This document shows, piece after piece, positions 1 to 64,000 of a stretch of 64,000 bases of DNA (positions are counted from its first letter, which is position 1; the number at the start of each line of letters is the position of its first letter). The position numbers were made by a program, and so were the translations under genes. This stretch comes from Elusimicrobiaceae bacterium (GTDB lineage Bacteria > Elusimicrobiota > Elusimicrobia > Elusimicrobiales > Elusimicrobiaceae). The stretch covers positions 124,001 to 188,000 of the forward strand of contig JAFZUQ010000006.1 of assembly GCA_017618215.1 (NCBI GenBank), given 5' to 3'. Below the pieces are notes generated by a model, which saw only the letters and a list, made by a program, of their open reading frames with translations, was not told where the DNA came from and ran no database searches.

Positions 1-306
1 TTTGGCGATGGCAAGTTTATCATACAAAACCTTTAAACGTTTATCTGCCTGCAAAACATATTCAAGTGGAGTTAAAGAAGTATCTTTAATTTCCTGCTCA
101 ACGGTGGAAATTTGCGTGCCGGAACTAAGGGTAATTTTACCGCCGTCCGGGTAAATTTGACCGAGAATAAGACGAAATAAAGTAGTTTTTCCGCAACCGT
201 TTAAACCTACAAGGCCGGTTTTTGTACCGTCGGCAATAAAGCAAGAAGCATCTTCAAAAATCGGGCGAAGGCCTATATGATAACTTAAATCAGAAATTTC
301 TATCAT
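1..306 (-). CDS. ABC-F family ATP-binding protein, N-terminal part
   Basis: The window edge cuts this gene and leaves its first 102 codons. A P-loop GLNGCGKTT lies at residues 34-42, followed by an IYPDGGKI segment and the sequence TVEQE. This is typical of ABC-F proteins, soluble duplicated ATPases that act on the ribosome in translation or antibiotic protection rather than in transport. No membrane segment is visible. The ATG at 306 has an AAGGG element upstream. The gene starts 19 bases after the typA stop on the same strand, so the two probably share a transcript. The second ATPase domain is outside the window, so an ordinary ABC transporter ATPase is not fully excluded. Confidence 0.8.
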   Translation of the reverse strand, partial: MIEISDLSYHIGLRPIFEDASCFIADGTKTGLVGLNGCGKTTLFRLILGQIYPDGGKITLSSGTQISTVEQEIKDTSLTPLEYVLQADKRLKVLYDKLAIAK

Positions 307-324
307 AGGTTGCCCTTTGAGGGT

Positions 325-2160
325 TTATTCCTCCGCGGCTTCTTCTTTGCGGGATGCTTTGCGGCGTTCGTGAATATTTAAGATTTTCTTTCTTAAGCGA
401 ACTGAAGTCGGCGTAATTTCCACAAGTTCATCCGGGGCAATATATTCAATGGCTTGTTCCAAACTCATGATACGTGGCGGCGTTAAAACTAAAGCATCGT
501 CAGCCGCTTTACTGCGCATGTTTGACATACGTTTTGCTTTGCACGGATTTACAACAAGGTCATTATCGCGTGAGTTTTGGCCGATAATCATACCTTCATA
601 AACTTGCACGCCGGGGCCTAAAAACATTTGGCCGCCATCTTGCAAAGCGTTTAAAGCATAAGAAGTTGTCACACCCGGCTCTTTGGCAATCAAAACACCG
701 TTGGAACGGAGTGGCGGAACATCAACTTTTGGATAATACCCGTAAAAACTATGGTGCATTATACCAAGGCCGCGTGTCGAAGTTAAAAATTCATTTTTAA
801 AACCAATTAAAGCACGGGACGGAATTACATATTCCAAACGTAACCGGTTTTCACCTTCGCTTACCATATTTTCAAGTTTAGCACCGCGTTTACCGACGAG
901 TTCAAAAACAGCACCTTGCACATCTGAAGAAATATCTAAAATAAGATATTCCATTGGCTCTAAAATTTTACCGTCTTCTTCTTTATACAAAACTTCGGGA
1001 CTGGAAACTGCAAGTTCAAAACCTTCGCGGCGCATATTTTCAATTAAAATTGTTAAATGGAGTTCGCCGCGGCCGTAAACTTTAAAGCGGCCTTCGCCCT
1101 CTAATTGTTCAAGTTTCATACCCACGTTAGTTTGGGCCTCTTTTTCAAGACGTGCTTTTAAGTGGCGGCTGGTTAAAAATTTACCTTCGCGGCCTGCAAA
1201 CGGGGAATCATTAACAAAAAAGTCCATTGAAATTGTAGGCTCATCAATAACGAGTGGAGGGAGAGGTTCTTCAGCGCCGACCATGCATAAAGTATCGCCA
1301 ACTTCCACGCCTTCAAGCCCGCTGATTGCGACAATATCACCTGCTTTTGCACTTTCAACTTCCTGTTTACCGAGGCCGATAAAGCGCTCGATTTTTGCGG
1401 CTTTACCCAAAACCCTTTTACCGTTTTGTTTGAGCATGGCTACTGTTTGGCCTTGCTTGATATCACCGTTTAAAATGCGGCCGATACCGACTGCACCCAA
1501 GAAATTATTATAATCAAGCATTGTTACTTGCATTTGCAAGGGTTTTGTTTCATCTGCGACAGGGGCAGGAACATGTTTTAAAATCGCATCAAAAATAGGG
1601 GCAATATCGGTGCCGGGTTTATCCATATCATTAGATGCCCAACCTGCACGGCCCGAAGCATATATGATAGGAAAATCAAGTTGCGCGTCACTAGCACCAA
1701 GTTCCATAAAAAGTTCAAAAACTTCATCAACTACTTCTGATGGCCTGATATGATCGCGGTCCATTTTATTGATTACCACTATCGGTTTAAGCCCAAGTGC
1801 AAGGGCCTTGCGCAATACAAAGCGTGTCTGGGGCATTGGACCTTCAACGGCATCAACCAAAAGCAAAGCGCCGTCAACCATTTTTAAGACGCGCTCCACT
1901 TCACTACCGAAATCTGCGTGGCCCGGAGTATCAACAATATTAACCGTATAACCTTTATAATTTACGGCAGTACATTTTGATAAAATTGTTATACCGCGCT
2001 CGCGTTCAAGGGGGTTAGAGTCAAGGACAGTTTCCTGTGCTTCATCTTGTTTTACTTTAAACTGGCCTGCTAATTTTAAAAGTGAATCCACAATAGTGGT
2101 CTTGCCGTGGTCTACGTGTGCGATAATAGCCACATTTCTTACATCTTGTCTTGTATTCAT
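325..2160 (-). CDS. typA: Ribosome-associated translational GTPase TypA/BipA
   Basis: This is a 611-residue translational GTPase that binds the ribosome and helps 50S assembly and stress adaptation. Visible motifs are G1 AHVDHGKTT (residues 14-22), the effector stretch RERGITI, G3 DTPGH (77-81) and G4 NKMD near residue 132. EF-G-like domains and the TypA-specific C-terminal domain follow. The length matches the family. I take the ATG at 2160, although an in-frame TTG lies four codons upstream. The ribosome-binding site is weak (GGA nine bases before the ATG). A terminator-like hairpin in the leader (2171-2194) may regulate expression. The ABC-F gene follows downstream. Confidence 0.95.
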
Positions 2161-2170
2161 AATTTTATCC

Positions 2171-2194
2171 AAAAAAAATAACGCTTTAAAAGCG
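2171..2194 (-). promoter_or_regulatory. Terminator-like hairpin in the typA leader
   Basis: On the minus strand a short palindrome CGCTTTTAAAGCG is followed by TTATTTTTTTT and then, about ten bases later, the typA ATG. A TATAAT box lies upstream near 2223-2228. A hairpin plus U-run inside a 5' leader could act as an attenuator. The stem is only five to six base pairs, so this is tentative. Confidence 0.35.
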
Positions 2195-2245
2195 CGGGTA
2201 ATCTGATTTACGTCTATATATATTATATCTTTTTTTGATTATAAA

Positions 2246-2278
2246 AGGAACTCCCCTACTATCTGTAAGGGAGTTCCT
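2246..2278 (-). terminator. Terminator after the ankyrin-like gene
   Basis: Perfect 10-bp inverted repeat AGGAACTCCC / GGGAGTTCCT with a 13-base loop, followed on the minus strand by TTTTATAAT. It closes the two-gene unit that ends at 2299. Confidence 0.85.
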
Positions 2279-2298
2279 GCCGTCTAAAAACTATACTT

Positions 2299-3225
2299 TT
2301 ATATTTGATTGCCAAATGTAGACAAATCAAAATCGTGCATAATTTTTTCTATTAAAATATCAATTTGCTTATCAATATTTTGGGCGAAATTTTGTTCTAT
2401 ATTCTGAGGTTTAAAGAGATCTAAACTCGGGGTAAATTCAAATGGCATAATTTGTACAACTGGATGTTCTTTAGCCAATTTTTTTATTTCTTCATTATAT
2501 TTTATTTTTTCATTTACATATTTGCTCTCATGCTCATGTTTTGCATACCATTCTTCAACAACCTTTTTAGTTTCTTGAGCACATCTCAATCTTTTTGTAT
2601 TTCCTGCATTCTTCCATTTGTTTACTGCATCCTCAGCAAACTTTTTAGCATCAATAATATGATCATAGCCTATTATAACATGAATATTACCGCCTTCCTT
2701 TAACAAATTAACATCATATTTTTTAATTAAGTATTTCAAAATACCATATTGCCCTTCCGCTATAGCATTTAATGCCGGGGTTAAAAATTCCCCATTATAA
2801 CTCTTTTTCTTAGAAATAGCACTATCTACCAAATATCTTAAATTAGGGAATTCTTTTAACAGCTCCTCAAACATCTCTATATTATTTAAGAATAAAGCGA
2901 AAGTAGGCATGTTATATCTGTTAGTTGCTTCATCATTATTTATTTTGAAACCTCCAAAGGATGCCGACTCACAATTGATCACATTGCACATATGAAAGAC
3001 TTTGTATTTATAAATAGTCTTACCGTTCGGTTTATCCGGTTCACCCAACATATAGGGAATTTCCTCGTTTGGTATAGTCCTACCATAATATCTATTGTAG
3101 GTGGCTTCATAGATCAAGTTATCACACTCTTTTTCTAAATCATTACTCGCTCTTGCCGCAAGGCCAATAGGTAAAACGGATATAAGTAATAATAAAGATA
3201 TTATGCATTTTATTTTTATTTTCAT
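2299..3225 (-). CDS. Secreted ankyrin-like protein of unknown function
   Basis: The 308-residue product begins with a signal peptide (KIKIK then LLLLISVLPIGLAA, cleavage near residue 24). Residues about 140-180 contain TPALNAIAEGQYGILKYLIKKYDVNL-type text, which resembles one or two degenerate ankyrin repeats. A charged, probably helical region (195-250) follows, so the protein probably acts in the periplasm or at the cell surface. The start at 3225 has a strong AAGGAG. The upstream gene stops only 15 bases away, so the two form an operon closed by the terminator at 2246-2278. An ankyrin protein of clearer type is encoded at 24995-26023. I do not recognise a specific function. Confidence 0.75.
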   Translation of the reverse strand: MKIKIKCIISLLLLISVLPIGLAARASNDLEKECDNLIYEATYNRYYGRTIPNEEIPYMLGEPDKPNGKTIYKYKVFHMCNVINCESASFGGFKINNDEATNRYNMPTFALFLNNIEMFEELLKEFPNLRYLVDSAISKKKSYNGEFLTPALNAIAEGQYGILKYLIKKYDVNLLKEGGNIHVIIGYDHIIDAKKFAEDAVNKWKNAGNTKRLRCAQETKKVVEEWYAKHEHESKYVNEKIKYNEEIKKLAKEHPVVQIMPFEFTPSLDLFKPQNIEQNFAQNIDKQIDILIEKIMHDFDLSTFGNQI

Positions 3226-3240
3226 TTTATCTCCTTTTAA

Positions 3241-4947
3241 TTAAAACGGAAGATCTTCATCTTCAGTTTCTTGTATTTCTTTTAATTTTTCATCAACATT
3301 GTTTTTAAAATCTTTAAAAGCTTGTGAAGTTAAAATAGTTGGCCCCGGCAAAACTATATTATTCTTATCGTCCTCCAACTCATTAGGTTTAGAAATAATT
3401 TTTATATTATTAAGTGATTTAACTTTTTCCTTCAGTAATTTGCGTGAAACGTCGTCAGAATTAGAACAATCAATATATATCGTTTTATCTTGCTGTTCAG
3501 CAGTTTTCCAAACAGCTTTTATGACACTCAAAGCAGATTCATCTATCTCACCTATTTCTTTATCCACTTTTATCTTATCTTCCTTATTTAATCTATATGA
3601 ATCATTTCGTCTTAACGTTCCGTTTTTATCATCTATCATCACTGGTAATATAGCATTCTCTTCCTCATCCAAAGGCCATATTTTGTAATCGTCTTTTGCA
3701 TTAATTACCTTATAGTAAGTAGGAGGAACACCTTCTCTTTCTTCTGATACAACCTCCTCCTCCCCATTTGTATCACGATATATTGCCCGAATTACTGGTT
3801 TAGCAGATTCTGGTAATTGAACGTCAGACTCTGATTCAGCCGTTTTAGCTTTTGCATTTAACTTCTCATTTTCTTGTTCTTGTGATTGTGATTGAATTTG
3901 AGCTTTAACTTGCGTTCTTGTTTCTCTAGCAAAACCGGCAGCTGTAAAACCGCCATCTTGCGGAGATTGCCCAGCACCTACACCAGTAGAACTTGAACCA
4001 CCGGCGAAAAAACCACGTGAAGTCCCATCGGAACCGGAATAACCACCACCGTTACCGCCGGTAGAAGAAGACATCTTTAAATTAATACCTTTTAAATTCG
4101 CATAAGCGTTGCTCAAAGCATTATCGTCAAAACCTTTATCATTTGTGGAAACACGAGCATAATTCATTCCGCCCATATTGCTGGCTGTACCATTTCTATA
4201 ACTTGTGGCAGATATCTGATTATTTGCGGAAGAATAAGCTTGCTTTTGCTTTTCCCGTTGCAAAGCATTCAAAATTTCCATATCACTGGCACCCGGAAAA
4301 CGCTTTTTTGCATTCAAAAATTCTTGTTCGGAAATATTTTTTTTCATTATTTCCTTATAAGGGATATGCCCTTTCGGTGTAACAACGTATCTGTCACCTT
4401 TAGCATCTTCAATAACATCATAGTTTTGCCCGTTAATTGTAACATAGCCTTTTATAGGGCTACTATTTGCACCATTGTAAGAACCAGGGTAAACATTGTC
4501 GGATAAGCTGTTTACATTATTTCCTACATCATAAGTTTTACGATTTGGATTTTTCGCATTTACAGCGGCTAAATCAAAATTTTTAAAATTTCTTGAGGAT
4601 GCAACCAAAGTGCCATTTTGGGAATTAAGGCTCTGCTTCGTTTTTGTTTGGGAAGTTAAATAATCCCCTTTATTAAAAGCATGATTACTGGCGACCTTCT
4701 CTTTTATGAAATTCATTTTTTTTGTGGGAGCGGGAACATCACCCGAAACCGGCTTAGAAAAACCATAAAAAGAGGCTATTTTATTAGCCAATTTTGAAAT
4801 AGGGTTAGACTGATAAGACATCCCGGACTTTACGGCGAAAGGGGAGAAGTCTTCTTCTTCCTCATTACTATAAATGAAAGGAAGAGTAAAAAATGCAATA
4901 ATTGCAAGTAAGGCTATTTTACCAGAATTTCTTCTTAAAAAACCCAT
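3241..4947 (-). CDS. Membrane-anchored low-complexity protein, unknown function
   Basis: The 568-residue protein has one N-terminal hydrophobic segment (about residues 9-27, KIALLAIIAFFTLPFIYS) that looks like an uncleaved anchor. A long Ser/Asn/Gly-rich region follows, with a Gly/Ser tract around residues 290-330 (STGGNGGGYSGSDGTSRG), then a charged Glu/Lys region. The C-terminal third alternates beta-like stretches and acidic linkers. No enzyme motif is visible. The region outside the membrane looks exported and flexible, as in surface or scaffold proteins. There is no clear ribosome-binding site before the ATG at 4947. A promoter is visible at 4999-5026. It is co-transcribed with the ankyrin-like gene 15 bases downstream. 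Confidence 0.7.
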   Translation of the reverse strand: MGFLRRNSGKIALLAIIAFFTLPFIYSNEEEEDFSPFAVKSGMSYQSNPISKLANKIASFYGFSKPVSGDVPAPTKKMNFIKEKVASNHAFNKGDYLTSQTKTKQSLNSQNGTLVASSRNFKNFDLAAVNAKNPNRKTYDVGNNVNSLSDNVYPGSYNGANSSPIKGYVTINGQNYDVIEDAKGDRYVVTPKGHIPYKEIMKKNISEQEFLNAKKRFPGASDMEILNALQREKQKQAYSSANNQISATSYRNGTASNMGGMNYARVSTNDKGFDDNALSNAYANLKGINLKMSSSTGGNGGGYSGSDGTSRGFFAGGSSSTGVGAGQSPQDGGFTAAGFARETRTQVKAQIQSQSQEQENEKLNAKAKTAESESDVQLPESAKPVIRAIYRDTNGEEEVVSEEREGVPPTYYKVINAKDDYKIWPLDEEENAILPVMIDDKNGTLRRNDSYRLNKEDKIKVDKEIGEIDESALSVIKAVWKTAEQQDKTIYIDCSNSDDVSRKLLKEKVKSLNNIKIISKPNELEDDKNNIVLPGPTILTSQAFKDFKNNVDEKLKEIQETEDEDLPF

Positions 4948-4998
4948 ATTATTTTTAGCTATACCACTGCTTTCTTGAAAATTTTACTTCTTTCCTAT

Positions 4999-5026
4999 AT
5001 TATATCACATTTTAGAAAAAATGCAA
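4999..5026 (-). promoter_or_regulatory. Sigma70-type promoter for the 4947-2299 operon
   Basis: On the minus strand TTGCAT (5026-5021), a 16-base spacer and TATAAT (5004-4999) precede the gene that starts at 4947, giving a leader of roughly 45 bases. Confidence 0.6.
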
Positions 5027-5124
5027 GAGGTTTTTTATTTTATATTTTTACGACGTAGAATTTTATTTCTGTTTAAATATTACAGAATTTCATTTCCATA
5101 TTTTATATAATATATGTAGTATCT

Positions 5125-5209
5125 GGAGAGGTGTGTGAGCGGTTGAAACAGCAGGCCTCGAAATCCTGTATACCGAAAGGTATCGAGGGTTCAAATCCCT
5201 CCCTCTCCG
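5125..5209 (+). tRNA. tRNA-Ser, anticodon CGA (codon UCG)
   Basis: The 85-base cloverleaf has a perfect 7-bp acceptor stem (GGAGAGG / CCTCTCC) with discriminator G. The anticodon loop is CTCGAAA and there is a long variable arm (TACC GAAA GGTA), as expected for serine. The T arm is GAGGG TTCAAAT CCCTC. CCA is not encoded. The last anticodon-stem pair is a C-U mismatch. A TATAAT-like box (5106-5111) lies just upstream and a terminator (5219-5246) just downstream, so the gene is probably transcribed alone. Confidence 0.96.
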
Positions 5210-5218
5210 AAAAAATTT

Positions 5219-5246
5219 ACCCTCCTTTACGGAGGGTGAATTTTTT
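5219..5246 (+). terminator. Terminator of tRNA-Ser
   Basis: Stem ACCCTCC (5219-5225), loop TTTAC, stem GGAGGGT (5231-5237), then GAATTTTTT. It begins ten bases after the tRNA. Confidence 0.85.
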
Positions 5247-5407
5247 GGATGGAGGAAAGCCAACTGCTTGGCTTTCCGTCGGGATTTGAAGGGCGGAGCG
5301 ATGTTTTTGTTTGAGCGAAGCGAAAGGCGAGGATGGCGAGCCCCGGCCCGAAGGCTTTTTGCGTCAGCAAAAAGACCGGAGGGAAATCCCTCCCCTCTAA
5401 CTAAATT
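5247..5407. repeat. Hairpin-rich intergenic segment with tRNA-end-like sequences
   Basis: This non-coding, GC-richer stretch holds two perfect hairpins: GGAAAGCCAA CTGC TTGGCTTTCC at 5254-5277 and CTTTTTGC GTCA GCAAAAAG at 5355-5374. An exact 11-base copy of the tRNA-Ser 3' region (AAATCCCTCCC, 5193-5203) recurs at 5384-5394. Its inverse core GGGATTTGAA lies near 5281-5290. GGGATTT and AAATCCC therefore bound the inner 110 bases as inverted repeats. It could be a MITE-like or REP-like element, a structured RNA, or the scar of an integration at the tRNA. The sequence alone does not decide. Confidence 0.45.
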
Positions 5408-5444
5408 AAAAACACCCGTAAGGTTTAACCTTACGGGTGTTTTT
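5408..5444 (-). terminator. Terminator of the glmU-prs-rplY operon
   Basis: Perfect inverted repeat AAAAACACCCGTAAGG / CCTTACGGGTGTTTTT with a five-base loop. It lies 25 bases beyond the rplY stop and would work on both strands. Confidence 0.92.
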
Positions 5445-5468
5445 ATTTCAAAGAATAATTTTATAAAA

Positions 5469-6158
5469 TTATTTCTTTTCGGCAGGTTTCTTATCGCCTG
5501 CGGCAGCTGCACCTTCTTCTTCTTTCTTACCTTTTGTAGCAGAAAGTTCAGGTTGTGCGGCTTCAGTTCCTGCGGCTGCGGCAGCAGGTGCTGCAACAAC
5601 TTCTTCACGCGGAATCATGATGTGAACAATCATTCTGTCTGCTTCGCCTAAAATGGTAACGCCTTTAGGGGCAACCAAGTCAGCCAAAGTTACATGTTTA
5701 TCTAATGTTAAGCCGGTAATATCGACATCAATTTCATGCGGAATATCGGCAGGTAAACATTTGATAGCAACTTCACGAACAGTATGGTCCACGATACCAC
5801 CGTTTTCTTTAACCCAAGCACAATCGCCTTTCAGGACAATTGGAACAACGGTTTCAAGAGGTTTATCCATAGAAATTCTTTGGAAATCAACGTGTATCGG
5901 GCTATCGGTTACAACATGATATTGAACTTCTTTGATAATAGCGTTTTCAGTGCCTTTAGGTAAGGCAATTTCGACGATGGCATTGCTGCCTGATTTTTGA
6001 ATTTCAGCCAAATCTTTTTGAGAAACGGTTATAGAAACAGGTTCTAAACCTTCACCATACAAGACCGCTGGGATGTTCTTTTGGGCTCTGATTTTTGAGA
6101 GTTCCCCACGAACGCCGGCCTTTTCTCTAGGCTGAGCATTAATTTTTACTTTTTGCAT
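5469..6158 (-). CDS. rplY: Large ribosomal subunit protein bL25 (general stress protein CTC type)
   Basis: The 229-residue protein binds 5S rRNA in the 50S subunit. It has the N-terminal L25 beta-barrel (about 1-92, with RGELSKIRAQKNIPAVLYG) and the C-terminal TL5/CTC domain (about 95-185). A low-complexity tail (AAPAAAAAG, then KKEEEG and KKPAEKK) makes it longer than E. coli L25. The ATG at 6158 is chosen because GGAGGA precedes it by seven bases; in-frame sequence extends five codons upstream to a TTG. It is the last gene of the glmU-prs-rplY unit and is followed by a strong terminator. Confidence 0.93.
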   Translation of the reverse strand: MQKVKINAQPREKAGVRGELSKIRAQKNIPAVLYGEGLEPVSITVSQKDLAEIQKSGSNAIVEIALPKGTENAIIKEVQYHVVTDSPIHVDFQRISMDKPLETVVPIVLKGDCAWVKENGGIVDHTVREVAIKCLPADIPHEIDVDITGLTLDKHVTLADLVAPKGVTILGEADRMIVHIMIPREEVVAAPAAAAAGTEAAQPELSATKGKKEEEGAAAAGDKKPAEKK

Positions 6159-6187
6159 TTGTACTTCCTCCAACTATTTTTATTAAA

Positions 6188-7138
6188 TTAATTAAACATT
6201 TCGCTGATTGAGCGGCCATCATGGTTACGGCTGATGGCATCTGCCAAAATATGTGCTATTGAAAGCACTTGTATTTTGGAACTTTGCTTGCGGTTTTCAG
6301 GCAAAGTATCTGTTATAAAAAGTTTTTCCAAAGCGGAATTTTCAACTTTATCTACACCGTCCCGTGATAAAACACCGTGCGTTGCGACGGCATAAACTTT
6401 TTTGGCACCACTTTCTTTAACTTTATTTGCAACAACTGTTAAAGTGCCTGCCGTATCAACAATATCGTCGACAATAATAGCAGTTTTATCTTTAACATCA
6501 CCGATTAAGTTGTAAACAACCGCCTCATTCTTTTTGGGGCGTCTTTTATCAATAATAACCAAACCTGCTTCCATACGGGCTGCAAAACGTCTTGCACGTT
6601 CCACACCACCGACGTCAGGTGAAACTATTACTAAATCTTTGGGTTTATTTTTAAGGAAATAATCTAAAAATACGCCGCGTGCACGAAGGTGGTCCAAAGG
6701 AATATCAAAGAAACCTTGAATTTGGCCGGCATGCAAATCCATAGCCATGACTCTGTCAGCACCGGCATGAGTAATAAGATTTGCTACAAGTTTTGCCGTT
6801 ATCGGAACGCGCGGGCTGCTTTTCCTATCAGCACGTGCATAACCGTAGTAAGGTACAACAGCGGTAATGCGCGCCGCTGATGCACGTTTTAGAGCATCAA
6901 TGGAAATTAAAAGTTCCATTAAGTTTTCATTAACGGGTGTGCAAGTGGGTTGGATAACATAACAATCAGCACCGCGTACGCTTTCGGTAACCTGGACATC
7001 AATTTCGCCGTCGGCAAAACGCTCCACACGCATGGAGCCGAGTTCTTTACCGAGATGTTTTGCAATCTTTTCCGCTAAGGCGCGGTTTGCATTACATGTG
7101 AATATTTTTAGTTCCCTGGGTACAATAGGGTCGTTCAT
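6188..7138 (-). CDS. prs: Ribose-phosphate pyrophosphokinase
   Basis: PRPP synthetase transfers pyrophosphate from ATP to ribose 5-phosphate, supplying PRPP for nucleotides, histidine and NAD. The 316-residue length is standard. Visible motifs are the N-terminal FADGEIDVQV, the flexible catalytic region SPDVGGVERAR near residue 160, and the PRPP loop VDDIVDTAGT near residue 217. The ATG at 7138 lies one base after the glmU stop, with AAGGAAAA inside the glmU end serving as ribosome-binding site, so translation is probably coupled. GlmU and Prs both work on phosphosugars and nucleotides, and this gene pair is a known conserved order. Confidence 0.97.
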   Translation of the reverse strand: MNDPIVPRELKIFTCNANRALAEKIAKHLGKELGSMRVERFADGEIDVQVTESVRGADCYVIQPTCTPVNENLMELLISIDALKRASAARITAVVPYYGYARADRKSSPRVPITAKLVANLITHAGADRVMAMDLHAGQIQGFFDIPLDHLRARGVFLDYFLKNKPKDLVIVSPDVGGVERARRFAARMEAGLVIIDKRRPKKNEAVVYNLIGDVKDKTAIIVDDIVDTAGTLTVVANKVKESGAKKVYAVATHGVLSRDGVDKVENSALEKLFITDTLPENRKQSSKIQVLSIAHILADAISRNHDGRSISEMFN

Positions 7139-7139
7139 T

Positions 7140-8522
7140 TTATTTTCCTTTTTTGTTTTTGAGATTCACTTGCCTTGCCCTAGCTATTGCCAAAGTTTTG
7201 GCAGGTATATCTTCCGTTATGGTGGAACCTGCGCCTATTTTAGCACCGGCACCCACTTTAACAGGTGCAACAAAATTTGTATTGGAACCGACAAAAACAT
7301 CATCCCCGATTATCGTTTGATGTTTATGTTCCCCATCGTAATTACAGGTTATAGCACCGGCACCGATATTAACACCTGCGCCCATAACCGTATCCCCTAT
7401 ATAAGAAAGGTGCGGAACTTTGGAACCCTTGCCAATCGTGGACTTTTTAATCTCCACAAAACTGCCGATTTTAGCTTTATTTTCTACAACAGTTTGCGGG
7501 CGGAGTTTCGCAAAAGGCTCTGTTTGTGAACCTTCCTTTAAATAGCTGTCTAAAATGTAGCAAGACATTTTGATTTCAACATTATTTTCAAATTTTGAAT
7601 TTTCTATCCAGCAATTTGGGCCGATTTTGCAATTTTCGCCAATAACTGTTTTACCATAGATATAACAGTTCGGATAAATAACAGTATCAGCACCGATTTT
7701 GACTGTTTTATCAATATAAGTATTTTGCGGATCAATTAAAATTACGCCCTCATTCATAAGTTTATTATTGATTTTTTCGCGCATGGCTTGTGCGGCCTCG
7801 GCAAGCTGTTTTTTGGAATTTATACCCATGGCCTCTTTATAATCTGCGGCTTTAAAAATTTCCACTTTCTTGCCTTGTTTTTGAAGAAGGGCCAAAGTAT
7901 CTGTTAAATAATATTCGTGTTTTGGGCCTTGCGGTTTTAAGAGTTTTAAAACCTTTTCAAGGTCTTTTACTTCAAAAATATACATGCCGGAATTTACTTC
8001 TTTAATAGGTGCGGTTTTAGAATCTGTTTCACTTTCTTCAACAATTCTTATTATGTTGTTTGTTTTAACTATACGCCCGTAACCTTTCGGGTTTGGAACT
8101 TCAACAGTTAAGACGGTGCAAGAGGCTTTTTTTGCATTATGATGTTTGATAAGTTGTTTTAAAGTATCGGCTTCAATTAAAGGGGCATCACCTGCTAAAA
8201 TTAAAACTTGTTTGTATTTTTTGAGTGCGGGCATTGCGGATTTTACTGCAGAGCCACTGCCGTTTAAAACTTTTTGCAAAGCAAATTCCGCTTTTGCTTT
8301 GATACCCCAAGCAGAATAATTTTCTTTAACTGTTTGTTTTAAAATATCAGCCTGATGTCCGCATAAAATGACATTTGCCGCAGGTTTTAAAGTATCTGCA
8401 GTTTGTAAAATGTGTGCCAAAAGTGGCAACCCGAAAATTTTATGTAAAGGTTTAGGTGTGGCGGATTTCATACGTGTGCCCTTGCCGCCTGCAAGGACTA
8501 AGATTGATAAACTGGCTACCAT
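7140..8522 (-). CDS. glmU: Bifunctional UDP-N-acetylglucosamine pyrophosphorylase / glucosamine-1-phosphate N-acetyltransferase
   Basis: GlmU makes UDP-GlcNAc, the precursor of peptidoglycan and lipid A. The 460-residue protein has the nucleotidyltransferase signature LAGGKGTRMKS (10-20) and a Rossmann-like domain to about residue 230. A left-handed beta-helix of hexapeptide repeats follows (about 255-445, for example IGENCKIGPNCWI and VNIGAGAITCNYDG). The second stretch is the acetyltransferase active-site region. The start at 8522 has AGGAG eight bases upstream and an extended -10 promoter at 8557-8565. It leads the operon with prs and rplY. Confidence 0.97.
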   Translation of the reverse strand: MVASLSILVLAGGKGTRMKSATPKPLHKIFGLPLLAHILQTADTLKPAANVILCGHQADILKQTVKENYSAWGIKAKAEFALQKVLNGSGSAVKSAMPALKKYKQVLILAGDAPLIEADTLKQLIKHHNAKKASCTVLTVEVPNPKGYGRIVKTNNIIRIVEESETDSKTAPIKEVNSGMYIFEVKDLEKVLKLLKPQGPKHEYYLTDTLALLQKQGKKVEIFKAADYKEAMGINSKKQLAEAAQAMREKINNKLMNEGVILIDPQNTYIDKTVKIGADTVIYPNCYIYGKTVIGENCKIGPNCWIENSKFENNVEIKMSCYILDSYLKEGSQTEPFAKLRPQTVVENKAKIGSFVEIKKSTIGKGSKVPHLSYIGDTVMGAGVNIGAGAITCNYDGEHKHQTIIGDDVFVGSNTNFVAPVKVGAGAKIGAGSTITEDIPAKTLAIARARQVNLKNKKGK

Positions 8523-8556
8523 AGTTCTCCTTACTCTTGCCTAAGATTACACATAT

Positions 8557-8565
8557 ATTATACCA
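8557..8565 (-). promoter_or_regulatory. Extended -10 promoter for glmU-prs-rplY
   Basis: On the minus strand TGGTATAAT (8565-8557) fits the TGnTATAAT extended -10 form. No good -35 box is seen at the normal spacing, as is common for extended -10 promoters. It lies 35 bases before the glmU ATG. Confidence 0.55.
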
Positions 8566-8884
8566 AATTTTAAATAATTTTGTTTTACGCGTTAATTTTC
8601 CGCATTATGTTAATGTACGCGCGAAACGCGCTTGTATATTTAAGTAATTTTCAATTTTTCATTTCCTAGAATACCGAAAATCGCTACGCTCCTATACTTC
8701 TGGGTATTCGTCGTCAAAGTAAAAATTGAAAATTCCATTAAATCTGCTGCGCGGCGCGATACTATCCTCGCGCGCTACGGCTCTACTCTCTTTGCTCGTC
8801 GCAGGAAAAATCAAAATTTACTCAAAAATACTTGCCGAGTTCACGCGCACGGTTTGGCCTTATTTATATTTTATATTTTTTTGA
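8566..8884. repeat. Non-coding region with nested palindromes between glmU and a lipoprotein gene
   Basis: The 391 bases between genes (8523-8913) contain no plausible reading frame. A perfect 14-bp inverted repeat AATTTTCAATTTTT (8646-8659) / AAAAATTGAAAATT (8721-8734) encloses a second pair, GAATACC (8669-8675) / GGTATTC (8703-8709). Together these form an 89-base stem-like structure. On either side are CG-rich hairpins: GCGCG AAA CGCGC at 8619-8631 and GCGCG / CGCGC at 8754-8773. This alternation of AT-rich arms and CGCG words differs from all neighbouring intergenic DNA. It may be a miniature mobile repeat or a structured RNA. Confidence 0.45.
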
Positions 8885-8890
8885 TATAAT
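8885..8890 (+). promoter_or_regulatory. Putative -10 box for the lipoprotein gene
   Basis: TATAAT at 8885-8890 lies about 24 bases before the ATG at 8914. No convincing -35 box is found, because the preceding DNA is a run of A/T. Confidence 0.4.
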
Positions 8891-8913
8891 ATAAGAAAAC
8901 TTAGGAGGTTTTT

Positions 8914-9393
8914 ATGAAAGTAAAATATATGTTACCCTTATTAGCTTTTATTGTTTTATCAGGTTGTTGTTGGAATTTGGTAGGTAAAAGTTTCAGCAAA
9001 TGCGGATGCCCTCTATGCGGTTACGGGGCAGGTAAAACCACTCTGTCTAATGAAAATACACTTTATAAATATGAGAAACGTTGTGATGATAAGATAAATT
9101 ACCAAAAAACAACAGTAGAGGTTTCACCAAATGATACTATAGTGAACGTAAACCATCTTAGTACTTGCCCTAATTATTTTGATGTACAAGGGAAAAATTT
9201 TGATTCCTATGCACAAAAATATGGAGTTCCAATAAATAAATATACCTTACAAAACGGAAACAAACTTTATTCGTATAGAACTCTTTGTGAAGATAAAACA
9301 AATTGGCTTGAATATAATATTGAAGTTAACCAACAAAATATAATTGTGAAAAGGCAAGATGTAAAAGTTTGTCCTATTAATGCACAGTTTTAA
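8914..9393 (+). CDS. Lipoprotein with two tandem Cys-bounded repeats
   Basis: The 159-residue protein has a lipoprotein signal peptide with lipobox LSGC (Cys at residue 18). The mature part has two similar units. One runs from NTLYKYEKRCDDK to NHLSTCP (about 50-87) and the other from NKLYSYRTLCEDK to KVCP (about 117-155). Each holds a Cys pair that could form a disulfide. A short Cys cluster (KCGCPLCG) precedes the first unit. AGGAGG gives a strong start. Terminator 9401-9428 follows. The gene stands alone between oppositely oriented operons. I do not recognise the family. Confidence 0.8.
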   Translation: MKVKYMLPLLAFIVLSGCCWNLVGKSFSKCGCPLCGYGAGKTTLSNENTLYKYEKRCDDKINYQKTTVEVSPNDTIVNVNHLSTCPNYFDVQGKNFDSYAQKYGVPINKYTLQNGNKLYSYRTLCEDKTNWLEYNIEVNQQNIIVKRQDVKVCPINAQF

Positions 9394-9400
9394 CAACATA

Positions 9401-9428
9401 AAAAAGGCGCTCTAGTGAGCGCCTTTTT
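9401..9428. terminator. Bidirectional terminator between the lipoprotein gene and gdhA
   Basis: AAAAAGGCGCTC (9401-9412), loop TAGT, GAGCGCCTTTTT (9417-9428). A-tract and T-tract flank both sides, so it can serve both convergent genes. Confidence 0.92.
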
Positions 9429-9454
9429 TATTCCATTAATTTTAGTTAATCGAA

Positions 9455-10798
9455 TTAAACTAAGCCTTGGGCTATCATGGCTTCTGCAACTTTCTTGAAA
9501 CCGGCAATATTTGCACCGGCTAAATAGTTACCGGGCATACCGTATTCTTTTGCGGCTTCGACACAAGAATTGTGAATATGAACCATAATATTATGGAGTT
9601 CTTCATCAACTTTTTTGGCCGGCCAAGATAAACGGATGGAGTTTTGTGTCATTTCAAGACCGGACACACCTACACCACCGGCATTTGATGCTTTACCCGG
9701 TGAATATAAAACACCTGCATCTTGGAATTGTTTAACTGCACCCAAAGTACAAGGCATATTTGCACCTTCGCAAACAAGTTTGACACCGTTCTTAATTAAA
9801 GTGGCGGCATCTTCATCTTTGAGTTCATTTTCGCAAGCAGTCGGGAAAGCAGCATAACAAGGTATAAACCAAGTCTTTTTACCTTCGTGGAATTCAGCTT
9901 TTGTAAATTTCTTTACATATTCCCTTAAACTACCGCGTCTAACAAAAACAAGGTTTTTAAGGAAGGCAAGTTTTTCTTGGTCAAGGCCGTCTTTATCGTA
10001 AACAGCACCGTCATAGTCATTGAATCCGACAACTTTTGCCCCAAGTTCCATAAGTTTTTGTGCAGTATGTATACCAACATTTCCTGTACCGGAAATAATA
10101 CAAACTTTGTCTTTAAAATCTTCACTTTTAAGTTTAAGCATTTCTTGCGCAAAATAAACAACACCGAAACCTGTGGCTTCCGGCCTGATTAAACTACCGC
10201 CGAAACTTATGCCTTTACCGGTAAATACGCCAACGAATTTATTGGCAAGTTTTCTATATTGCCCAAACATATAGCCGACTTCGCGCGCACCGCAACCTAG
10301 ATCTCCTGCCGGGACATCAGTATTTTCCCCGATATGGCGAAATAATTCCGACATAAAGCTCTGGCAGAAATGCATGACTTCAGTTTCACTCTTACCGCGG
10401 GCATCAAAATCTGAACCGCCTTTACCGCCACCCATAGGCAAACCGGTTAAGGAGTTTTTAAATGTTTGTTCAAAACCTAAAAATTTTAAGCTGGCAAGTG
10501 TAACACTTTCATGCAAACGCATACCGCCTTTATATGGCCCGATCGCGCTATTGAACTGCACACGGTAACCGCGGTTTACTTGCATAACACCTTTATCATC
10601 AAGCCACGGTACGCGAAACATTATTATGCGCTCCGGCTCAACCATACGTTCCAAAACTGCATACTTTTTATATCTGGGATCTGCATCAATTACAGGTTTT
10701 AAGGTAGTTAAGACTTCTTCAACAGCCTGATGAAAAAGAGCTTCAGCAGGGTCTTTCTTTTTTACTGACTCTATTACATCTTCAACATAATTAGACAT
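9455..10798 (-). CDS. gdhA: NADP-type glutamate dehydrogenase
   Basis: GDH interconverts 2-oxoglutarate plus ammonium and glutamate. The 447-residue length is that of the hexameric bacterial class. Substrate-binding and catalytic motifs include GGMRLHESV, LPMGGGKGGSDFD (catalytic Lys near 125) and the Rossmann motif GTGNVGIHTA near residue 240. The ATG at 10798 follows AGAGG at a proper distance; a GTG lies two codons upstream. A TATAAT lies at 10838-10843, between this gene and the PAS protein gene, so gdhA probably has its own promoter. With the aminotransferase at 62777-63982 it links nitrogen and carbon flow. Confidence 0.96.
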   Translation of the reverse strand: MSNYVEDVIESVKKKDPAEALFHQAVEEVLTTLKPVIDADPRYKKYAVLERMVEPERIIMFRVPWLDDKGVMQVNRGYRVQFNSAIGPYKGGMRLHESVTLASLKFLGFEQTFKNSLTGLPMGGGKGGSDFDARGKSETEVMHFCQSFMSELFRHIGENTDVPAGDLGCGAREVGYMFGQYRKLANKFVGVFTGKGISFGGSLIRPEATGFGVVYFAQEMLKLKSEDFKDKVCIISGTGNVGIHTAQKLMELGAKVVGFNDYDGAVYDKDGLDQEKLAFLKNLVFVRRGSLREYVKKFTKAEFHEGKKTWFIPCYAAFPTACENELKDEDAATLIKNGVKLVCEGANMPCTLGAVKQFQDAGVLYSPGKASNAGGVGVSGLEMTQNSIRLSWPAKKVDEELHNIMVHIHNSCVEAAKEYGMPGNYLAGANIAGFKKVAEAMIAQGLV

Positions 10799-10862
10799 AA
10801 ACACCTCTTAGTTAATATTCACTACATAAAGGATAACATTATAACGACATAAAGTCAAACGG

Positions 10863-13800
10863 TTAAAAACCATGATAACGCTCATTAGTAACGGACTTAA
10901 ATGAACCTAAATCTTGTATATTCTCAGATGCAAACATATAACCGCGAACTTTACCACGCCCGTCTTTAACTTCAACGACATGCCATAATAAATTCAATCT
11001 TTTAGATTTAGGCAATTTTACTTCAAATACATAATCAAAAACTCCGCCCTTGGAAGTTCTCTGAGCACTTTCAAAATCATCTTCCGCTTTTTCTTTATTG
11101 AAGGCAAAAATTGAAAATATATTCTTATCATCAATTTCTGCCATATCTTGAATATCGAACATTGCAAATAAATTATCGTTTGCATTTTTGATATTTAAAT
11201 CTTCATCTGCTATAAAGGCAGGAACATCTAAGGTTTTCATTAAATGTCGCATAGTAGTTAAGCTGTTAGATGTAGCCTTTTTAGCACGGCGGGTTTCAAG
11301 TGCCATACTCATTAAATTGGCGATTAAAACCATTAAATTTTCTTCTTGATCGCCAAAGCGCATTGTATTTTTCTTGGTACTTACAAAACAAACCAGACCT
11401 TCTACTCTTCCTTTGATACTCAAAGGAGATGCCCAAAGGCCTTGTAAATCATTTTTCGCATGCAAACATCTTTTACACTTAAAATTCTTGAAGTTGGATA
11501 TTGATATTGTTTCACCATTCTTAACCGGCGCTAAACAAGATCCTATTTTGAATTCTTGGCCCTGTTCCAACTTAATTTTATTATCTGTGACATAATTTAC
11601 CAAAATATCTTCTTTATCCTCACCACTTAGATGGCAAATTAAAGCTGCTTCGGAATTTACAATTTCATTACCGTAATTCAAAATGGCATCCATATTGTCG
11701 ACGAAAGAGACATCAGTGCGATTTAAAATCGTATACAAATGTTTGACTTTTTCCTCAAAACCTTTACGATTATCCAATTTATTTACAAACATTTGTGCCT
11801 TATCTTCACCCGGAATCGGAGACAAAGAATATTCATAAAGATAAGATTGTCCGTCTTTATCAACTGTTATACTTCCCTTTTTAACATCTTTTTTCTTAAA
11901 AACTTCTCTCAAAGATGCTTGCATATTTTTTGCTTCTTTTTTAGATAGGAAATCTTCAAGTCTTTTATTCAAAACATCTTTTGAACTTAAACCTGCCAAT
12001 TTTTTACCTTTGCCTATCCCGCAAGAAATAACTTTACCGGTATTATCAAGTTTTAAATATACACCATCTAAACTTTCTTTTATACCTTCAAGTTCTTTAC
12101 TTGCCTCATCTAAATTTTGAGCGATTTCAATTTCTTTAGCTATCTCCTTTAATATTATAACGACCCTGTTTTCGCCGGCCGTTTTATATAAAGTCATAAT
12201 TAGGGAACAAATTGTTTTACGTGTTTTAAAAACAATAAGTGAATCAAAATTAACAGTCTGCCCTTTAAAAAGAAGCTCTGCATAATTATTCAATAAAGAA
12301 ACAATTTTTTGCTTTTCTTCTTCAGTATCTTTACTGATACCACACATTAAATCAGGTAAACTAAGTTTTGATAATTCCTGACGCGTATATCCACTTAATG
12401 CACAAACCTCCGGGGATATTGTCATGAATTTAGAGAAAGTAAACTCTTTCTTATTTTTACTAAGCAGACATTCAAGCATAACTCCGCCCAAACAACGCTT
12501 CAAAGCTTCGTTATGTGCGGTCCTTTCTTCCAGCACTTCAAGTAATTGTCTCTTCCCGGTATTATTTCTGAATATTAAAAGGAAATTATCTTCTTTAGCT
12601 AAAACTGCCTCACATTCCAAAGTAAGCCCGCCACAACTTCTGGAAAGGGTGTATTCCCTAGAAGAAAATGTTCCCTGAGAATAAAGCTCTTTAATATCTT
12701 TTCTAAGATAATCAGTATCTTGTTTAATAAAAATATCAGAGATATTGGCTTTTTTCAAAATATTTATATTTTTGCCAAGCAACTTTTCTGCTTCCTTATT
12801 GCATTTAAGTATGTCACCTTTTTGGGAACAAAGCAAGACTCCGTCTTTATAAGCCAAAACATCATTCCAGGAAAGTGATGGAGACACTTCATCAACAGTT
12901 AATCCGTCTTCTTTACAGGCAAGTTCCAACAAAAAGTCTGCTGTTTGTTTACTGTTTAAACCTTCACGAATATTAAACGGTGTCATCTTAACTGCCAATT
13001 TCAAACTGCCTTTTTTAACAAGTTCCGGCACTGTTTTTTTAAGTCTATCAAAATCGATTACGCCTTCGAAATCACAAGGTTCGGTATTAATTAACGCTCG
13101 GCGTGCATGTAAAGGAAAACCCGGTAACACATAAAGGCTGCCGTAAAGAGGCCTGTCTTCCGTAGTAAAACCAAGCAAACGGCGCGCTGCTTGATTCATA
13201 TCATAAATATAACCGTTTTGTTGCAAAATAACTTGCGGCGTTTTAACAGAATCAAAAGCCATTTTAAATTTAGCTTCCTTGGTTATTGTGCCATCACTTT
13301 CTTGGCGAATTTCACGGGTAATATTTCTCATAAACAAAATGACAATACGCTTCCCCAAATATTTTGCGCGAACACCTGAAGTTTCAAACTCAACAATATC
13401 TTCATTTTTTGCCTTAAGTTTCAAAGTAACAAATTCTTGAGAAGCTGTTTGAGAACTTATTTTATCATAAAATTCTTCTGCTATGGTCTTATTCCCCTTA
13501 TCAACGAAATCCAGAAACGGCTTCTTCTCCATATCTTCCAAATTATAATCCAAAGAAGAAAGCAATGTCTTGTTGGCAAAGGAAATTTTACCTTGTTCAA
13601 TAATCAAAATGCCTTCCCTGCAATTTTCAACTAGTAAAGAATATTGGGTTTTTGCCTCATAAACTTGTTTTTCCATCTTAGTTTTTAAGGTAATATCTTC
13701 TGAAATCGCAAGCAAACAATGCGGACTACCATCTTCATAAAACAAAGGCATTTTAACTGTATGCATGATTTTTATATCGCCGCTCTGTGTAGAGATAAGC

Positions 13801-15230
13801 TCTTGCGGAATATCAAGTTCTTTACGCATATCAAAAACTTTACTGTCTTGCATGGCAATAAATTCTTTTTGCTCGGGGTTTAAAGAATCATTATAATACG
13901 TTTTACCCAAAACTTCTTTTGCGGTTTTACCAAATATTTCGGTACACTTTTTATTCCATAAAATATATTTGCCGTCATAATCTTTGGCATATAAAGCAAC
14001 CGGCAAATTATCAATTATTTCATTTAGAAAATTTCTTGCATGCAAAATTTCAAGTTCTTGTTTATGTTTTTCTGTTACATCTTCGGTAATTGTAACAATC
14101 ATTAAAGGTTTATTTTTGGAATCATAAATCGGAGCTTTTATAGCCCTAAGTATACGTTTTTTACCGTCATTACCGGTATACTCTTCCTCACCTAAAACCA
14201 CAGGTTTACCATCTTTAAAAATACTCTGTTCACGATGTTTATAAAATTCTATTTGCTCAGGTGTTTCATTAGGTTGTTCGCCAAGTTGGTAACCATGCAC
14301 ATAACTGGAACTTTTGTTGCGGAAAATCATATTACCTTCACTATCTCTAGCATAAATAGCAAGCGGTGCATTATTCAATATAGTTTGAATTAAATTTTGA
14401 TTTTTTGCATTTTCTTGTTCCTGCAAATAACGTTCCGTGATATCTTGAACGATAGTTAAAACACACTCTGGTGTATCACCTGAAGGCGGCATAGGAATTT
14501 TAGTTATATGAAGCATTAATTTGTGACCGTTTCTTGTGGTATACGGTTCTTGCGGATAAATAACGACTTTGCCTTCCTGCAAAATTTCTTCTTCCCTTGT
14601 TTGATAACTTGCCGCTTCGTTTTTATCTTGCATCGGGTGAGCACCGGGGCGTGCAACAGTTTCCTCATCGTCTTCAAACATTTCCATCGTTTTCTTGTTC
14701 CAGAAAGTCAAACCACCGGAAGCGCCGCGTGTATAAATTGCCATAGGGGCATTATCCAAAATATTTTTCAGGAGATCTTTAGAGTTTATTATTTCCGTTT
14801 CTTTTGAAAGTCGGTCAGTATTATCTGCAAGCATAGTAAGAACTACATTTGGTTTTTTGCCTTTTAAAGTAATCGGTAATTTTTTAATAGTTGCAATACG
14901 TGTATGATTTTTGGAGTTTATATAAGTAATATTTTCTTCAAATGACTTTTGATTATCCAATACAGTTTTATCAAGTTCTTCATCTTTTTTAATATATTCC
15001 TTTGACATTACACTCGGGCTATCGGAATCAGTTATTCCAAGTATTTCTTTCGCTTGCTCAGAGGCAATTATTAAATTATCTTTATTATCCCTAGCATAAA
15101 TAACTGCAGGTAAATTTTCAAATAGTTTTAAAAATACAGCACCGTTTTCGTTAGTTTTATCTTCTTCTTTTGAAGATGAAAACAGAGATTTTATAATATC
15201 CATAAAATTACTTTCTTTCTTTTGAGCCAT
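10863..15230 (-). CDS. Giant multi-PAS/GAF protein without output domain
   Basis: The 1455-residue cytoplasmic protein consists of sensor modules only. Four clear PAS repeats lie at about 152-270, 278-390, 398-520 and 525-640, each starting like ILDNAPMAIYTRG or IIDNLPVALYAKD and ending in an EDITE-like PAC tail. More diverged PAS-like units lie at about 30-140, 652-775, 785-893, 910-1035, 1045-1155 and 1325-1445. A GAF domain (1165-1312) contains CKRCLHAKNDLQGLW. I see no HisKA/HATPase, GGDEF, EAL, HD-GYP, methyl-accepting or DNA-binding region and no membrane segment. The start has AGGAG. The gene is flanked by gdhA and mscL, with no response regulator nearby. It may pass its signal to a separate kinase such as the sensor-less one at 50993-51802 (inference). 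Confidence 0.9.
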   Translation of the reverse strand: MAQKKESNFMDIIKSLFSSSKEEDKTNENGAVFLKLFENLPAVIYARDNKDNLIIASEQAKEILGITDSDSPSVMSKEYIKKDEELDKTVLDNQKSFEENITYINSKNHTRIATIKKLPITLKGKKPNVVLTMLADNTDRLSKETEIINSKDLLKNILDNAPMAIYTRGASGGLTFWNKKTMEMFEDDEETVARPGAHPMQDKNEAASYQTREEEILQEGKVVIYPQEPYTTRNGHKLMLHITKIPMPPSGDTPECVLTIVQDITERYLQEQENAKNQNLIQTILNNAPLAIYARDSEGNMIFRNKSSSYVHGYQLGEQPNETPEQIEFYKHREQSIFKDGKPVVLGEEEYTGNDGKKRILRAIKAPIYDSKNKPLMIVTITEDVTEKHKQELEILHARNFLNEIIDNLPVALYAKDYDGKYILWNKKCTEIFGKTAKEVLGKTYYNDSLNPEQKEFIAMQDSKVFDMRKELDIPQELISTQSGDIKIMHTVKMPLFYEDGSPHCLLAISEDITLKTKMEKQVYEAKTQYSLLVENCREGILIIEQGKISFANKTLLSSLDYNLEDMEKKPFLDFVDKGNKTIAEEFYDKISSQTASQEFVTLKLKAKNEDIVEFETSGVRAKYLGKRIVILFMRNITREIRQESDGTITKEAKFKMAFDSVKTPQVILQQNGYIYDMNQAARRLLGFTTEDRPLYGSLYVLPGFPLHARRALINTEPCDFEGVIDFDRLKKTVPELVKKGSLKLAVKMTPFNIREGLNSKQTADFLLELACKEDGLTVDEVSPSLSWNDVLAYKDGVLLCSQKGDILKCNKEAEKLLGKNINILKKANISDIFIKQDTDYLRKDIKELYSQGTFSSREYTLSRSCGGLTLECEAVLAKEDNFLLIFRNNTGKRQLLEVLEERTAHNEALKRCLGGVMLECLLSKNKKEFTFSKFMTISPEVCALSGYTRQELSKLSLPDLMCGISKDTEEEKQKIVSLLNNYAELLFKGQTVNFDSLIVFKTRKTICSLIMTLYKTAGENRVVIILKEIAKEIEIAQNLDEASKELEGIKESLDGVYLKLDNTGKVISCGIGKGKKLAGLSSKDVLNKRLEDFLSKKEAKNMQASLREVFKKKDVKKGSITVDKDGQSYLYEYSLSPIPGEDKAQMFVNKLDNRKGFEEKVKHLYTILNRTDVSFVDNMDAILNYGNEIVNSEAALICHLSGEDKEDILVNYVTDNKIKLEQGQEFKIGSCLAPVKNGETISISNFKNFKCKRCLHAKNDLQGLWASPLSIKGRVEGLVCFVSTKKNTMRFGDQEENLMVLIANLMSMALETRRAKKATSNSLTTMRHLMKTLDVPAFIADEDLNIKNANDNLFAMFDIQDMAEIDDKNIFSIFAFNKEKAEDDFESAQRTSKGGVFDYVFEVKLPKSKRLNLLWHVVEVKDGRGKVRGYMFASENIQDLGSFKSVTNERYHGF

Positions 15231-15349
15231 AATTAAAACTCCTGTTAATGTTTAACATTAGGCAAATAGCTATACTATTATGATACAAAAGCGCGCCCAA
15301 AAATGCAAGAGAATAAGTATTTTTTTATAAATTAAATTCCAATTCCCTT

Positions 15350-15385
15350 AAAAAATACCCCCGAGTATTAAAACCCAGGGGTATA
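15350..15385 (-). terminator. Terminator of mscL
   Basis: On the minus strand ATACCCC and GGGGTAT close a loop of about 20 bases that can extend the pairing, followed by TTTTT. Confidence 0.75.
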
Positions 15386-15404
15386 AAAATATTAAAAATG
15401 AGCC

Positions 15405-15863
15405 TTATTTAACTTCTGAAGTACAATTCGGGCAACGGGTTGCATCTTTGTGAATATCGGTTTTGCAATAAGGGCATTTCTTTGTATTTACAGGTGCAGG
15501 AGCCGGAGCTTTTTTAAGTTTATTTATTGCTTTAATCAACATAAAAACCGCAACGGCAACAATTAAAAAGCTAATCATTGTGTTTAAAAATGCACCGATA
15601 TTTAAAATAATTGCACCGGCTTGATTAGCTGCATCAACTGAAGCATAAGGCCCTGCGACATCAGCACCGTCTTTTAATGTGACAAATAAATTTGAGAAAT
15701 TTATTTTTGACATTATTAAATTAAACGGCGGCATAATAATATCTTTAACTAAGGAGTTAACCACCCCTGAAAAGGCAGCACCGATTATGATACCTACTGC
15801 CATGTCAATCATATTCCCTTTTACGGCGAATTCTTTGAATTCTTTAATGAATTTTTTTATCAT
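15405..15863 (-). CDS. mscL: Large-conductance mechanosensitive channel with zinc-ribbon tail
   Basis: MscL forms a homopentameric pore that releases solutes on hypo-osmotic shock. The 152-residue protein has the N-terminal amphipathic KEFKEFAVKGNMIDMAVGIIIGAAF with TM1 (about 17-45), a periplasmic loop and TM2 (about 82-106). The usual C-terminal bundle is followed by a Cys4 zinc ribbon, CPYC (130-133) and CPNC (144-147). E. coli MscL has 136 residues and no such ribbon. The gene lies just downstream of lon (15-base gap), so it may be co-transcribed with lon, and it ends at terminator 15350-15385. Confidence 0.94.
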   Translation of the reverse strand: MIKKFIKEFKEFAVKGNMIDMAVGIIIGAAFSGVVNSLVKDIIMPPFNLIMSKINFSNLFVTLKDGADVAGPYASVDAANQAGAIILNIGAFLNTMISFLIVAVAVFMLIKAINKLKKAPAPAPVNTKKCPYCKTDIHKDATRCPNCTSEVK

Positions 15864-15878
15864 TTTATCCTCTCACAC

Positions 15879-18344
15879 TTATTTACGTTTACTTCTTTTT
15901 ACTGCTTTTTTTACAATCTTTTTAGCAGTTTTTTTAACTGCCTTTTTTGCTTTTACGGCAATTTTCTTGGCCGCTTTTTTTGCAATTTTTTTTACTGCTT
16001 TTGATTTCTCAATTTTCCCGAAAACAACTTTTGCGACTTCATCCATGTGTGTTACCGGAATAAGATTGAGTTCTCTTCTAATCTGCTCAGGTATTTCGGA
16101 AACATCTTTTTCATTAGTTTTTGGGTACAAGATTGTATTGATTTTTTCACGGTAAGCTGCCAAAAACTTTTCCTTAATACCGCCGACGGGTAAAACACGC
16201 CCTGTTAAGGTAATTTCACCTGTCATTGCAATACCCTTTTTAACAGGGGTATTGGTAATCAAACTGACTAAAGCCGTACAAATTGCTGTGCCGGCACTTG
16301 GGCCATCTTTCGGAACAGCACCTTCGGGGAAATGAATATGAATATCGTTTTTGTCAAAATCGAACTTCTTACCATACCCTTTTGCACGGGCATAACTTAA
16401 AGCAGCTTGAACACTTTCCTTCATAACATTTCCAAGCGCACCGGTTAAAATAAGGCGGCCTTTGCCTTTAAAAGAGGTGGCCTCAATGGCAAGGGTTTCC
16501 CCCCCAACCGAAGTCCACGCAAGGCCGGTAGAAATACCGATACCGTTTTCTTCCGCTGCAAAATTTGTATATTTTGGAATTCCCAAAAATTTTTCCAAAT
16601 TCTCTTTGGTAACCTTAACTGACTTTTTATCTTCAATATACATTTTGGCAACTTTTCTGGCAATTGTGCCTATTTCGCGTTCAAAGCGGCGCACGCCTGC
16701 TTCACGCACATAATCGCGCATTATAGAATCTAAAGCACTATTATCAATTTTCAAAATATCGTCTTTTAAACCATGCTCTTTTAACTGCCTGGGGATTAAA
16801 TATCTTGTGGCAATTTCGCGTTTTTCATAATTTGTGTAACCGGAAAATTCTATAACTTCCAAGCGATCGCGCAAAGTCGTAGGGATTGATGCTAAAGAAT
16901 TTGCCGTAGTAATAAACATTACTTTTGATACATCAAAAGGAACATCTAAATAATGGTCCACAAAATCTTTATTTTGTTGCGGGTCCAAAAGTTCAAGGAG
17001 TGCAGCAGCTGGATCACCGCGCCAATCGGAACCCATTTTATCAATTTCATCTAGCAAAAATACGGGGTTATTTGTTTTGGCTTTGCTGATACCTTGAATA
17101 ATACGCCCGGGCATCGAGCCGATATAAGTGCGTCTATGACCGCGTATTTCGCTTTCATCACGCACACCGCCAAGGGACATCCTTATAAATTTGCGACCAA
17201 TAGCTGAAGCTATTGATTTTGCAATTGAAGTTTTACCTGTTCCCGGTGGACCGACAAAGCATAAAACAGGCCCTTGCAAACTCTTTGTAAGTTGGCGAAC
17301 TGCAAGATATTCTAAAACACGTTCTTTAACTTTTTCAAGACCGAAGTGATCTGCTTCCAACACGGCTTTAGCTTTTTCTAAGTCCAAAATATCTTCGCTT
17401 GAAATATTCCAAGGCATATTAACAAGCCAATCTAAAAATGTTCTTGAAACAGTTGATTCCGGCGAAAAAGGCGCCATTTTGCTAAGACGTTCAATTTCTT
17501 TATTTGCGACTTCCGCTGCCTGTTTTGGCAGATTATTTTTTTTGATTTTATCGCGCAGTTCATCTAAATCTTTTTGGAAATCATCTTTTTGGCGCAATTC
17601 TTTTTGAATTGCTTTCATTTGCTCATTTAAGTAATATTCCTTCTGCGATTTATCAATTTGGCGTCTGACTTTGGTATGGATTTTTTCTTCCAAATTAATA
17701 ATTTCTACTTCACCGGCAAGAAGTTTTAAAAGTTTCTCAAGACGAGTTTTAACATTTACCGCTTCTAAAATATTTTGCCTTTCTTGTGTTTTAACTATAA
17801 TATTTGAGGCAATGGTATCCGCAAGTTTTGAAGGATCTTCGATCTGCCTTAAAAATGATACCCCTTCAATAGCAATGCGTTTTGAGGCCATAGCATATTC
17901 TTCAAAAGCATCTAAAGTTTGGCGCATTAAGGCCTTGATTTCCGGATTAGGTTCAGCATCATCTTGAGGATAAGTTACCTCTGCAAACCAACATTTTGCG
18001 ACATTATCAAAAGCCAAATTGTTTATTTTTGCACGGGACACCCCCTGTAAAAATACTTTCATGCTACCATCCGGCATTTTTAAAGACTGTGTAATTTCGG
18101 AAAGCACGCCGAATTTATAAATATCATCTTCGGTCGGATCATCAATTTCCGCAATTTTTTGGGAAACGGATAAGACATATTTACCTGTCGTTCCAAGTGC
18201 AAGTTCTATTGCCATAACAGATTTTTTTCTGTCAACCGAAATCGGCAAAGACATACCGGGAAACATCACCACGTCTCTAATAACGATGGCCGGTAATCTG
18301 CTCGGAAACATTGATTCTTTTTTAATGTCATTTGTAAGGTCCAT
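15879..18344 (-). CDS. lon: ATP-dependent Lon protease with Lys-rich C-terminal tail
   Basis: Lon degrades damaged and regulatory proteins in the cytoplasm. The 821-residue chain has the LON substrate domain (about 17-210) and a coiled coil (225-290). The AAA+ module follows, with Walker A GPPGTGKT (365-372) and Walker B FLLDEID. The protease domain has catalytic Ser683 (GPSAG) and Lys724 (GGIKEK). Residues 779-821 form an unusual histone H1-like tail in which 19 of the last 41 residues are Lys and none is acidic. The ATG at 18344 is preceded by AGGGGTG; in-frame sequence upstream lacks coding character. An extended -10 promoter is at 18399-18407. Confidence 0.96.
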   Translation of the reverse strand: MDLTNDIKKESMFPSRLPAIVIRDVVMFPGMSLPISVDRKKSVMAIELALGTTGKYVLSVSQKIAEIDDPTEDDIYKFGVLSEITQSLKMPDGSMKVFLQGVSRAKINNLAFDNVAKCWFAEVTYPQDDAEPNPEIKALMRQTLDAFEEYAMASKRIAIEGVSFLRQIEDPSKLADTIASNIIVKTQERQNILEAVNVKTRLEKLLKLLAGEVEIINLEEKIHTKVRRQIDKSQKEYYLNEQMKAIQKELRQKDDFQKDLDELRDKIKKNNLPKQAAEVANKEIERLSKMAPFSPESTVSRTFLDWLVNMPWNISSEDILDLEKAKAVLEADHFGLEKVKERVLEYLAVRQLTKSLQGPVLCFVGPPGTGKTSIAKSIASAIGRKFIRMSLGGVRDESEIRGHRRTYIGSMPGRIIQGISKAKTNNPVFLLDEIDKMGSDWRGDPAAALLELLDPQQNKDFVDHYLDVPFDVSKVMFITTANSLASIPTTLRDRLEVIEFSGYTNYEKREIATRYLIPRQLKEHGLKDDILKIDNSALDSIMRDYVREAGVRRFEREIGTIARKVAKMYIEDKKSVKVTKENLEKFLGIPKYTNFAAEENGIGISTGLAWTSVGGETLAIEATSFKGKGRLILTGALGNVMKESVQAALSYARAKGYGKKFDFDKNDIHIHFPEGAVPKDGPSAGTAICTALVSLITNTPVKKGIAMTGEITLTGRVLPVGGIKEKFLAAYREKINTILYPKTNEKDVSEIPEQIRRELNLIPVTHMDEVAKVVFGKIEKSKAVKKIAKKAAKKIAVKAKKAVKKTAKKIVKKAVKRSKRK

Positions 18345-18398
18345 ACAACACCCCTTTTTTTTATGAATAAAATTATTTGCCCTTTGGGCATTTTTTAT

Positions 18399-18407
18399 AT
18401 TATACCA
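18399..18407 (-). promoter_or_regulatory. Extended -10 promoter for lon
   Basis: Minus-strand TGGTATAAT lies 55 bases upstream of the lon ATG. The leader contains the small hairpin GCCC AAA GGGC (18379-18389), a possible control site. I see no CIRCE element. Confidence 0.55.
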
Positions 18408-18418
18408 TTTTAGCAAAC

Positions 18419-18448
18419 TTTACATTATCAAAATGAATATGTTAAAAT
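18419..18448 (+). promoter_or_regulatory. Promoter for the WaaP-like kinase gene
   Basis: TTTACA (18419-18424), an 18-base spacer and TAAAAT (18443-18448) precede the ATG at 18474. It is arranged back to back with the lon promoter. Confidence 0.5.
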
Positions 18449-18473
18449 TGATTATGTATTAGGGGTGTGGTAA

Positions 18474-19292
18474 ATGAAAATTAAAAGGAAAGACGGTTCT
18501 GTCTTGGAAATTTGCAAATCAAAAGTCTACGATTTAACAAAACTCGGTTTAACTGATGATTTTTTAAAAAACTTACCGGACAATTTTGATAATATAGGCA
18601 CCACAATATATGCTGCTAGAAATCAAATAAAAGTTTTAGATTCTAACGGTCACAAAATAAATATAAAGAAATACTGTATACCACCGATAATTAACAGATT
18701 CTTTTACTCAACAGGTTTAAGAACCCCAAAATGTATAAGCGCTTTTATAAATGCACAAAAAATTCTAGACGTGGGTTTTGAAACACCAAAACCATATGCT
18801 TATATTATAGAACGCAAAAATGGGCTTATCCGCCACTCTTACTTTATAAGTGATCAAATAGAAAATGCGAAACAAGTACGTGAGTGTCATGGTGTTAGTT
18901 TTATGCAAGCTTATGCCTTATATACCGCACAAATTCATGAAAAAGGGCTTTTCCCCCGCGATTATACCCCCGGTAATATTTTGTGCCGCAAAGAAGACGG
19001 CAAATACCGCTTTTTCCTCATTGATGTTAACAGATTCTATTTTAAAAATAAACCCTTAACTAAAGACCAGGCTCCTTATAACCTTTATACAACAATGTCT
19101 AGTGAAAGAGCTTTGTGCTATTTCATCCGCTGTTATAGCAAATACCGCGGTATGGATGAAAAATATTTAAAATACAAAACCTTTCTTTGCCGTCGTGTAA
19201 GGGCAAAATATAGCGCATTAAAGAAATTATTAAAGAAAATCCCTGGCGTAAAAAAACTTACACTTAAACCTATTAAGAAAAATAACCAATAA
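18474..19292 (+). CDS. Kdo/WaaP-like lipopolysaccharide kinase family protein
   Basis: The 272-residue protein resembles small bacterial kinases that phosphorylate lipopolysaccharide core sugars. Its kinase-like catalytic core reads HEKGLFPRDYTPGNILC (about 153-169), where a D-x4-N arrangement matches the catalytic loop. FFLIDVNRF (about 177-185) takes the place of the DFG-type metal site. The C-terminus is rich in Lys and Arg. There is no signal peptide, consistent with a cytoplasmic enzyme acting on the inner face of the membrane. Substrate is not known. The last 100 bases are duplicated at 19950-20024, showing that this gene was part of the tandem duplication that made the two downstream genes. 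Confidence 0.7.
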   Translation: MKIKRKDGSVLEICKSKVYDLTKLGLTDDFLKNLPDNFDNIGTTIYAARNQIKVLDSNGHKINIKKYCIPPIINRFFYSTGLRTPKCISAFINAQKILDVGFETPKPYAYIIERKNGLIRHSYFISDQIENAKQVRECHGVSFMQAYALYTAQIHEKGLFPRDYTPGNILCRKEDGKYRFFLIDVNRFYFKNKPLTKDQAPYNLYTTMSSERALCYFIRCYSKYRGMDEKYLKYKTFLCRRVRAKYSALKKLLKKIPGVKKLTLKPIKKNNQ

Positions 19293-19294
19293 TT

Positions 19295-19431
19295 TACTAT
19301 TTCCCCCCTTGAAAATATAGAAAAAAACTATTATAATTATCTTGTAGTGAGACTTAAATATTAAGGAGAATAACTATGAGAAAGTTTTTATTATTTGCAA
19401 TTGCAATCTCATTAGGTAGTATTGCTTTTGC
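19295..19431 (+). repeat. 5' module of duplicated cassette, copy 1
   Basis: This 137-base block covers promoter, leader, ribosome-binding site and signal-peptide codons. It matches 20041-20177 at about 133 of 137 positions without gaps. Confidence 0.95.
19309..19337 (+). promoter_or_regulatory. Sigma70 promoter of secreted-protein gene, copy 1
   Basis: TTGAAA (19309-19314), a 17-base spacer and TATAAT (19332-19337), 38 bases before the ATG. The same promoter is conserved in copy 2. Confidence 0.8.
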
Positions 19432-19840
19432 GGCAGGCAATTGGTATTGTGAACGTTTTTCACCTCCCCAATGGCGTTTTAATCTCAAAGGATGTAAAAG
19501 TTGCCCGGTAACTAATAGCCAAGGTGAACTGATCACCTGCGAAAGTTTACCATCCAACCACGTCCCTATTGCTGCACAAGATTGCTGCTGGAATAGGCCT
19601 CCTCTTCAAACCAGTGGCGGTACCGGTGGTGGCAGATATTCCTGCACTACCGACCATTTCGCAGGTTTATACTCTTCCCCAGAATGCGATGCGTTTTTTG
19701 CCCAATACGGCGGGCGCGGCGGAAAAGGGAATAATAAAGGCGGCAAAAACAGTAGCATAAAAAGTAACACTAAAAATGTTGCAAAAGTAACTAAATCTAC
19801 AAAAATTACACCAGTACAAAAAGCAGAAAAGAAAAAATAA
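19376..19840 (+). CDS. Small Cys-rich secreted protein, copy 1
   Basis: The 154-residue product has a clear signal peptide (MRKFLLFAIAISLGSIAFA). The mature part begins with a Cys-rich module (KGCKSCPV, then a Cys, then DCCW, about residues 40-77). A Gly-rich linker and a Lys/Thr-rich tail ending TPVQKAEKKK follow. The N-terminus and C-terminus are nearly identical to the gene at 20122-20715 while the middle has diverged strongly. A point change creates a TAA that ends this copy four codons before the copy 2 frame. It has its own promoter and terminator and a strong AAGGAG. The function is unknown; a disulfide-bonded surface or periplasmic protein is likely. Confidence 0.8.
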   Translation: MRKFLLFAIAISLGSIAFAAGNWYCERFSPPQWRFNLKGCKSCPVTNSQGELITCESLPSNHVPIAAQDCCWNRPPLQTSGGTGGGRYSCTTDHFAGLYSSPECDAFFAQYGGRGGKGNNKGGKNSSIKSNTKNVAKVTKSTKITPVQKAEKKK

Positions 19841-19910
19841 GTCGCCAAATAAAATAGTATATTTACCCCCACAGCATAGTAAAACTATTAAAGTGGGGGT
19901 TTTTATATGT
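19806..19910 (+). repeat. 3' module of duplicated cassette, copy 1
   Basis: The 105-base block with the last codons and terminator matches 20669-20773 at about 101 of 105 positions. Confidence 0.93.
19865..19904 (+). terminator. Terminator of secreted-protein gene, copy 1
   Basis: ACCCCCAC (19865-19872) pairs with GTGGGGGT (19893-19900), with an inner ATAGT/ACTAT pair, then TTTTT. Confidence 0.9.
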
Positions 19911-19949
19911 ATCGTTCTTTATCTATTTAATCTCATATCTATACTATGG

Positions 19950-20024
19950 AAAGTATTAAAATACAAAACCTTTCTTTGCCGTAGTGTAAGGGCAAAATAT
20001 AGTGCTTTTAAAAGACTATTAGGG
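19950..20024 (+). pseudogene. Relic of the 3' end of a second WaaP-like kinase gene
   Basis: About 49 of the first 54 bases match the kinase gene at 19161-19214. The same frame reads LKYKTFLC and VRAKYSA in both. The relic has no start, no catalytic part and no matching stop; it runs into the copy 2 promoter. It shows that the ancestral duplicated unit was kinase plus secreted protein and that almost all of the second kinase was deleted. Confidence 0.85.
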
Positions 20025-20040
20025 AAAACAATTAATAGTT

Positions 20041-20177
20041 TACTATTTCCCCCCTTGAAAATATAGAAAAAAACTATTATAATTACCTTGTAGTGGAACT
20101 TAAATATTAAGGAGAATGACTATGAGAAAGTTTTTATTATTTGCAATTGCAATCTCATTAGGTAGTATTGCTTTTGC
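20041..20177 (+). repeat. 5' module of duplicated cassette, copy 2
   Basis: Counterpart of 19295-19431: promoter, leader, AAGGAG and signal-peptide codons, with about four substitutions. Confidence 0.95.
20055..20083 (+). promoter_or_regulatory. Sigma70 promoter of secreted-protein gene, copy 2
   Basis: TTGAAA (20055-20060), a 17-base spacer and TATAAT (20078-20083), identical in layout to copy 1. Confidence 0.8.
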
Positions 20178-20715
20178 ACTTAATGGCGTAGATTGTTCAG
20201 TGGAAGAAAATTGTCATTGCAATTTCTTCACACAAGAACAATTCTATGGCATCAAAGGATGCTCAAGCTGCCCAGTGCGTGAAAACGGTCACTATGTTAA
20301 GTGTGAGACAATAGCTAATGGAGGTGTGGTTAACACAGATTGTTGTTGGCTTAATACGCCACAACGTCCACAAAACCATCCATGGAGCAATTGCTACACT
20401 AATGCTTATGTGATACTTGATCCAAGCTACGGACCACCATGGGCTAGAAACTGTGTAAAACTTCTTGATGCTTTGGTAGGCAATGGCCCAGAAAGTGGTG
20501 CCGGTGCACCAAATGGTGGCAATGGTAACAATGGTAGCAATGGTAACAATGGTGGGGCTGCCGTTAAAAAGACTAAAGTCAACAAACCGACTGGCCATGT
20601 TATTACACCATCTAAACCTGTAAAAGTTAATACTACGGCCCAGAAATCTTCTGCATCCGCTGCAAAAGTTACACCAGTACAAAAAGCAGAAAAGAACAAA
20701 AAAGCCGCTAAATAA
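20122..20715 (+). CDS. Small Cys-rich secreted protein, copy 2
   Basis: The 197-residue paralogue of the gene at 19376-19840 has an identical 19-residue signal peptide, the shared Cys pattern (GCSSCPV, one Cys, DCCW) and the shared tail TPVQKAEK. Its middle differs. It carries extra Cys residues (CSVEENCHC) and an Asn/Gly repeat (NGGNGNNGSNGNNGG, about residues 132-147). The ATG at 20122 is chosen because copy 1 has only this start behind the same AAGGAG; an ATG two codons upstream exists only here. It has its own promoter and terminator. Function unknown. Confidence 0.8.
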   Translation: MRKFLLFAIAISLGSIAFALNGVDCSVEENCHCNFFTQEQFYGIKGCSSCPVRENGHYVKCETIANGGVVNTDCCWLNTPQRPQNHPWSNCYTNAYVILDPSYGPPWARNCVKLLDALVGNGPESGAGAPNGGNGNNGSNGNNGGAAVKKTKVNKPTGHVITPSKPVKVNTTAQKSSASAAKVTPVQKAEKNKKAAK

Positions 20716-20773
20716 AATAGTATATTTACCCCCACAGCATAGTAAAACTATTAAAGTGGGGGTTTTTATATGT
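20669..20773 (+). repeat. 3' module of duplicated cassette, copy 2
   Basis: Counterpart of 19806-19910, including the C-terminal codons and the terminator hairpin. Confidence 0.93.
20728..20767 (+). terminator. Terminator of secreted-protein gene, copy 2
   Basis: ACCCCCAC (20728-20735) pairs with GTGGGGGT (20756-20763), followed by TTTT. Confidence 0.9.
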
Positions 20774-20788
20774 CTTAATCTTTATTAT

Positions 20789-20817
20789 TTGACCTTATGC
20801 TCCTAATATGTTAAAAT
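20789..20817 (+). promoter_or_regulatory. Promoter of the rimP-nusA-infB operon
   Basis: TTGACC (20789-20794), a 17-base spacer and TAAAAT (20812-20817). Transcription would start near 20824, about 60 bases before the rimP ATG. Confidence 0.75.
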
Positions 20818-20837
20818 AAATTATCAACACATCTTGC

Positions 20838-20863
20838 AAAGCGGCTTTAAAAGCCGCTTTTTT
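20838..20863 (+). promoter_or_regulatory. Terminator-like attenuator in the rimP-nusA-infB leader
   Basis: AAGCGGCTTT and AAGCCGC form a compact GC-rich hairpin followed by TTTTTT, placed after the promoter and before the AGGAGG of rimP. It has the form of an intrinsic terminator inside the leader, so readthrough must be regulated or partial. NusA, encoded by this operon, is a known modulator of such sites, which suggests autoregulation. Confidence 0.65.
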
Positions 20864-20884
20864 GCTAGAAACAGGAGGTTACAC

Positions 20885-21343
20885 ATGCAAAGCAAAAATA
20901 TTATTGAAGAAACAATTTATAAAGCCCTTCTTCAAGACGGTTACGAACTTATTGACCTTATCATACAACACCAAGGTAGCAAAGAACTTTTGCAATTCTT
21001 CGTAGATAAAGAAGGCGGCATAAGTCTAAATGACTGTGAACTTTTAACAAAGAAAATTGATTCCGTTTTAACTATGGAAGATTTAATTGAAGGCGCTTAT
21101 ATACTTGAAGTTTCCTCCCCGGGCATTAAACGCGTGCTTAAAAAACCGGAACACTTTAAAAGATTTGTAGGCGAACGCGCCTGTATCTACCTTAAAACAC
21201 CGCTTGAAAAGCGCGGGCGTTTTACCGGTTTAATTGAAAGCGCAAATGACAATAACTTTGTTCTTGACGACGGAACAAACAAATTTACCTTCGCATACAG
21301 CGATGTAAAAAAAGCTAATTTGGACCCTGTAACAGAGTTCTAA
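20885..21343 (+). CDS. rimP: Ribosome maturation factor RimP
   Basis: RimP assists 30S subunit maturation. The 152-residue protein has the family motifs: N-terminal EETIYKALLQDGYELIDL and DKEGGISLNDCELLTKKID, then LEVSSPGIKRVLKKPEHFKRFVG, and a C-terminal SH3-like domain. The ATG at 20885 follows AGGAGG by six bases; in-frame sequence extends 17 codons upstream through the leader hairpin and is not coding. It opens the conserved rimP-nusA-infB operon, 19 bases before nusA. Confidence 0.95.
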   Translation: MQSKNIIEETIYKALLQDGYELIDLIIQHQGSKELLQFFVDKEGGISLNDCELLTKKIDSVLTMEDLIEGAYILEVSSPGIKRVLKKPEHFKRFVGERACIYLKTPLEKRGRFTGLIESANDNNFVLDDGTNKFTFAYSDVKKANLDPVTEF

Positions 21344-21362
21344 AATAAAGGAGAATTAAAAA

Positions 21363-22760
21363 ATGGAAAATAAAGATTTAATAATGGCCCTTGAAAGTTT
21401 GGAAAGGGAAAAGAATATCAGCCGTGCAGATACAATTAAAACTATTGAAGATGCATTAATTTCCGCACTTCGTAAACATTTCGGAAGAACTGCTTTACTT
21501 ACGGCGAAAATTGATCCGGAAGTCGGCACCATTGAAGCTTATCAAACTTTAGTTGTGGCTGACGAAGTTACAAACCCCGAAGTTGAAATTTCTTTAGAAG
21601 ATGCCAAAAAGGAAAACCCGAAAATTAAAGTCGGCCAAGAACTTGTAATAACTTTAAATGTTGAAGACTTTTCAAGAATCGCAGCCCAAATCGCAAAACA
21701 GGTTTTAATTCAAAAAGTACGCGGAATCGAGCGCGATAATTTATATAAAGAATATAAACCGCGTGAAGGTGAGGTCGTTACCGGTTTGGTAAGAAGATTT
21801 TCAGACAAAGATATTGTTGTGGATCTCGGTAAAGCAGAAGCCCTTTTACCTTATTCAGAGCAAATCAGAAAGGAACGTTACACACACGGAGCACGCGTTA
21901 AAGCAATGATAATGCGCGTTTTAACCCAAACAGATTTTGCTAATATGGATCCAAAAGCAGATCCGGCTTTAGGCCGTTATAAATCTGCAGCTTATCGTTT
22001 AGATAAAGCACAAAGAGGGCCATACATCATCCTTTCAAGAACCTCACCGGAATTTTTACAAAGTTTAATGGAAGTTGAAATCCCTGAACTCAGTGAAGGC
22101 ATTATTGAAGTAAAAGGTATTTACAGAGATCCGGGCGTAAGGGCAAAAGTTGTTGTAAAAAGCAATGACAGTAAAATTGACCCAATCGGCACATGCGTCG
22201 GTATGAGGGGCATTAGAATCCGTGCCGTAACTAATGAACTTTCTGGCGAAAAGATTGATTTAATAAACTTCAGCGATGATATTTCAAGCACGATTATTAA
22301 TGCACTTTCACCTGCAAAAGTTTTATCTGTTAAGATTAAAAGCCATGAAAATAAAAAAGCACTTGCAATTGTTCCTGATGACCAACTTGCAATCGCTATC
22401 GGTAAAGACTGGCAAAATATCCGCCTTGCAAGCCGCGTTTGCGGATGGGATATTGACGTAAAGAGCGAATCCCAACAAAAGCAACAAGGCCAAGAAGAAA
22501 GCCAACTTAAACAAGATGTTTTAAGTGAAGTTGAAGGCATTGGCCCCAAACTTGCGGAAGTTTTAATTAAAGCTGGTTTCACTACCGTTGAAAAGCTCGC
22601 TTCCGTAGGCGTTGAACATTTAGCCACCGTCCAAGGTGTTGGTGAAAAGACTGCTGAAAAGATTATTGAAGGCGCAAAAAAATATTTAGCCGAACATGCA
22701 AATGCTTCCCAGCAGCCAAGCGAGGAGGCACAAAATGACAACAGCGAAGAATCAAAATAA
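21363..22760 (+). CDS. nusA: Transcription termination/antitermination factor NusA
   Basis: NusA binds RNA polymerase and RNA and controls pausing, termination and antitermination. The 465-residue protein has the N-terminal polymerase-binding domain (1-125), an S1 domain (about 130-200, GEVVTGLVRRF) and two KH domains (200-345, with GTCVGMRGIRIRAV and AIGKDWQNIRLASR). One C-terminal helix-hairpin-helix domain (380-445, VEGIGPKLAEVLIKAGF) completes it. AAGGAG precedes the ATG. Its last 26 bases overlap infB, so translation of the two is coupled. Confidence 0.97.
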   Translation: MENKDLIMALESLEREKNISRADTIKTIEDALISALRKHFGRTALLTAKIDPEVGTIEAYQTLVVADEVTNPEVEISLEDAKKENPKIKVGQELVITLNVEDFSRIAAQIAKQVLIQKVRGIERDNLYKEYKPREGEVVTGLVRRFSDKDIVVDLGKAEALLPYSEQIRKERYTHGARVKAMIMRVLTQTDFANMDPKADPALGRYKSAAYRLDKAQRGPYIILSRTSPEFLQSLMEVEIPELSEGIIEVKGIYRDPGVRAKVVVKSNDSKIDPIGTCVGMRGIRIRAVTNELSGEKIDLINFSDDISSTIINALSPAKVLSVKIKSHENKKALAIVPDDQLAIAIGKDWQNIRLASRVCGWDIDVKSESQQKQQGQEESQLKQDVLSEVEGIGPKLAEVLIKAGFTTVEKLASVGVEHLATVQGVGEKTAEKIIEGAKKYLAEHANASQQPSEEAQNDNSEESK

Positions 22761-24930
22761 AGACGCGGAAAAGAAAACAAAAACAACCGCTAAAAAAACA
22801 ACAACTAAAAAAACAACGGCTAAAAAAACTACCGCTAAAAAAACTACGGCAAAAAAACCGGCAGCCAAAAAAACTACTGCCAAAAAAACTGTCGCAGAAA
22901 AAGAAGTGAAGCAAAAAACTGTCACAAAAGCGGAAATTGAAAATTTAAAACAAGAGGCTAAACCGGAAATCAAGGCGGAAGTAAAAACAGAAATTCGCCA
23001 AGAACATAAACCCGTTGTCAAACCCGAAGTTAAACATGAGGTTCAGTCCGAAATCAAACCGGAACCTAAATCTGAGGTTAAATACGAAGTTAAACCGGAA
23101 CCTAAACAAGAAGTAAAACCGGTACATAAAGAACAACAAAAAGCACCGGTAGTTGAAGATAAACCGAAGGAAAAAGTCATCAAAATTTTAGGCCAACCGA
23201 CAATCAAAGAACTTGCCGAAAAGATGGACTTTAAAATAAATGACTTTATCAAAAAACTTATGGGTATGGGTATTTTTGCGACTATCAACCAAAAACTTGA
23301 ACCCGATATGATAGAACTTGTTTTATCCGAGTGCGGTTTTAAAGCAGAAATTACACAGGAATTTGCGGAAGAAGAAATCGCTGCACAGGAACAAGATAAT
23401 CCAGCTGACCTTCAGCCACGCGCACCTGTTGTAACGATTATGGGCCACGTCGACCACGGTAAGACAAGTTTGCTTGATGCTATACGCCATTCAAATGTTG
23501 TCGCAGGTGAATTCGGCGCAATCACACAGCATATCGGTGCATACAGGGTTAAAACTTCACGTGGATATATTTCCTTCTTGGATACCCCAGGCCATGAGGC
23601 TTTTACCGCTATGCGTGCAAGAGGTGCGCAAGCAACCGATATTGTTATTTTAGTTGTTTCCGCTACCGATGGTATAATGCCGCAAACTATTGAGGCTATA
23701 AACCACGCACAAAGTGCAAAAGCACCTATAATTGTAGCGGTAAACAAAATTGACTTACCGGGCGCAAACCCCGATAGAGTTAAACAAGACCTCGCCGGCC
23801 GCGGTTTAGTACCCGAAGAATGGCAAGGAAACACAATCTTTGTAGAAATTTCCGCAAAGAAACGTATTAATATTGATAAACTTCTTGAAATGGTTTCAAT
23901 TCAAGCGGAAATGATGGAACTTAAAGCAAACCCAAAACGCAAAGCAGTCGGCGTAATTTTGGAAAGTAAACGCGATAATAAAAGAGGTGTTGTTGCTACC
24001 GTTTTAGTACAAAAAGGTACTTTAAAAGTCGGCGATCCTTTTATTGTCGGTACTACTTACGGAAGAGTGCGTGCATTAATTGATGAACACGGCCACCGTA
24101 TGCAAAGCGCAGGCCCAAGCGTCCCTGCTGAAGTTTTAGGTATTAACGGCGAACCGCCTGTTGTGGGTGAAACTTTATATGTTGCCGAAAGTGATAAGGA
24201 AGCCAAACATATTTCCGAAAAACGCAAACTTGCACATAAAGCGGAACATATTGAACACCAAAAACATGTTTCTTTAACTAACTTAAAGAGTGCAGACGGT
24301 AAGAAAATCAAAGAACTTGCAATCATTTTGAAAGCTGACGTGCAAGGCTCTATTGAAGCAATTAAAGATGCTATTTTAGGCCTTACTAACGACGAAGTAC
24401 AAGTTAAAATCATACACTCCGCCGCCGGGGACGTTAATGAATCAGACCTTTTGCTTGCCAAGGCAAGTGATGCGGTTATAATTGCATTTAACGTAAATAC
24501 CATGTCTTCCGTTTCAGAAGAAGCAGAACGCGAAGGTATTGAAATACGCACCTATAACATTATCTTTGAATTACTTGAGGACTTAAAGGCCGCAATGGAA
24601 GGCTTGCTTGAGCCGGAAATTGTTGAAGAAGTCGTAGGCCGTGCAACAGTCAGGCAAGTATTTGATTTAAGTTCCGGTTTTATTGCCGGCTCTTATGTGG
24701 ATGAAGGTAAAATCACACGTAATTTTGATGCAAAAATTATGCGTGGTGGTGAACAAATCCATAAAGGCAAAATCGGCGGTTTAAAACGCTTTAAAGATGA
24801 TGTCAGGGAAGTAGAAAAAGGTTATGAATGTGGTATTTTGATTGAGGGCTTTAGAGGCACAAAAGCAGGGGATACTGTCCTTTGCGTGCAGAAGAAGACG
24901 ATCACAAGACGCATTACAAAACCTGAGTAA
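22735..24930 (+). CDS. infB: Translation initiation factor IF-2
   Basis: IF-2 is the GTPase that brings initiator tRNA to the ribosome. The 731-residue protein starts with a low-complexity region: Lys/Thr/Ala repeats (14-55, units like TTAKK) and Pro-Glu-Val-Lys repeats (76-135). The IF2-N domain (about 150-200) and the G domain (G1 GHVDHGKTS 237-245, [16 protein letters not shown]) follow, with domains II to IV up to the C-terminus. The ATG at 22735 lies inside nusA behind GAGGAGG, which decides the start. Terminator 24946-24974 ends the operon. Confidence 0.97.
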
Positions 24931-24945
24931 GTAAATCTTATACTA

Positions 24946-24974
24946 AAACCCCCGTGTTAAAAACACGGGGGTTT
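24946..24974. terminator. Bidirectional terminator between infB and the ankyrin gene
   Basis: AAACCCCCGTGTT and AACACGGGGGTTT form a 13-bp stem with a short A loop. It lies between two convergent genes. Confidence 0.93.
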
Positions 24975-24994
24975 AAATTTACTGATTTTTTTAA

Positions 24995-26023
24995 TTATTT
25001 TTCTATTTGCCCTTGTGATATAACACCTTGTAACATCTTACCTATCCTATCTTTTCTTTCTTTTGCCTTTTCTAATATCTTAACAAGATTAGGATTTATA
25101 TCTTTTACACTTTTACCCTCATTATTCTTTATATTAATGTCAGCACCATTTTCAAATAGTAGTTGAGCAATTTTCTTTATTTCCCTCTTATTTTTTAAGT
25201 TTAATAACTCTATTGCACAAACATGTAATGGCGTATTACCCTTCGCATTTTGAATATTTACATCTGCGCCTTTTTCAATTAAAGACTTGGCATTTGCTAC
25301 ACTTATATGTGGGAATACCGCATAGTGTAATGCACTTTTATGAATAATATGACCAATAAAATGGGTATCTTCTTCTCTGATAGCATTTACATCGGCGCCA
25401 TTGTCAATTAATAGTTTTATAATATCTGATCTATCTTCATCCGTATCAACGGCAAGTATTAAGTGCCCATTGTTTACTTGTACGCCATGGTCAATAAAAA
25501 TTTTAATAATTTCGAAATTCCCTCCCGTAATTGCATAATAAAAAGGTTTTCTCTTGCTATAGAGTTCTGGTAATTCTATATTGGCACCGTTTTCAAGTAA
25601 AAGTTTCACAATTTCGAAATGTCCGTTTAAAGCAGCCAAAGATAATGGTTTAGTGTCATTCCATTCCCCTAAGTTCAAATCAGCACCATAGTCAATTAAA
25701 TATTGAACAATTTTTGTATACCCAAGTTCTGCAGCCAAAGTTAAACATGTATTGGTTCCCCTATACAAAATAGGTGTATTTACAGTCGCAACAGTAATTA
25801 CTTTACTGTCTAACAGTTCTTTTACTTTTCGAGTCTTGCCATAATATATCAGGTTATACAACTCATTTAAATAATCTCTTTGACTTTTTTGTTGCTCTTG
25901 AATATTTTTCGTTATTTCTGTTCTTACTTCATCCAAATCATTTTGATCTATATTTGGCACAGCATAAAGGCTAGAACATAAAGCTAGCGCTAAAAAAGAA
26001 CTGATTATTATTTTTGTTTTCAT
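24995..26023 (-). CDS. Secreted ankyrin-repeat protein
   Basis: The 342-residue protein has a signal peptide (KTKIIISSFLALALCSSLYA, cleavage near 21). About seven ankyrin repeats follow (roughly 60-320), with typical text such as LTLAAELGYTKIVQYLIDYGADLN, LSLAALNGHFEIVKLLLENGAN and TPLHVCAI. Ankyrin repeats bind other proteins; a periplasmic or surface role is likely given the signal peptide. The C-terminus is charged. A good AAGGAG precedes the ATG and the gene stands alone. It is a candidate host-interaction protein in a gut bacterium, but nothing in the sequence proves this. Confidence 0.88.
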   Translation of the reverse strand: MKTKIIISSFLALALCSSLYAVPNIDQNDLDEVRTEITKNIQEQQKSQRDYLNELYNLIYYGKTRKVKELLDSKVITVATVNTPILYRGTNTCLTLAAELGYTKIVQYLIDYGADLNLGEWNDTKPLSLAALNGHFEIVKLLLENGANIELPELYSKRKPFYYAITGGNFEIIKIFIDHGVQVNNGHLILAVDTDEDRSDIIKLLIDNGADVNAIREEDTHFIGHIIHKSALHYAVFPHISVANAKSLIEKGADVNIQNAKGNTPLHVCAIELLNLKNKREIKKIAQLLFENGADINIKNNEGKSVKDINPNLVKILEKAKERKDRIGKMLQGVISQGQIEK

Positions 26024-26149
26024 ACATTTCTCCTTATTGTTTATACTATTTACTTAAATTCTAAAAGAAAAGTGATAAAGAAACAAGGGTAAAAAGACCT
26101 AGATAAGAAAGTATTTGGACCTATACTAAAATAGGCCTAAAAACCTATA

Positions 26150-26181
26150 TAAAAAACACCCCCTGCAAAATCAGAGGGTGT
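26150..26181 (-). terminator. Terminator of the M23-bactofilin-SurA-like operon
   Basis: Minus-strand ACACCCTCTG / CAGGGGGTGT with one mismatch and a six-base loop, followed by TTTTTT. Confidence 0.8.
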
Positions 26182-26199
26182 AATCATCAAATTTAAAAC

Positions 26200-26874
26200 T
26201 TAAATTTGCATGTCTATTGTGCTTTTATGTTTTGCATTTAAAGCATCACTGAAAGCTGAAATAAAACTGGCTGCTTTAAGCTGAGTTAAATAACTTTCAA
26301 GCGCTTGTTTTTCTTCATCTTTCAAGGTCGCTCCTTTCGTTAAAATGGTCTTTTCAAAAGAAGTAGGCAAAGCAACAAATCTCAAAACAGTTTGAAATTT
26401 TTGGACAGAAATTTGCTTTTTCAAATTATCCTCAAATTCCGCCGGGTTTACATGGAATTGATTCCTTACCACATAGATATAAGCGTTCTTGTTAAACTCA
26501 CCGTTCGGGGCAAAAATAGGCATATTTTTTATCATATAAGCGACTTCAGTTTTGCTAGTGCCAATATCTAAATCTTTTGCTGCTTGGCTTAAAGCCTCCT
26601 GCATAATTAAACTTTGAACAATTTCTTGCTTAAGTTGCTTATCTTGCTCTTCGGTTAATTCTTTGCCTTCGTTGATATATTGCTGACGGGCCATATCGTA
26701 AGCGGTAGCAAAAGTTCTATATTTAATCTTAGCATTACCGACTTTAGCCAAAACGGCATTTGCACCATATTGATCTGCTACCATACCGGCACTCAATACA
26801 GCTATACTTATCAAGAAAATTAAAACAGTTGTAATTAAAATAGGGTTTCTATATTTAATGAAAAAAGAAATCAT
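26200..26874 (-). CDS. Membrane-anchored SurA/PpiD N-terminal-like chaperone
   Basis: The 224-residue protein has a single N-terminal membrane helix (about 10-31) after a basic start. A SurA-N-like domain follows: VLAKVGNAKIKYRTFATAYD (41-60), a Gln-rich helix and NAYIYVVRNQFHVNPAEFEDNL near 130-150. This resembles PpiD-type periplasmic folding factors but lacks the parvulin rotamase domain, so catalytic isomerase activity is not expected. It overlaps the bactofilin stop by four bases (ATGA) and is the last gene of an M23-bactofilin operon, which suggests a role in placing or folding envelope proteins. Confidence 0.75.
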   Translation of the reverse strand: MISFFIKYRNPILITTVLIFLISIAVLSAGMVADQYGANAVLAKVGNAKIKYRTFATAYDMARQQYINEGKELTEEQDKQLKQEIVQSLIMQEALSQAAKDLDIGTSKTEVAYMIKNMPIFAPNGEFNKNAYIYVVRNQFHVNPAEFEDNLKKQISVQKFQTVLRFVALPTSFEKTILTKGATLKDEEKQALESYLTQLKAASFISAFSDALNAKHKSTIDMQI

Positions 26875-27284
26875 TTTTTCTTCTCCTTCTTTTCTTGTTT
26901 TTCTTCAATAATTTCTTCACCTTTAGGATCTTCTTCCTCTTCGGTGATTACGGTAATTGTTGCATTAACTTTGGCACCCTTTTCAATTAAAATACTCTTT
27001 GTGCGAATATTGCCTTTTAAATGTGCTTCGGATAAAATTTCAATTTCTTCCACACAAATATCGCCTTCCATTTTACCGATAACTACAGCACCAAGGCCGG
27101 AAAGATCCCCTTTCATAGCACCTGTTCTGCTGATTGTAACCATTTTGGCATTATCGATATTACCTTCGAGGGTACCATCTATTCTGATAGAACCCTGTAA
27201 ATCCAATGTGCCTTGGAATTGGCATTGTTCGCTTATTACTGAGGTATATTCACCTGCTTTTTCTTCTTTATCAAGAAAACTCAT
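26871..27284 (-). CDS. Bactofilin family polymer-forming protein
   Basis: Bactofilins polymerise without nucleotide into filaments that position cell-wall enzymes. The 137-residue protein has the repetitive beta-helix core (about 18-105), with periodic glycines as in IRIDGTLEGNIDNAKMV and GDLSGLGAVVIGKMEGD. A charged tail ends KKEKKK. It starts eight bases after the M23 peptidase stop and overlaps the next gene by four bases. The neighbouring M23 peptidase is the usual functional partner of bactofilins in cell-shape control. Confidence 0.9.
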   Translation of the reverse strand: MSFLDKEEKAGEYTSVISEQCQFQGTLDLQGSIRIDGTLEGNIDNAKMVTISRTGAMKGDLSGLGAVVIGKMEGDICVEEIEILSEAHLKGNIRTKSILIEKGAKVNATITVITEEEEDPKGEEIIEEKQEKKEKKK

Positions 27285-27292
27285 AAACTCTC

Positions 27293-28195
27293 CTATAAAT
27301 AATCTTTAGGATTGACGGGTGTCCCGTCTTTCCATACTTCATAATGTAAATGTACACCGGTTGAACGACCTGTTGTTCCCATGCTCGCAATAACCTGGCC
27401 GCGTTTAACGCGATCGCCTTTCTTAACGCGAATATCCGCTAAATGTCCATACAAAGTTGAATAACCAAAACTATGATCAACCAAAACTGCCTGTCCATAA
27501 CCTAAAGCCCAACCTGTTTCCCTAACTACACCGTCGGCAGTAACATAAATCGGGGAATTAGCCTTGCCTGCAAGATCCATACCATAATGATAAGCCGGAA
27601 AAGGATTCAGACGATAACCAAAGTTGGATGTAACCCTATAATCTTTTGCAGGTTTAATTGAAGGCTTTGCATTATTGCTGTTCTTTTGGTTTGTATAAAA
27701 CCACGCAATTTCCTGAAAACTTGCAAGTTGTTCCTGAGCAGCGGCAGTTGTCTCTTTAAAAATTTCATTTATTTCCTGTTCATCAATATCTTTACTGTCT
27801 TTAGAAAATATTGAACTGAAAGTTATTTTTCTTTCTTCTTGTGCATCATTAAGGCCACCCGGCATATTAATAAATTTTCCGCCCTTCATACCGAGCATTT
27901 GGCGCATTTGTTTATCGGTATCACGTGCAAGTTTTATATACCTACGGTTATTTGCAAGTTCTTCAGCAATCATGGCGAGTTTTGCCTTCATAACTTTATT
28001 ATCGGCTTTAACAAAATTATAATCAATTTCCCTTGTAACTACAAAAGCGGAATACAAAGTTATACTAATCCACAAAACAGCGCATAAAAGTACGATATAA
28101 GGACGCACGATAAACCTAAAACCGCGCGACAGTTTAGGGATTAGGACAATCTCCATATTTTCAGTAAGAAAACTATACAAGGAAATCTTTTTCAC
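27293..28195 (-). CDS. M23 family peptidoglycan endopeptidase, membrane anchored
   Basis: The 300-residue protein has an N-terminal membrane helix (about 28-50), a coiled-coil region (60-110) and a C-terminal LytM/M23 domain (about 195-300). The zinc ligands and catalytic His are present: HYGMD and VHLHYE. The domain is therefore predicted to be active against peptide crosslinks in peptidoglycan. It leads an operon with bactofilin and a SurA-like protein. M23 peptidase plus bactofilin is a known cell-shape module, for example in Helicobacter. Confidence 0.92.
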   Translation of the reverse strand: MKKISLYSFLTENMEIVLIPKLSRGFRFIVRPYIVLLCAVLWISITLYSAFVVTREIDYNFVKADNKVMKAKLAMIAEELANNRRYIKLARDTDKQMRQMLGMKGGKFINMPGGLNDAQEERKITFSSIFSKDSKDIDEQEINEIFKETTAAAQEQLASFQEIAWFYTNQKNSNNAKPSIKPAKDYRVTSNFGYRLNPFPAYHYGMDLAGKANSPIYVTADGVVRETGWALGYGQAVLVDHSFGYSTLYGHLADIRVKKGDRVKRGQVIASMGTTGRSTGVHLHYEVWKDGTPVNPKDYL

Positions 28196-28293
28196 TCTTA
28201 AATTTTATCATATTTAAAAGTGCTTTTGTATAGTATTATTAACAATAAAAGTGTTAGGACCAAAGGCCCATTTGCTTATAGGCCTATTTACAC

Positions 28294-28322
28294 TTGCATA
28301 ATCTCCCTTTTTGAATTAAAAT
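28294..28322 (+). promoter_or_regulatory. Promoter of the 28343 gene
   Basis: TTGCAT (28294-28299), a 17-base spacer and TAAAAT (28317-28322), 20 bases before the ATG. Confidence 0.6.
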
Positions 28323-28342
28323 AATATTGTACGGAGGCTATT

Positions 28343-28918
28343 ATGAAAGTAAATAAATTTACCTTTATTTTGGGTATATTGTTAATACCTGTTTTTGTCA
28401 GTGCTCAAGAAAATAAAACGGGAAATAATATATTAACGGAAATTAATGACAGCGGAGTAACTTTTACTATCCCTGATATAACTTTAGACAGCATAGATAT
28501 AGTAAATATTAAACAAGACCTGAATAAACAAGTAGAAAAGATAGAAACCCGCAATAAATTTATATATCAACTCATTCAACAAATATCTGATAAATGCCAA
28601 AACATTACTGATGAACAAACCAGAGAGATTAGCAAAAATATGAGTGAATATATGATGCTTTACAAAATAGCAACCTTACCTGAAGATATAAAGTGTAATG
28701 AAAAATCACTTTTTGCTTTACGTGTATCTTATCAACAAGATGAAGGTTTTGAATGGTATAACTGGCATGTTGAAGTTTATGAAATCAATACCGGCAAATA
28801 TTTAACCCGATACAAAGGTGAACTTAATAATAAAATAAACACTTTCGACGAATTGATATCAACAGGAGATTTTCCCCCAAAAGATAATTCGCTAAGAACC
28901 AAACAAATATTCCAGTAA
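28343..28918 (+). CDS. Secreted protein of unknown function
   Basis: The 191-residue product has a signal peptide (KVNKFTFILGILLIPVFVSA, cleavage near residue 21). The mature part has a helical stretch rich in Lys, Gln and Asp (about 50-105) and then a beta-rich region with aromatic residues (FEWYNWHVEVYEINTG). There are two Cys residues. GGAGG precedes the ATG. It is a single-gene unit with its own promoter and terminator. I do not recognise the family. Confidence 0.75.
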   Translation: MKVNKFTFILGILLIPVFVSAQENKTGNNILTEINDSGVTFTIPDITLDSIDIVNIKQDLNKQVEKIETRNKFIYQLIQQISDKCQNITDEQTREISKNMSEYMMLYKIATLPEDIKCNEKSLFALRVSYQQDEGFEWYNWHVEVYEINTGKYLTRYKGELNNKINTFDELISTGDFPPKDNSLRTKQIFQ

Positions 28919-28935
28919 ATTTTATATGGCAATAT

Positions 28936-28969
28936 AAAACCCTGGGCAAAACACAACCCGGGGTTTTTT
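28936..28969. terminator. Bidirectional terminator between the 28343 gene and the RND operon
   Basis: AAAACCCTGGG and CCCGGGGTTTT form an 11-bp stem (one T-G pair) with a 10-base loop, followed by TT. Confidence 0.88.
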
Positions 28970-28984
28970 AATATAAGTTTTAAA

Positions 28985-31900
28985 TTACTTAATTCTTTTT
29001 TTACTTAGTTTATCCGCTACTGTCTGGACAAGCACGTAGAATAAAGGAATAATAAATAAACCTAGAACAGTACCGATTAACATACCCCAAAATACCGGCC
29101 TGCCTATTGCCCTGCGGCTGTTTGCACCGGCCCCCGTTGCAAAGATTAGAGGTGCTATACCTAAAATGAAGGTAAAAGCAGTCATCAAAACTGCGCGGTA
29201 CCTTTCTTTTAAACCGGTTACAGCGGAGTTTACTATACTGCTGCCGCGTTCGTGTTCTTCTTTGGAAAATTCCACAATAAGTATTGCGTTTTTTGCAGCA
29301 AGACCGATAAGCAAAACTATACCAAGTTGCGCGTAAATACTTAAAGTTTCGCCCATAGCCCAAAGCCCCAACAGACCGCCGGCAAGAGCAACAACAACAG
29401 ACATCATAACAGAAAGAGGTATACTCCAACTTTCATATTGGGCTACCAAAAATAGATACGCAAATACTAAAGCCAAGAAAATTAGGACACCCATTTGGCC
29501 TTCGTTTTGCTTTTCCTGATAACTGATACCGCTCCATTCATAAGAATAACCTTTAGGGAGATATTCATGAATATTTTTTTCAACTTTCTTCATTGCTTCA
29601 CCACTACTTGCACCGGGTTTAAGCATAACGGTTATACCAGCTGAAGGATATTGGTTATAACGCACAATTTGACGCGGTGAAAGAATTGTTTTTAAATTAA
29701 CTAAAGCGCCCAAAGGCACCATAGCCCCTTTACTGCTGGGAACATAAATGTTATTTATGCTCTGCAAATTTTTACGGTATTTCCAATCAGACTGTACAAT
29801 AACTTTATTAACTTGTGTACCCAAATTAATATCATTTACATAACCGGAACCTAAATAATTTTCAATAGTGCTGAAAATATTTGAAAGCGGGACATTCATA
29901 GCTTCTGCTTTTGTGCGGTCAATATCAAGGTAAATATTGGGCGTCTTAGAAGTAAAATCAGAAAAACCAAAACGAACTTCCGGCAAACCCATTACATTAC
30001 CGATAAAATTTTTAGCGGCATTATCAAGTTGATTATAATCACCGCTTTCTAACGACTGTATTTTTATTTGCATACCGTCTGATAAACCTAGAGCAGGTAT
30101 AGCAGGCATTTCCATTAACTGGAATTCAGCCTCAGGTATATCCATTGTTTTCGCTTGCAAACGGTTTACTATGGCGGTGGAAGAATCCTCCGCTTTTGGG
30201 CGTTCACTCCAGGGTTTTAGGGCGATCATAGCAATAGCGACGTTTTCCCCCGCACCACCTGTGAAACTAAAACCCATAATGGTTATAATATCCTTTATTC
30301 CTGGTTCTGTTTTTGCAATTTCGGCAAATTTTTTAGTAATTTCTTCGGTTCTACCTAAAGTTGCACCTTCCGGCAGCTGAATATTTGCCATAACAAAACC
30401 TTGGTCTTCTGACGGGACGAAAGATGTTTTATTTAATTTAAAAGTACCGAAAGCAAGCACAACCAAGACTGCAAATATAATAAATATCAAAAACACATGT
30501 CTGCCTACCAAACGGGCAAAAGCAGCATATTTATTGCGAGCAAAATCTACAAATTCATTAAACCAAATAAGAACTTTTATTTGTGTAGGTTTAATATCTG
30601 TAAGCATTGTGGCACAAATTGCAGGAGATAAGGTTAAAGCATTGACTGAAGAAAATGTTACCGCTGTTGCAATGGTAACAGCAAATTGCTGGTAAATTTT
30701 ACCTGTAATACCACCCAAAAATGCAATAGGTACAAATATAGCAAGCAAAACTAAAGTAGTAGCAATAATCGGGCCTGAAATTTCCTGCATAGCACGTACT
30801 GTTGCATCATAGCGGTTCATCTTTTCACGGCTCATAAGCAAAATTACACGCTCAACAACACAGATAGCATCATCAACGACAACACCAATAGCAAGCACCA
30901 ACCCGAGCAAGGTAAACATATTAATTGAATAACCAAGCCCTTTAATTACGACAAATGTTGCAAGCAAAGAAACTGGTATTGCTATGGAAGGCACTAAAGT
31001 TGCGTGCCAATCTTGTAAGAATAGATAACAAACAAAAACAACCAAAATAAAGGTTATTAACAAAGTCCAAATAACTTCATGTACTGATTCATTAATAAAA
31101 TCCGTCGTATCAACAGTTACTTGATATTTCAAACCTTTAGGAAAGAATTGTGATAAACGCTCAACTTCTTTTTTTACAGCGGCCATAGTAGACAAAGCAT
31201 TTGCACCGGATGTTAAACTGAGTGACATATTTGCTGACGTTTTACCGTTAATACTACCGGCAAAGGAATAACTTTCCATACCAATTTCTATTTTGGCAAC
31301 ATCACCAAGTTTTAAAAGACCGCCTTCTTCATCGGTCCGGATAATAATATTTTTGAAATCTTCAACGGAACTTAAACGCCCTTGTGTTTGTAAAGGGTAA
31401 ACAATAAGTTCACTGTTATCATTCGGGCGCGCACCGATTTTACCCAAAGTAGGCATATAGTTTTGTGATGCTATCGCGCTTTTTACACTTGATATCGGAA
31501 GACCTAAAAGTGATAATTTATCCGCATCAAGCCAAATACGCATGCTCTTTTTAGCGCCGTAAACCGTTGCATCACCTACACCGTTAACTTTACTTAAATT
31601 CTTTTTGACATTATCTTCGACATAATCATTTAAGTCATTAGCAGTCATGGAATCATCTTCTGAAATAAAACTTAAAACACCCAAAATACTTGAAGATTTT
31701 GAACGGACAGAAAACCCTTGCCTTGTTACTTCACTTGGCAGTTGCCCTGTAGCTTGTTGCAAACGGTTTTGCACTTTAACTTGTGCGATGTCAGGATCAG
31801 TACCGCTTTTAAAAGTAACGTTTAAAGAATATCTTCCGTCAAAAGAAGTTGAAGACATATAGATCATGTCTTCCACACCGTTTACGGCATTTTCTATCGG

Positions 31901-32092
31901 TATACCTACAACTTTTGAAACAACGTCTGCACTGGCACCGGGGTACATAACACTAATGTTTATTTCCGGCGGCGTAATTTCCGGGTACAAAGCGACGGGC
32001 AAATTCCACGCACAAATTATACCCGCTAGCGACATTACTATTGCAATAACCGCAGCAAAACGGGGCCTATCAATAAAAAATTTGGAAAACAT
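28985..32092 (-). CDS. RND efflux pump inner-membrane subunit (HAE1/AcrB type)
   Basis: The 1035-residue protein is a proton-driven multidrug transporter of the AcrB/MexB class with 12 membrane helices and two large periplasmic loops. The proton relay is intact: the Asp pair in VVVDDAICVVE (TM4) and the Lys in GLAAKNAILIVEF (TM10). The N-terminus MFSKFFIDRPRFA is typical. Its start overlaps the adaptor stop by one base (TAATG). With adaptor and TolC-like channel it forms a complete tripartite pump across the diderm envelope. Confidence 0.96.
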   Translation of the reverse strand: MFSKFFIDRPRFAAVIAIVMSLAGIICAWNLPVALYPEITPPEINISVMYPGASADVVSKVVGIPIENAVNGVEDMIYMSSTSFDGRYSLNVTFKSGTDPDIAQVKVQNRLQQATGQLPSEVTRQGFSVRSKSSSILGVLSFISEDDSMTANDLNDYVEDNVKKNLSKVNGVGDATVYGAKKSMRIWLDADKLSLLGLPISSVKSAIASQNYMPTLGKIGARPNDNSELIVYPLQTQGRLSSVEDFKNIIIRTDEEGGLLKLGDVAKIEIGMESYSFAGSINGKTSANMSLSLTSGANALSTMAAVKKEVERLSQFFPKGLKYQVTVDTTDFINESVHEVIWTLLITFILVVFVCYLFLQDWHATLVPSIAIPVSLLATFVVIKGLGYSINMFTLLGLVLAIGVVVDDAICVVERVILLMSREKMNRYDATVRAMQEISGPIIATTLVLLAIFVPIAFLGGITGKIYQQFAVTIATAVTFSSVNALTLSPAICATMLTDIKPTQIKVLIWFNEFVDFARNKYAAFARLVGRHVFLIFIIFAVLVVLAFGTFKLNKTSFVPSEDQGFVMANIQLPEGATLGRTEEITKKFAEIAKTEPGIKDIITIMGFSFTGGAGENVAIAMIALKPWSERPKAEDSSTAIVNRLQAKTMDIPEAEFQLMEMPAIPALGLSDGMQIKIQSLESGDYNQLDNAAKNFIGNVMGLPEVRFGFSDFTSKTPNIYLDIDRTKAEAMNVPLSNIFSTIENYLGSGYVNDINLGTQVNKVIVQSDWKYRKNLQSINNIYVPSSKGAMVPLGALVNLKTILSPRQIVRYNQYPSAGITVMLKPGASSGEAMKKVEKNIHEYLPKGYSYEWSGISYQEKQNEGQMGVLIFLALVFAYLFLVAQYESWSIPLSVMMSVVVALAGGLLGLWAMGETLSIYAQLGIVLLIGLAAKNAILIVEFSKEEHERGSSIVNSAVTGLKERYRAVLMTAFTFILGIAPLIFATGAGANSRRAIGRPVFWGMLIGTVLGLFIIPLFYVLVQTVADKLSKKRIK

Positions 32093-33225
32093 TACTCTAA
32101 AGCCTCCGTAGCTTTAACTTTTTGGCCGTTACTGAGTTTTTGAACACCGGTAATAGCGATTTTATCATTTGTTGTTATACCGTTTTTTACTACGAAACGG
32201 TCTTTAAAAGTGTCCCCAATCTCTACATATCTTTGTTCGGCGACATCATTTTTAATTACCATAACATATTTACCATTACCGTCTTGTGCTACTGCTACTT
32301 GCGGAACTGTAATTTCTTCTTTTGCGGAAGTTGCTGCAACCATAACATTTATAAAGTTGCCGGGTATTAAAAGATTTTCGGTATTTTGATATTCAATATA
32401 AAGAGGTATTGTTGCAGTTTGAGCACTAACCTCATTGTCGACATAAACTTTATTTGGTTCAATATCAATAATGGTACCATCAGCAAGTTGGGCTTGAAGA
32501 TGCATTTTTGATTCGTTGGGGCCTTTAGCCATTTCTTTGGCCGCATTTAATCTTTCTTTATCGGTTACGGAAATATTAATACGAACAGGTTGTGTTTGTA
32601 CGATACGAGCTAAATTTGCACCACCACTTGCGACAAAATTACCTTTGCTCACCAAAGTTTTACCGATACGCCCTGAAATCGGTGCACGAACATCAGCATG
32701 ATCCAAATCCACTTCGGCTAAATCTAAAGCAGCTTTTGCTTTGGCTACATTTGCTTCCGCAACTTCAAGTTCCGCTTTAGGGAGCATTTTATCTTTATAC
32801 AAAGCCTGTTGCCTTTTATAATCATTTTCAATTTGCATCAAATTTGCTTTTGCACTTGCGACATTTGCGGCATAACGGCGCTTTTCAATATTATAAAGGC
32901 TTTGACCTTCTTGAACCTCAGAGCCATCTTCAAATAAAATTTCCTCTATATAACCGGAAACTTGAGGTTTAATATCAACCGCGTTTATAGCTTCAACTTT
33001 AGCAATATATTTTTTATTGCTTGTAACATTTTCGAGTTTAGGTGTTTGTACGGTGATATAGGTTTCTTTGTTCATGGCTGCCATCATTTGTTCAATTCCT
33101 TTTTTAGCTTTATAAGCCATTATGGCAGCACCGATGAGAGCCCCAATAAATAATATAAGTAAGATTCCTCCCCCCTGAGTTAAAATTCTTTTTCTTCTTT
33201 CTTTTTTATAATAATTCATGTTCAT
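32092..33225 (-). CDS. RND efflux periplasmic adaptor subunit
   Basis: The 377-residue membrane fusion protein links the AcrB-type pump to the outer-membrane channel. It has one N-terminal membrane helix (about 12-34), a lipoyl/barrel region starting VEAINAVDIKPQVSGYIEE, a hairpin (about 105-165), the second lipoyl half DLDHADVRAPISGRIG and C-terminal barrel domains. Its ATG overlaps the tolC-like stop by four bases (ATGA) and its stop overlaps the pump start, so all three are translationally coupled. Confidence 0.95.
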   Translation of the reverse strand: MNMNYYKKERRKRILTQGGGILLILFIGALIGAAIMAYKAKKGIEQMMAAMNKETYITVQTPKLENVTSNKKYIAKVEAINAVDIKPQVSGYIEEILFEDGSEVQEGQSLYNIEKRRYAANVASAKANLMQIENDYKRQQALYKDKMLPKAELEVAEANVAKAKAALDLAEVDLDHADVRAPISGRIGKTLVSKGNFVASGGANLARIVQTQPVRINISVTDKERLNAAKEMAKGPNESKMHLQAQLADGTIIDIEPNKVYVDNEVSAQTATIPLYIEYQNTENLLIPGNFINVMVAATSAKEEITVPQVAVAQDGNGKYVMVIKNDVAEQRYVEIGDTFKDRFVVKNGITTNDKIAITGVQKLSNGQKVKATEALE

Positions 33226-34568
33226 TTTTCTAATCTCCCAACTGCCCTGTATAATTGGGCTTTATCTATAAGCAAGCCGTAGAAAGCATTTACTACGCCT
33301 TGTTTTGCATCTGCTAACTTGCTGTTTGCGTTTAACAAATTCAAAATATCAACTTTACCAACTTCATAATAACGGAAAGCAACCCTTGAATTTTCTTCAG
33401 CGGTAGCTAAAATCTGTTTACTGATTTCATAAGCCTTAACACCCGTTTGATAGTTTTGATAGTAACTCCATACTTCATTTAATACGGAATTTCTTTGATT
33501 ATCAAGGCTCTTTTTGCTTTGTTCATATAAAAATTTTGCTTGGTCAATTTGGTACATTGTTGACATTCCGGAAAATAAAGGCCAATTTAGTTTTAAACCA
33601 ACTTCCCCATTAAGATTATAAGGATTTGAGTGTTTCCAATTATCCCCGTAAGTACCGTTTGCTATTGCGCTTAAAGAAGGTAAAGCCCCCGTTCTTGCAT
33701 AGCTTATGGACTCTTTACTTGCTAAAACGCTGCTTTCCCCGGCTTTTAATTCGGGGCGAGAATTTAAGGCTTCTTGCATGAGTTTTTCAATTTCGTCCCC
33801 GGCTTGTAATTTGGTAATTTGACCGTCATCTTTTATGGTAGAAAGTTTTATATCGGTAGACGGATTTAAATTTAATAAAGTAGCCAAGTTACCTTGCGCC
33901 TGGCGCAAAGCATTTTCCGCTTTAACTACTTGCAACTGGCTTTGTTCATAACTGGTTTTGGCCTGTAATTTATCAACTAAATTTACCATACCGAGGTCAT
34001 AACGTTTTTTAGATTCTTGGTATGCTCTTTGATAAGTTTTATTACTCTCTTTATAACTATCAAGCGAAGCTTTTGCACTTAGAACACTTAAGTAAGCATT
34101 GTTAACTTTTAAGATTAACTCTTGCAAAGCCGCATTATAAGAATAATTTGTTGCAGACATTATTGCCTTATTTTGCCCGATTTGTGAAGAACGCCCGCCG
34201 AAATCGTAAATTAACCATTGTGCACTTGCGGTTGCGGAATATGGTTCATTTCTTGTAGTACCGTCTGCATGCTCAATTTTATTTTCCTGCAAGGTACCTT
34301 GCCCGGTAAGCGTAAGGCTTGGTAAATATTGCCCACGTGAAGCACCTAAAGCTGCTTCTTTAGATTTTAAAAGCATATATTCTGCGCTTAAAGCAGGATT
34401 ATTGCAAATTGCAATTTGCATCAAATCTGGTAAAGAAACTTCCCCTTTTAAATCAGCCTCTATGCAACCTTGCGGGGCCTTGCTGTCATAAACACCGTAT
34501 AAATCAAACCCATTTATCTGGTTAACGACCAAACATGCCGCTAAGGCAATTATTAATTTCCTTTCCAT
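33222..34568 (-). CDS. TolC family outer-membrane efflux protein
   Basis: The 448-residue protein has a signal peptide (cleavage near residue 20) and two TolC repeats of long helices with short strands, for example AALGASRGQYLPSLTLTGQG and AISYARTG-type segments. Position and overlaps place it first of the pump trio. It starts only 26 bases after the pilin stop, with no terminator between, so the pump genes may be read through from the cysS side. Confidence 0.94.
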   Translation of the reverse strand: MERKLIIALAACLVVNQINGFDLYGVYDSKAPQGCIEADLKGEVSLPDLMQIAICNNPALSAEYMLLKSKEAALGASRGQYLPSLTLTGQGTLQENKIEHADGTTRNEPYSATASAQWLIYDFGGRSSQIGQNKAIMSATNYSYNAALQELILKVNNAYLSVLSAKASLDSYKESNKTYQRAYQESKKRYDLGMVNLVDKLQAKTSYEQSQLQVVKAENALRQAQGNLATLLNLNPSTDIKLSTIKDDGQITKLQAGDEIEKLMQEALNSRPELKAGESSVLASKESISYARTGALPSLSAIANGTYGDNWKHSNPYNLNGEVGLKLNWPLFSGMSTMYQIDQAKFLYEQSKKSLDNQRNSVLNEVWSYYQNYQTGVKAYEISKQILATAEENSRVAFRYYEVGKVDILNLLNANSKLADAKQGVVNAFYGLLIDKAQLYRAVGRLEK

Positions 34569-34594
34569 TTTTTTACCTTATACCTTTCAAATAT

Positions 34595-35095
34595 TTAATC
34601 GCAATCAGTTGCTTCCGTTTCCAAAGAAGGTATTGTATTACAAATGCCGGTAATACCTTCACCTTCTTCACACCAGATTTTACTATCTTCAACATGTGTG
34701 GTTATTTTAAACAACATTGCATTATTTTGTTTATATTCGACATTAATACAACCATTTGTTACAGGTTCTTCTCCACCTTTATTTGTAATATATACGTAGT
34801 ACCTATCTTTCTTTATTAACTGCCCACCGTCAACGGTAACTCCTTCGGTTTTTACTAAACGTGTTCTACCATTGATATGGGAATTTGTAAATTCAGGGAA
34901 ATAAGCCCCGACGCCATTTACTACAAAATATCTCTGTTGAGCTTCACGCACAATTCCGGCTAAAGAAAAGGCATCAGCAATTCTTGCTTTCATTATCACT
35001 TTCGTGTATGTAGGGTAAGCAAATGCAGCAAGCATTGCAATAATTAAAACAACAACCATTACTTCCATAAAGGTAAAACCTTTTTTGTTTTTCAT
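34595..35095 (-). CDS. Type IV pilin-like protein
   Basis: The 166-residue protein has a class III leader with prepilin peptidase site KKG/FTFMEVMVV (cleavage after Gly6), Glu5 of the mature chain, and a 20-residue hydrophobic helix. The globular part holds Cys residues, including a pair in the DCD and GICNT region that may form the pilin disulfide loop. AAGGAG precedes the ATG. No assembly genes (ATPase, PilC, peptidase) are nearby. It could be a major pilin, a minor pilin or a type II secretion pseudopilin. Confidence 0.88.
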   Translation of the reverse strand: MKNKKGFTFMEVMVVVLIIAMLAAFAYPTYTKVIMKARIADAFSLAGIVREAQQRYFVVNGVGAYFPEFTNSHINGRTRLVKTEGVTVDGGQLIKKDRYYVYITNKGGEEPVTNGCINVEYKQNNAMLFKITTHVEDSKIWCEEGEGITGICNTIPSLETEATDCD

Positions 35096-35118
35096 AATTT
35101 CTCCTTTTATAAAACTAC

Positions 35119-36495
35119 TTAATATTCCTGCCCTCTTGGCGTATCTTTTACAACAATTCCCATAGCAAGTAATTTCGCCCTGAGTTCATCAGATTTTTTA
35201 AAATCTTTTTGTTTTCTTGCTTCAGCGCGTTCTTCCAAAAGTTTTTTAGCTTCAGCAGAAATTTCCTTTTTTTCTTCTTCGAGCAAATTAAGCCCTAAAA
35301 ATGTATCGGCAAATTTTACAAACTGTAATTTTTCTTCTGCACTTGCCTCGCTTTTTATAAAATCCCAAAGAATAGCAAGTGCTTTAGAAGTATTTAAATC
35401 ATCTTCCATAGCAGAAACAAAATTATTCTTTGCTTCTTTCAAAAATTCTGTTTTCTGATTATTCCCATTAGATTGTTCTTTAATACTTGCGATTTTAGCC
35501 TTTAAACTGTGACGACTCTTCTTGGCAAAATCTAAACTGTCATAAGAGAATTCAAGTTGCGTTCTGTAATGTGCACCAAGGCATAAATATCTGTAATCGA
35601 GTGGACTGTAACCATTTTCTTTTAGGGTATCTAAAGTGACAAAAGCACCTGCTGATTTAGACATTTTTCCGGAACTCATAACCAAAAACTCGCCGTGTAT
35701 CCAATAACGGACATACTGTTTACCGGTTGCTGCCTGTGCTTGAGCAATTTCATTTGTATGGTGTATGGCAACGTGGTCTATACCGCCACAATGAATATCC
35801 AAAGTTTCCCCTAAATATTGCATAGCCATAGCAGAACACTCAATATGCCAGCCGGGAAAACCAATGCCCCAAGGGCTCGTCCACTCCATCTGGCGTTTCT
35901 TATCAGTCGGGGAAATTTTCCATAAAGCGAAATCGGTAGCATTTTTCTTTTCACCGAAATCAACGCGTGCACCTGTTTTTAAGCCTTCAAGATGTGCTTT
36001 ATTTATTAAAATACCGTAATCAGCAAATTTTGAAGTATCATAATAAATACCATCTGAGGTTTTATAAGTATACCCCTTTTCTTCTAATGTCTTAACAAGG
36101 TTTATCATAGCAGGGATATGTTCTGTCGCACGTGCAATTATATCGGGCCGGTAGCAGTTTAAAGAATCGAAATCTTCAAAGAACTTCTTTTCATAAAATT
36201 TGGCAATTTCCCAAGCACTTTTACCTTCCCGGGCAGAGGCTAAAGCCATTTTATCTTCTCCGGCATCAGCATCGGAAGTTAAATGCCCTACGTCAGTTAT
36301 ATTCATCATGTGTTTTACGGGTAGACTGTATCTAAGTGTGCGCATGAGTATGTCTTCAAAAATATAGGTTCTCAAATTACCGATATGTGCATAATTATAT
36401 ACCGTAGGTCCACAACAATAACAAGTCGCCCCCTTTGGATTTAAAGGCACAAATTCTTCCTTCTTATGATGTAGTGTGTTATATATTTTCAACAT
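35119..36495 (-). CDS. cysS: Cysteinyl-tRNA synthetase
   Basis: CysRS charges tRNA-Cys. The 458-residue length is normal. Motifs are the zinc Cys and HIGH-type signature CGPTVYNYAHIGN (28-40), the zinc site region GWHIECSAM, HHTNEIAQ, and KMSKS in SSGKMSKSAG. The start is one base after the upstream lipoprotein stop. The gene order PIN/TRAM, ispD, ispF, (insert), cysS resembles the Bacillus yacL-ispD-ispF-cysS region. Confidence 0.97.
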   Translation of the reverse strand: MLKIYNTLHHKKEEFVPLNPKGATCYCCGPTVYNYAHIGNLRTYIFEDILMRTLRYSLPVKHMMNITDVGHLTSDADAGEDKMALASAREGKSAWEIAKFYEKKFFEDFDSLNCYRPDIIARATEHIPAMINLVKTLEEKGYTYKTSDGIYYDTSKFADYGILINKAHLEGLKTGARVDFGEKKNATDFALWKISPTDKKRQMEWTSPWGIGFPGWHIECSAMAMQYLGETLDIHCGGIDHVAIHHTNEIAQAQAATGKQYVRYWIHGEFLVMSSGKMSKSAGAFVTLDTLKENGYSPLDYRYLCLGAHYRTQLEFSYDSLDFAKKSRHSLKAKIASIKEQSNGNNQKTEFLKEAKNNFVSAMEDDLNTSKALAILWDFIKSEASAEEKLQFVKFADTFLGLNLLEEEKKEISAEAKKLLEERAEARKQKDFKKSDELRAKLLAMGIVVKDTPRGQEY

Positions 36496-36496
36496 A

Positions 36497-37090
36497 CTAA
36501 ATTGCTTTTTTTAATTTTTCGTTCTCGTACTCTACTGGTATTTTGTTAAAAAATGCATCACAAACTCTCTTTCCTGAAGTGTTTGCAAAATTTTCGCTAA
36601 GCAAACATTGTACATTTATCAAAGATAATGGATTAACAGTCCCCGCTGGTGAGAGTGTATAAGTAAACCCTTGTGTTCTGTAACTTCTTAATATCGTATT
36701 ATAAGATCTATCCAAGGCTGTTTGAAAAGCAGCAAGATCTGCACCGGTCGCATTTTTACCTAAAGGAATTTTTTTGCTTGCCATAACAACCACTGCTTCA
36801 CCGTAAGCCTGATTACTGCTCTCAATAATTTCTTCTTCAGTAATTTCTTCAACTTCCGGGGTACTAATAGTTTCGATATCTATATCTTGATCTTGAGCTT
36901 TATTTTCCTCTTCTGTTGAATCCCCTTGTCTTATAGTACCAAGACCAATTTCCGTATATGAGTGCGGTAGTTCATATGCAGTATAATCTATACCGGCATA
37001 CCCTTTATAATTTTTAGGGCCATATTCAGCACAACCGACGAATAAAGTAACCAAAAAAATTAGTAAAATTAAATGTTTCATTTTTATCAT
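36497..37090 (-). CDS. Lipoprotein of unknown function between ispF and cysS
   Basis: The product (197 residues from the ATG at 37090, or 194 from 37081) has a lipoprotein signal ending LFVGC. The mature part has a strongly acidic stretch rich in Glu, Asp and Thr, then a helical region, KKIPLGKNATGADLAAFQTALDRS, and two further Cys residues. The 37090 ATG overlaps the ispF stop (ATGA); the 37081 ATG has a better spaced GGAAG, so the exact start is open. It is inserted in an otherwise housekeeping run of genes. I do not recognise the family. Confidence 0.75.
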   Translation of the reverse strand: MIKMKHLILLIFLVTLFVGCAEYGPKNYKGYAGIDYTAYELPHSYTEIGLGTIRQGDSTEEENKAQDQDIDIETISTPEVEEITEEEIIESSNQAYGEAVVVMASKKIPLGKNATGADLAAFQTALDRSYNTILRSYRTQGFTYTLSPAGTVNPLSLINVQCLLSENFANTSGKRVCDAFFNKIPVEYENEKLKKAI

Positions 37091-37587
37091 CTTCCTTTTT
37101 TTTGAATTTTTACAGTAACAGCAGCGAAGCAAGAAAGCGCCTTACTTGCACCAATATCACCTAAACCCTCATGACTTTTTGCTTTAAAACTTATATTATC
37201 AAGCCCGATTTTAAAAATAGAATCCAAAGATTTCCTGATAGTTAAGTAATGAGGACGCATTTTTGGCGTTTCCGCTACAAGAGTTACATCTAAATGAGTA
37301 ATCCTTGCATTTTTTTTCTTCAAAATACCTAAAATTTTTTTAGTTATTACAACGCTGGAAATTCCTTTAATAGTTTTATCTGTGGGTGGGAAATATTCCC
37401 CTATTTCACCGGCACAAACCGCACCTAAAGCTCCATCACATATAGCATGCAAAACCAAATCACCGTCGCTATGTCCGAGCATACCATGCGTATGCGGTAT
37501 AAATGCCCCGCCCAAAAAAAGTTTTAAACCTTTTTTGTAACGGTGTGTATCATACCCAAAACCAAATTTTATTTCTTCTTTTTGCAT
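37087..37587 (-). CDS. ispF: 2-C-methyl-D-erythritol 2,4-cyclodiphosphate synthase
   Basis: IspF catalyses the cyclisation step of the MEP isoprenoid pathway. The 166-residue protein has the metal ligands in GFGYDTHR and the HSDGDLVLHAICDGALGA motif, both diagnostic. It overlaps the ispD end by 19 bases, and the pair encodes two steps of the same pathway. The overlap argues for coupled translation or an origin from the fused ispDF form. Confidence 0.97.
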   Translation of the reverse strand: MQKEEIKFGFGYDTHRYKKGLKLFLGGAFIPHTHGMLGHSDGDLVLHAICDGALGAVCAGEIGEYFPPTDKTIKGISSVVITKKILGILKKKNARITHLDVTLVAETPKMRPHYLTIRKSLDSIFKIGLDNISFKAKSHEGLGDIGASKALSCFAAVTVKIQKKGR

Positions 37588-38231
37588 AAAGCACCTGCAA
37601 CTATCAAATCTTCCGGAGTAGTAATTTTTATATTTTTGTAATCCCCTATTACAGCCGTGACATTGATTCCCAATTTTTCTACCAACTGTGATTCATCTGT
37701 AGCAAAAATTTCATTGCCATACTTTTTTAAAGCCTTTTTTAATACTTCTGCCCTGTAACATTGCGGCGTTTGGGCTGCAAATAATTCTTCACGTTTTAAA
37801 GTTTTTGTTATCTTGCCGTTTTTTACCTGTTTGATTGTATCTTTAACAAATACACCCAAAACTGCAGCTTTATCTTTCTCTGCTGCTTTTAGGCAAGTTT
37901 CTATATCATCAGGGTTAACTAAGGGCCTTGCCCCATCCTGTACGGCAATTAAATCTACGTCGTTAGCTACTTCCTTAAGACCGTTTTTTACTGACTCTAT
38001 TCGTTCTTTCCCGGCAGCAGCAAATTTTAAACCTTTGATTTTTTTGCCAACTACTTTAAAAGTTTCCGGAGTAGTCACAACTATTATTTCTTTAACTCTT
38101 TTGACCTTCTTAAAAGACGATATAGTTCTAATTAATATTTCTTGCCCTCCTACTTTAAGAAGCTGCTTAGGCCTCCCCATACGGGTACCTTTACCTCCGG
38201 CAGCAATTATTACAGATGTATCCTTTTTCAT
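37569..38231 (-). CDS. ispD: 2-C-methyl-D-erythritol 4-phosphate cytidylyltransferase
   Basis: IspD adds CMP to methylerythritol phosphate in the MEP pathway. The 220-residue protein has the nucleotide-binding start IIAAGGKGTRMGRPKQLL and the catalytic region VQDGARPLV. The ATG at 38231 is chosen; its first base overlaps the stop of the PIN/TRAM gene (TAATG). An upstream in-frame TTG is inside that gene. It is part of the PIN/TRAM-ispD-ispF unit. Confidence 0.96.
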   Translation of the reverse strand: MKKDTSVIIAAGGKGTRMGRPKQLLKVGGQEILIRTISSFKKVKRVKEIIVVTTPETFKVVGKKIKGLKFAAAGKERIESVKNGLKEVANDVDLIAVQDGARPLVNPDDIETCLKAAEKDKAAVLGVFVKDTIKQVKNGKITKTLKREELFAAQTPQCYRAEVLKKALKKYGNEIFATDESQLVEKLGINVTAVIGDYKNIKITTPEDLIVAGALCKKKK

Positions 38232-39274
38232 TATTCTTCGTTGCTGCAAATACGGGTAAAAAACATTTTTCCGGCTGAAGTTTGTAATATAGAATAAACT
38301 TCTACCTCGGCACGTTTTCCTATAAACTTACGTCCACCCTCAATAACCACCATAGAGCCATCATCTAAATAAGCAATGCCCTGATCCTTTTCCTTACCTT
38401 CCTTCATTACAAATAAAGTAGTCTTGGTACCAGGCAAAAATACAGGTTTTAGTGATCTTGTTAAGTCAACGATATTTAAAACCGGTAAATTTGCGATAGT
38501 CCCTTCCTTATTCATGTTAAAATCAACAGTAATTATTGCAGCTTTATAATGGGTAGCCAAAGATACAATTTTTTGTTGTAAATTATTGCCTTTGCCTTCT
38601 CTGGAAGTAGTGGAGACTCTTAAACCCCTTATTTCTCTTAATTTCCTTAAAATTTCTTGACCACGACGACCGCGTGCCTTTTCTGATACGTCTTTAGAAT
38701 TTGCCATAGCAGACAATTCTTTTTCGATCAATTTTGAAACCAATAATTCCCCGGTTAAAAAACCGCTTTCACATAAATCATAAATACGTCCGTCAATCAA
38801 AGATGATACATCTACGACTTTTATATGGCGACCTTTACGCTTTATACCCATAATTTCAGGCGCTCTTACCAAAGCGATACAAGCACAAAGCATAGTTAAT
38901 ACAGCTGAAATTGTAGATGAATTGGAATTCCAAAAAGAAGCAATTTCAGGCAAAGCCATCTGCTCCACCAAATATTGACCTAAAAAGAAAATACCATATC
39001 CGATAAGAGCCCCGAAAATTCCGATAAGTACTGACATAAACTTCAAGGTTCTTACAAAATATTCCGTTGCTACTAAAACTAATGCCAAGATAAAAGTCAG
39101 CATAACGGAATAAAGATTACCCGAAAATACATAGGCTAATAAAGGTAACCCTAACAATGCGGAACAACGAAACAACCAAAACAACATAAAAATCCTCCAA
39201 GAGATATATCCCTGCTCTTTTTCCTCTTGTTTAAAAAAGAGAGGTATAACATATTTTACATTTTTATTGGCCAT
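38231..39274 (-). CDS. PIN/TRAM domain membrane protein (YacL-like)
   Basis: The 347-residue protein has four predicted membrane helices (about 27-145). A PIN nuclease-like domain follows (about 150-270, with VVDVSSLIDGRIYDL, an EKEL acidic site and IITVDFNMNKE), then a TRAM domain (about 285-345). PIN domains are metal-dependent ribonucleases and TRAM binds RNA; the family role of YacL proteins is not established. It heads the isoprenoid/cysS run and is divergent from the gene at 39333. No clear ribosome-binding site precedes its ATG. Confidence 0.9.
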   Translation of the reverse strand: MANKNVKYVIPLFFKQEEKEQGYISWRIFMLFWLFRCSALLGLPLLAYVFSGNLYSVMLTFILALVLVATEYFVRTLKFMSVLIGIFGALIGYGIFFLGQYLVEQMALPEIASFWNSNSSTISAVLTMLCACIALVRAPEIMGIKRKGRHIKVVDVSSLIDGRIYDLCESGFLTGELLVSKLIEKELSAMANSKDVSEKARGRRGQEILRKLREIRGLRVSTTSREGKGNNLQQKIVSLATHYKAAIITVDFNMNKEGTIANLPVLNIVDLTRSLKPVFLPGTKTTLFVMKEGKEKDQGIAYLDDGSMVVIEGGRKFIGKRAEVEVYSILQTSAGKMFFTRICSNEE

Positions 39275-39296
39275 ACTGCAAAAAATATGTTAAAAT
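39267..39296 (+). promoter_or_regulatory. Promoter of the DUF885-like gene
   Basis: TTGGCC (39267-39272), an 18-base spacer and TAAAAT (39291-39296). The -35 box lies inside the first codons of the divergent PIN/TRAM gene. Confidence 0.5.
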
Positions 39297-39332
39297 GTGT
39301 AGACGGATCAAATTTACTAGAGGTTTAATATT

Positions 39333-41150
39333 ATGAAAAAAACATTAAGCACTTTGTTACTGATAGGTGTTTTATTAGGGGTTGTAAATTTTTCTTTTGC
39401 ATTAACTGCAAAAGAAGAAAATCTTTTGATAAATGATGACCAAATCTTTTCTTTGGCAAATAAATATACTTCGATAGTACACGCTTTATTTGACGAAGAG
39501 GCAGTACGTTTAGGACTAACCGGGCACAGAAACGAAATTATAAAACGTGATACGCAAAATGAAATAACAAAGATAAAAGCCTTAAATTCTTTGAAGGCAA
39601 GTTTAGATAATATCAAACCGTCTTCTTTGTCTTCATATGTGCAAGCTGATTATTATACTTTAAAAGAACTTGTAAGTTTAAAATATTTTAACACCGAAAT
39701 CAAAAAACAGTTTGAAACGGATCCTATGTGGTATCTGGAATCAATGGATGTTGTTTATGAACTATTATTGAAAGATTTTTTACCGACTCAAGAACGTTTG
39801 GATTATGCCTTTAAACGCCTTGAAGCTATACCGGACATACTGGCAGATGCACAAGATAATTTAAAAAATCCTTCGGAACTGAGCATACAATTAGCGATAG
39901 AAAAAGTGAACCTTGAAGTTACAAATATGCAGAGCATAATATCCCTTGTACAAAGGATATCCAACGATAAACTTACAAAAAATGAAATTAATCAATTAAC
40001 AAAAAAGGCTACAACTGCTTTAAATAGTTACAAAACATTTTTACAAAAAAAATTAGATGAAAAAAACCATCAAGATTTCAGAATCGGCAGTAATGACTAC
40101 GAATATCTGTATCAGGAAGTTTATATGATTCCATCAAGATATGGCAAATTAGAAAGCATATTATGGAAGAATCTTGATCAGGCACAACAATCTTTGTTAG
40201 AATGGATAACACCCAAGGTGATAGCATCTTTAACAGACGAAGAAAAGGAAGAGAGATTGAGTAATAATAAAATCAATATTTACCCTAAAGATTATTACCT
40301 AATATCTAAAAATTACAAGAATGCTCCAGAATATGATCAAATTTTAAAAACCTATTCAAAAGAAGTACGGAATGCTGATGAATTTTTTGTAACCAAACAA
40401 CTTTTCCCGACGTTATCCCTTCCTATAGTTATAACATCAGCCCCTCCTATACTTAGGTCTATGCCTTCAAAGGTAACGGTATACCCGCCAGTACCTTTAT
40501 CGGAAAAAAGAACCGGTGATGTTTTGATATCTCTACCTAAAAAAGTTAATTTGAACAAAACCGAATATAATGCAAATTATAATTATGGAAAGATTAAATT
40601 CAGTTCTGCAGAATATATAACACCTGGGCAAACTTTAATTTATTCTGTGGAACCTGCTAATCTTTCTTTACTCTGCAAATTATCAGATGATATTTTCTAT
40701 ACACATGGATGGATAAAATATGCATTGGATACTGCTTATGAAAATGATTTCTTTAGCAAAGATGAAGACAAATTAAATTATCTTTGGTTTAACTATAAAA
40801 AAGCAATTTATGCTATCGTGGATTATGAGTTACAAACTAGAGTTTTTGACTTGCAATCTTCATTAGATTTTATAAAAAATTCAGGGATAGAAGAAAAAGA
40901 AGCTGTAAGCTATTTGAATTACTTAGCATTAAAACCTTTTGATGCCGTTTCCTACATAATAGGAGCTCAAGAATTTGAACGCTTAAGAATTAAATATCAA
41001 AAGAAGCAAAAAAGTGATTTTAATTTTGTTACTTTCCACACCAGAATATTATCCGTAGGGCGCATTCCGTTAATAGCTTTGGAAAATACCTTGGAAAAAG
41101 CTTATGCTAAAAAAGAAACGGACAGCCTCTTTAGTTTGACATATTTTTAA
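39333..41150 (+). CDS. Secreted DUF885-like protein with degenerate zinc site
   Basis: The 605-residue protein has a signal peptide (cleavage near residue 23) and DUF885 hallmarks along its length. The C-terminus is especially clear: KPFDAVSYIIGAQEFERLR, then FNFVTFHTRILSVGRIPL. Family members normally carry HEGYPGHH, the metal-binding motif. Here the aligned stretch reads AEYITPGQT (426-434), so all expected His ligands are missing although Glu, Pro and Gly remain. The protein is therefore probably a non-catalytic relative. It is a single gene with its own promoter and a strong terminator. Confidence 0.75.
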   Translation: MKKTLSTLLLIGVLLGVVNFSFALTAKEENLLINDDQIFSLANKYTSIVHALFDEEAVRLGLTGHRNEIIKRDTQNEITKIKALNSLKASLDNIKPSSLSSYVQADYYTLKELVSLKYFNTEIKKQFETDPMWYLESMDVVYELLLKDFLPTQERLDYAFKRLEAIPDILADAQDNLKNPSELSIQLAIEKVNLEVTNMQSIISLVQRISNDKLTKNEINQLTKKATTALNSYKTFLQKKLDEKNHQDFRIGSNDYEYLYQEVYMIPSRYGKLESILWKNLDQAQQSLLEWITPKVIASLTDEEKEERLSNNKINIYPKDYYLISKNYKNAPEYDQILKTYSKEVRNADEFFVTKQLFPTLSLPIVITSAPPILRSMPSKVTVYPPVPLSEKRTGDVLISLPKKVNLNKTEYNANYNYGKIKFSSAEYITPGQTLIYSVEPANLSLLCKLSDDIFYTHGWIKYALDTAYENDFFSKDEDKLNYLWFNYKKAIYAIVDYELQTRVFDLQSSLDFIKNSGIEEKEAVSYLNYLALKPFDAVSYIIGAQEFERLRIKYQKKQKSDFNFVTFHTRILSVGRIPLIALENTLEKAYAKKETDSLFSLTYF

Positions 41151-41170
41151 AGATGAAACATTTTCTAATA

Positions 41171-41200
41171 AAACCCGCGCGCTTCAAGCGCGGGTTTTTT
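41171..41200 (+). terminator. Terminator of the DUF885-like gene
   Basis: CCCGCGC (41174-41180), loop GCTTCAA, GCGCGGG (41188-41194), then TTTTTT. Confidence 0.92.
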
Positions 41201-41222
41201 GGAGTTTTAATTAATTTATTTT

Positions 41223-42593
41223 ATGACTGTAAAACCAGAGAAGAACCCTTTTAAAGATAAAACTATTTCCAGGCTGTTAACTAAATTTTCGGCGCCGGCA
41301 GTAGCCGGAATGTTTGTTATTGCATTACATAATATAATATCACGCATTTATATCGGCCGATCCATCGGAGCTTTGGGTATAGCCGGCATTGCAATAGTTT
41401 TTCCTCTTGCTATTTTATTCATGGCTTTAAGTGTTCTTATCGGTATAGGTTCAAATGCTCTGTTCTCCATTTATCTAGGTAAAAAAGAGGAAGAAAAAGC
41501 CCGCTATACTTTAGGAAACGCAGTAGTATATTTGTCTGCAGTTGCCATATTTGCTTTAACAGTTTCTTATTTATTTTTAGAAGATATTTTAGTTACCTTC
41601 GGTGCAACACCGGAAATTTTACCTTATGCTATAGCCTACACAAAACCTTTACTCATCGCAAATGCTATGGCGATGGTGACAATGGGTTTAAACCATTTTA
41701 TACGTTCTAGCGGGCATCCAAAAACTGCCATGGCAACACAAATTATCGGTGCTATAATAAATTTAACTTTAGCACCGCTGTTTATTTTTACTTTTGATAT
41801 GGGAATGGCAGGGGCCGCCTGGGCAATTGTATGTGGGCAGATATGTTCGTCAGTATGGGTATTTGTTTTCCTACTTAGTAAAAAAACCAAATACCGCTTA
41901 CAATCAAAATATTTAAACACTGATTTTATCTTGTTCTTAGATGGTATAAAAATAGGGTTTTCACAATTTATTTTTCAACTTGCAACAAGCTTGCTAAACA
42001 TTATTTTAAACCATTCTCTTGTAAAATATGGTGGCAACTTGGCTGTTTCAGCAATGGGTATAGTCATAGCAATAAATACAATTATTATTATGCCTGTTAT
42101 AGGTATCAGCCAAGGTGCTCAACCTCTTATCGGTTATAATTACGGTGCCAGGAAATATAATACTTCCATACAAACTTTAAAAATGGCAATAAGATGGAGT
42201 ATTATAGTTACAATTTCCGGCTTTGTTCTGACGGAATTTTTTGCAAGGCAATTTGTTTCAATATTTAATTCCACAGATAATTCTTTAATTAATCTGTCGG
42301 CAACTGCGTTGCGATATTTTAATATAATGCTGCCCCTAGTACCTATGCAAATACTTACAACCGTATTTTTTCAAGCGACAAATAAACCTTTAAAAGCCAT
42401 GATTTTAAGTCTTTCAAGGCAAGTTTTGCTTTTGATACCGGCGGTACTAATTCTACCGTTATTTTTCGGTTTAGACGGTGTTTTTATAGCAACACCAGTT
42501 GCAGATTTTATATCTATATTGCTTTCAAGTTATATGCTTAGAAAGTATTTTATTAAACACAAACAAAATTTTTTCTTCTCAAATAGATTTTGA
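41223..42593 (+). CDS. MATE family efflux transporter
   Basis: The 456-residue protein has about 12 membrane helices in two homologous halves, as in cation-coupled multidrug exporters. The N-terminal half starts ISRLLTKFSAPAVAGMFVIALHNIISRIYIG and carries GLNHFIRSSGHPKTAM. The second half has the GISQGAQPLIGYNYGA motif. The sequence is closest in style to the MepA branch. The ribosome-binding site is unclear; a GGAG lies 18 bases upstream. The gene follows the terminator at 41171-41200. Confidence 0.94.
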   Translation: MTVKPEKNPFKDKTISRLLTKFSAPAVAGMFVIALHNIISRIYIGRSIGALGIAGIAIVFPLAILFMALSVLIGIGSNALFSIYLGKKEEEKARYTLGNAVVYLSAVAIFALTVSYLFLEDILVTFGATPEILPYAIAYTKPLLIANAMAMVTMGLNHFIRSSGHPKTAMATQIIGAIINLTLAPLFIFTFDMGMAGAAWAIVCGQICSSVWVFVFLLSKKTKYRLQSKYLNTDFILFLDGIKIGFSQFIFQLATSLLNIILNHSLVKYGGNLAVSAMGIVIAINTIIIMPVIGISQGAQPLIGYNYGARKYNTSIQTLKMAIRWSIIVTISGFVLTEFFARQFVSIFNSTDNSLINLSATALRYFNIMLPLVPMQILTTVFFQATNKPLKAMILSLSRQVLLLIPAVLILPLFFGLDGVFIATPVADFISILLSSYMLRKYFIKHKQNFFFSNRF

Positions 42594-42613
42594 TTGCCCG
42601 AATATTTAAAAGA

Positions 42614-42645
42614 TTGAAACCTTTGAGCGCGTAATTTTATATAAT
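42614..42645 (+). promoter_or_regulatory. Promoter predicting a leaderless mRNA for the 42652 gene
   Basis: TATAAT (42640-42645) ends six bases before the ATG at 42652, which puts the expected transcription start on the A of the ATG. A TTGAAA (42614-42619) lies upstream with a rather long 20-base spacer. No ribosome-binding site is present. Confidence 0.45.
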
Positions 42646-42651
42646 AAATAT

Positions 42652-44142
42652 ATGCGTAAAATTAGCTTTACAATTTTTTTATGTTTGTTTAGTTTATCTT
42701 GCTTTGCTACGTCTTTTAATTCAAAAGACGGTAATTTCAGTATTTCACTCCCCCCAAAATGGCAAGAATTAGCGACATCAAATAACGAAGTTTTAAATCT
42801 AAAAAAAGGCATTAGTAGAATTAATGTAACTAAATTGGCCGAATGTGATGATTTAAAATGTCTTGAAAACACGGCAAGCTCCAGAATAAAACAAATAAAA
42901 AGTAAGAAATTAAAATTGATAAAAAATACTTACTCAGGGGAAGAAATTAAAAAAAGTGAATTTTCCACTTTAGATCCATACCTTTATTTCAGTTATAGTG
43001 ACGGAAATAAGAACTACACCGAAGGTTATTTTTTAGCAAACTCTAAAGGATATAAAATAGAACTGTCTAACTTATCATATACCGATTCGGATTTGTACTT
43101 ATCATTTATAGCACCTAAACCAAAAGATATCCAGGATTTACCGTTAATAACAGAAGAAGAACCGCTAATTGAAGAAACTATTATCGCACCCGAAGCACAA
43201 AAGCCGGAATGGAAACCGCTTTCTCAAACTTTACGGGATAATGAAATTTCTCATAAAGAAAATAATCCTAGGTTTATTGTATCCCCTAAATTTTCAGCTA
43301 TTGTTCTTATTGTCTTCTTATACATCGCAGTAGCTATGGGATTTTTTGTGTGCAACTTTGTTTTTTCATCTTCGTTATACAGGCATCCGACAAATCCTAT
43401 ATCTTCTTACCCTATTATTGGAACACGTTTGTACGGTTCCCCGGATTTATTCTTTAAATTTCATGACAACCAAGGCCATAATTTTATTGTAACTTCACAA
43501 CGTTGGAGCAGTTTCTTAAAAGAATGCGGTTTTTATGGGGCCATAGGGTTTACTTTACTGCACTTTATAATTTCTTCTTTAAACAGGCAGGATCTTTCAA
43601 CTTCCCTGTGGTTTAATACCTTTTTGTCCCTATGTTATCTGTTTGCGGCACTTGGTTTAGTATTTATGTTAGGCGGATATGTGCTTGATATACTATTCCC
43701 CTCTTCAATATTTATTTATAATGATAAAGGAAAAGTTTTATTCAAAATTGTTCGCAGAAATAGGAGTTTGTTCGGTTTTTCTTATTTAATGTTAACGGAC
43801 GCATATAATGTTGAGTATAGGCTGGAAACTAAAAAAATATTTTTTATGAGGAAATGGACCTTATTTGATAAGGATAATCAAATTCTGGTTATACGTGAAA
43901 AATCTTTCTTCAAAGCATTGGCTCGCAAATTATTTGGACATCTTGGGGGTAGTTTGCGCACAGATTATTTAGTAAAAGGTAAAAATGAAAGTGCTGGGCA
44001 AATTACCTCTATTCGCAGAGTAACAACAAATTTTCAAATAGATATAGATAAACCACAAGCCTTCCCCCCTGTAGCCATACTTGCTACTGCCGCTGTAATT
44101 TTTACAAAAAACAGGGATAAATTTTACCCTTGGTTTGATTAA
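42652..44142 (+). CDS. Membrane protein with secreted N-terminal domain, unknown function
   Basis: The 496-residue protein has a signal peptide (cleavage near residue 19). An N-terminal domain starting FNSKDGNFSISLPPKWQEL (about 20-165) recalls small periplasmic PsbP/DcrB-like folds. Three membrane helices follow (about 218-242, 300-320, 330-355). The C-terminal part (about 360-496) has repeated beta-strands and ends in a hydrophobic helix, AILATAAVIF. That part vaguely resembles tubby/scramblase-like (LURP-one) proteins, but this is only a guess. The start has no ribosome-binding site. It ends two bases before the formiminotransferase gene, so the two are co-transcribed. Confidence 0.75.
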   Translation: MRKISFTIFLCLFSLSCFATSFNSKDGNFSISLPPKWQELATSNNEVLNLKKGISRINVTKLAECDDLKCLENTASSRIKQIKSKKLKLIKNTYSGEEIKKSEFSTLDPYLYFSYSDGNKNYTEGYFLANSKGYKIELSNLSYTDSDLYLSFIAPKPKDIQDLPLITEEEPLIEETIIAPEAQKPEWKPLSQTLRDNEISHKENNPRFIVSPKFSAIVLIVFLYIAVAMGFFVCNFVFSSSLYRHPTNPISSYPIIGTRLYGSPDLFFKFHDNQGHNFIVTSQRWSSFLKECGFYGAIGFTLLHFIISSLNRQDLSTSLWFNTFLSLCYLFAALGLVFMLGGYVLDILFPSSIFIYNDKGKVLFKIVRRNRSLFGFSYLMLTDAYNVEYRLETKKIFFMRKWTLFDKDNQILVIREKSFFKALARKLFGHLGGSLRTDYLVKGKNESAGQITSIRRVTTNFQIDIDKPQAFPPVAILATAAVIFTKNRDKFYPWFD

Positions 44143-44144
44143 TT

Positions 44145-45122
44145 ATGCGGCTGATAGAATGTGTCCCTAATATAAGCGAAGGCAGAGATAAAACAAAAAT
44201 CAAAGAAATTCTTACCGAACTTAAATCTGTAAAAGGTGTTGAATTACTTAATTGTGAGATGGGGCAAAGCGCAAACAGGACAGTTATTACCTTCGTAGCA
44301 CCGAAAGATATTGTAAGTAAAGCAGCTATATCCCTAATCAAAAAAAGTATTGAACTGATTGATATGAGCAAACATCACGGCGTGCATCCGAGAATCGGTT
44401 GTGTTGACGTCTGCCCTTTTATTCCCCTTAGGAAAACGACTTTGGAAGATTGCGCGGAAATAGCCAAAAATGTAGCACATACCGTGGGTACTGATTTCGG
44501 TGTTCCGGTATATTTATACGGTTCATCTGCAAGTAAACTACAAAATCGGGAATTAAGTTTTTTAAGAAAGGGCGGATATGAAAATTTAGAAGAAAAATTA
44601 ATTGCTTGCCCTCCTGATTTCGGCCCAAACACTTTGACGGAAACCGTGAAAAAATCCGGAGCCTTATGTATAGGAGCAAGGAACTTTTTACTCGCTTACA
44701 ATATTAATTTAGATACCAAAGATTTGGAAATTACTAAACTCATCGCTAAAGAATTACGGGCGAAATTATTAGGCATAAAAACTCTTGGATGGTATATCGA
44801 AGAATATGGTATGTGCCAAATATCAATAAATATTGAGAACTACAAAAAAGCCCCACTTTACTTAGTGTATGAAATATGTAAGAATATCGCGGGAAAGTCA
44901 AACATTAAAGTTACAGGTAGCGAACTTATCGGCATGGCCCCAAAAGATGCGATATTGGATACCGCAAAATTTTATTTAAATAAACAAGGTCGTATTATGC
45001 CGGGTATTCCTCATGAAGAGATTTTTAATCTGGTAATAAAAAATCTTAATTTAAACCAAATTGCTCCGTTTATACCGGAAAACAAAATCATTGAACTCAA
45101 ATTAAAGAATTTAAGTAATTAA
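44145..45122 (+). CDS. ftcD: Glutamate formimidoyltransferase
   Basis: The enzyme moves the formimino group of formiminoglutamate to tetrahydrofolate, the last step of one histidine degradation route. The 325-residue product matches the transferase half of FTCD: MRLIECVPNISEGRD, KHHGVHPRIGCVDVCPF and IGARNFLLAYNINLDT. The cyclodeaminase half is absent here. No other histidine-degradation gene (hutH, hutU, hutI) is in the window. It starts two bases after the unknown membrane protein gene. Confidence 0.93.
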   Translation: MRLIECVPNISEGRDKTKIKEILTELKSVKGVELLNCEMGQSANRTVITFVAPKDIVSKAAISLIKKSIELIDMSKHHGVHPRIGCVDVCPFIPLRKTTLEDCAEIAKNVAHTVGTDFGVPVYLYGSSASKLQNRELSFLRKGGYENLEEKLIACPPDFGPNTLTETVKKSGALCIGARNFLLAYNINLDTKDLEITKLIAKELRAKLLGIKTLGWYIEEYGMCQISINIENYKKAPLYLVYEICKNIAGKSNIKVTGSELIGMAPKDAILDTAKFYLNKQGRIMPGIPHEEIFNLVIKNLNLNQIAPFIPENKIIELKLKNLSN

Positions 45123-45149
45123 CATTTAAAAAACGCAGAATTTTCTTTT

Positions 45150-45178
45150 TTGACAACATTTTCACCTTTTGATATAAT
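45150..45178 (+). promoter_or_regulatory. Consensus sigma70 promoter of the pseudopilin gene
   Basis: TTGACA (45150-45155), a 17-base spacer and TATAAT (45173-45178): both boxes match consensus exactly. It is the best promoter in the window and sits 40 bases before the ATG. Confidence 0.85.
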
Positions 45179-45217
45179 GATACATATATATTAGAGACGT
45201 GACGAGGAAGAATAAAA

Positions 45218-46045
45218 ATGAATAAAAAAGGTTTTACTTTAGTTGAATTACTGGTGGTAATAATGATTGTTGGTGTATTGACTGCTGTTGCTCTACCGCA
45301 ATATTTCAAAGCAGTTGAAAAATCAAAATGCAGTGAAGCAGTAACTATACTACGTGATATATCCAGTGCCCAACACAGTTTTTTCCTTACACACAATGAA
45401 TATTCAGACAATTTTGATTCACTGGATATTAATTTTTCTGACATTGACGGGGAAACAATAAATGGTGATATTATGTCAACTTCAAATTTTGACATTACAC
45501 CATTTCTTCATCAAAAATTCGGAGAGAAGGGCGAAAAAAATCTAGCAGTTGCATCCAGGATAAAAGACGACGATACAATTTATGCTGTATATATAGACTT
45601 GGAAACAGGAGATTTTCTCTGCGAAGATAAAAACAAAAAAGATAATATAACCTGCTCCATACTTGGTTTTGACGGCGCCAGTTCAGTTCAAATTTGTGAA
45701 AGCGACGGACACATGGTTAGCAGCGAAGTTAAATGCCCGGTTTCGCATGTGTGCCCAAACGGGCAATCTTGGCTTAACGACAAATGTACCTGTTTAAACC
45801 CGCCTTGCAAAAATGGAGGATGCCCCGACGAATATTGTTGGAATGGGACTGAATGTATACGTTCCACAGATTGTTCTCTCGTCGTAAATCTTCATACGTG
45901 CCCAAGCAGTTACTCTTGGAACGACTCAGCTGGAAAGTGCGAATGTAAGAATACTCTCGGTTCTAAATGTCCTGATCCAGTATGTAACAAAGGACGAACT
46001 TGGAATGGCACGGAATGCGTACTTGCCGCCAGTACAAGAATTTAA
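45218..46045 (+). CDS. Type IV pilin-like protein with Cys-rich C-terminal domain
   Basis: The 275-residue protein has the prepilin site KKG/FTLVELLVV with Glu5 and a long hydrophobic helix. A pilin globular domain follows (to about 145, with KCSEAVTILRDISSAQHSFF). It then continues into a Cys-rich region (about 155-270) made of short units such as CPNGQSW, CKNGGCPDEYCWNGTECI and CNKGRTWNGTEC. These units resemble EGF-like or knottin modules. Such an extension is unusual for a pilin and suggests a tip adhesin. It has a consensus promoter and stands alone. Confidence 0.85.
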   Translation: MNKKGFTLVELLVVIMIVGVLTAVALPQYFKAVEKSKCSEAVTILRDISSAQHSFFLTHNEYSDNFDSLDINFSDIDGETINGDIMSTSNFDITPFLHQKFGEKGEKNLAVASRIKDDDTIYAVYIDLETGDFLCEDKNKKDNITCSILGFDGASSVQICESDGHMVSSEVKCPVSHVCPNGQSWLNDKCTCLNPPCKNGGCPDEYCWNGTECIRSTDCSLVVNLHTCPSSYSWNDSAGKCECKNTLGSKCPDPVCNKGRTWNGTECVLAASTRI

Positions 46046-46059
46046 CCCATTAATATCAG

Positions 46060-46117
46060 ATAGGTAAGTTTTAATTTTTTCTATATTTGTAAAAAGATAA
46101 GATTAAGATTTACCTAT
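46060..46117. repeat. 8-bp inverted repeat upstream of the PTS operon
   Basis: ATAGGTAA (46060-46067) and TTACCTAT (46110-46117) are perfect inverted copies separated by 42 bases of A/T-rich DNA. It may be a pair of operator half-sites ahead of the PTS promoter, or chance. Confidence 0.25.
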
Positions 46118-46158
46118 GTTGCATTTTAATACAAACAAAACAAATTTTATATTTCCCC

Positions 46159-46187
46159 TTTACAAAAGGCATAATAAATGTTAAATT
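46159..46187 (+). promoter_or_regulatory. Promoter of the PTS operon
   Basis: TTTACA (46159-46164), a 17-base spacer and TAAATT (46182-46187), followed by AGAGG and the ATG at 46203. Confidence 0.6.
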
Positions 46188-46202
46188 GTATGTAGAGGTA
46201 TT

Positions 46203-48701
46203 ATGACCCTAAAAACTTTAACTTTACATAGCCCCGTTAAAGGGAACCTAATTGATTTATCTAAAATTCCTGATGAAGCCTTTGCTCAAAAAATGTTGGG
46301 CGACGGTATAGCAATAAAACCACAAGAAAATTTTATATATTCCCCTACCGATGCCGTAGTTAAAACTTTGCACAAATGTTTACATGCCATTGTTCTTGAA
46401 AAAGATGGCCTTGAAATACTTATCCATATAGGTATTGATTCCGTATCATTAAAAGGGCAAAGATTTAAAACCTTTATTCAAGAAGGGGATCACATCACTA
46501 AAGGCCAAAAATTAATAGAATTTGATAAAGATTTTTTAGCACAATATGCTAAAGATAATACTGTGGTTATGGTCATTGTTTCCCCACAAAATGTTACATT
46601 AAAGAAAGAAAATTTACAGGAAATAGATTCACAGGCAAAAGTACTTGAAGTCGTTTATGACCAAGATACTAAAGCAAATAAGACTTCAAATAATAATTCC
46701 ACAATTATTACGGAAGAATTTTCGGTTTCCAACAAAACAGGTTTGCATGCACGGCCGGCAGGTGAAGTCGCAAAACTAGCACAAGGTTTTACCGATACTG
46801 ATGTATTTATAATCAAAAACGGCAGAGAGGCTAATGCCAAAAGCGTCGTAGAAATTCTGCGTTTATCTATAGATTACGGAGATAAGATACAAATAAAATC
46901 ACAAGGCTTGCAGGCAAATGAAGCCACAGAGGAAATCAAAAAATTTATTCAAAATGATGATATTAAAGGTACTATGATTAAAAATAATGATTTACAAACT
47001 TTTCAAACACTTAACAAAACAGGGGAAACGAAAATAAAAGGTATAGGAATTTTTGACGGTTTGAGCATAGGTAAATCCTATTTAGTTAAAGATATCCAAT
47101 TTAAATTAGAAGAAAAATCTACTTTAACTCCGGAAGAAGAATTATCTAAATTCCTTACAGCTTTAAACCATGTTAAAAGTGCACTGGATAAAGAACGCCA
47201 TGCAATATATGGCCAAAAAGAACGTGAAGAAATATTACTGGCCCATATTACGATTTTGGAAGATCCTTTCCTCATACAAGAAACCCGCCAAGCCATAGCT
47301 AAAGGGTACAGTGCGGCTTTTGCTTTTTCTTCCGCAGTTGAAAGGGCGATAGATGTCTTAAAAAATACAGGTAATGAAATACTACGTTCAAGAATTGCAG
47401 ATTTCATTGATTTAGAGTCCCGTTTATTAACTGATTTAACTGGCACAAGTTATGGCCTGCCTGATTTTAAAGAGGATACAATATTAATAGCAAAAGAACT
47501 TTTATCCCATCATTTAAGGGATATTAATAGCCATGTAACCGGAATAATTATGGCAGAAGGTTCTACGCTGTCCCATGTTTCGATAATGATAAAAAACTTG
47601 GGAATTCCGACGATTATCGGTACCGGCCCAATTGCCTTAGATATACCGGATGGAAAAGATATTATACTTGATTCCAGATCAGGAACAATTACAGTAGATC
47701 CTGTAAATATGGAAGAAATAAAACAAAAAGTGCAATCTATAAAAGTAAGCCGCGAAAAAAACCTATTACATGCTTTTGAAGAAGCAAGAACTATAGACGG
47801 TACAGAAATTATAGTAAGCGGCAATATCGGAACAATAGAGCAGGCCGAACAAAGTGCACAACAGGGTGCACAAGGCATCGGCTTAGTTAGAACAGAATTT
47901 TTGTTTGCTAATACCCAAAAACCGCCAACCGAACAAGAACAATATGAAATCTATCAAAAAATAGCTGACTTGCAAAAAGGAAACCCAGTTATTATACGAA
48001 CTTTGGACGTGGGGGCAGACAAACATATCCCGTTTATGCCGCAAATACGCGAAGATAATCCTATTTTGGGAAGGCGCGGCATAAGAACTTCTTTTGCAAA
48101 TGTTGATTTGTTTAAAACTCAACTGCGTGCAATAATGAAAGTAAAACCTTACGGCATAGCAAAAATAATGATACCGATGGTAACATTTATAGAAGAAATC
48201 AGAACAGTTAGAAGATTTGTAAAAGAAGAACAGGAAAAATTAGGTATTGATAAAGTTTCATTGGGTATGATGATGGAAGTTCCGGCTGCTGCTATTATGG
48301 CCAAAGAATTTGCCAAAGAAGCCGATTTCTTTTCAATAGGCACCAATGACCTCACACAATATACCTTGGCATTAGATAGATCACACCCTACTTTAAATTT
48401 TCTTTCAGATAGTTTGAATCCTTCCGTATTACTTATGATTAACAGTATTGTAGAGGGTGCTAAATCACAAAATATCCCAGTAGGGGTTTGCGGTGCAGTT
48501 GCAAGTGAACCGGCCGGCGCAATTTTACTTATCGGACTTGGTATTAGGGCATTAAGTGTAGTGCCGACTATGGTTGCAGATATTAAAGCCTTAATTCGCC
48601 AATTAGATATTAAAAAATGTCAAAGAGTAGCACAACAATCTCTTACCTGTAAAAATGTTGCGGAGGTCAGAACCTTAGTGAAGATGGAGTTCAATTTATA
48701 A
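46203..48701 (+). CDS. PTS EIIA(Glc-type)-HPr-enzyme I fusion protein
   Basis: One 832-residue chain carries three soluble PTS proteins. EIIA of the glucose type is at about 1-150, with the phospho-His in ILIHIGIDS (His75) and the partner His61. HPr is at 170-250, with GLHARP (His182) and the Ser region NAKS. Enzyme I is at about 278-832, with the active His458 in AEGSTLSHVS, the PEP-binding MMMEVP region and the IGTNDLTQY motif. All three phospho-His sites are present, so it should carry phosphate from PEP to the EIICB encoded two bases downstream. Fusions of this order are known in some bacteria. It is the first gene of a six-gene unit. Confidence 0.95.
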   Translation: MTLKTLTLHSPVKGNLIDLSKIPDEAFAQKMLGDGIAIKPQENFIYSPTDAVVKTLHKCLHAIVLEKDGLEILIHIGIDSVSLKGQRFKTFIQEGDHITKGQKLIEFDKDFLAQYAKDNTVVMVIVSPQNVTLKKENLQEIDSQAKVLEVVYDQDTKANKTSNNNSTIITEEFSVSNKTGLHARPAGEVAKLAQGFTDTDVFIIKNGREANAKSVVEILRLSIDYGDKIQIKSQGLQANEATEEIKKFIQNDDIKGTMIKNNDLQTFQTLNKTGETKIKGIGIFDGLSIGKSYLVKDIQFKLEEKSTLTPEEELSKFLTALNHVKSALDKERHAIYGQKEREEILLAHITILEDPFLIQETRQAIAKGYSAAFAFSSAVERAIDVLKNTGNEILRSRIADFIDLESRLLTDLTGTSYGLPDFKEDTILIAKELLSHHLRDINSHVTGIIMAEGSTLSHVSIMIKNLGIPTIIGTGPIALDIPDGKDIILDSRSGTITVDPVNMEEIKQKVQSIKVSREKNLLHAFEEARTIDGTEIIVSGNIGTIEQAEQSAQQGAQGIGLVRTEFLFANTQKPPTEQEQYEIYQKIADLQKGNPVIIRTLDVGADKHIPFMPQIREDNPILGRRGIRTSFANVDLFKTQLRAIMKVKPYGIAKIMIPMVTFIEEIRTVRRFVKEEQEKLGIDKVSLGMMMEVPAAAIMAKEFAKEADFFSIGTNDLTQYTLALDRSHPTLNFLSDSLNPSVLLMINSIVEGAKSQNIPVGVCGAVASEPAGAILLIGLGIRALSVVPTMVADIKALIRQLDIKKCQRVAQQSLTCKNVAEVRTLVKMEFNL

Positions 48702-48703
48702 TT

Positions 48704-50137
48704 ATGAAAGAATTTCTTAAAAAAATATCTGCATTTTTTGTAACCTTAGGTAAATCTTTGATGTTACCTATTGCTGTTTTACCTATAGCAGGATTATTAC
48801 TTAGATTAGGTCAAGCTGATATGCTGAATATTCAATTTTTGGCGGCGGCGGGAAATGCTGTCTTAAGCACAACTAATTTACCTATCATATTTGCTTTAGG
48901 TGTTGCAGTAGGTTTTGCCAAGGAAGAACATGGTGCAGCTGCGCTATCTGCCTTCGTAGGTTACATGATTATGACTGCAGTAGTAAAAGTATTTGACAAA
49001 ACAATAGATATGCAAGTTCTAGGCGGTATTATAATGGGTGTAACAGCAGGATTTCTTTATAACAAATATAAGTCAGTAAAACTCCCCCCCTTTCTCGCAT
49101 TTTTCGGTGGCAGACGTTTTGTTCCGATAATTACAGGTCTTTTTGCCATAATCTATGGTTTAATTTTTGCCTTTGTTTGGCCTCATATTTCTAATTTAAT
49201 ATCCGCTTTTGGTAATTGGGTAATAGCAAGTAACAATATCGGTCTCTTTTTCTTCGGTGTAGCAAACCGCTTGTTAATTCCTTTAGGATTACATCATGTA
49301 TTAAATAATCTTATTTGGTTTCAATTCGGGGATTTCACTGTTATCAATGAACTTGGCGTAGAAGTAATAAAACACGGCGATCTTTGGCGTTTTTTAGCAC
49401 AAGACCCAAGCGCAGGCGGTTTCATGGCAGGTTTCTTCCCAGTAATGATGTTTGGTTTACCGGCTGCTGCACTTGCTATGATACTTGAATCATATAAAGA
49501 AAACCGCAAAGCTACCGCAGGTATCTTACTCAGTGCGGCATTAACTTCTTTCTTAACAGGTATTACAGAACCGATAGAATTTGCCTTTATGTTTTTGGCT
49601 TTCCCGCTCTATATTTTACATGCTGTTTTAACAGGTTTAAGCATGGTAATTATGAATATTCTTAATGTTAAACTTGGATTTTCCTTTTCAGCGGGTTTGT
49701 TTGACTATATGCTAAATTGGGGCATAAGTACAAATCCTAAAATGATGTTACCTGTGGGTTTAATATATGGAGTTTTATACTTCTTTATATTTAGATTCGC
49801 TATACGCAAATGGAATTTAAAAACACCCGGAAGGGAAACAGTGCTAACCCAAATTGAAATACCCGAAACCAAACAACAAAATGAAGAATACCAGGAAACA
49901 TTGTCAAGAGGATCAAAATATTTATTGGCTTTGGGCGGTAAAGAAAACATAAAAACTTTGGGAGCCTGCGCCACGCGTTTACGCCTTGAAGTTAATGATG
50001 GAACAAAAATTAATACCGAAGCCCTAAAAGCACTTGGAGTAAGAGGTGTAATAAATAAAGAGGGTATAGTTCAAGTAATTATAGGCCCTGAGGCAGATTT
50101 AATAAATGATGAAATTCATCAGGTAATGGGGAAATAA
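48704..50137 (+). CDS. PTS EIICB permease, glucose/N-acetylglucosamine type
   Basis: The 477-residue permease has an N-terminal EIIC domain (about 1-375) with multiple membrane helices and the conserved GITEPIEFAFMF. The C-terminal EIIB domain (about 400-477) has its phospho-Cys in GACATRLRLEV (Cys422). No EIIA domain is attached, because the upstream fusion supplies it. The sequence style (LMLPIAVLPIAGLLLRLGQ, EEHGAAALSAFVGY) is like NagE/PtsG. Glucose or GlcNAc is the probable substrate; the sequence does not separate them. The start is two bases after the upstream stop. Confidence 0.93.
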   Translation: MKEFLKKISAFFVTLGKSLMLPIAVLPIAGLLLRLGQADMLNIQFLAAAGNAVLSTTNLPIIFALGVAVGFAKEEHGAAALSAFVGYMIMTAVVKVFDKTIDMQVLGGIIMGVTAGFLYNKYKSVKLPPFLAFFGGRRFVPIITGLFAIIYGLIFAFVWPHISNLISAFGNWVIASNNIGLFFFGVANRLLIPLGLHHVLNNLIWFQFGDFTVINELGVEVIKHGDLWRFLAQDPSAGGFMAGFFPVMMFGLPAAALAMILESYKENRKATAGILLSAALTSFLTGITEPIEFAFMFLAFPLYILHAVLTGLSMVIMNILNVKLGFSFSAGLFDYMLNWGISTNPKMMLPVGLIYGVLYFFIFRFAIRKWNLKTPGRETVLTQIEIPETKQQNEEYQETLSRGSKYLLALGGKENIKTLGACATRLRLEVNDGTKINTEALKALGVRGVINKEGIVQVIIGPEADLINDEIHQVMGK

Positions 50138-50138
50138 G

Positions 50139-50984
50139 ATGAAAAAATTAATCTTAATATTTATATTTTGCGGTTTAGCATTAAAAGGATTTGCTTTTAG
50201 TGCAGGTGATTTGTTTATTAAAAATTCCCGTTTTTGGCAGAATCAAGTTTCTTTAAGTATATTAGAGCAAAATCTAATTTCTGCCGGCTTAATTTTTGAT
50301 CTTACCAAACACAAAGACAGAAAAGATCAAATTTATGCTTTCTATGTCCCATTTGTATTAAAACTCTCTATTCTTGATTTAACCATAAATCCTTTTTGGT
50401 ATCCTGATACTAACAATGCTCAAGCTTACGGAGGAAGTATAAAAATAGAAAGCCTTATAAGAAATGACGAGATAAATAATACTTATGTCAAAGGTTATTT
50501 GCAGGCTGCTTTTGCGAATCAAAAAGCAAATATTGCAAGAGGTCTCACGCCGGTAAACAAAGAAAATTTTAAACAATTTGCATTTGAAGGAGGGCTTAAT
50601 TTAAATTTAGCAAACCTCTATAATTTTAATTTGAACGGAAATATATTCACTTACCCGGATGATGTAAAAAATGTTTCTTACTTCGGCGGAATTATGAATC
50701 AAAGTGATATCGCTGATTTGGGAACCATAGATTATGTGTTAAATTTTCCAGAATTTTCTGCAGGTGGAAGTATTACTTGGATTTCTGCGGAAAATACGAC
50801 AAAAACTTCTATCAGTTACAAATACATTAATTATGAAAATAATTTAATAGCACATTCTGTAATGTTTAGAACTATAATACCCCTTACAGAGAATTTAATA
50901 ACGACTTTAATTTACAACCATATATTTGCAACACATCACACTAATAAGGATATTTTCGGAATTGGATTGAATTATTTATTTTAG
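50139..50984 (+). CDS. Outer-membrane beta-barrel-like protein in the PTS operon
   Basis: The 281-residue protein has a signal peptide (KKLILIFIFCGLALKGFA, cleavage near 20). Many alternating hydrophobic/polar strands follow, and the C-terminal strand DIFGIGLNYLF ends in Phe, the usual barrel-assembly signal. A porin-like or channel-like outer-membrane protein is likely. Lying two bases after the permease gene and nine before the kinase gene, it may be the outer-membrane route for the sugar imported by the PTS (inference). I do not recognise a named family. Confidence 0.75.
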   Translation: MKKLILIFIFCGLALKGFAFSAGDLFIKNSRFWQNQVSLSILEQNLISAGLIFDLTKHKDRKDQIYAFYVPFVLKLSILDLTINPFWYPDTNNAQAYGGSIKIESLIRNDEINNTYVKGYLQAAFANQKANIARGLTPVNKENFKQFAFEGGLNLNLANLYNFNLNGNIFTYPDDVKNVSYFGGIMNQSDIADLGTIDYVLNFPEFSAGGSITWISAENTTKTSISYKYINYENNLIAHSVMFRTIIPLTENLITTLIYNHIFATHHTNKDIFGIGLNYLF

Positions 50985-50992
50985 AGGTAATT

Positions 50993-51802
50993 ATGGAAGA
51001 AAAAAATAAACAAGCTCAACACACGACATTAGGGGATAATTCTTTGGCAAAAGATGCCGCCACAAGAGTATTGTCGTTGGTATCGCATAAGTTAAAAACT
51101 CCTCTTTCTATAATAAACGGTTATTCCGAGGCAATTTTGTCAACGGTTAAACCAAAAGAAATGTCTAATTTTAATATAAAAGCCCTTGAAGATATTAATA
51201 AACAAGGGGAGAAACTAAGTGTATTGGTCGACAAACTTATTAGATTCGCCAACATCAGTGATTTGCTACCGGAAGATTTAGAGAAAAAGAACGTTAATGT
51301 TAAAAAAATATTCTCCGAAGTATCTTCAAAATGTATTTTAAGAGATGATTCTATTACCGTCAATTCTTCCGATAACACAATACGCAGGAAAGCCCCTACC
51401 ATAGAAATTAAATGTGAAAATGATACAACGGTACATGCCGACGGCACCTTGCTTGCTATCGCAATAGAGGAATTGGTGGATAATGCTATCCGATTTAATA
51501 ACAATGCATCTAAAAAATTACGCTTGTTTTATTATCAAGACCATGAAAAAGATGTCTTGGCCGTAGCAGATAACGGCGTAGGCATAAGGGAAGAACATAT
51601 AACTAAAATCTTCCATAAATTTTATCAAATAGATGATTTCTTTACAGGTCAAATCGAAGGTTGGGGACTTGGCCTTGCTTTAGTTAAACGCATTATGAAT
51701 TTACACGGTGGTAATATTACCGTTCGTTCGCAATATGGGGTTGGGACAATTATTTCTTTAGTTTTCCCTAAGATAAATGATAAAAAACTTAAAAGCATTT
51801 AA
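50993..51802 (+). CDS. Histidine kinase without sensor domain
   Basis: The 269-residue cytoplasmic protein begins almost directly with a HisKA helix pair. The H box is SHKLKTPL (His32), where the residue after His is Lys instead of the usual Glu or Asp. The HATPase domain is complete: N box ELVDNAIRFNN, G1 VADNGVGI, F box IFHKFYQ and G2 GWGLGLALVKRI. There is no membrane segment, PAS, HAMP or receiver domain, and no response regulator nearby. It lies inside the PTS operon and overlaps the next gene by 26 bases. Input may come from PTS proteins or from a separate sensor (inference). Confidence 0.88.
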   Translation: MEEKNKQAQHTTLGDNSLAKDAATRVLSLVSHKLKTPLSIINGYSEAILSTVKPKEMSNFNIKALEDINKQGEKLSVLVDKLIRFANISDLLPEDLEKKNVNVKKIFSEVSSKCILRDDSITVNSSDNTIRRKAPTIEIKCENDTTVHADGTLLAIAIEELVDNAIRFNNNASKKLRLFYYQDHEKDVLAVADNGVGIREEHITKIFHKFYQIDDFFTGQIEGWGLGLALVKRIMNLHGGNITVRSQYGVGTIISLVFPKINDKKLKSI

Positions 51803-52253
51803 TTTAGAATTTAATGAACAAATTAAACTCTTTTCCTCACAAATAAAAGACTTTAAAACGCTAGAGGATAGGTTTGATAAAATATTAGTTCAAAAAAAGC
51901 GCAAATTTGAAGTACGGGATACTGGTTTTGAACAAGATTTTTTAAATTTTGCTTTAAACTTACAAAAATTTGCTTTTAATGTATATGATGCTATGCAAGA
52001 ACTTCGCTTTAATTCTCTAAAAATTTTCCCTAATGAAGAAACCCTTACTTTAAAAGAACTTGCTATATCGTGTGAAGTATTTAATAATAACATAAGGAAA
52101 TTTGATTCATTATTTAAAACTTTAGATCCGCAAATTCCCGCTGCTTCACTAAATTTGAGATGGGGAATAATAGATATCGCCCACAAAGATTTCTTAAATT
52201 TGGAAAAGCAACTTACATCTTTAATTAAAGAGGTCAGGAAATATTATGAATAA
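51777..52253 (+). CDS. Small helical protein of unknown function, coupled to the kinase
   Basis: The 158-residue protein is soluble, without signal peptide, and almost entirely predicted helical and charged (for example IKLFSSQIKDFKTLEDRFDKIL and ILVQKKRKFEV). It overlaps the end of the histidine kinase gene by 26 bases and the AI-2E gene start by eight, so it is translated together with them. No other start codon is available in frame near the overlap. Its position makes it a candidate regulator or phosphotransfer partner of the kinase. I see no conserved His in an Hpt-like context. Family unknown. Confidence 0.7.
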   Translation: MIKNLKAFNLEFNEQIKLFSSQIKDFKTLEDRFDKILVQKKRKFEVRDTGFEQDFLNFALNLQKFAFNVYDAMQELRFNSLKIFPNEETLTLKELAISCEVFNNNIRKFDSLFKTLDPQIPAASLNLRWGIIDIAHKDFLNLEKQLTSLIKEVRKYYE

Positions 52254-53292
52254 GACTTCAAAACCCGCATCTGCACCAGTTAGCACTTATAATAGGATAA
52301 ATACAATTTGCTTAACTATTATTGCCTCTGTATGCATAATACTTGCACTTATTTACACACGCACTATTTTGGTACCTTTAGTAATATCTGTTTTTATTTT
52401 TACGATGATCACCCCTCTCATTCGCTACATTAAATATTTTACCCGTTGGCCGAAATGGCTTTGTGTTTTAATTGCGACAACTATTGTTTTAGTGCCTTTA
52501 GTGCTTATTATAATCTTTGTTGCAAACTCCATATCAAACTTTGCGCAAGAAGCATTGACTTACCGTGTCAAATTGCTTGAAGCTTTGAACCATTTCACTG
52601 CTTTTTTAAAGAGTTTAAAAATACCTGTCCCGGAAGAAATGCTTAATTTTACAAGCATAAGGGAGGTTTTATCAGTTCCACATTACGGGAAATTTTTGAA
52701 AGGTGTAGGTTCGGGTGCCATGACATTTATTTCCTATTCCTTTCTGATTTTTATTTTCTTATTCTTTATGTTACTCGGTAGCGGACGCACAAAAATTACC
52801 AATGACCTGCTTAAAGAAATACAGAATAAAGTTTCCGCTTACTTATACATTCATATCATAATGTCTATAATAACCGGTGTCTGTGTTTGGGTAGTTTATG
52901 CCTCTTGCGGACTTGACTTGGCAATAATGTTTGCTGCCTTAACCGTTCTTCTTAATTTCATACCTAATCTCGGCTCGGTTCTGGCGGTTATTATACCGAT
53001 GCCTATTGCTTATTTGCAATTCGGCTGGGGCATAAAATTTATTCTTATTTTGTTAATTCCGTCAATTATCCAATTTGTTTTGGGCAGTCTTATTGAGCCA
53101 AAAATTTTGGGGGACGGTGTAGATTTACATCCTGTTGCAGTAATAGGTTCCTTGATTTTTTGGGGCCTTGTTTGGGGCATACCGGGTGCATTTATGGCTG
53201 TTCCTATGACAGCAGCGCTTCGCATTGTTCTTGCAAAACTCGAACCAACAAGAATATTCGCGGAACTTTTATCCGGTAGATTACCAAAATAA
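52246..53292 (+). CDS. AI-2E family transporter (YdiK/PerM-like)
   Basis: The 348-residue membrane protein has about seven or eight helices. Family features include the N-terminal ILALIYTRTILVPLVISVFIF, a central cytoplasmic/periplasmic region, and NFIPNLGSVLAVIIPMPIA and LGDGVDLHPVAVIGSLIFWG. The family includes autoinducer-2 exporters and Na+/H+ antiporters, so the substrate is not fixed by homology. It is the last gene of the PTS unit, starting eight bases inside the previous gene. A relic like its last ten codons is found at 54780-54809. Confidence 0.9.
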   Translation: MNKTSKPASAPVSTYNRINTICLTIIASVCIILALIYTRTILVPLVISVFIFTMITPLIRYIKYFTRWPKWLCVLIATTIVLVPLVLIIIFVANSISNFAQEALTYRVKLLEALNHFTAFLKSLKIPVPEEMLNFTSIREVLSVPHYGKFLKGVGSGAMTFISYSFLIFIFLFFMLLGSGRTKITNDLLKEIQNKVSAYLYIHIIMSIITGVCVWVVYASCGLDLAIMFAALTVLLNFIPNLGSVLAVIIPMPIAYLQFGWGIKFILILLIPSIIQFVLGSLIEPKILGDGVDLHPVAVIGSLIFWGLVWGIPGAFMAVPMTAALRIVLAKLEPTRIFAELLSGRLPK

Positions 53293-53391
53293 AAATTAAT
53301 ATAAAAATAAACCTTTTTGTTTCATAAATCAGGGACTTTAGGCCCTTGTTGTCTGCTTAAAAAACTATTAAAATTATACTAAGGAATATTT

Positions 53392-54765
53392 ATGATAAAA
53401 AAAATAATAACCGGTATAATGAGTGCGACATTGTGGTTCTGTGTTTATTTTCCGGCTTCGGCGCAGCAAAATTATCCCATTAAAGATACAGAATTTGCAC
53501 GTAGGACAAATTATAAACCTATAAGCAAAGGAAATTTCCGTTTTCCTTCAACTCAAGAAGCGCTTGAAGTATTTGAACAAGGCAGGAAAATGCTTTCCCA
53601 TATGCTAAATACCGAATCTTCACAAAAAATCACTCCTAAGCACATTAATTTTGATACTATACACAATTTCTCTGATTCACTTAATGTACAACATAAATAT
53701 TATCAAGACTCAATTCAAACATCTTTGAATCAGGCACAAGCCGATCAAGATTTTAAACACTATCAAAATTTTTATAAACAAATCATATGGAAAGAAGACG
53801 GTACCCCCGATTTAACCAAAGTCGCAACACTCAAATCCTATTTGGCTTTTTATAATTTAATACATAATAATGGTAAACCGTCCAGATTACAAATAGGCCG
53901 AATAGATGAGCATTTTCCGTTACTCGGAATTAATGCCGATGCTTTTGCTGAATTACAACAAAAATTCGGCAATAATGATGCTTATTTATGGTTTACATAT
54001 GAACTTTATTATATTGCCGGTATGGATTATATAATTCTTTCGGAAGATGCACATCAAGCTGATGAAATCGCTAAACAAATCTTATATAGTAAATTGCAGA
54101 AATATGGTATTACACAAAAAGAAACTGATAAATGGATTGAATTTGCTACAACTTGGAAGAGTTATGAATATTTCCCGGATGCAGCAAGAGCTGCAACAAT
54201 AACTATTGCTTATGAAGGGAACTGGTACTATACAATGTTCTTACGTCCAAATATTCCACCAACTTTAGAAGGAAGGCCATATAATCCAATTGCTCTTGTC
54301 GCACTACATGAATTGCAACATATAAAAGATTATTTCCCCGGTATAATATATACAAAATTTTCTTTGAATGAATTGCCCACTTCTTTAATAGAATTAGTTA
54401 CTGCAGATGATATTTACCGTCAAATTCATAATATCCCCTACAATCAACCGATAGCATACAAACATAAAAGTGACTTTTTGGGCATAAATTTAGCGGAAAT
54501 AGCCGGGTTTTTTAGAAATCTTTCTAAAAAATATAATACAGATAATTATGCCGAACTTTTACTTAAACCGGAAGCAACTAAATATATCGAAGATAGTTAT
54601 AATAAATTTGCGGAAAATGCTATAACGTGGAAATTGGAAAACAGTGGAACAGCATCAAATACAATATCACGGGAAGATAAACAAGTATTAGGTAGAAAAT
54701 CAATACACTCATCTTTAGAAAAAATCTTCAAAGATACAATACGAGACAGTATTTTCCCACACTAA
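53392..54765 (+). CDS. Secreted protein with HExxH zincin motif
   Basis: The 457-residue protein has a signal peptide (cleavage after about residue 25, PASA/QQN). After a helical region, HELQH occurs at residues 306-310 within IALVALHELQHIKDYFPG, the pattern of zinc metallopeptidases. A Glu about 20 residues further on, in LPTSLIELVTADD, could be the third ligand as in gluzincins. No family name is evident and the rest lacks known peptidase domains. It is a single gene with a short promoter region upstream and no terminator I can see. Peptidase activity is an inference from one motif. Confidence 0.7.
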   Translation: MIKKIITGIMSATLWFCVYFPASAQQNYPIKDTEFARRTNYKPISKGNFRFPSTQEALEVFEQGRKMLSHMLNTESSQKITPKHINFDTIHNFSDSLNVQHKYYQDSIQTSLNQAQADQDFKHYQNFYKQIIWKEDGTPDLTKVATLKSYLAFYNLIHNNGKPSRLQIGRIDEHFPLLGINADAFAELQQKFGNNDAYLWFTYELYYIAGMDYIILSEDAHQADEIAKQILYSKLQKYGITQKETDKWIEFATTWKSYEYFPDAARAATITIAYEGNWYYTMFLRPNIPPTLEGRPYNPIALVALHELQHIKDYFPGIIYTKFSLNELPTSLIELVTADDIYRQIHNIPYNQPIAYKHKSDFLGINLAEIAGFFRNLSKKYNTDNYAELLLKPEATKYIEDSYNKFAENAITWKLENSGTASNTISREDKQVLGRKSIHSSLEKIFKDTIRDSIFPH

Positions 54766-54779
54766 AAAACTCGTTTTCC

Positions 54780-54809
54780 AAATTGTTTTTAGGCAGATTA
54801 CCGAAGTAA
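54780..54809 (+). pseudogene. Possible relic of the 3' end of an AI-2E transporter gene
   Basis: The frame reads KLFLGRLPK-stop and aligns to ELLSGRLPK-stop at the end of the AI-2E gene (53263-53292). Over 35 bases, 27 are identical, including eight bases beyond the stop. Several differences are synonymous. It may be the remains of a former second transporter gene downstream of the zincin gene. The match is short and could be chance. Confidence 0.35.
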
Positions 54810-54826
54810 AAATTATTGTAGAAAAC

Positions 54827-55732
54827 TTAATTTAAATTCTTCCAGGCATCTAAGAAATCTTTCGGCGGTTTAACCTCAAAACACTCTTGACGATGAGTAA
54901 TCGGATTCTTAAATTTGATTTTACGCGCATGTAACATTAAACGCGGTGCCGTTGCACCTTTATAAAGCCAATCGCCCAATACAGGGCAGCCAAGCCAATT
55001 TAAATGCACGCGCAGTTGATTAGTACGCCCTGTTATGGGATGTAATTCTACCCAATAAAATTTACTTTTTTGTTGCTTAACTTTAAATTCAGTTAATGCT
55101 TCACGCCCGACAGGTGAGGCTTTAATTCTACCACCTGCTTCACGCCCTATAGGAACATCAATTAACCCTTCCTTTTGAGGCATTTCACCGCAACATATTG
55201 CATTATAAGTTTTATGAACTTCGCGGTTTGCAAACATTTCCGTCATAGCACTTTGGAAACGCTCGTTTTTTGCAACAAGCATTATTCCGCTTGTTTCTTT
55301 ATCAAGACGATGAACAAGGCCAAGGCGTGGCATATTTTTATCAAAATTAGCAGGTGGGTTTGCATAAATCGCAGAAACCAAAGTTTCTTCAGAAGCAAAA
55401 AGTACTGTTTTATTTTCTTCCCACGCAGAACTTTGAGGATGTACCAAAAGGCCGGCAGGTTTATTAATTACAAAAAAATTCTTGTCTTCAAAAATAATTA
55501 AATCTTTAATATTTAGGGTATTTTTTACTGAAGGCCAAGTTATCTTTATTTCATCATTTTCTTCTAAAGAATAGGACGGTTTAACCGCTTTACCGTTAAC
55601 GGTGATTTGCCCTTTTTTAATAAGATTTTGTATTAAATTCCTTGAGTGTTCTGGGTAATTTTCCGTCACAAAAATATCAAGCCTTTCAACCCTAACCTCG
55701 CTATATTTTAAGGTATCTTGTTTCTCTTTCAT
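54827..55732 (-). CDS. rluD: RluA/RluD family ribosomal RNA pseudouridine synthase
   Basis: The 301-residue enzyme converts uridine to pseudouridine in RNA, probably 23S rRNA. It has an N-terminal S4 RNA-binding domain (about 12-65, RLDIFVTENYPEHSRN) and a catalytic domain with LVHRLDKETSGIMLVAKN (catalytic Asp), HKTYNAICCGE and ITGRTNQLRVHL. It starts with an ATGA overlap with the lgt stop and is the last gene of the phosphohexomutase-eno-lgt run. RluD rather than RluC is chosen on general layout; substrate uridine is not certain. Confidence 0.9.
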   Translation of the reverse strand: MKEKQDTLKYSEVRVERLDIFVTENYPEHSRNLIQNLIKKGQITVNGKAVKPSYSLEENDEIKITWPSVKNTLNIKDLIIFEDKNFFVINKPAGLLVHPQSSAWEENKTVLFASEETLVSAIYANPPANFDKNMPRLGLVHRLDKETSGIMLVAKNERFQSAMTEMFANREVHKTYNAICCGEMPQKEGLIDVPIGREAGGRIKASPVGREALTEFKVKQQKSKFYWVELHPITGRTNQLRVHLNWLGCPVLGDWLYKGATAPRLMLHARKIKFKNPITHRQECFEVKPPKDFLDAWKNLN

Positions 55733-56478
55733 TTTTCTTTTCTCTTAAATAAAAATACTGAAATAACTATTAAAATTATAGCAATTATTTGTGAGGGCGA
55801 AAAGCCAAATAAACCTGCCCCCCTATCGTCAAACCTAAAATATTCAAGCGCAAAACGGATAATACCATAACCAAACAAATATCCGGCAAAAATTATACCT
55901 TTTTTGTGCGGCCGATTATAAAAATAATAAAGCACGAAAAACAAAATCAGCACCGCAAAACTTTCCATAAGCTGAACGGGATAAAGGCCCACATTATGTA
56001 AATGCTCCGGTACTAAACTTTGCGGATTTGTATATTTTACAGCCAAAAAATTATGTGAAATTTTACCGTAACAACACCCTGCCAAAAAACAACCAATACG
56101 CCCGATTGCATGCCCAAGTGCGAGCGGAACGGCAAAAAAATCAAGCGCCGGTAAAATTGAGTACTTATACTTTCTAAGCCAAATATAACCAGCTACAAAT
56201 CCACCTGTTAACCCCCCATAAAAAACAAAACCGTAGCGGATTTTCTCTATTAAACTTGAAGCAATAAAACTGTCAAAATTAAACCAAATAAAGAAAATTT
56301 TACCTCCGATTAATGCACCTATAATTATCCAAAAAATTAGATCAAAAATTTTATCCTTACCCAAACCAAGTTTTTCTTGTTGCTTATTGCAATAATAAAG
56401 CCCCACAGCATAAGCAAGAGCCGTCATTATTCCGTAAGACGGTATAGAAAAACCAAAAATATGGATAAATGGGTGCAT
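55729..56478 (-). CDS. lgt: Prolipoprotein diacylglyceryl transferase
   Basis: Lgt attaches diacylglycerol to the lipobox Cys of prolipoproteins in the inner membrane. The 249-residue protein has seven predicted helices and the family signature HAIGRIGCFLAGCCYGK (about 123-139) with the essential Arg and Gly residues. The lipobox proteins at 8914-9393 and 36497-37090 are likely clients. It overlaps both neighbours by one to four bases. Confidence 0.96.
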   Translation of the reverse strand: MHPFIHIFGFSIPSYGIMTALAYAVGLYYCNKQQEKLGLGKDKIFDLIFWIIIGALIGGKIFFIWFNFDSFIASSLIEKIRYGFVFYGGLTGGFVAGYIWLRKYKYSILPALDFFAVPLALGHAIGRIGCFLAGCCYGKISHNFLAVKYTNPQSLVPEHLHNVGLYPVQLMESFAVLILFFVLYYFYNRPHKKGIIFAGYLFGYGIIRFALEYFRFDDRGAGLFGFSPSQIIAIILIVISVFLFKRKEK

Positions 56479-57104
56479 TAAAGCATATCCTCCAAAAGTT
56501 TAGGGTTCTCCTTAGCCATTTTTAAATAAGGGTTTGTGGAAAGTTCTTGCCCAATCGTGCTTTTAAATCCTTCTTCACGACCATAAGAATGCCCTGAATA
56601 AATTATTGTATCTCCTGGCAATTCGCTCAACATAACCAAACTCTTGATTAAACTTTCAGCATTGGCACCTGGCAAATCGGTTCTGCCTACCGAGTTAACA
56701 AATAAAGTATCCCCAGTAAAGATGATATTACCTATCTTAATGCAAACAGAACCACGCGTATGCCCAGGAGTTAAAAGAATATCTATATTTAAACCTGCAA
56801 ATTCAAATTTCTTAGGTGCTTTATAAGTGCTAATTAAATTAATCGGCAAAGAACAAAAGGCTTCATCTTTTTCCTCGAGATAACCTTTCAAATCATATTT
56901 TTGAAGAAATTTATCTGCATCAGTCATATGATCCTGATGGGCATGAGTAAAAAATACTGCAATCGGTTTTAATTTTTTATTTTCCAAAAAATTACAAATT
57001 GCAGGAATATCCCAAGAAGGGTCAATTAAAATTGCCTGTTCCTGATTTTCAATAACATAAGTACAATTGAACATCGGTCCTAACAGAAGTGTATATACTT
57101 TCAT
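56478..57104 (-). CDS. MBL-fold metallohydrolase, glyoxalase II-like
   Basis: The 208-residue cytoplasmic protein has the metallo-beta-lactamase-fold metal motif THAHQDH (HxHxDH), further His ligands in TPGHTRGS and YSGHSYGRE, and DTLFVNSVGRTDLPG. This last stretch is typical of the small YcbL/glyoxalase II-like group that hydrolyses thioesters. The substrate is not given by the sequence. It overlaps the FtsB-like gene by four bases and lgt by one. Confidence 0.92.
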   Translation of the reverse strand: MKVYTLLLGPMFNCTYVIENQEQAILIDPSWDIPAICNFLENKKLKPIAVFFTHAHQDHMTDADKFLQKYDLKGYLEEKDEAFCSLPINLISTYKAPKKFEFAGLNIDILLTPGHTRGSVCIKIGNIIFTGDTLFVNSVGRTDLPGANAESLIKSLVMLSELPGDTIIYSGHSYGREEGFKSTIGQELSTNPYLKMAKENPKLLEDML

Positions 57105-57382
57105 TTTTTTATCCTAAATTCTATTTCCCCTTCACGCGCCATGTTGTAATTAATACGGGCTTCTTCTTCCAAGAAGAATCTGTCACCTGAAAGGATTTTA
57201 TTATATTCGGCGTTTAATTCTTCATACTCAGAGTCTAATTGAGTAATTTTTTCATTCAGCCTTCGCATTTTTAGTGAATTATGAAGCAATGCAAAAAAAC
57301 TATCATTAAAAACCAATACCGCTATTAAAATAGCAAGGAGAATTAAAAGAACACTCTTTTTATTTCTAAATATTTTTATCAT
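57101..57382 (-). CDS. FtsB/DivIC-type septum formation protein
   Basis: The 93-residue protein has a short cytoplasmic start, one membrane helix (about 10-28) and a coiled coil (about 35-60, RRLNEKITQLDSEYEELNAEY). It ends with a short domain carrying EEEARINYNMAREGEIEF. This is the layout of FtsB/DivIC, which with FtsL and FtsQ activates septal wall synthesis. The gene follows eno directly, the same neighbour as E. coli ftsB, which supports the call. Confidence 0.88.
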   Translation of the reverse strand: MIKIFRNKKSVLLILLAILIAVLVFNDSFFALLHNSLKMRRLNEKITQLDSEYEELNAEYNKILSGDRFFLEEEARINYNMAREGEIEFRIKK

Positions 57383-58647
57383 TATCTCTTAAAGTAACAA
57401 GCATATTTTGCTTTTTTACCTAACTCCTCTTCAATTTCAAGCAGTCTGTTATATTTTGCCGTCCTTTCCGCACGTGCTGGCGCACCTGTTTTAATTGCGC
57501 CGGCATTTAATGCTACGGCAAGATCTGCTATAAAAGTATCTTCCGTTTCACCTGAACGATGGGAGATTATCGGTAAATAACCAGCTTGTTTTGCTATTTT
57601 TATGACTTGCACAGTTTCCGAAACTGTGCCTATTTGATTTAATTTTATCAAAATTGAATTTGCTACTTTACCTATTATACCTTGCTTAAGACGAATAGGA
57701 TTTGTAACAAATAAATCATCCCCAACAATATTCAATTTTTTACCAAGTTCTTTTGTAAGGTATTGCCAAGCAGGCCAAGCATCTTCCTGCAAAGGATCTT
57801 CCAAAGAAATTAAAGGATATTTTTTTACCCAATTTTTGTAAATTTGGGTAAGCCCTTTATAATCAAGTTTTTTACCTTCAAAATAATAAATTCCGTTTTT
57901 AAAAAATTCGCTTGAAGCGGCATCTAAAGCAATTTGAATCTTCGGATAACCCGCCTTTCTTGAAGCATCTACTAATATTTTTAAAGCATCTTCATGCTTT
58001 TTTATTTTCGGTGCGAAACCGCCTTCATCACCAACAGCGATACTCAATTTTTTACTTGCAAGCAAAGCTTTTAAAGTATGATAAGTTTCACTTGCAGCAC
58101 GAAGTGCATCTTTAAAAGTTTTAGCAAAACCTGGTACTATCATAAATTCCTGAATATCTAGCCCGCTGTCAGCATGCTTACCGCCATTAATAATGTTTAG
58201 CATAGGTACAGGTAAAAGATATTGCTTTTCCCTAATATTATAAACTTGTCTTAAGTACTTATAAAGCGGCATATTTTTGCTTGCAGCCCCAGCACGCAAA
58301 ACTGCCATGGAAATACCCAAAATAGCATTTGCGCCATAAGTAGTTTTACTAGCGCTACCATCTAATTTTAAAAGTTCTTTATCAATTTCTAAAACATTTT
58401 TAAAGTTGCGGTTAACTAAATGCTTTTTTAATTTTTCTACATTTTTCTTAGCTTTTAAAACTCCCTTACCAAGAAAACGATTTTTATCTTTATCCCGAAG
58501 TTCAAGAGCCTCGTGGGAACCTGTTGAAGCGCCGCTTGGAACACTTGCAACACCTGTAAATCCCCCTCTCAAAATAACAGTTGTTTTAAGTGTCGGAAAC
58601 CCGCGCGAATCTAAAATCTCGCGCGCATAAATATCTTTGATTTTCAT
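57382..58647 (-). CDS. eno: Enolase
   Basis: Enolase interconverts 2-phosphoglycerate and phosphoenolpyruvate. The 421-residue protein has ILDSRGFPTL, the substrate region SGASTGSHEALELRD, metal ligands (Asp in IALDAASSEF, SLEDPLQED, VGDDLFVTN), catalytic Lys in ILIKLNQIGT and the signature SHRSGETEDTFIADL. PEP made here feeds the PTS. GGGGGT precedes the start. It overlaps the FtsB-like gene by one base. Confidence 0.97.
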   Translation of the reverse strand: MKIKDIYAREILDSRGFPTLKTTVILRGGFTGVASVPSGASTGSHEALELRDKDKNRFLGKGVLKAKKNVEKLKKHLVNRNFKNVLEIDKELLKLDGSASKTTYGANAILGISMAVLRAGAASKNMPLYKYLRQVYNIREKQYLLPVPMLNIINGGKHADSGLDIQEFMIVPGFAKTFKDALRAASETYHTLKALLASKKLSIAVGDEGGFAPKIKKHEDALKILVDASRKAGYPKIQIALDAASSEFFKNGIYYFEGKKLDYKGLTQIYKNWVKKYPLISLEDPLQEDAWPAWQYLTKELGKKLNIVGDDLFVTNPIRLKQGIIGKVANSILIKLNQIGTVSETVQVIKIAKQAGYLPIISHRSGETEDTFIADLAVALNAGAIKTGAPARAERTAKYNRLLEIEEELGKKAKYACYFKR

Positions 58648-58663
58648 AATACCCCCGTATTAA

Positions 58664-60145
58664 CTATGATAAGTTTGCAATTATTTTTTTAGCCTCAGAG
58701 ATCAAAACATCCGGTAGTTTCGGATCTTTTGCTTCGGCATAAATTCTTATCAAATTCTCTGTACCTGAAGGACGCAAAGCAAGCCACGCACCATTTTTTA
58801 ATATAAATTTAAAGCCATCACTTTGGTCTATACGCCACACAGACATTTTATTTATTGATAAAGGTGGCCTTAAATTTAGCTTTTCCATAATCTGCATTAT
58901 TTCAACAGCTTTTTTGGGGATACTGACTTTTTTATCATAGCAGGGTTTATATTTTTTATAAAAATCTTTAAATATTTGTTTTAGATTTTTACCGCTCATG
59001 GCAATCATTTCAAGCACAAGCATGCAAGCCAAAATACCGTCTTTATCAGGTGTATTACCAGCAAGCGCTATTCCGCCGGATTCTTCTGCGCCAAAAACAT
59101 ACTGCCCGCTTATCATAAGTTCATTAATATATTTAAAACCTACAGGGGTTTCCCTAACGGTCATACCATGATTTTTAGCGACTTCATCAATTAAATTTGT
59201 CGTTATTAAACTGCGGCAAACACGCCCCTGCTGTTTACGCTGTGTTATAACATGTTCAAGTAAAACAGGTGCGATTTGGTTTGGGGAAATCCATTCCCCG
59301 TCCGGCCCAATGATACCGAATTTATCACAATCGGTATTACAGGCAATGCCAAGATGTAATTTTTTGTTTACAACAAGTTTACTTAAATCTTTTAAAGATA
59401 CAGGCCCAGCATTGGGAACAGTGCCCCCAAATAAAACATCACGGCCTTCGTTAATGCCATATATTTCAACGCCTCCGATTTTAGCTAAAAATTCACGGAA
59501 ATAATTATCAGCAGTGCCGAAAAGAGGATCTATGCCTATTTTCAATTTTGCTTTTTTAATAGCCTTGACATTTATAAAAGACATTAAGTGTTTTAGATAT
59601 TCGTCCCTGAAATTTTGTTCTGTTACTGCAGCATTTTTGTAACCGAATTCAGTTATAGAACGGGTTACCATATTAGCAGGCGGTGTCTTTGCTTCAATAT
59701 CAGCAACTACTTCATTATTTGCTATACCGCCGTAATAAGAAATCCATTTAAGACCGTTTTGTGTATATTCACCTTCACTAGCGGTTATAACAACAGCACC
59801 GATTGCGCCCTCTTTTAAAACAGCCCATTCGGCAACAGGTGTCGGTAAAGGGTATTTTGCGCGGCGTACGGTAATGCCTTTTGTAGTTAAAACATCACAC
59901 ACAACATCAGCAAGATTTTGGGACATAAAACGCGTATCCCCGCCAACTAAAACCAGCGGACGTTTAAATTTTAAGCCCCTTTCTGCTAAATGTTTTCTAT
60001 ATCCTTCGCCTTCAAAACCGTAGTAAGAATTTGTAAAAATATGTTCAGCAATAGCACAAGCCAAACGATATATATTGTGGGCGGTTACTGTTTCACCCAA
60101 AGTACCGCGAAACCCGGCGGTTGAAAATTTTAAATCTGTTGCCAT
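58664..60145 (-). CDS. Phosphoglucomutase/phosphomannomutase family protein
   Basis: The 493-residue phosphohexomutase moves phosphate between C1 and C6 of hexoses. The four family sites can be found: active-site loop ITASEGEYTQNG (phospho-Ser123), metal loop NTDCDKFG, sugar loop GAEESGG and phosphate loop RPSGTENLIRIY. The active-site loop is unusual because the normal TASHNP reads TASEGE here. AGAGG precedes the ATG at 60145. It heads the run with eno, the ftsB-like gene, the MBL hydrolase gene, lgt and rluD. The substrate is uncertain. Confidence 0.92.
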   Translation of the reverse strand: MATDLKFSTAGFRGTLGETVTAHNIYRLACAIAEHIFTNSYYGFEGEGYRKHLAERGLKFKRPLVLVGGDTRFMSQNLADVVCDVLTTKGITVRRAKYPLPTPVAEWAVLKEGAIGAVVITASEGEYTQNGLKWISYYGGIANNEVVADIEAKTPPANMVTRSITEFGYKNAAVTEQNFRDEYLKHLMSFINVKAIKKAKLKIGIDPLFGTADNYFREFLAKIGGVEIYGINEGRDVLFGGTVPNAGPVSLKDLSKLVVNKKLHLGIACNTDCDKFGIIGPDGEWISPNQIAPVLLEHVITQRKQQGRVCRSLITTNLIDEVAKNHGMTVRETPVGFKYINELMISGQYVFGAEESGGIALAGNTPDKDGILACMLVLEMIAMSGKNLKQIFKDFYKKYKPCYDKKVSIPKKAVEIMQIMEKLNLRPPLSINKMSVWRIDQSDGFKFILKNGAWLALRPSGTENLIRIYAEAKDPKLPDVLISEAKKIIANLS

Positions 60146-60211
60146 AATAGACCTCTAAAATTGTAAATTATCCCCTAGAGTATATTAAATTACGAGATAA
60201 AATGCAATAGG

Positions 60212-60745
60212 CTATTTATTCACAAAACGAGTGTTAACAATTTCAGCCACATATATTGTGTGAGTATCGCCATCATGATACCAGGTATCATTGACGATTT
60301 CATCCAGGTCAGAGAGTTTTATCTCTGTCCGGTAAAGAACCATACATTCATAATGTAAACCGGGCATATCAAGGCAGGGTGTATTAATTTTTTCACTTTC
60401 AAGCAATTTTAATCTTTGTGTATCAAATTTATTTTCATCTTTACCAGAAACGGTACCGCAGTAGGCAAGTTCCTTTTGTTTATCACAGTTTAAAGGAACT
60501 GAAATGGTAAATTCTTTAGAGCCGTCAATTAAGCCTTTTGTATAACGGCTTTTGCGAACTAAAACCGTCATAACAGGTTTGCTCCAAATCATACCAATTT
60601 GAGCCCACCCGATAGTCATAACATTATTTTCTCCGGCATATTGCGTAGTTAAAAAAGCCCCTTTGTTTAACTGTGCCAAAAAATCTGAGATACCATAATC
60701 GTATGCAACATTTTTAATTTTTGTTTTATTGTTATCCTTTTCCAT
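60212..60745 (-). CDS. Flavin reductase-like domain protein
   Basis: The 177-residue protein belongs to the FMN-binding split-barrel flavin reductase group: KGAFLTTQYAGENNVMTIGWAQIGMIWSKP then VRKSRYTKGLID and FTISVPL. Such proteins bind FMN and reduce flavins or act in electron transfer. The ATG at 60745 is chosen because GGGGGAAT precedes it; the in-frame sequence upstream covers the promoter (TATAAT, 60771-60776). It is a single gene. Confidence 0.88.
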   Translation of the reverse strand: MEKDNNKTKIKNVAYDYGISDFLAQLNKGAFLTTQYAGENNVMTIGWAQIGMIWSKPVMTVLVRKSRYTKGLIDGSKEFTISVPLNCDKQKELAYCGTVSGKDENKFDTQRLKLLESEKINTPCLDMPGLHYECMVLYRTEIKLSDLDEIVNDTWYHDGDTHTIYVAEIVNTRFVNK

Positions 60746-60805
60746 AATTCCCCCTATCAAATACCTTACCATTATAGTCATTTTACATTATTTTTGTTTT
60801 ATAGG

Positions 60806-60845
60806 CAAAAAATACCCCCCAAAGGTATTTTACCAACGGGGGGAT
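60806..60845 (-). terminator. Terminator of the SWIB gene
   Basis: Minus-strand CCCCCC / GGGGGG with an inner GGTA/TACC pair, followed by TATTTTTT. Confidence 0.85.
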
Positions 60846-60858
60846 GGAATTAAACAAA

Positions 60859-61110
60859 CTATTTAAGATGTGTGCTGACAATTTTTGTCATTTCAAACAT
60901 ATTAACTTGATTTTTGCCGAAAATATTTTTTAAAGTATTATCAGCATTGATCATACGTTTATTGTTTGTATCTTGCAAATTATTTGTTTTGATATAAGCC
61001 CAAAGTTTTTTGACGACTTCGGTTCTCGGTAACGGATTATAACCGACTACCTTTGCGAGTTCAGCGCTCGGTGTGAGCGGTTTCATAAATTTTGCATTTG
61101 CTTTTGCCAT
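60859..61110 (-). CDS. SWIB/MDM2 domain protein
   Basis: The 83-residue protein is one SWIB domain: LTPSAELAKVVGYNPLPRTEVVKKLWAYIK, NLQDTNNKRMINAD and NIFGKNQVNMFEMTKIV. In eukaryotes this domain occurs in chromatin remodelling factors; stand-alone versions exist in several bacteria, including chlamydiae, where a DNA-related role is suspected but not settled. AAGGAG precedes the ATG. It lies between pckA and the flavin reductase gene and has its own terminator. Confidence 0.93.
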   Translation of the reverse strand: MAKANAKFMKPLTPSAELAKVVGYNPLPRTEVVKKLWAYIKTNNLQDTNNKRMINADNTLKNIFGKNQVNMFEMTKIVSTHLK

Positions 61111-61151
61111 AATAATTCTCCTTATTTTAATTTACAATATATTGTACTATA

Positions 61152-62774
61152 TTATTTAACAAGTTCTGCAAGTTTCGGTGCAGCACTTAAAATCTCTTGA
61201 GAGCATCCATCTTTAAACTTTTCAAAGTTCTTGACGAAAGCTGCTGCAAGTTCTTGGTATTTCTTGTAATACTCTTCCTTACTCGGCCAGATATTTGCCG
61301 GTTGTAAAATCTCCGAAGGAACTCCTTCGCATTCGCAAGGGATTTCAAAACCGAACACATTATCTTTTACGAAATTAACTTTTTCAAGTTTGCCGTCTAA
61401 GGCAGCATTTAAAAGCGCACGGGTATATTTAATACTTATGCGTTTACCAATACCATAGGGGCCCCCTACTAAGCCTGTGTTAACAAGCCAGCAGTTTGCG
61501 TTATGTTTTTCAATTTTTTGCTTTAAAAGTTCAGCATATTTGGAAGGATGAAGTGCCATAAAAGGCCCGCCGAAGCATGTACTAAAAGTTGTTTGCGGTT
61601 CTTTTATACCTTTTTCCGTTCCGGCCACTTTTGCGGTATAACCGCTAATGAAGTGGTACATTGCTTGTTCTTTTGAAAGTTTTGAAATCGGGGGTAATAC
61701 ACCGAAGGCATCATAGGTGAGGAAAATAATGTTCTTCGGGTGTGGTCCGCGCTCTGAAGGAACTGCGTTGTCAATATAGGTAAGCGGGTAAGAAGCGCGG
61801 GTATTTTCTGTTAGAGCGGCACTGTCAAGGTCTAAACAACGGGTGTTTTCATCAAAAACGACATTTTCCAAAATAGTGCCAAAGCGGTGCGTAGTTGCAT
61901 AAATTTGCGGTTCTGCTTCTGCTGAAAGTTTAATAACTTTTGCATAGCAGCCACCTTCAAAATTGAATACGCCATCATCATCCCAGCCATGTTCATCGTC
62001 ACCGATAAGGCCACGGTTTACATCTGCTGATAATGTGGTTTTGCCTGTGCCGGAAAGACCGAAAAACAAAGCACTGTCATTATTCTTGCCGACATTAGCG
62101 GAACAGTGCATTGTCATAATGCCTCTTTGCGGGAGCATATAATTCATGACGGTAAAAATAGCTTTTTTGCTTTCGCCTGCGTAAGCAGAACCGGCAATTA
62201 AAACAATTTTTTTGTTGAAGTTGATCAAGATTGCGGTTTCACTCTCAGTGCCATCAGTAGCGGGATCAGCTTTTAAATTGGGCAAAAATACAACAGTGAA
62301 TTGCGGAATAATATTTTGCCTTTCTTCCGGTTTAGGTTGAATAAACATATTGCGGGCAAAAATATTATGCCATGCATATTCTGAAATTACGCGGATTGGC
62401 ATTCTGGATGCTTCTGCCGAACCAACGTAGGCATCACGCACAAAAAGGTCAATATTTTCCATATACTTTTTGGCTTTTTCAAAAAGAATATCAAAATACT
62501 TTTCCTCTATTGGTTTATTGCCTTTATTCCACCAAATCTTATCCGCAACTTCCGGGGTTTTAACAAAAAATCTGTCATTAGGTGCGCGGCCTGTTAATTT
62601 GCCTGTCTCCGTACAAAATGCACCGCCATAAGTTATATTGCCTTCGCCTTTAGCGAGGGCCATTTCATATAATTCTTCGGTAGTTAAGTTCCAATATACG
62701 GTTTTATTTGTTTTGATACCGATATTATCTAAACCATATTTGCTTTCATAAGCATATGCATTAATCTTTTTCAT
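61152..62774 (-). CDS. pckA: Phosphoenolpyruvate carboxykinase (ATP)
   Basis: PckA interconverts oxaloacetate plus ATP and PEP plus CO2. In fermenting anaerobes it often runs toward oxaloacetate. The 540-residue protein has the P-loop GLSGTGKTTLS, the metal site motif IGDDEHGWDDDGVFNFEGGCYAK-like region (about 250-272), LTGRAPNDRF and the substrate RYSYP-type region. The ATG at 62774 is two bases after the aminotransferase stop, so the pair forms an operon linking oxaloacetate, PEP and aspartate. Confidence 0.96.
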   Translation of the reverse strand: MKKINAYAYESKYGLDNIGIKTNKTVYWNLTTEELYEMALAKGEGNITYGGAFCTETGKLTGRAPNDRFFVKTPEVADKIWWNKGNKPIEEKYFDILFEKAKKYMENIDLFVRDAYVGSAEASRMPIRVISEYAWHNIFARNMFIQPKPEERQNIIPQFTVVFLPNLKADPATDGTESETAILINFNKKIVLIAGSAYAGESKKAIFTVMNYMLPQRGIMTMHCSANVGKNNDSALFFGLSGTGKTTLSADVNRGLIGDDEHGWDDDGVFNFEGGCYAKVIKLSAEAEPQIYATTHRFGTILENVVFDENTRCLDLDSAALTENTRASYPLTYIDNAVPSERGPHPKNIIFLTYDAFGVLPPISKLSKEQAMYHFISGYTAKVAGTEKGIKEPQTTFSTCFGGPFMALHPSKYAELLKQKIEKHNANCWLVNTGLVGGPYGIGKRISIKYTRALLNAALDGKLEKVNFVKDNVFGFEIPCECEGVPSEILQPANIWPSKEEYYKKYQELAAAFVKNFEKFKDGCSQEILSAAPKLAELVK

Positions 62775-62776
62775 AC

Positions 62777-63982
62777 TTACCAATCCTTTTTAACTAATTT
62801 ACCGCCGATTTCAATAGATTCGGTGGCATTTTTATCTAAAGCCCAGATTAAGCGCCTTAAACCTTCACGAATATTTTCTTCGCTGGCGCAATAACTGATG
62901 CGGACATAACCGTCCACCCCAAAGTTTGCACCCGGTACTACAGATAATAAAACTTTATCAAGCAAAAATTCGGCAAATGCCATTGAACTTTTGTTGTACT
63001 TTGAAATATTTACAAAAGAATAAAATGTTCCTTGCGGCGTAAAAACTTCAATATCTTTAATTTTTGAAAGCTCACCAAGTAAAACATTCCTGTTATGTTC
63101 CAAATTTTTGCGGAGTTCTTCAATAACTCCCTGATCTCCTTCCAAAGCACCCAAAGCACCTGCTTCGCAAAGTGAACTGTTGCAAGAAGTTGTTTGTGCC
63201 TGCATGCGGCCCATGGCTGCAATAAGTTCTGTATTATAGGAAACACCCCAGCCTATACGGAGCCCTGTTAAACCATATACTTTTGATACGCCATTAACTG
63301 CCAAAATATTTTGCGGGTTTTTGGCATATTTAAAGGGACTCACATAATTACCGTTATCAAAAACAAGGCGGTTATAAATATCATCTGTTAAGAGCCAAAT
63401 ATTTTTTTGTTCGCAAAATTCTACAATACCTTTAATAAAACTTTCCGAATATATCAAACCGCTCGGATTATTAGGAGTATTTATCATTATTGCTTTTGTT
63501 CTCTGTGTTACTCTTTTAAGTAAATCTTCTAAAGTAATTTGCAACCCTTTTGAAGGTCTTGCTTCAACAGGAACACCGCCAACAAGTTTAATCATTTCAG
63601 GGTAACTTACCCAATAGGGAACAGGGTAAATCACTTCATCACCGGGATTAACTGTACAGAGTAAAAAATCATAAATTGCCTGCTTTGCACCTACTGAAAT
63701 TACTACATTTTTATTTTCCACATCTATTCCATAGACATCTTTGGTAAATTTGGTAACTGCCTTTTTAAGTTCGGGTGTACCGGATGCAGGCGAATATTTT
63801 ATTTTGCGGCTTTGTGCTTTTTTAACAAGAGCCTCAACCGCAGCAATAGGGGCAGGAAATTCCGGCTCGCCTCCGCCCAAGTGAACGATTGGTTTACCTT
63901 CCTTTCTCAATGCTGCAACTTTTGCATTTAATTTAAGAGTAGGTGAATCACCTATGATGTTTGCTGTATTACTGAGTTTCAT
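62777..63982 (-). CDS. Pyridoxal phosphate-dependent aspartate aminotransferase (class I/II)
   Basis: The enzyme transfers the amino group of aspartate (or a related amino acid) to 2-oxoglutarate. The 401-residue protein has the PLP Lys in GVSKVYGLTGLRIGWG (about 235), NTPNNPSG near 168 and TDDIYNRLVF. It is like the AspC/AspB subgroup I-gamma. The ATG at 63982 has no ribosome-binding site and sits right after a TATAAT, so a leaderless mRNA is predicted. It is followed by pckA, two bases away. Confidence 0.93.
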   Translation of the reverse strand: MKLSNTANIIGDSPTLKLNAKVAALRKEGKPIVHLGGGEPEFPAPIAAVEALVKKAQSRKIKYSPASGTPELKKAVTKFTKDVYGIDVENKNVVISVGAKQAIYDFLLCTVNPGDEVIYPVPYWVSYPEMIKLVGGVPVEARPSKGLQITLEDLLKRVTQRTKAIMINTPNNPSGLIYSESFIKGIVEFCEQKNIWLLTDDIYNRLVFDNGNYVSPFKYAKNPQNILAVNGVSKVYGLTGLRIGWGVSYNTELIAAMGRMQAQTTSCNSSLCEAGALGALEGDQGVIEELRKNLEHNRNVLLGELSKIKDIEVFTPQGTFYSFVNISKYNKSSMAFAEFLLDKVLLSVVPGANFGVDGYVRISYCASEENIREGLRRLIWALDKNATESIEIGGKLVKKDW

Positions 63983-63988
63983 ACTTAT

Positions 63989-63994
63989 ATTATA
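63989..63994 (-). promoter_or_regulatory. -10 box predicting a leaderless aminotransferase-pckA mRNA
   Basis: Minus-strand TATAAT ends six bases before the ATG at 63982, so the transcription start should fall on the ATG itself. The -35 region is beyond the window. Confidence 0.55.
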
Positions 63995-64000
63995 CAATTA

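Follow-up and report, generated by a model that had tools for sequence, protein, structure and literature searches.

A single tRNA gene, tRNA-Ser(CGA), is located on the forward strand of the window, the 64,000-nucleotide stretch of DNA analysed here, at positions 5124–5210 according to ARAGORN and 5125–5209 according to Rfam, with T54–C56 at 5190–5192, R57 at 5193 and position 73 at 5209. It is followed on the same strand by a trailer with a terminator-like hairpin (5210–5246; stem 5219–5225/5231–5237) and then by a chain of structured parts. At 5247–5253 lies the place of an optional inverted copy of the acceptor strand (a′), which is weak in the window's copy by inspection. Hairpin 1 (5254–5277) is 24 nt long, with a perfect 10-bp stem, a CTGC loop and covariation across its stem, and is followed by a″, an inverted copy of host tRNA nucleotides 54–63 (5281–5290, GGGATTTGAA). 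The adjoining covarying core of 93 nt (5291–5383) contains an outer helix (5291–5294/5340–5343) and further helices, and includes hairpin 2 (5355–5374; perfect 8-bp stem, GTCA loop). The direct copy of the tRNA tail, AAATCCCTCCC, occupies 5384–5394 and equals tRNA-Ser(CGA) from 5193 on, that is from nucleotide 57, over exactly 11 bases before it diverges. A preliminary description of this DNA had reported the two perfect hairpins, the exact 11-base direct copy and the inverted copy of the T-arm core, and all are present. It was also right that the GC content exceeds that of the adjacent spacers: the element (5247–5398) has a GC fraction of 0.57, compared to 0.33 at 5211–5246, 0.24 at 5399–5468, 0.20 at 4948–5123 and 0.36 for the whole window.

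The window element (5210–5398) contains no gene, and therefore no integrase gene of its own, even though a direct repeat of the tRNA 3′ end lies on its far side, as it does in tRNA-site integrative elements. Two open reading frames that run across the tRNA and/or the element, 5090–5608 on the reverse strand (172 aa) and 5268–5651 on the forward strand (127 aa), look spurious and could mislead annotation. The ribosomal-protein gene adjoining the element shares 97% protein identity with its counterpart in Elusimicrobiaceae bacterium Tb.RUG.145, which places the window's genome, a metagenome-assembled one, near the Elusimicrobiaceae.

A DNA search of the window's own genome returned 12 matches. 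We then employed a covariance model of 142 positions, built from a seed alignment of 28 of the 30 placed copies (L041 and L060 were omitted, and L040 was too short). In the same genome, the model produced 12 matches, a count that is complete for that search; all 12 are directly 3′ of tRNA genes on the same strand, and they occupy the flanks of 8 of the 43 tRNA genes. Across the 3′ flanks of all 43, the arrangement is found behind Leu, Met, Pro, Ser and Val tRNAs, and hairpin-only remnants are found behind tRNA-Asn(GUU) and tRNA-Val(UAC). At an E-value of 0.001, the model matched 71 of 198 Elusimicrobiota genomes, with the number of matches per genome varying within the genus from 0 to at least 15. 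In a set of named genomes, 7 of 23 had matches, including 2 of the 17 distant relatives: Candidatus Vogelbacteria RIFOXYB1_FULL_42_16, from the Patescibacteria group, and an uncultured bacterium. Within the phylum around the Vogelbacteria genome (Patescibacteria group), 26 of 192 genomes were matched, many of them with weak scores; 19 of the 21 matches inspected there start no more than 130 nt from a same-strand ARAGORN tRNA, as do 2 of the 5 in the uncultured bacterium. The preliminary description would have been overturned by a unique sequence, and what we found is many copies, in the same genome and in relatives, behind other tRNAs. The window element is one copy of a dispersed, structured family, and the covariance model provides a means of annotating such tRNA-linked loci.

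The family is closely linked to tRNA genes. After removing two doubly held loci and duplicates, the 175 model matches were reduced to 165 distinct ones from 76 genome labels, which are mostly the best matches per genome and so form a biased census in which decayed copies are under-represented. Among them, 123 start within 130 nt behind a same-strand ARAGORN tRNA, and the hosts of these close copies comprise 33 anticodon types. Another 31 lie 131–450 nt behind a tRNA and are mostly later copies in arrays. The remaining 11 have no upstream ARAGORN tRNA. By inspection, a tRNA tail at the very start of the contig precedes two of them (L166), the stretch that holds another three was cut short of its tRNA (L219), the T-arm and tail of a seemingly interrupted tRNA precede two more (L187 and L205), and one comes after a partial tRNA-Val (L062). 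No explanation emerged for the other three (L193, L196 and a weak second match in L165). The family order, read 5′ to 3′, is tRNA tail, trailer, hairpin 1, inverted copy (nucleotides 54–64), core and direct copy (nucleotide 57 on).

Covariance modelling, which the preliminary description had proposed as a check, revealed a conserved, covarying fold of the kind expected of a functional RNA, in an alignment that was fitted to the model and thereby favours structure. Over 95 distinct rows, all 26 modelled pairs show two-sided changes and 95.3% of their cells hold standard pairs; the covariation score is 0.585, compared to 0.160 for shuffled and at most 0.087 for slid alignments. An integration scar alone, one of the readings proposed earlier, does not account for a core that is conserved and covarying. 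Of the proposed structured RNA, the structure is well borne out, while the fold could act either as RNA or as DNA. We compared non-standard pairs in the element's stems (158 distinct rows; 62 G-U and 36 A-C in 3,830 cells) with those in the acceptor and T stems of the host tRNAs (42 G-U and 2 A-C in 1,224 cells; Fisher P-value 2.5e-5), a control for which the best-pairing gene start was taken and only tRNAs with at least 6 of the 7 acceptor pairs were kept, lowering its A-C count. The scarcity of G-U pairs and the comparable number of A-C pairs hint that the fold is read mainly as DNA.

Several copies depart from the common fold. A tRNA-like fold made from the acceptor copy, hairpin 1, a″, the core and the tail copy was considered and is not universal, as the acceptor part is absent on inspection from several copies. 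The hairpin 1 loop holds a near-constant GC-rich insert (containing GGGCACAGCGCC) in L015, L017, L023 and the second copies of L042 and L084, which is perhaps a smaller nested repeat. In L169 (G068, tRNA-Asn), additional sequence interrupts the copy after hairpin 1, ahead of the inverted copy, and again within the core.

We found that each copy is matched to the tRNA in front of it. Using 122 of the 123 first copies and 10,000 permutations, the inverted copy agreed with its own tRNA at 7.52 of 9 positions (6.02 when permuted), the direct copy at 11.37 of 13 (8.03 when permuted) and the acceptor copy a′ at 5.22 of 7 (4.47 when permuted); in all three cases, 0 of 10,000 permutations reached the observed mean. 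Since the arrangement recurs behind other tRNA genes and, over these 122 copies, no permutation equalled its agreement with the tRNA in front, the arrangement in the window is beyond chance. Over nucleotides 57–63, 84 of 122 inverted copies are free of mismatches, representing 18 different heptamers, as are 76 of 122 direct copies. A common departure of the inverted copy occurs at tRNA-Leu(GAG) (L119, L124, L132, L138, L140, L143 and L076), where TCGTCCC or a near form replaces the expected GAGTCCC.

The left edges of the direct and inverted copies are sharp, at nucleotides 57 and 54. Identity in the inverted copy rises from 0.05 at 53 to 1.00 at 54–56 and 0.97–1.00 at 57–62, and then declines to 0.88 at 63, 0.74 at 64 and 0.23 at 65; identity in the direct copy is 0.02 at 55, 0.66 at 56, 0.91 at 57 and 0.98 at 58, and fades past 73. 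These profiles draw on 104 (inverted) and 86 (direct) of the 122 copies, picked by a minimum tRNA match that favours agreement. Because nucleotides 54–56 are TTC in 121 of 122 hosts, the match of the inverted copy there may stem from an invariant part of the element. In the 44 cases in which the tRNA and the direct copy disagree, the inverted copy sides with the tRNA 32 times and with the direct copy twice, with 10 ties. Compared copy by copy (n = 122), the inverted copy is the better preserved of the two in 39 and the direct copy in 31, with no difference in 52, a mixed outcome under which selection for pairing between inverted copy and tRNA is only possible.

Related loci vary in occupancy. 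A tRNA-Met locus is empty in one genome (G022, L047) and filled in another (G077, L122); past the direct copy, the filled sequence continues like the empty locus, and the terminator between tRNA and element differs between the two. This is the one clear pair of loci examined, and it appears to have arisen by insertion, although it could reflect a loss. At the window's own locus, hairpin 1 survives as a fragment in one relative (L082), and the element is present twice in tandem in another (L084); tandem arrays of the element occur more generally.

Within a single genome, cores that follow different tRNAs are up to 95% identical, as for Ser and Met in G059 and for several in G025. Across 109 of the 122 copies, the median core identity is 0.68 for copies in the same genome with different tails (119 pairs), 0.68 for copies in different genomes with the same tail (257 pairs) and 0.60 for the remaining 5,299 pairs. 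As the first value is no higher than the second, vertical, tRNA-bound descent is possible. On its right side, the direct repeat has a ragged end. Of 86 classified copies, 22 stop at the end of the tRNA, 23 within the trailer, 19 at or close to hairpin 1, 4 within the core and 2 exactly at a″; a further 5 are full further copies, 7 are odd cases and 4 run into contig ends. With only these 2 of 86, the proposal that a″ is a frequent exact end point of last partial copies was rejected.

We searched for an enzyme that could mobilize the family. The Y1 transposase (PF01797) was found in 86 of 198 Elusimicrobiota genomes, and in none of the window's own genome and the copy-rich G014, G053, G056 and G059. 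The reverse transcriptase (PF00078) was found in 41 of the 198, with one weak match in the window's own genome (E 1.5e-7), and it is missing from many carriers. At least 10 carriers lack both (G004, G005, G006, G053, G056, G059, G069, G077, G082 and G089). Among 16 genomes, serine recombinases are absent from 5 carriers and present in 6 carriers and in 5 genomes without matches (G001, G007, G011, G018 and G099). The occurrence of these three enzymes does not track the element among carriers, and all three were rejected as mobilizers. Tyrosine recombinases are present in all 10 genomes tested, four of which have no element matches, and they are the foremost candidates for a trans-acting enzyme.

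Genes for tyrosine recombinases adjoin tRNAs at two loci, directly behind tRNA-Leu(GAG) in G077 (L276, 2931–4183) and directly before tRNA-Val(GAC) in G000 (L274, 10240–11562). The interval between tRNA-Leu and integrase in L276 shows no hairpin 1, antisense segment or core by inspection and yields no model match. In L275 (G077), a copy of the element lies behind a tRNA-Val fragment (3541–3800) with a tyrosine-recombinase gene nearby (6965–7969). Likewise, the element in L062 follows the 3′ portion of a tRNA-Val whose 5′ part is seemingly not intact, and the stretch before this fragment is similar to L275. Both loci give the impression that an island inserted into the tRNA on the upstream side of the element. 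A phage search with the element returned no match, two pattern scans of viral contigs found none, and a plasmid search returned 36 records, which among the matches listed had 27–33% query cover, at the tRNA part.

The match of each copy to its own tRNA, behind many tRNA genes in two groups of bacteria, points to an element of an undescribed kind, mobile or regulatory. Rfam 15 recognized the tRNA alone at the gathering score in the window, every non-tRNA match in a relaxed search of 5100–5420 fell below gathering, and 15 further loci gave the tRNA alone (18 matches). We found no matching description of the family in the open-access literature, preprints being outside the scope. In E. coli, tandem repeat units behind the tyrT tRNA gene each contain a copy of the tRNA 3′ end, and the element resembles them in lying behind a tRNA gene and containing such a copy; to our knowledge, the tyrT repeats are confined to a single locus, have no inverted copy and form no family across tRNA types. 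Integron attC arrays are made up of imperfect palindromes whose folded DNA strands are the active form, but in the element an arm of the palindrome copies the host tRNA. As far as Rfam and literature searches of incomplete coverage go, we know of no small repeat that carries direct as well as inverted sequence fitted to each of many different targets.

Among published systems, the nearest parallel that we found is the genomic islands at Dehalococcoides ssrA, which are inserted in the middle of the T-loop, create a 20-bp direct repeat of the RNA gene's 3′ end and can lie in tandem (PMC3146451). The element would likewise be a T-loop insertion with a direct 3′-end repeat. Unlike the islands, which according to the same sections carry genes and a serine recombinase and use a single tmRNA gene, the element is about 200 bp long, gene-free and found at many tRNA types, with a covarying core and an inverted, tRNA-matched copy, of which the sections of PMC3146451 at hand make no mention. 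The element shares with REPs and REPINs its small size, non-coding nature, palindromes and multiple copies; REPs, as described in the available part of PMC3733652, measure 20–40 bp, are mostly downstream of coding regions and in some classes have no known transposase. The element is longer (142 model positions), lies behind tRNAs and is matched to each of them, and judged on length and location it falls outside the class defined by 20–40 bp, a GTAG/CGTC tag and a place behind coding genes. Neither a Y1/RAYT transposase, as for REPs, nor a reverse transcriptase, as for retroelements, consistently accompanies its carriers.

Several mechanisms could generate a tRNA-matched element of this form. 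The reading that we favour, to which we give about even chances, is that the window copy is a non-autonomous mobile element inserted at T-loop position 56|57. A non-coding palindromic element would insert into the T-loop of a tRNA gene between C56 and R57, the inserted block would supply a new 3′ half and trailer to the tRNA, and the old 3′ half would remain past the element as the direct repeat. The antisense copy of the tRNA's own nucleotides 54–64, placed after hairpin 1, would span the insertion point and may be the part that recognizes the target or is templated by it. This comes close to the miniature mobile repeat targeting tRNA ends of the preliminary description, which is supported by the multiple copies behind tRNAs, the one empty locus in a relative and the similar cores behind different tRNAs; its mobility is the conjectural part. 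Copies may still be moving, the antisense segment may participate in targeting, and a host or trans-acting enzyme would presumably move the element. Against insertion stand the ragged right end, the single empty/filled pair, the equal median core identities within and between genomes and the lack of a mobilizing enzyme among Y1 transposases, reverse transcriptases and serine recombinases. Simple circle integration cannot explain the change of tRNA type, because the acceptor strand that the tRNA received would be a foreign one. Alternatively, the element could be a structured non-coding RNA made by read-through from the tRNA, whose antisense segment base-pairs either with its own pre-tRNA, at the T-arm, or with the tail copy, the latter forming a tRNA-like 3′ end, and which controls tRNA processing or supply. 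The strong covariation, the inverted copy's allegiance to the tRNA where the two copies differ and the shared strand of all 123 close copies argue for this main rival, but in the window copy, as in many others, a terminator-like hairpin separates the tRNA from the element, the G-U and A-C counts differ from those of tRNA stems, the inverted copy shows no clear advantage over the direct one in preservation and most tRNAs of the window's own genome have no element; we consider it a serious though unlikely alternative.

Less probable still is a non-mobile origin in which tRNA 3′ ends were duplicated in tandem, by replication slippage or by fold-back template switching, and gene conversion preserved and spread the core. 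Template switching could produce both copies, inverted and direct, from a single template, and both the arrays and the ragged right end would follow; a conserved, covarying core that is unrelated to the tRNA and found behind 33 anticodon types in two bacterial groups would not, nor would the sharp left edges of both copies. We find it very improbable that the copies are remnants of integrase-bearing islands attached at tRNA 3′ ends, or satellites of such islands: the core's conservation extends beyond an attachment site, the L276 stretch between tRNA-Leu and integrase has no element parts (few islands were inspected) and the phage and viral-contig searches were empty, even though T-loop insertion with a 3′-end direct repeat is known from the available account of the Dehalococcoides islands (PMC3146451) and recombinase genes adjoin tRNAs in L274 and L276.

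A bolder extension of the favoured insertion reading, which we put forward tentatively and think doubtful, is that these are bacterial mobile elements of a new class, which record their target within their own sequence. Entry into a tRNA gene would provide such an element with direct and inverted copies of the tRNA tail; the inverted segment of about 11 nt would be a re-made target guide, so that one core could fit any tRNA type and leave the tRNA unharmed. If true, an element with no visible enzyme would be sequence-matched to many different targets in at least two bacterial groups. It would then become testable how a small element recognizes tRNA genes, by DNA or RNA pairing, how the tRNA type changes without breaking the tRNA, and whether the element controls its host tRNAs. 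Separately, we observed genes with the motif GFTLIELLVV or GFTLLELLVV, which we take to be pilin-like, beside the tRNA/element loci L042, L083, L084 and L281.

What the first reader, a model, noticed from the sequence alone, without database searches (positions are those of the whole stretch)
18474..20773. Recent tandem duplication of a kinase-secreted protein unit with diversified middle
Two neighbouring secreted-protein genes share 137 bases of promoter and signal region (about 133 identical) and 105 bases of 3' end and terminator (about 101 identical), while their middles differ in length and sequence. Between them lies a relic of the upstream kinase gene (19950-20024). Conserved ends and rapidly changing centre is the pattern of antigen-like or toxin-like cassettes under diversifying selection or gene conversion.
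Basis: seen in the sequence. Interest (0 to 1): 0.6.

Follow-up and report, generated by a model that had tools for sequence, protein, structure and literature searches.

The report
Tandem secreted genes with mismatched middles
In a gut or rumen bacterium of the little-studied phylum Elusimicrobiota, two neighbouring genes for small cysteine-rich exported proteins share nearly identical beginnings and ends left by a short tandem duplication, but their middles are so different that at least one of them must have come from an older, diverged gene version by recombination.

Summary
Genes 19376-19840 and 20122-20715 share identical signal peptides, near-identical promoters (94%) and 3' ends/terminators (96%), and a copy of the kinase 3' end lies between them. 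The repeated unit is not a whole kinase-secreted pair. It is a segment of about 0.8 kb bounded by the 8-mer TTAAAATA at 19167, 19956 and 20811: in the kinase, at the junction, and before rimP. The 'relic' is most simply the junction. The middles are homologous (shared KGC-x-x-CPV and DCCW motifs) but saturated at synonymous sites: 12 of 30 identical residues use the same codon, against 28 of 29 at the ends (p about 3e-6). That exceeds the divergence of flanking lon and nusA between species. Selection on duplicated copies cannot explain it; one middle was probably exchanged for, or the tandem formed from, a diverged allele. The genome is an Elusimicrobiaceae; the gene occurs in only 3 of 90 family genomes, and no silent cassettes were found. 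The kinase (Kdo/WaaP-like) is not a stable partner. Antigen- or toxin-like function is untested and no strain data were available. Probably a new member of a known evolutionary kind, in an unstudied phylum.

The parts
18474..19292 (+). Kdo/WaaP-like (LPS core) kinase, 272 aa; source of the duplicated 3' tail
   Evidence: Pfam PF06293 27.1 bits, above its cut-off 21.3; intact orthologues G010 73%, G014 65%
19167..19955 (+). copy A of the ~0.8-kb tandem unit (kinase 3' end, promoter, secreted gene W1, terminator, degenerate rimP-promoter-like region)
   Evidence: bounded by TTAAAATA at 19167 and 19956
19309..19337 (+). sigma-70-like promoter of W1 (TTGAAA-17-TATAAT)
   Evidence: 11/12 consensus match; promoter+5'UTR conserved 84% in G010
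19376..19840 (+). W1: exported Cys-rich protein, 154 aa, 8 Cys in the mature part, basic tail
   Evidence: ORF, Cys count; no family match
19376..19432 (+). W1 signal peptide MRKFLLFAIAISLGSIAFA, identical in W2 and G010
19433..19796 (+). W1 divergent middle (mature domain)
   Evidence: identity to W2 falls to 35-64% in 40-column windows, synonymous sites saturated
19797..19936 (+). W1 conserved 3' end, terminator-like hairpin CCCCCAC...GTGGGGG-T5 and ~35 nt beyond
   Evidence: 92% over 126 nt; 90% over 94 nt of the non-coding part
19937..19955 (+). degenerate end of the rimP-promoter-like region running into the junction
   Evidence: aligned with the sequence upstream of rimP in the window, G002 and G010
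19956..20028 (+). decayed copy of the kinase 3' end ('relic'), starting exactly at the TTAAAATA junction
   Evidence: 88% over 73 nt; internal deletion relative to the kinase
19956..20818 (+). copy B of the tandem unit, ending at the rimP-proximal TTAAAATA (20811-20818)
20055..20083 (+). sigma-70-like promoter of W2, same as that of W1
20122..20715 (+). W2: exported Cys-rich protein, 197 aa, 10 Cys, Gly/Asn-rich linker, basic tail
   Evidence: closest relative G010 at 55% over 120 aa
20179..20659 (+). W2 divergent middle (mature domain)
20660..20785 (+). W2 conserved 3' end and terminator

Best explanation
A short tandem duplication at a rapidly changing locus for an exported Cys-rich protein, combined with recombination that gave the two copies different mature domains. 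Shown: the repeated unit of about 0.8 kb is bounded by the 8-mer TTAAAATA, which is conserved before rimP and also present in this species' kinase gene. Illegitimate or unequal crossover between the two would give exactly the observed order. Shown: the flanks coalesced after this species split from G010, while the middles are at least as diverged as the two species. Inferred: the event joined two different alleles of one locus (for example resident and imported DNA), or one copy later received a foreign middle through crossovers in the conserved signal-peptide and 3' ends. Inferred: the products are exported by Sec, are disulphide-stabilised in the envelope or outside the cell, and vary because they meet a changing partner (phage, protist, competitor or host factor), while signal sequence, basic tail and expression signals stay fixed.
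For: TTAAAATA at 19167, 19956 and 20811 only, with degenerate rimP-promoter sequence just left of the middle one; the rimP-side 8-mer is present in G002, G010 and G014. Ends: W1-W2 94-98% against 72-93% to G010. Middle: same codon at 12/30 shared residues against 28/29 at the ends, Fisher p 2.6e-6; 35-44% same codon under four alignment settings against 56-58% for W2-G010. Middle pS 0.79 against 0.44-0.45 for lon and nusA between the window species and G010. Identity drops within a few bases of the predicted signal cleavage site. The orthologous gene in G010 is also fast-evolving (dN about 0.4 against 0.02-0.03 for lon, rimP and nusA). A ComEC-family protein is present, so DNA uptake is conceivable.
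Against: No donor allele was found: only 3 of 90 family genomes have the gene. Only one genome per species is held, so exchange among strains is not shown. Middle alignments are short and gapped, and pS near saturation is imprecise. Part of the end conservation is functional constraint (promoter and signal peptide are 84-93% conserved to G010), so the age contrast rests most firmly on the kinase tail and the 3' untranslated region. The kinase-tail copy itself has diverged about 12%, so the duplication is not very recent.
Confidence: 0.7

Rival explanations
1. Two old paralogues whose ends have been kept alike by gene conversion, while the middles escaped conversion.
For: Middles are as old as or older than the split from G010; ends alike.
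Against: The non-functional kinase-tail copy and the junction also match, and conversion would have to maintain a useless tail; G010 has a single complete copy and no second one was found.
Confidence: 0.2
2. Recent duplication followed by positive selection on the mature domain alone.
For: Fast amino-acid change in the middle; shared Cys motifs.
Against: Synonymous sites in the middle are saturated while those at the ends are nearly identical (p 2.6e-6); selection on protein sequence does not raise synonymous divergence this way.
Confidence: 0.06
3. A programmed variation system (diversity-generating retroelement, or silent-cassette gene conversion as for pilins) changes the middle.
For: Cassette-like layout; one reverse transcriptase gene exists elsewhere in the genome.
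Against: No further copies or silent middles in the genome; the reverse transcriptase is on another contig and nothing links it to this locus; differences include many indels and all base types.
Confidence: 0.03

Closest known systems
Group A Streptococcus emm/mrp/enn (M and M-like protein) cluster
   Same: Neighbouring related exported-protein genes, with recombination producing chimeric members (PMC9993116, read)
   Different: No sequence relation looked for or expected; those are wall-anchored proteins of a Gram-positive. Here a short Sec-exported Cys-rich protein, two copies only, no strain data, function unknown
Conotoxin-type precursors
   Same: Highly conserved signal peptide, hypervariable mature part with conserved cysteines (PMC6471451, read)
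   Different: Animal venom peptides of unrelated origin; here no toxic activity is known and the mature domain is larger with a basic tail
Kdo/WaaP lipopolysaccharide kinase family (upstream gene)
   Same: PF06293 above cut-off
   Different: Only its 3' end takes part in the repeat; in relatives it is usually found without the secreted gene

Membership tests
Recombining antigen-type (mosaic) gene family | segments of a gene with clearly different divergence, not explained by selection alone | tested here: met
   ends 28/29 vs middle 12/30 same codon, p 2.6e-6
Recombining antigen-type (mosaic) gene family | several alleles in the population with exchange between strains | not testable with these tools
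   one genome per species; no strains held
Recombining antigen-type (mosaic) gene family | positive selection (dN/dS above 1) on the exposed part | tested here: inconclusive
   pN 0.51 vs pS 0.79 for W1-W2, 0.34 vs 0.59 for W2-G010: below 1, but saturation and gene-wide averaging limit power
Silent-cassette gene conversion system | additional promoterless copies of the variable part in the genome | tested here: not met
   only the two loci in the own genome; genome 93% complete
Diversity-generating retroelement | nearby reverse transcriptase and template repeat with adenine-specific changes | tested here: not met
   the only RVT_1 hit is on contig C10; changes are not adenine-specific
Toxin with immunity partner (bacteriocin or polymorphic toxin) | adjacent immunity gene and recognisable toxin or export domain | tested here: not met
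   neighbours are lon, the kinase, rimP and nusA; no Pfam or NCBIfam hit for W1 and W2
Kdo/WaaP kinase (upstream gene) | PF06293 match above the gathering score | tested here: met
   27.1 vs 21.3 bits; kinase activity not tested

The most novel reading that the evidence does not exclude
Gut Elusimicrobiota carry a hypervariable locus between lon and rimP in which the mature domain of an exported Cys-rich protein is swapped between alleles through conserved signal-peptide and terminator ends: an antigenic-variation-like system in a phylum where none is known to me.
Probability: 0.2. Interest if true: 0.6.

Novelty: new member of a known kind. Interest (0 to 1): 0.35.

Why it matters
If strain comparison confirms swapping of the mature domain, this would be a variable surface or secreted factor in a gut phylum with hardly any cultured members, pointing to an arms race with phages, protists or the host. 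As it stands it is a clear small example of a microhomology-bounded duplication plus recombination creating a new pair of proteins.

Tried and rejected
Structure prediction of W2 with four sequences gave mean pLDDT 39 and was not used for a fold search. Sequence searches of solved structures, Pfam, NCBIfam, plasmids and viral contigs gave nothing convincing. A genome-contig search with W2 alone found no relative. Weak hits in G001, G004, G007 and G017 (542-544 aa frames) and G024 (531 aa frame) were judged low-complexity chance without further follow-up; the G082 hit overlaps a 635-aa ORF. A second Cys-rich exported protein on contig C12 with a similar promoter shows no homology to the family beyond a weak signal-peptide match. 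A diversity-generating retroelement was considered and rejected. In the first dS run rimP of the window was read out of frame and was redone; the infB rows are out of frame and not used. In one search the 'middle' and 'C-term' ranges overlap by 7 alignment columns, which makes the middle look slightly less divergent (conservative); one search uses separate ranges.

Full report
What is there. The window lies on contig C6 of a 1.34-Mb genome. The gene order is lon (minus strand), kinase, W1, kinase-tail copy, W2, rimP, nusA, infB (names other than the kinase are from my reading of the translations). The kinase matches the Kdo/WaaP family above its cut-off. W1 and W2 match nothing in Pfam or NCBIfam.

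Three direct-repeat pairs were found mechanically: the kinase 3' end (88%), the promoter to signal peptide (94%) and the 3' end with terminator (92%). Blast of the intergenic parts extends these to one unit. The two promoters are the same near-consensus site, TTGAAA-17-TATAAT, and each gene ends in a hairpin CCCCCAC...GTGGGGG followed by T's (read; the simple terminator scan does not list it, probably because of its long loop).

The unit and its junction. The 8-mer TTAAAATA occurs three times between 18001 and 21400: at 19167 in the kinase, at 19956 where the kinase-tail copy starts, and at 20811 before rimP. The last is conserved before rimP in G002, G010 and G014, while the kinase 8-mer is not present in G010. 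Left of the 19956 junction lies a degenerate version of the sequence found before rimP. Crossover between the kinase 8-mer and the rimP-side 8-mer would produce exactly this. The 'relic' therefore does not require that a whole kinase gene was ever duplicated. The microhomology mechanism is inferred from the junction.

Mosaic divergence. At the ends W1 and W2 resemble each other more (94-98%) than either resembles G010 (72-93%). In the mature domain the order is not kept: of residues that are identical, W1 and W2 share the codon in 12 of 30 cases, against 28 of 29 at the ends (Fisher p 2.6e-6). At the clearest anchor motifs, counted by hand (KGCxSCPV, CE, DCCW), it is 4 of 12 (p 4e-5). Four other alignment settings give 35-44% for W1-W2 and 56-58% for W2-G010. 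Middle pS for W1-W2 is 0.79, whereas lon and nusA of this species and G010 differ at pS 0.44-0.45. The middles thus separated no later than the species did, although the flanks did so afterwards. Protein-level selection cannot cause this; recombination with a diverged version can. Whether it happened during the duplication (two alleles joined) or later cannot be told.

Distribution. In 90 Elusimicrobiaceae genomes only the window species, G010 (one complete copy) and G002 (3' half at a contig edge) have the gene. In G014 the kinase is followed directly by rimP. Kinase relatives in other genera have no Cys-rich exported neighbour within the stretches fetched. The rimP neighbourhood of the remaining genus members shows neither kinase nor secreted gene where it could be read. 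No silent copies of middle or ends exist in the assembly. Kinase and secreted gene are therefore neighbours, not a demonstrated functional unit.

Function. All three complete proteins have a Sec-type signal peptide (judged by eye), an even number of mature cysteines (8, 10, 14) and a net positive charge with a Lys-rich tail. This suggests disulphide-bonded envelope or extracellular proteins, but no VKOR was found, DsbA/DsbB were not searched, and the structure model is unusable. Antigen-like or toxin-like roles are analogies to M-protein clusters (PMC9993116) and conotoxins (PMC6471451), not memberships.

Limits. One genome per species, metagenome assemblies, three to four sequences, saturation at synonymous sites, and no strain data.

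Noticed in passing
15879-16010 (minus strand): Lon protease ends in a Lys/Ala-rich, histone-H1-like tail (about 40 residues), present with variations in G002, G010 and G014.
   Followed up: partly
L025:1412-1924 (own contig C12): Another exported Cys-rich protein with two CCW motifs, a basic tail and a promoter region 76% like that of W1, found only in this genome of the genus.
   Followed up: partly
L025:1-1221 (own contig C12): Two tandem pilin-like genes with nearly identical N-terminal parts and diverged C-terminal parts, a similar 'constant start, variable remainder' layout.
   Followed up: no
L064:1348-2274 (own contig C10): A 308-aa reverse transcriptase (RVT_1) with an FVDD motif, possibly retron-type, with no link to the window.
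   Followed up: no
18474-19292: The kinase evolves several times faster at the protein level (dN 0.20 to G010) than lon, rimP and nusA (0.02-0.03), which could reflect changing LPS structure.
   Followed up: no
22764-22928: The infB-like (IF-2) gene begins with an array of 15-nt repeats encoding KKTTA-type repeats.
   Followed up: no
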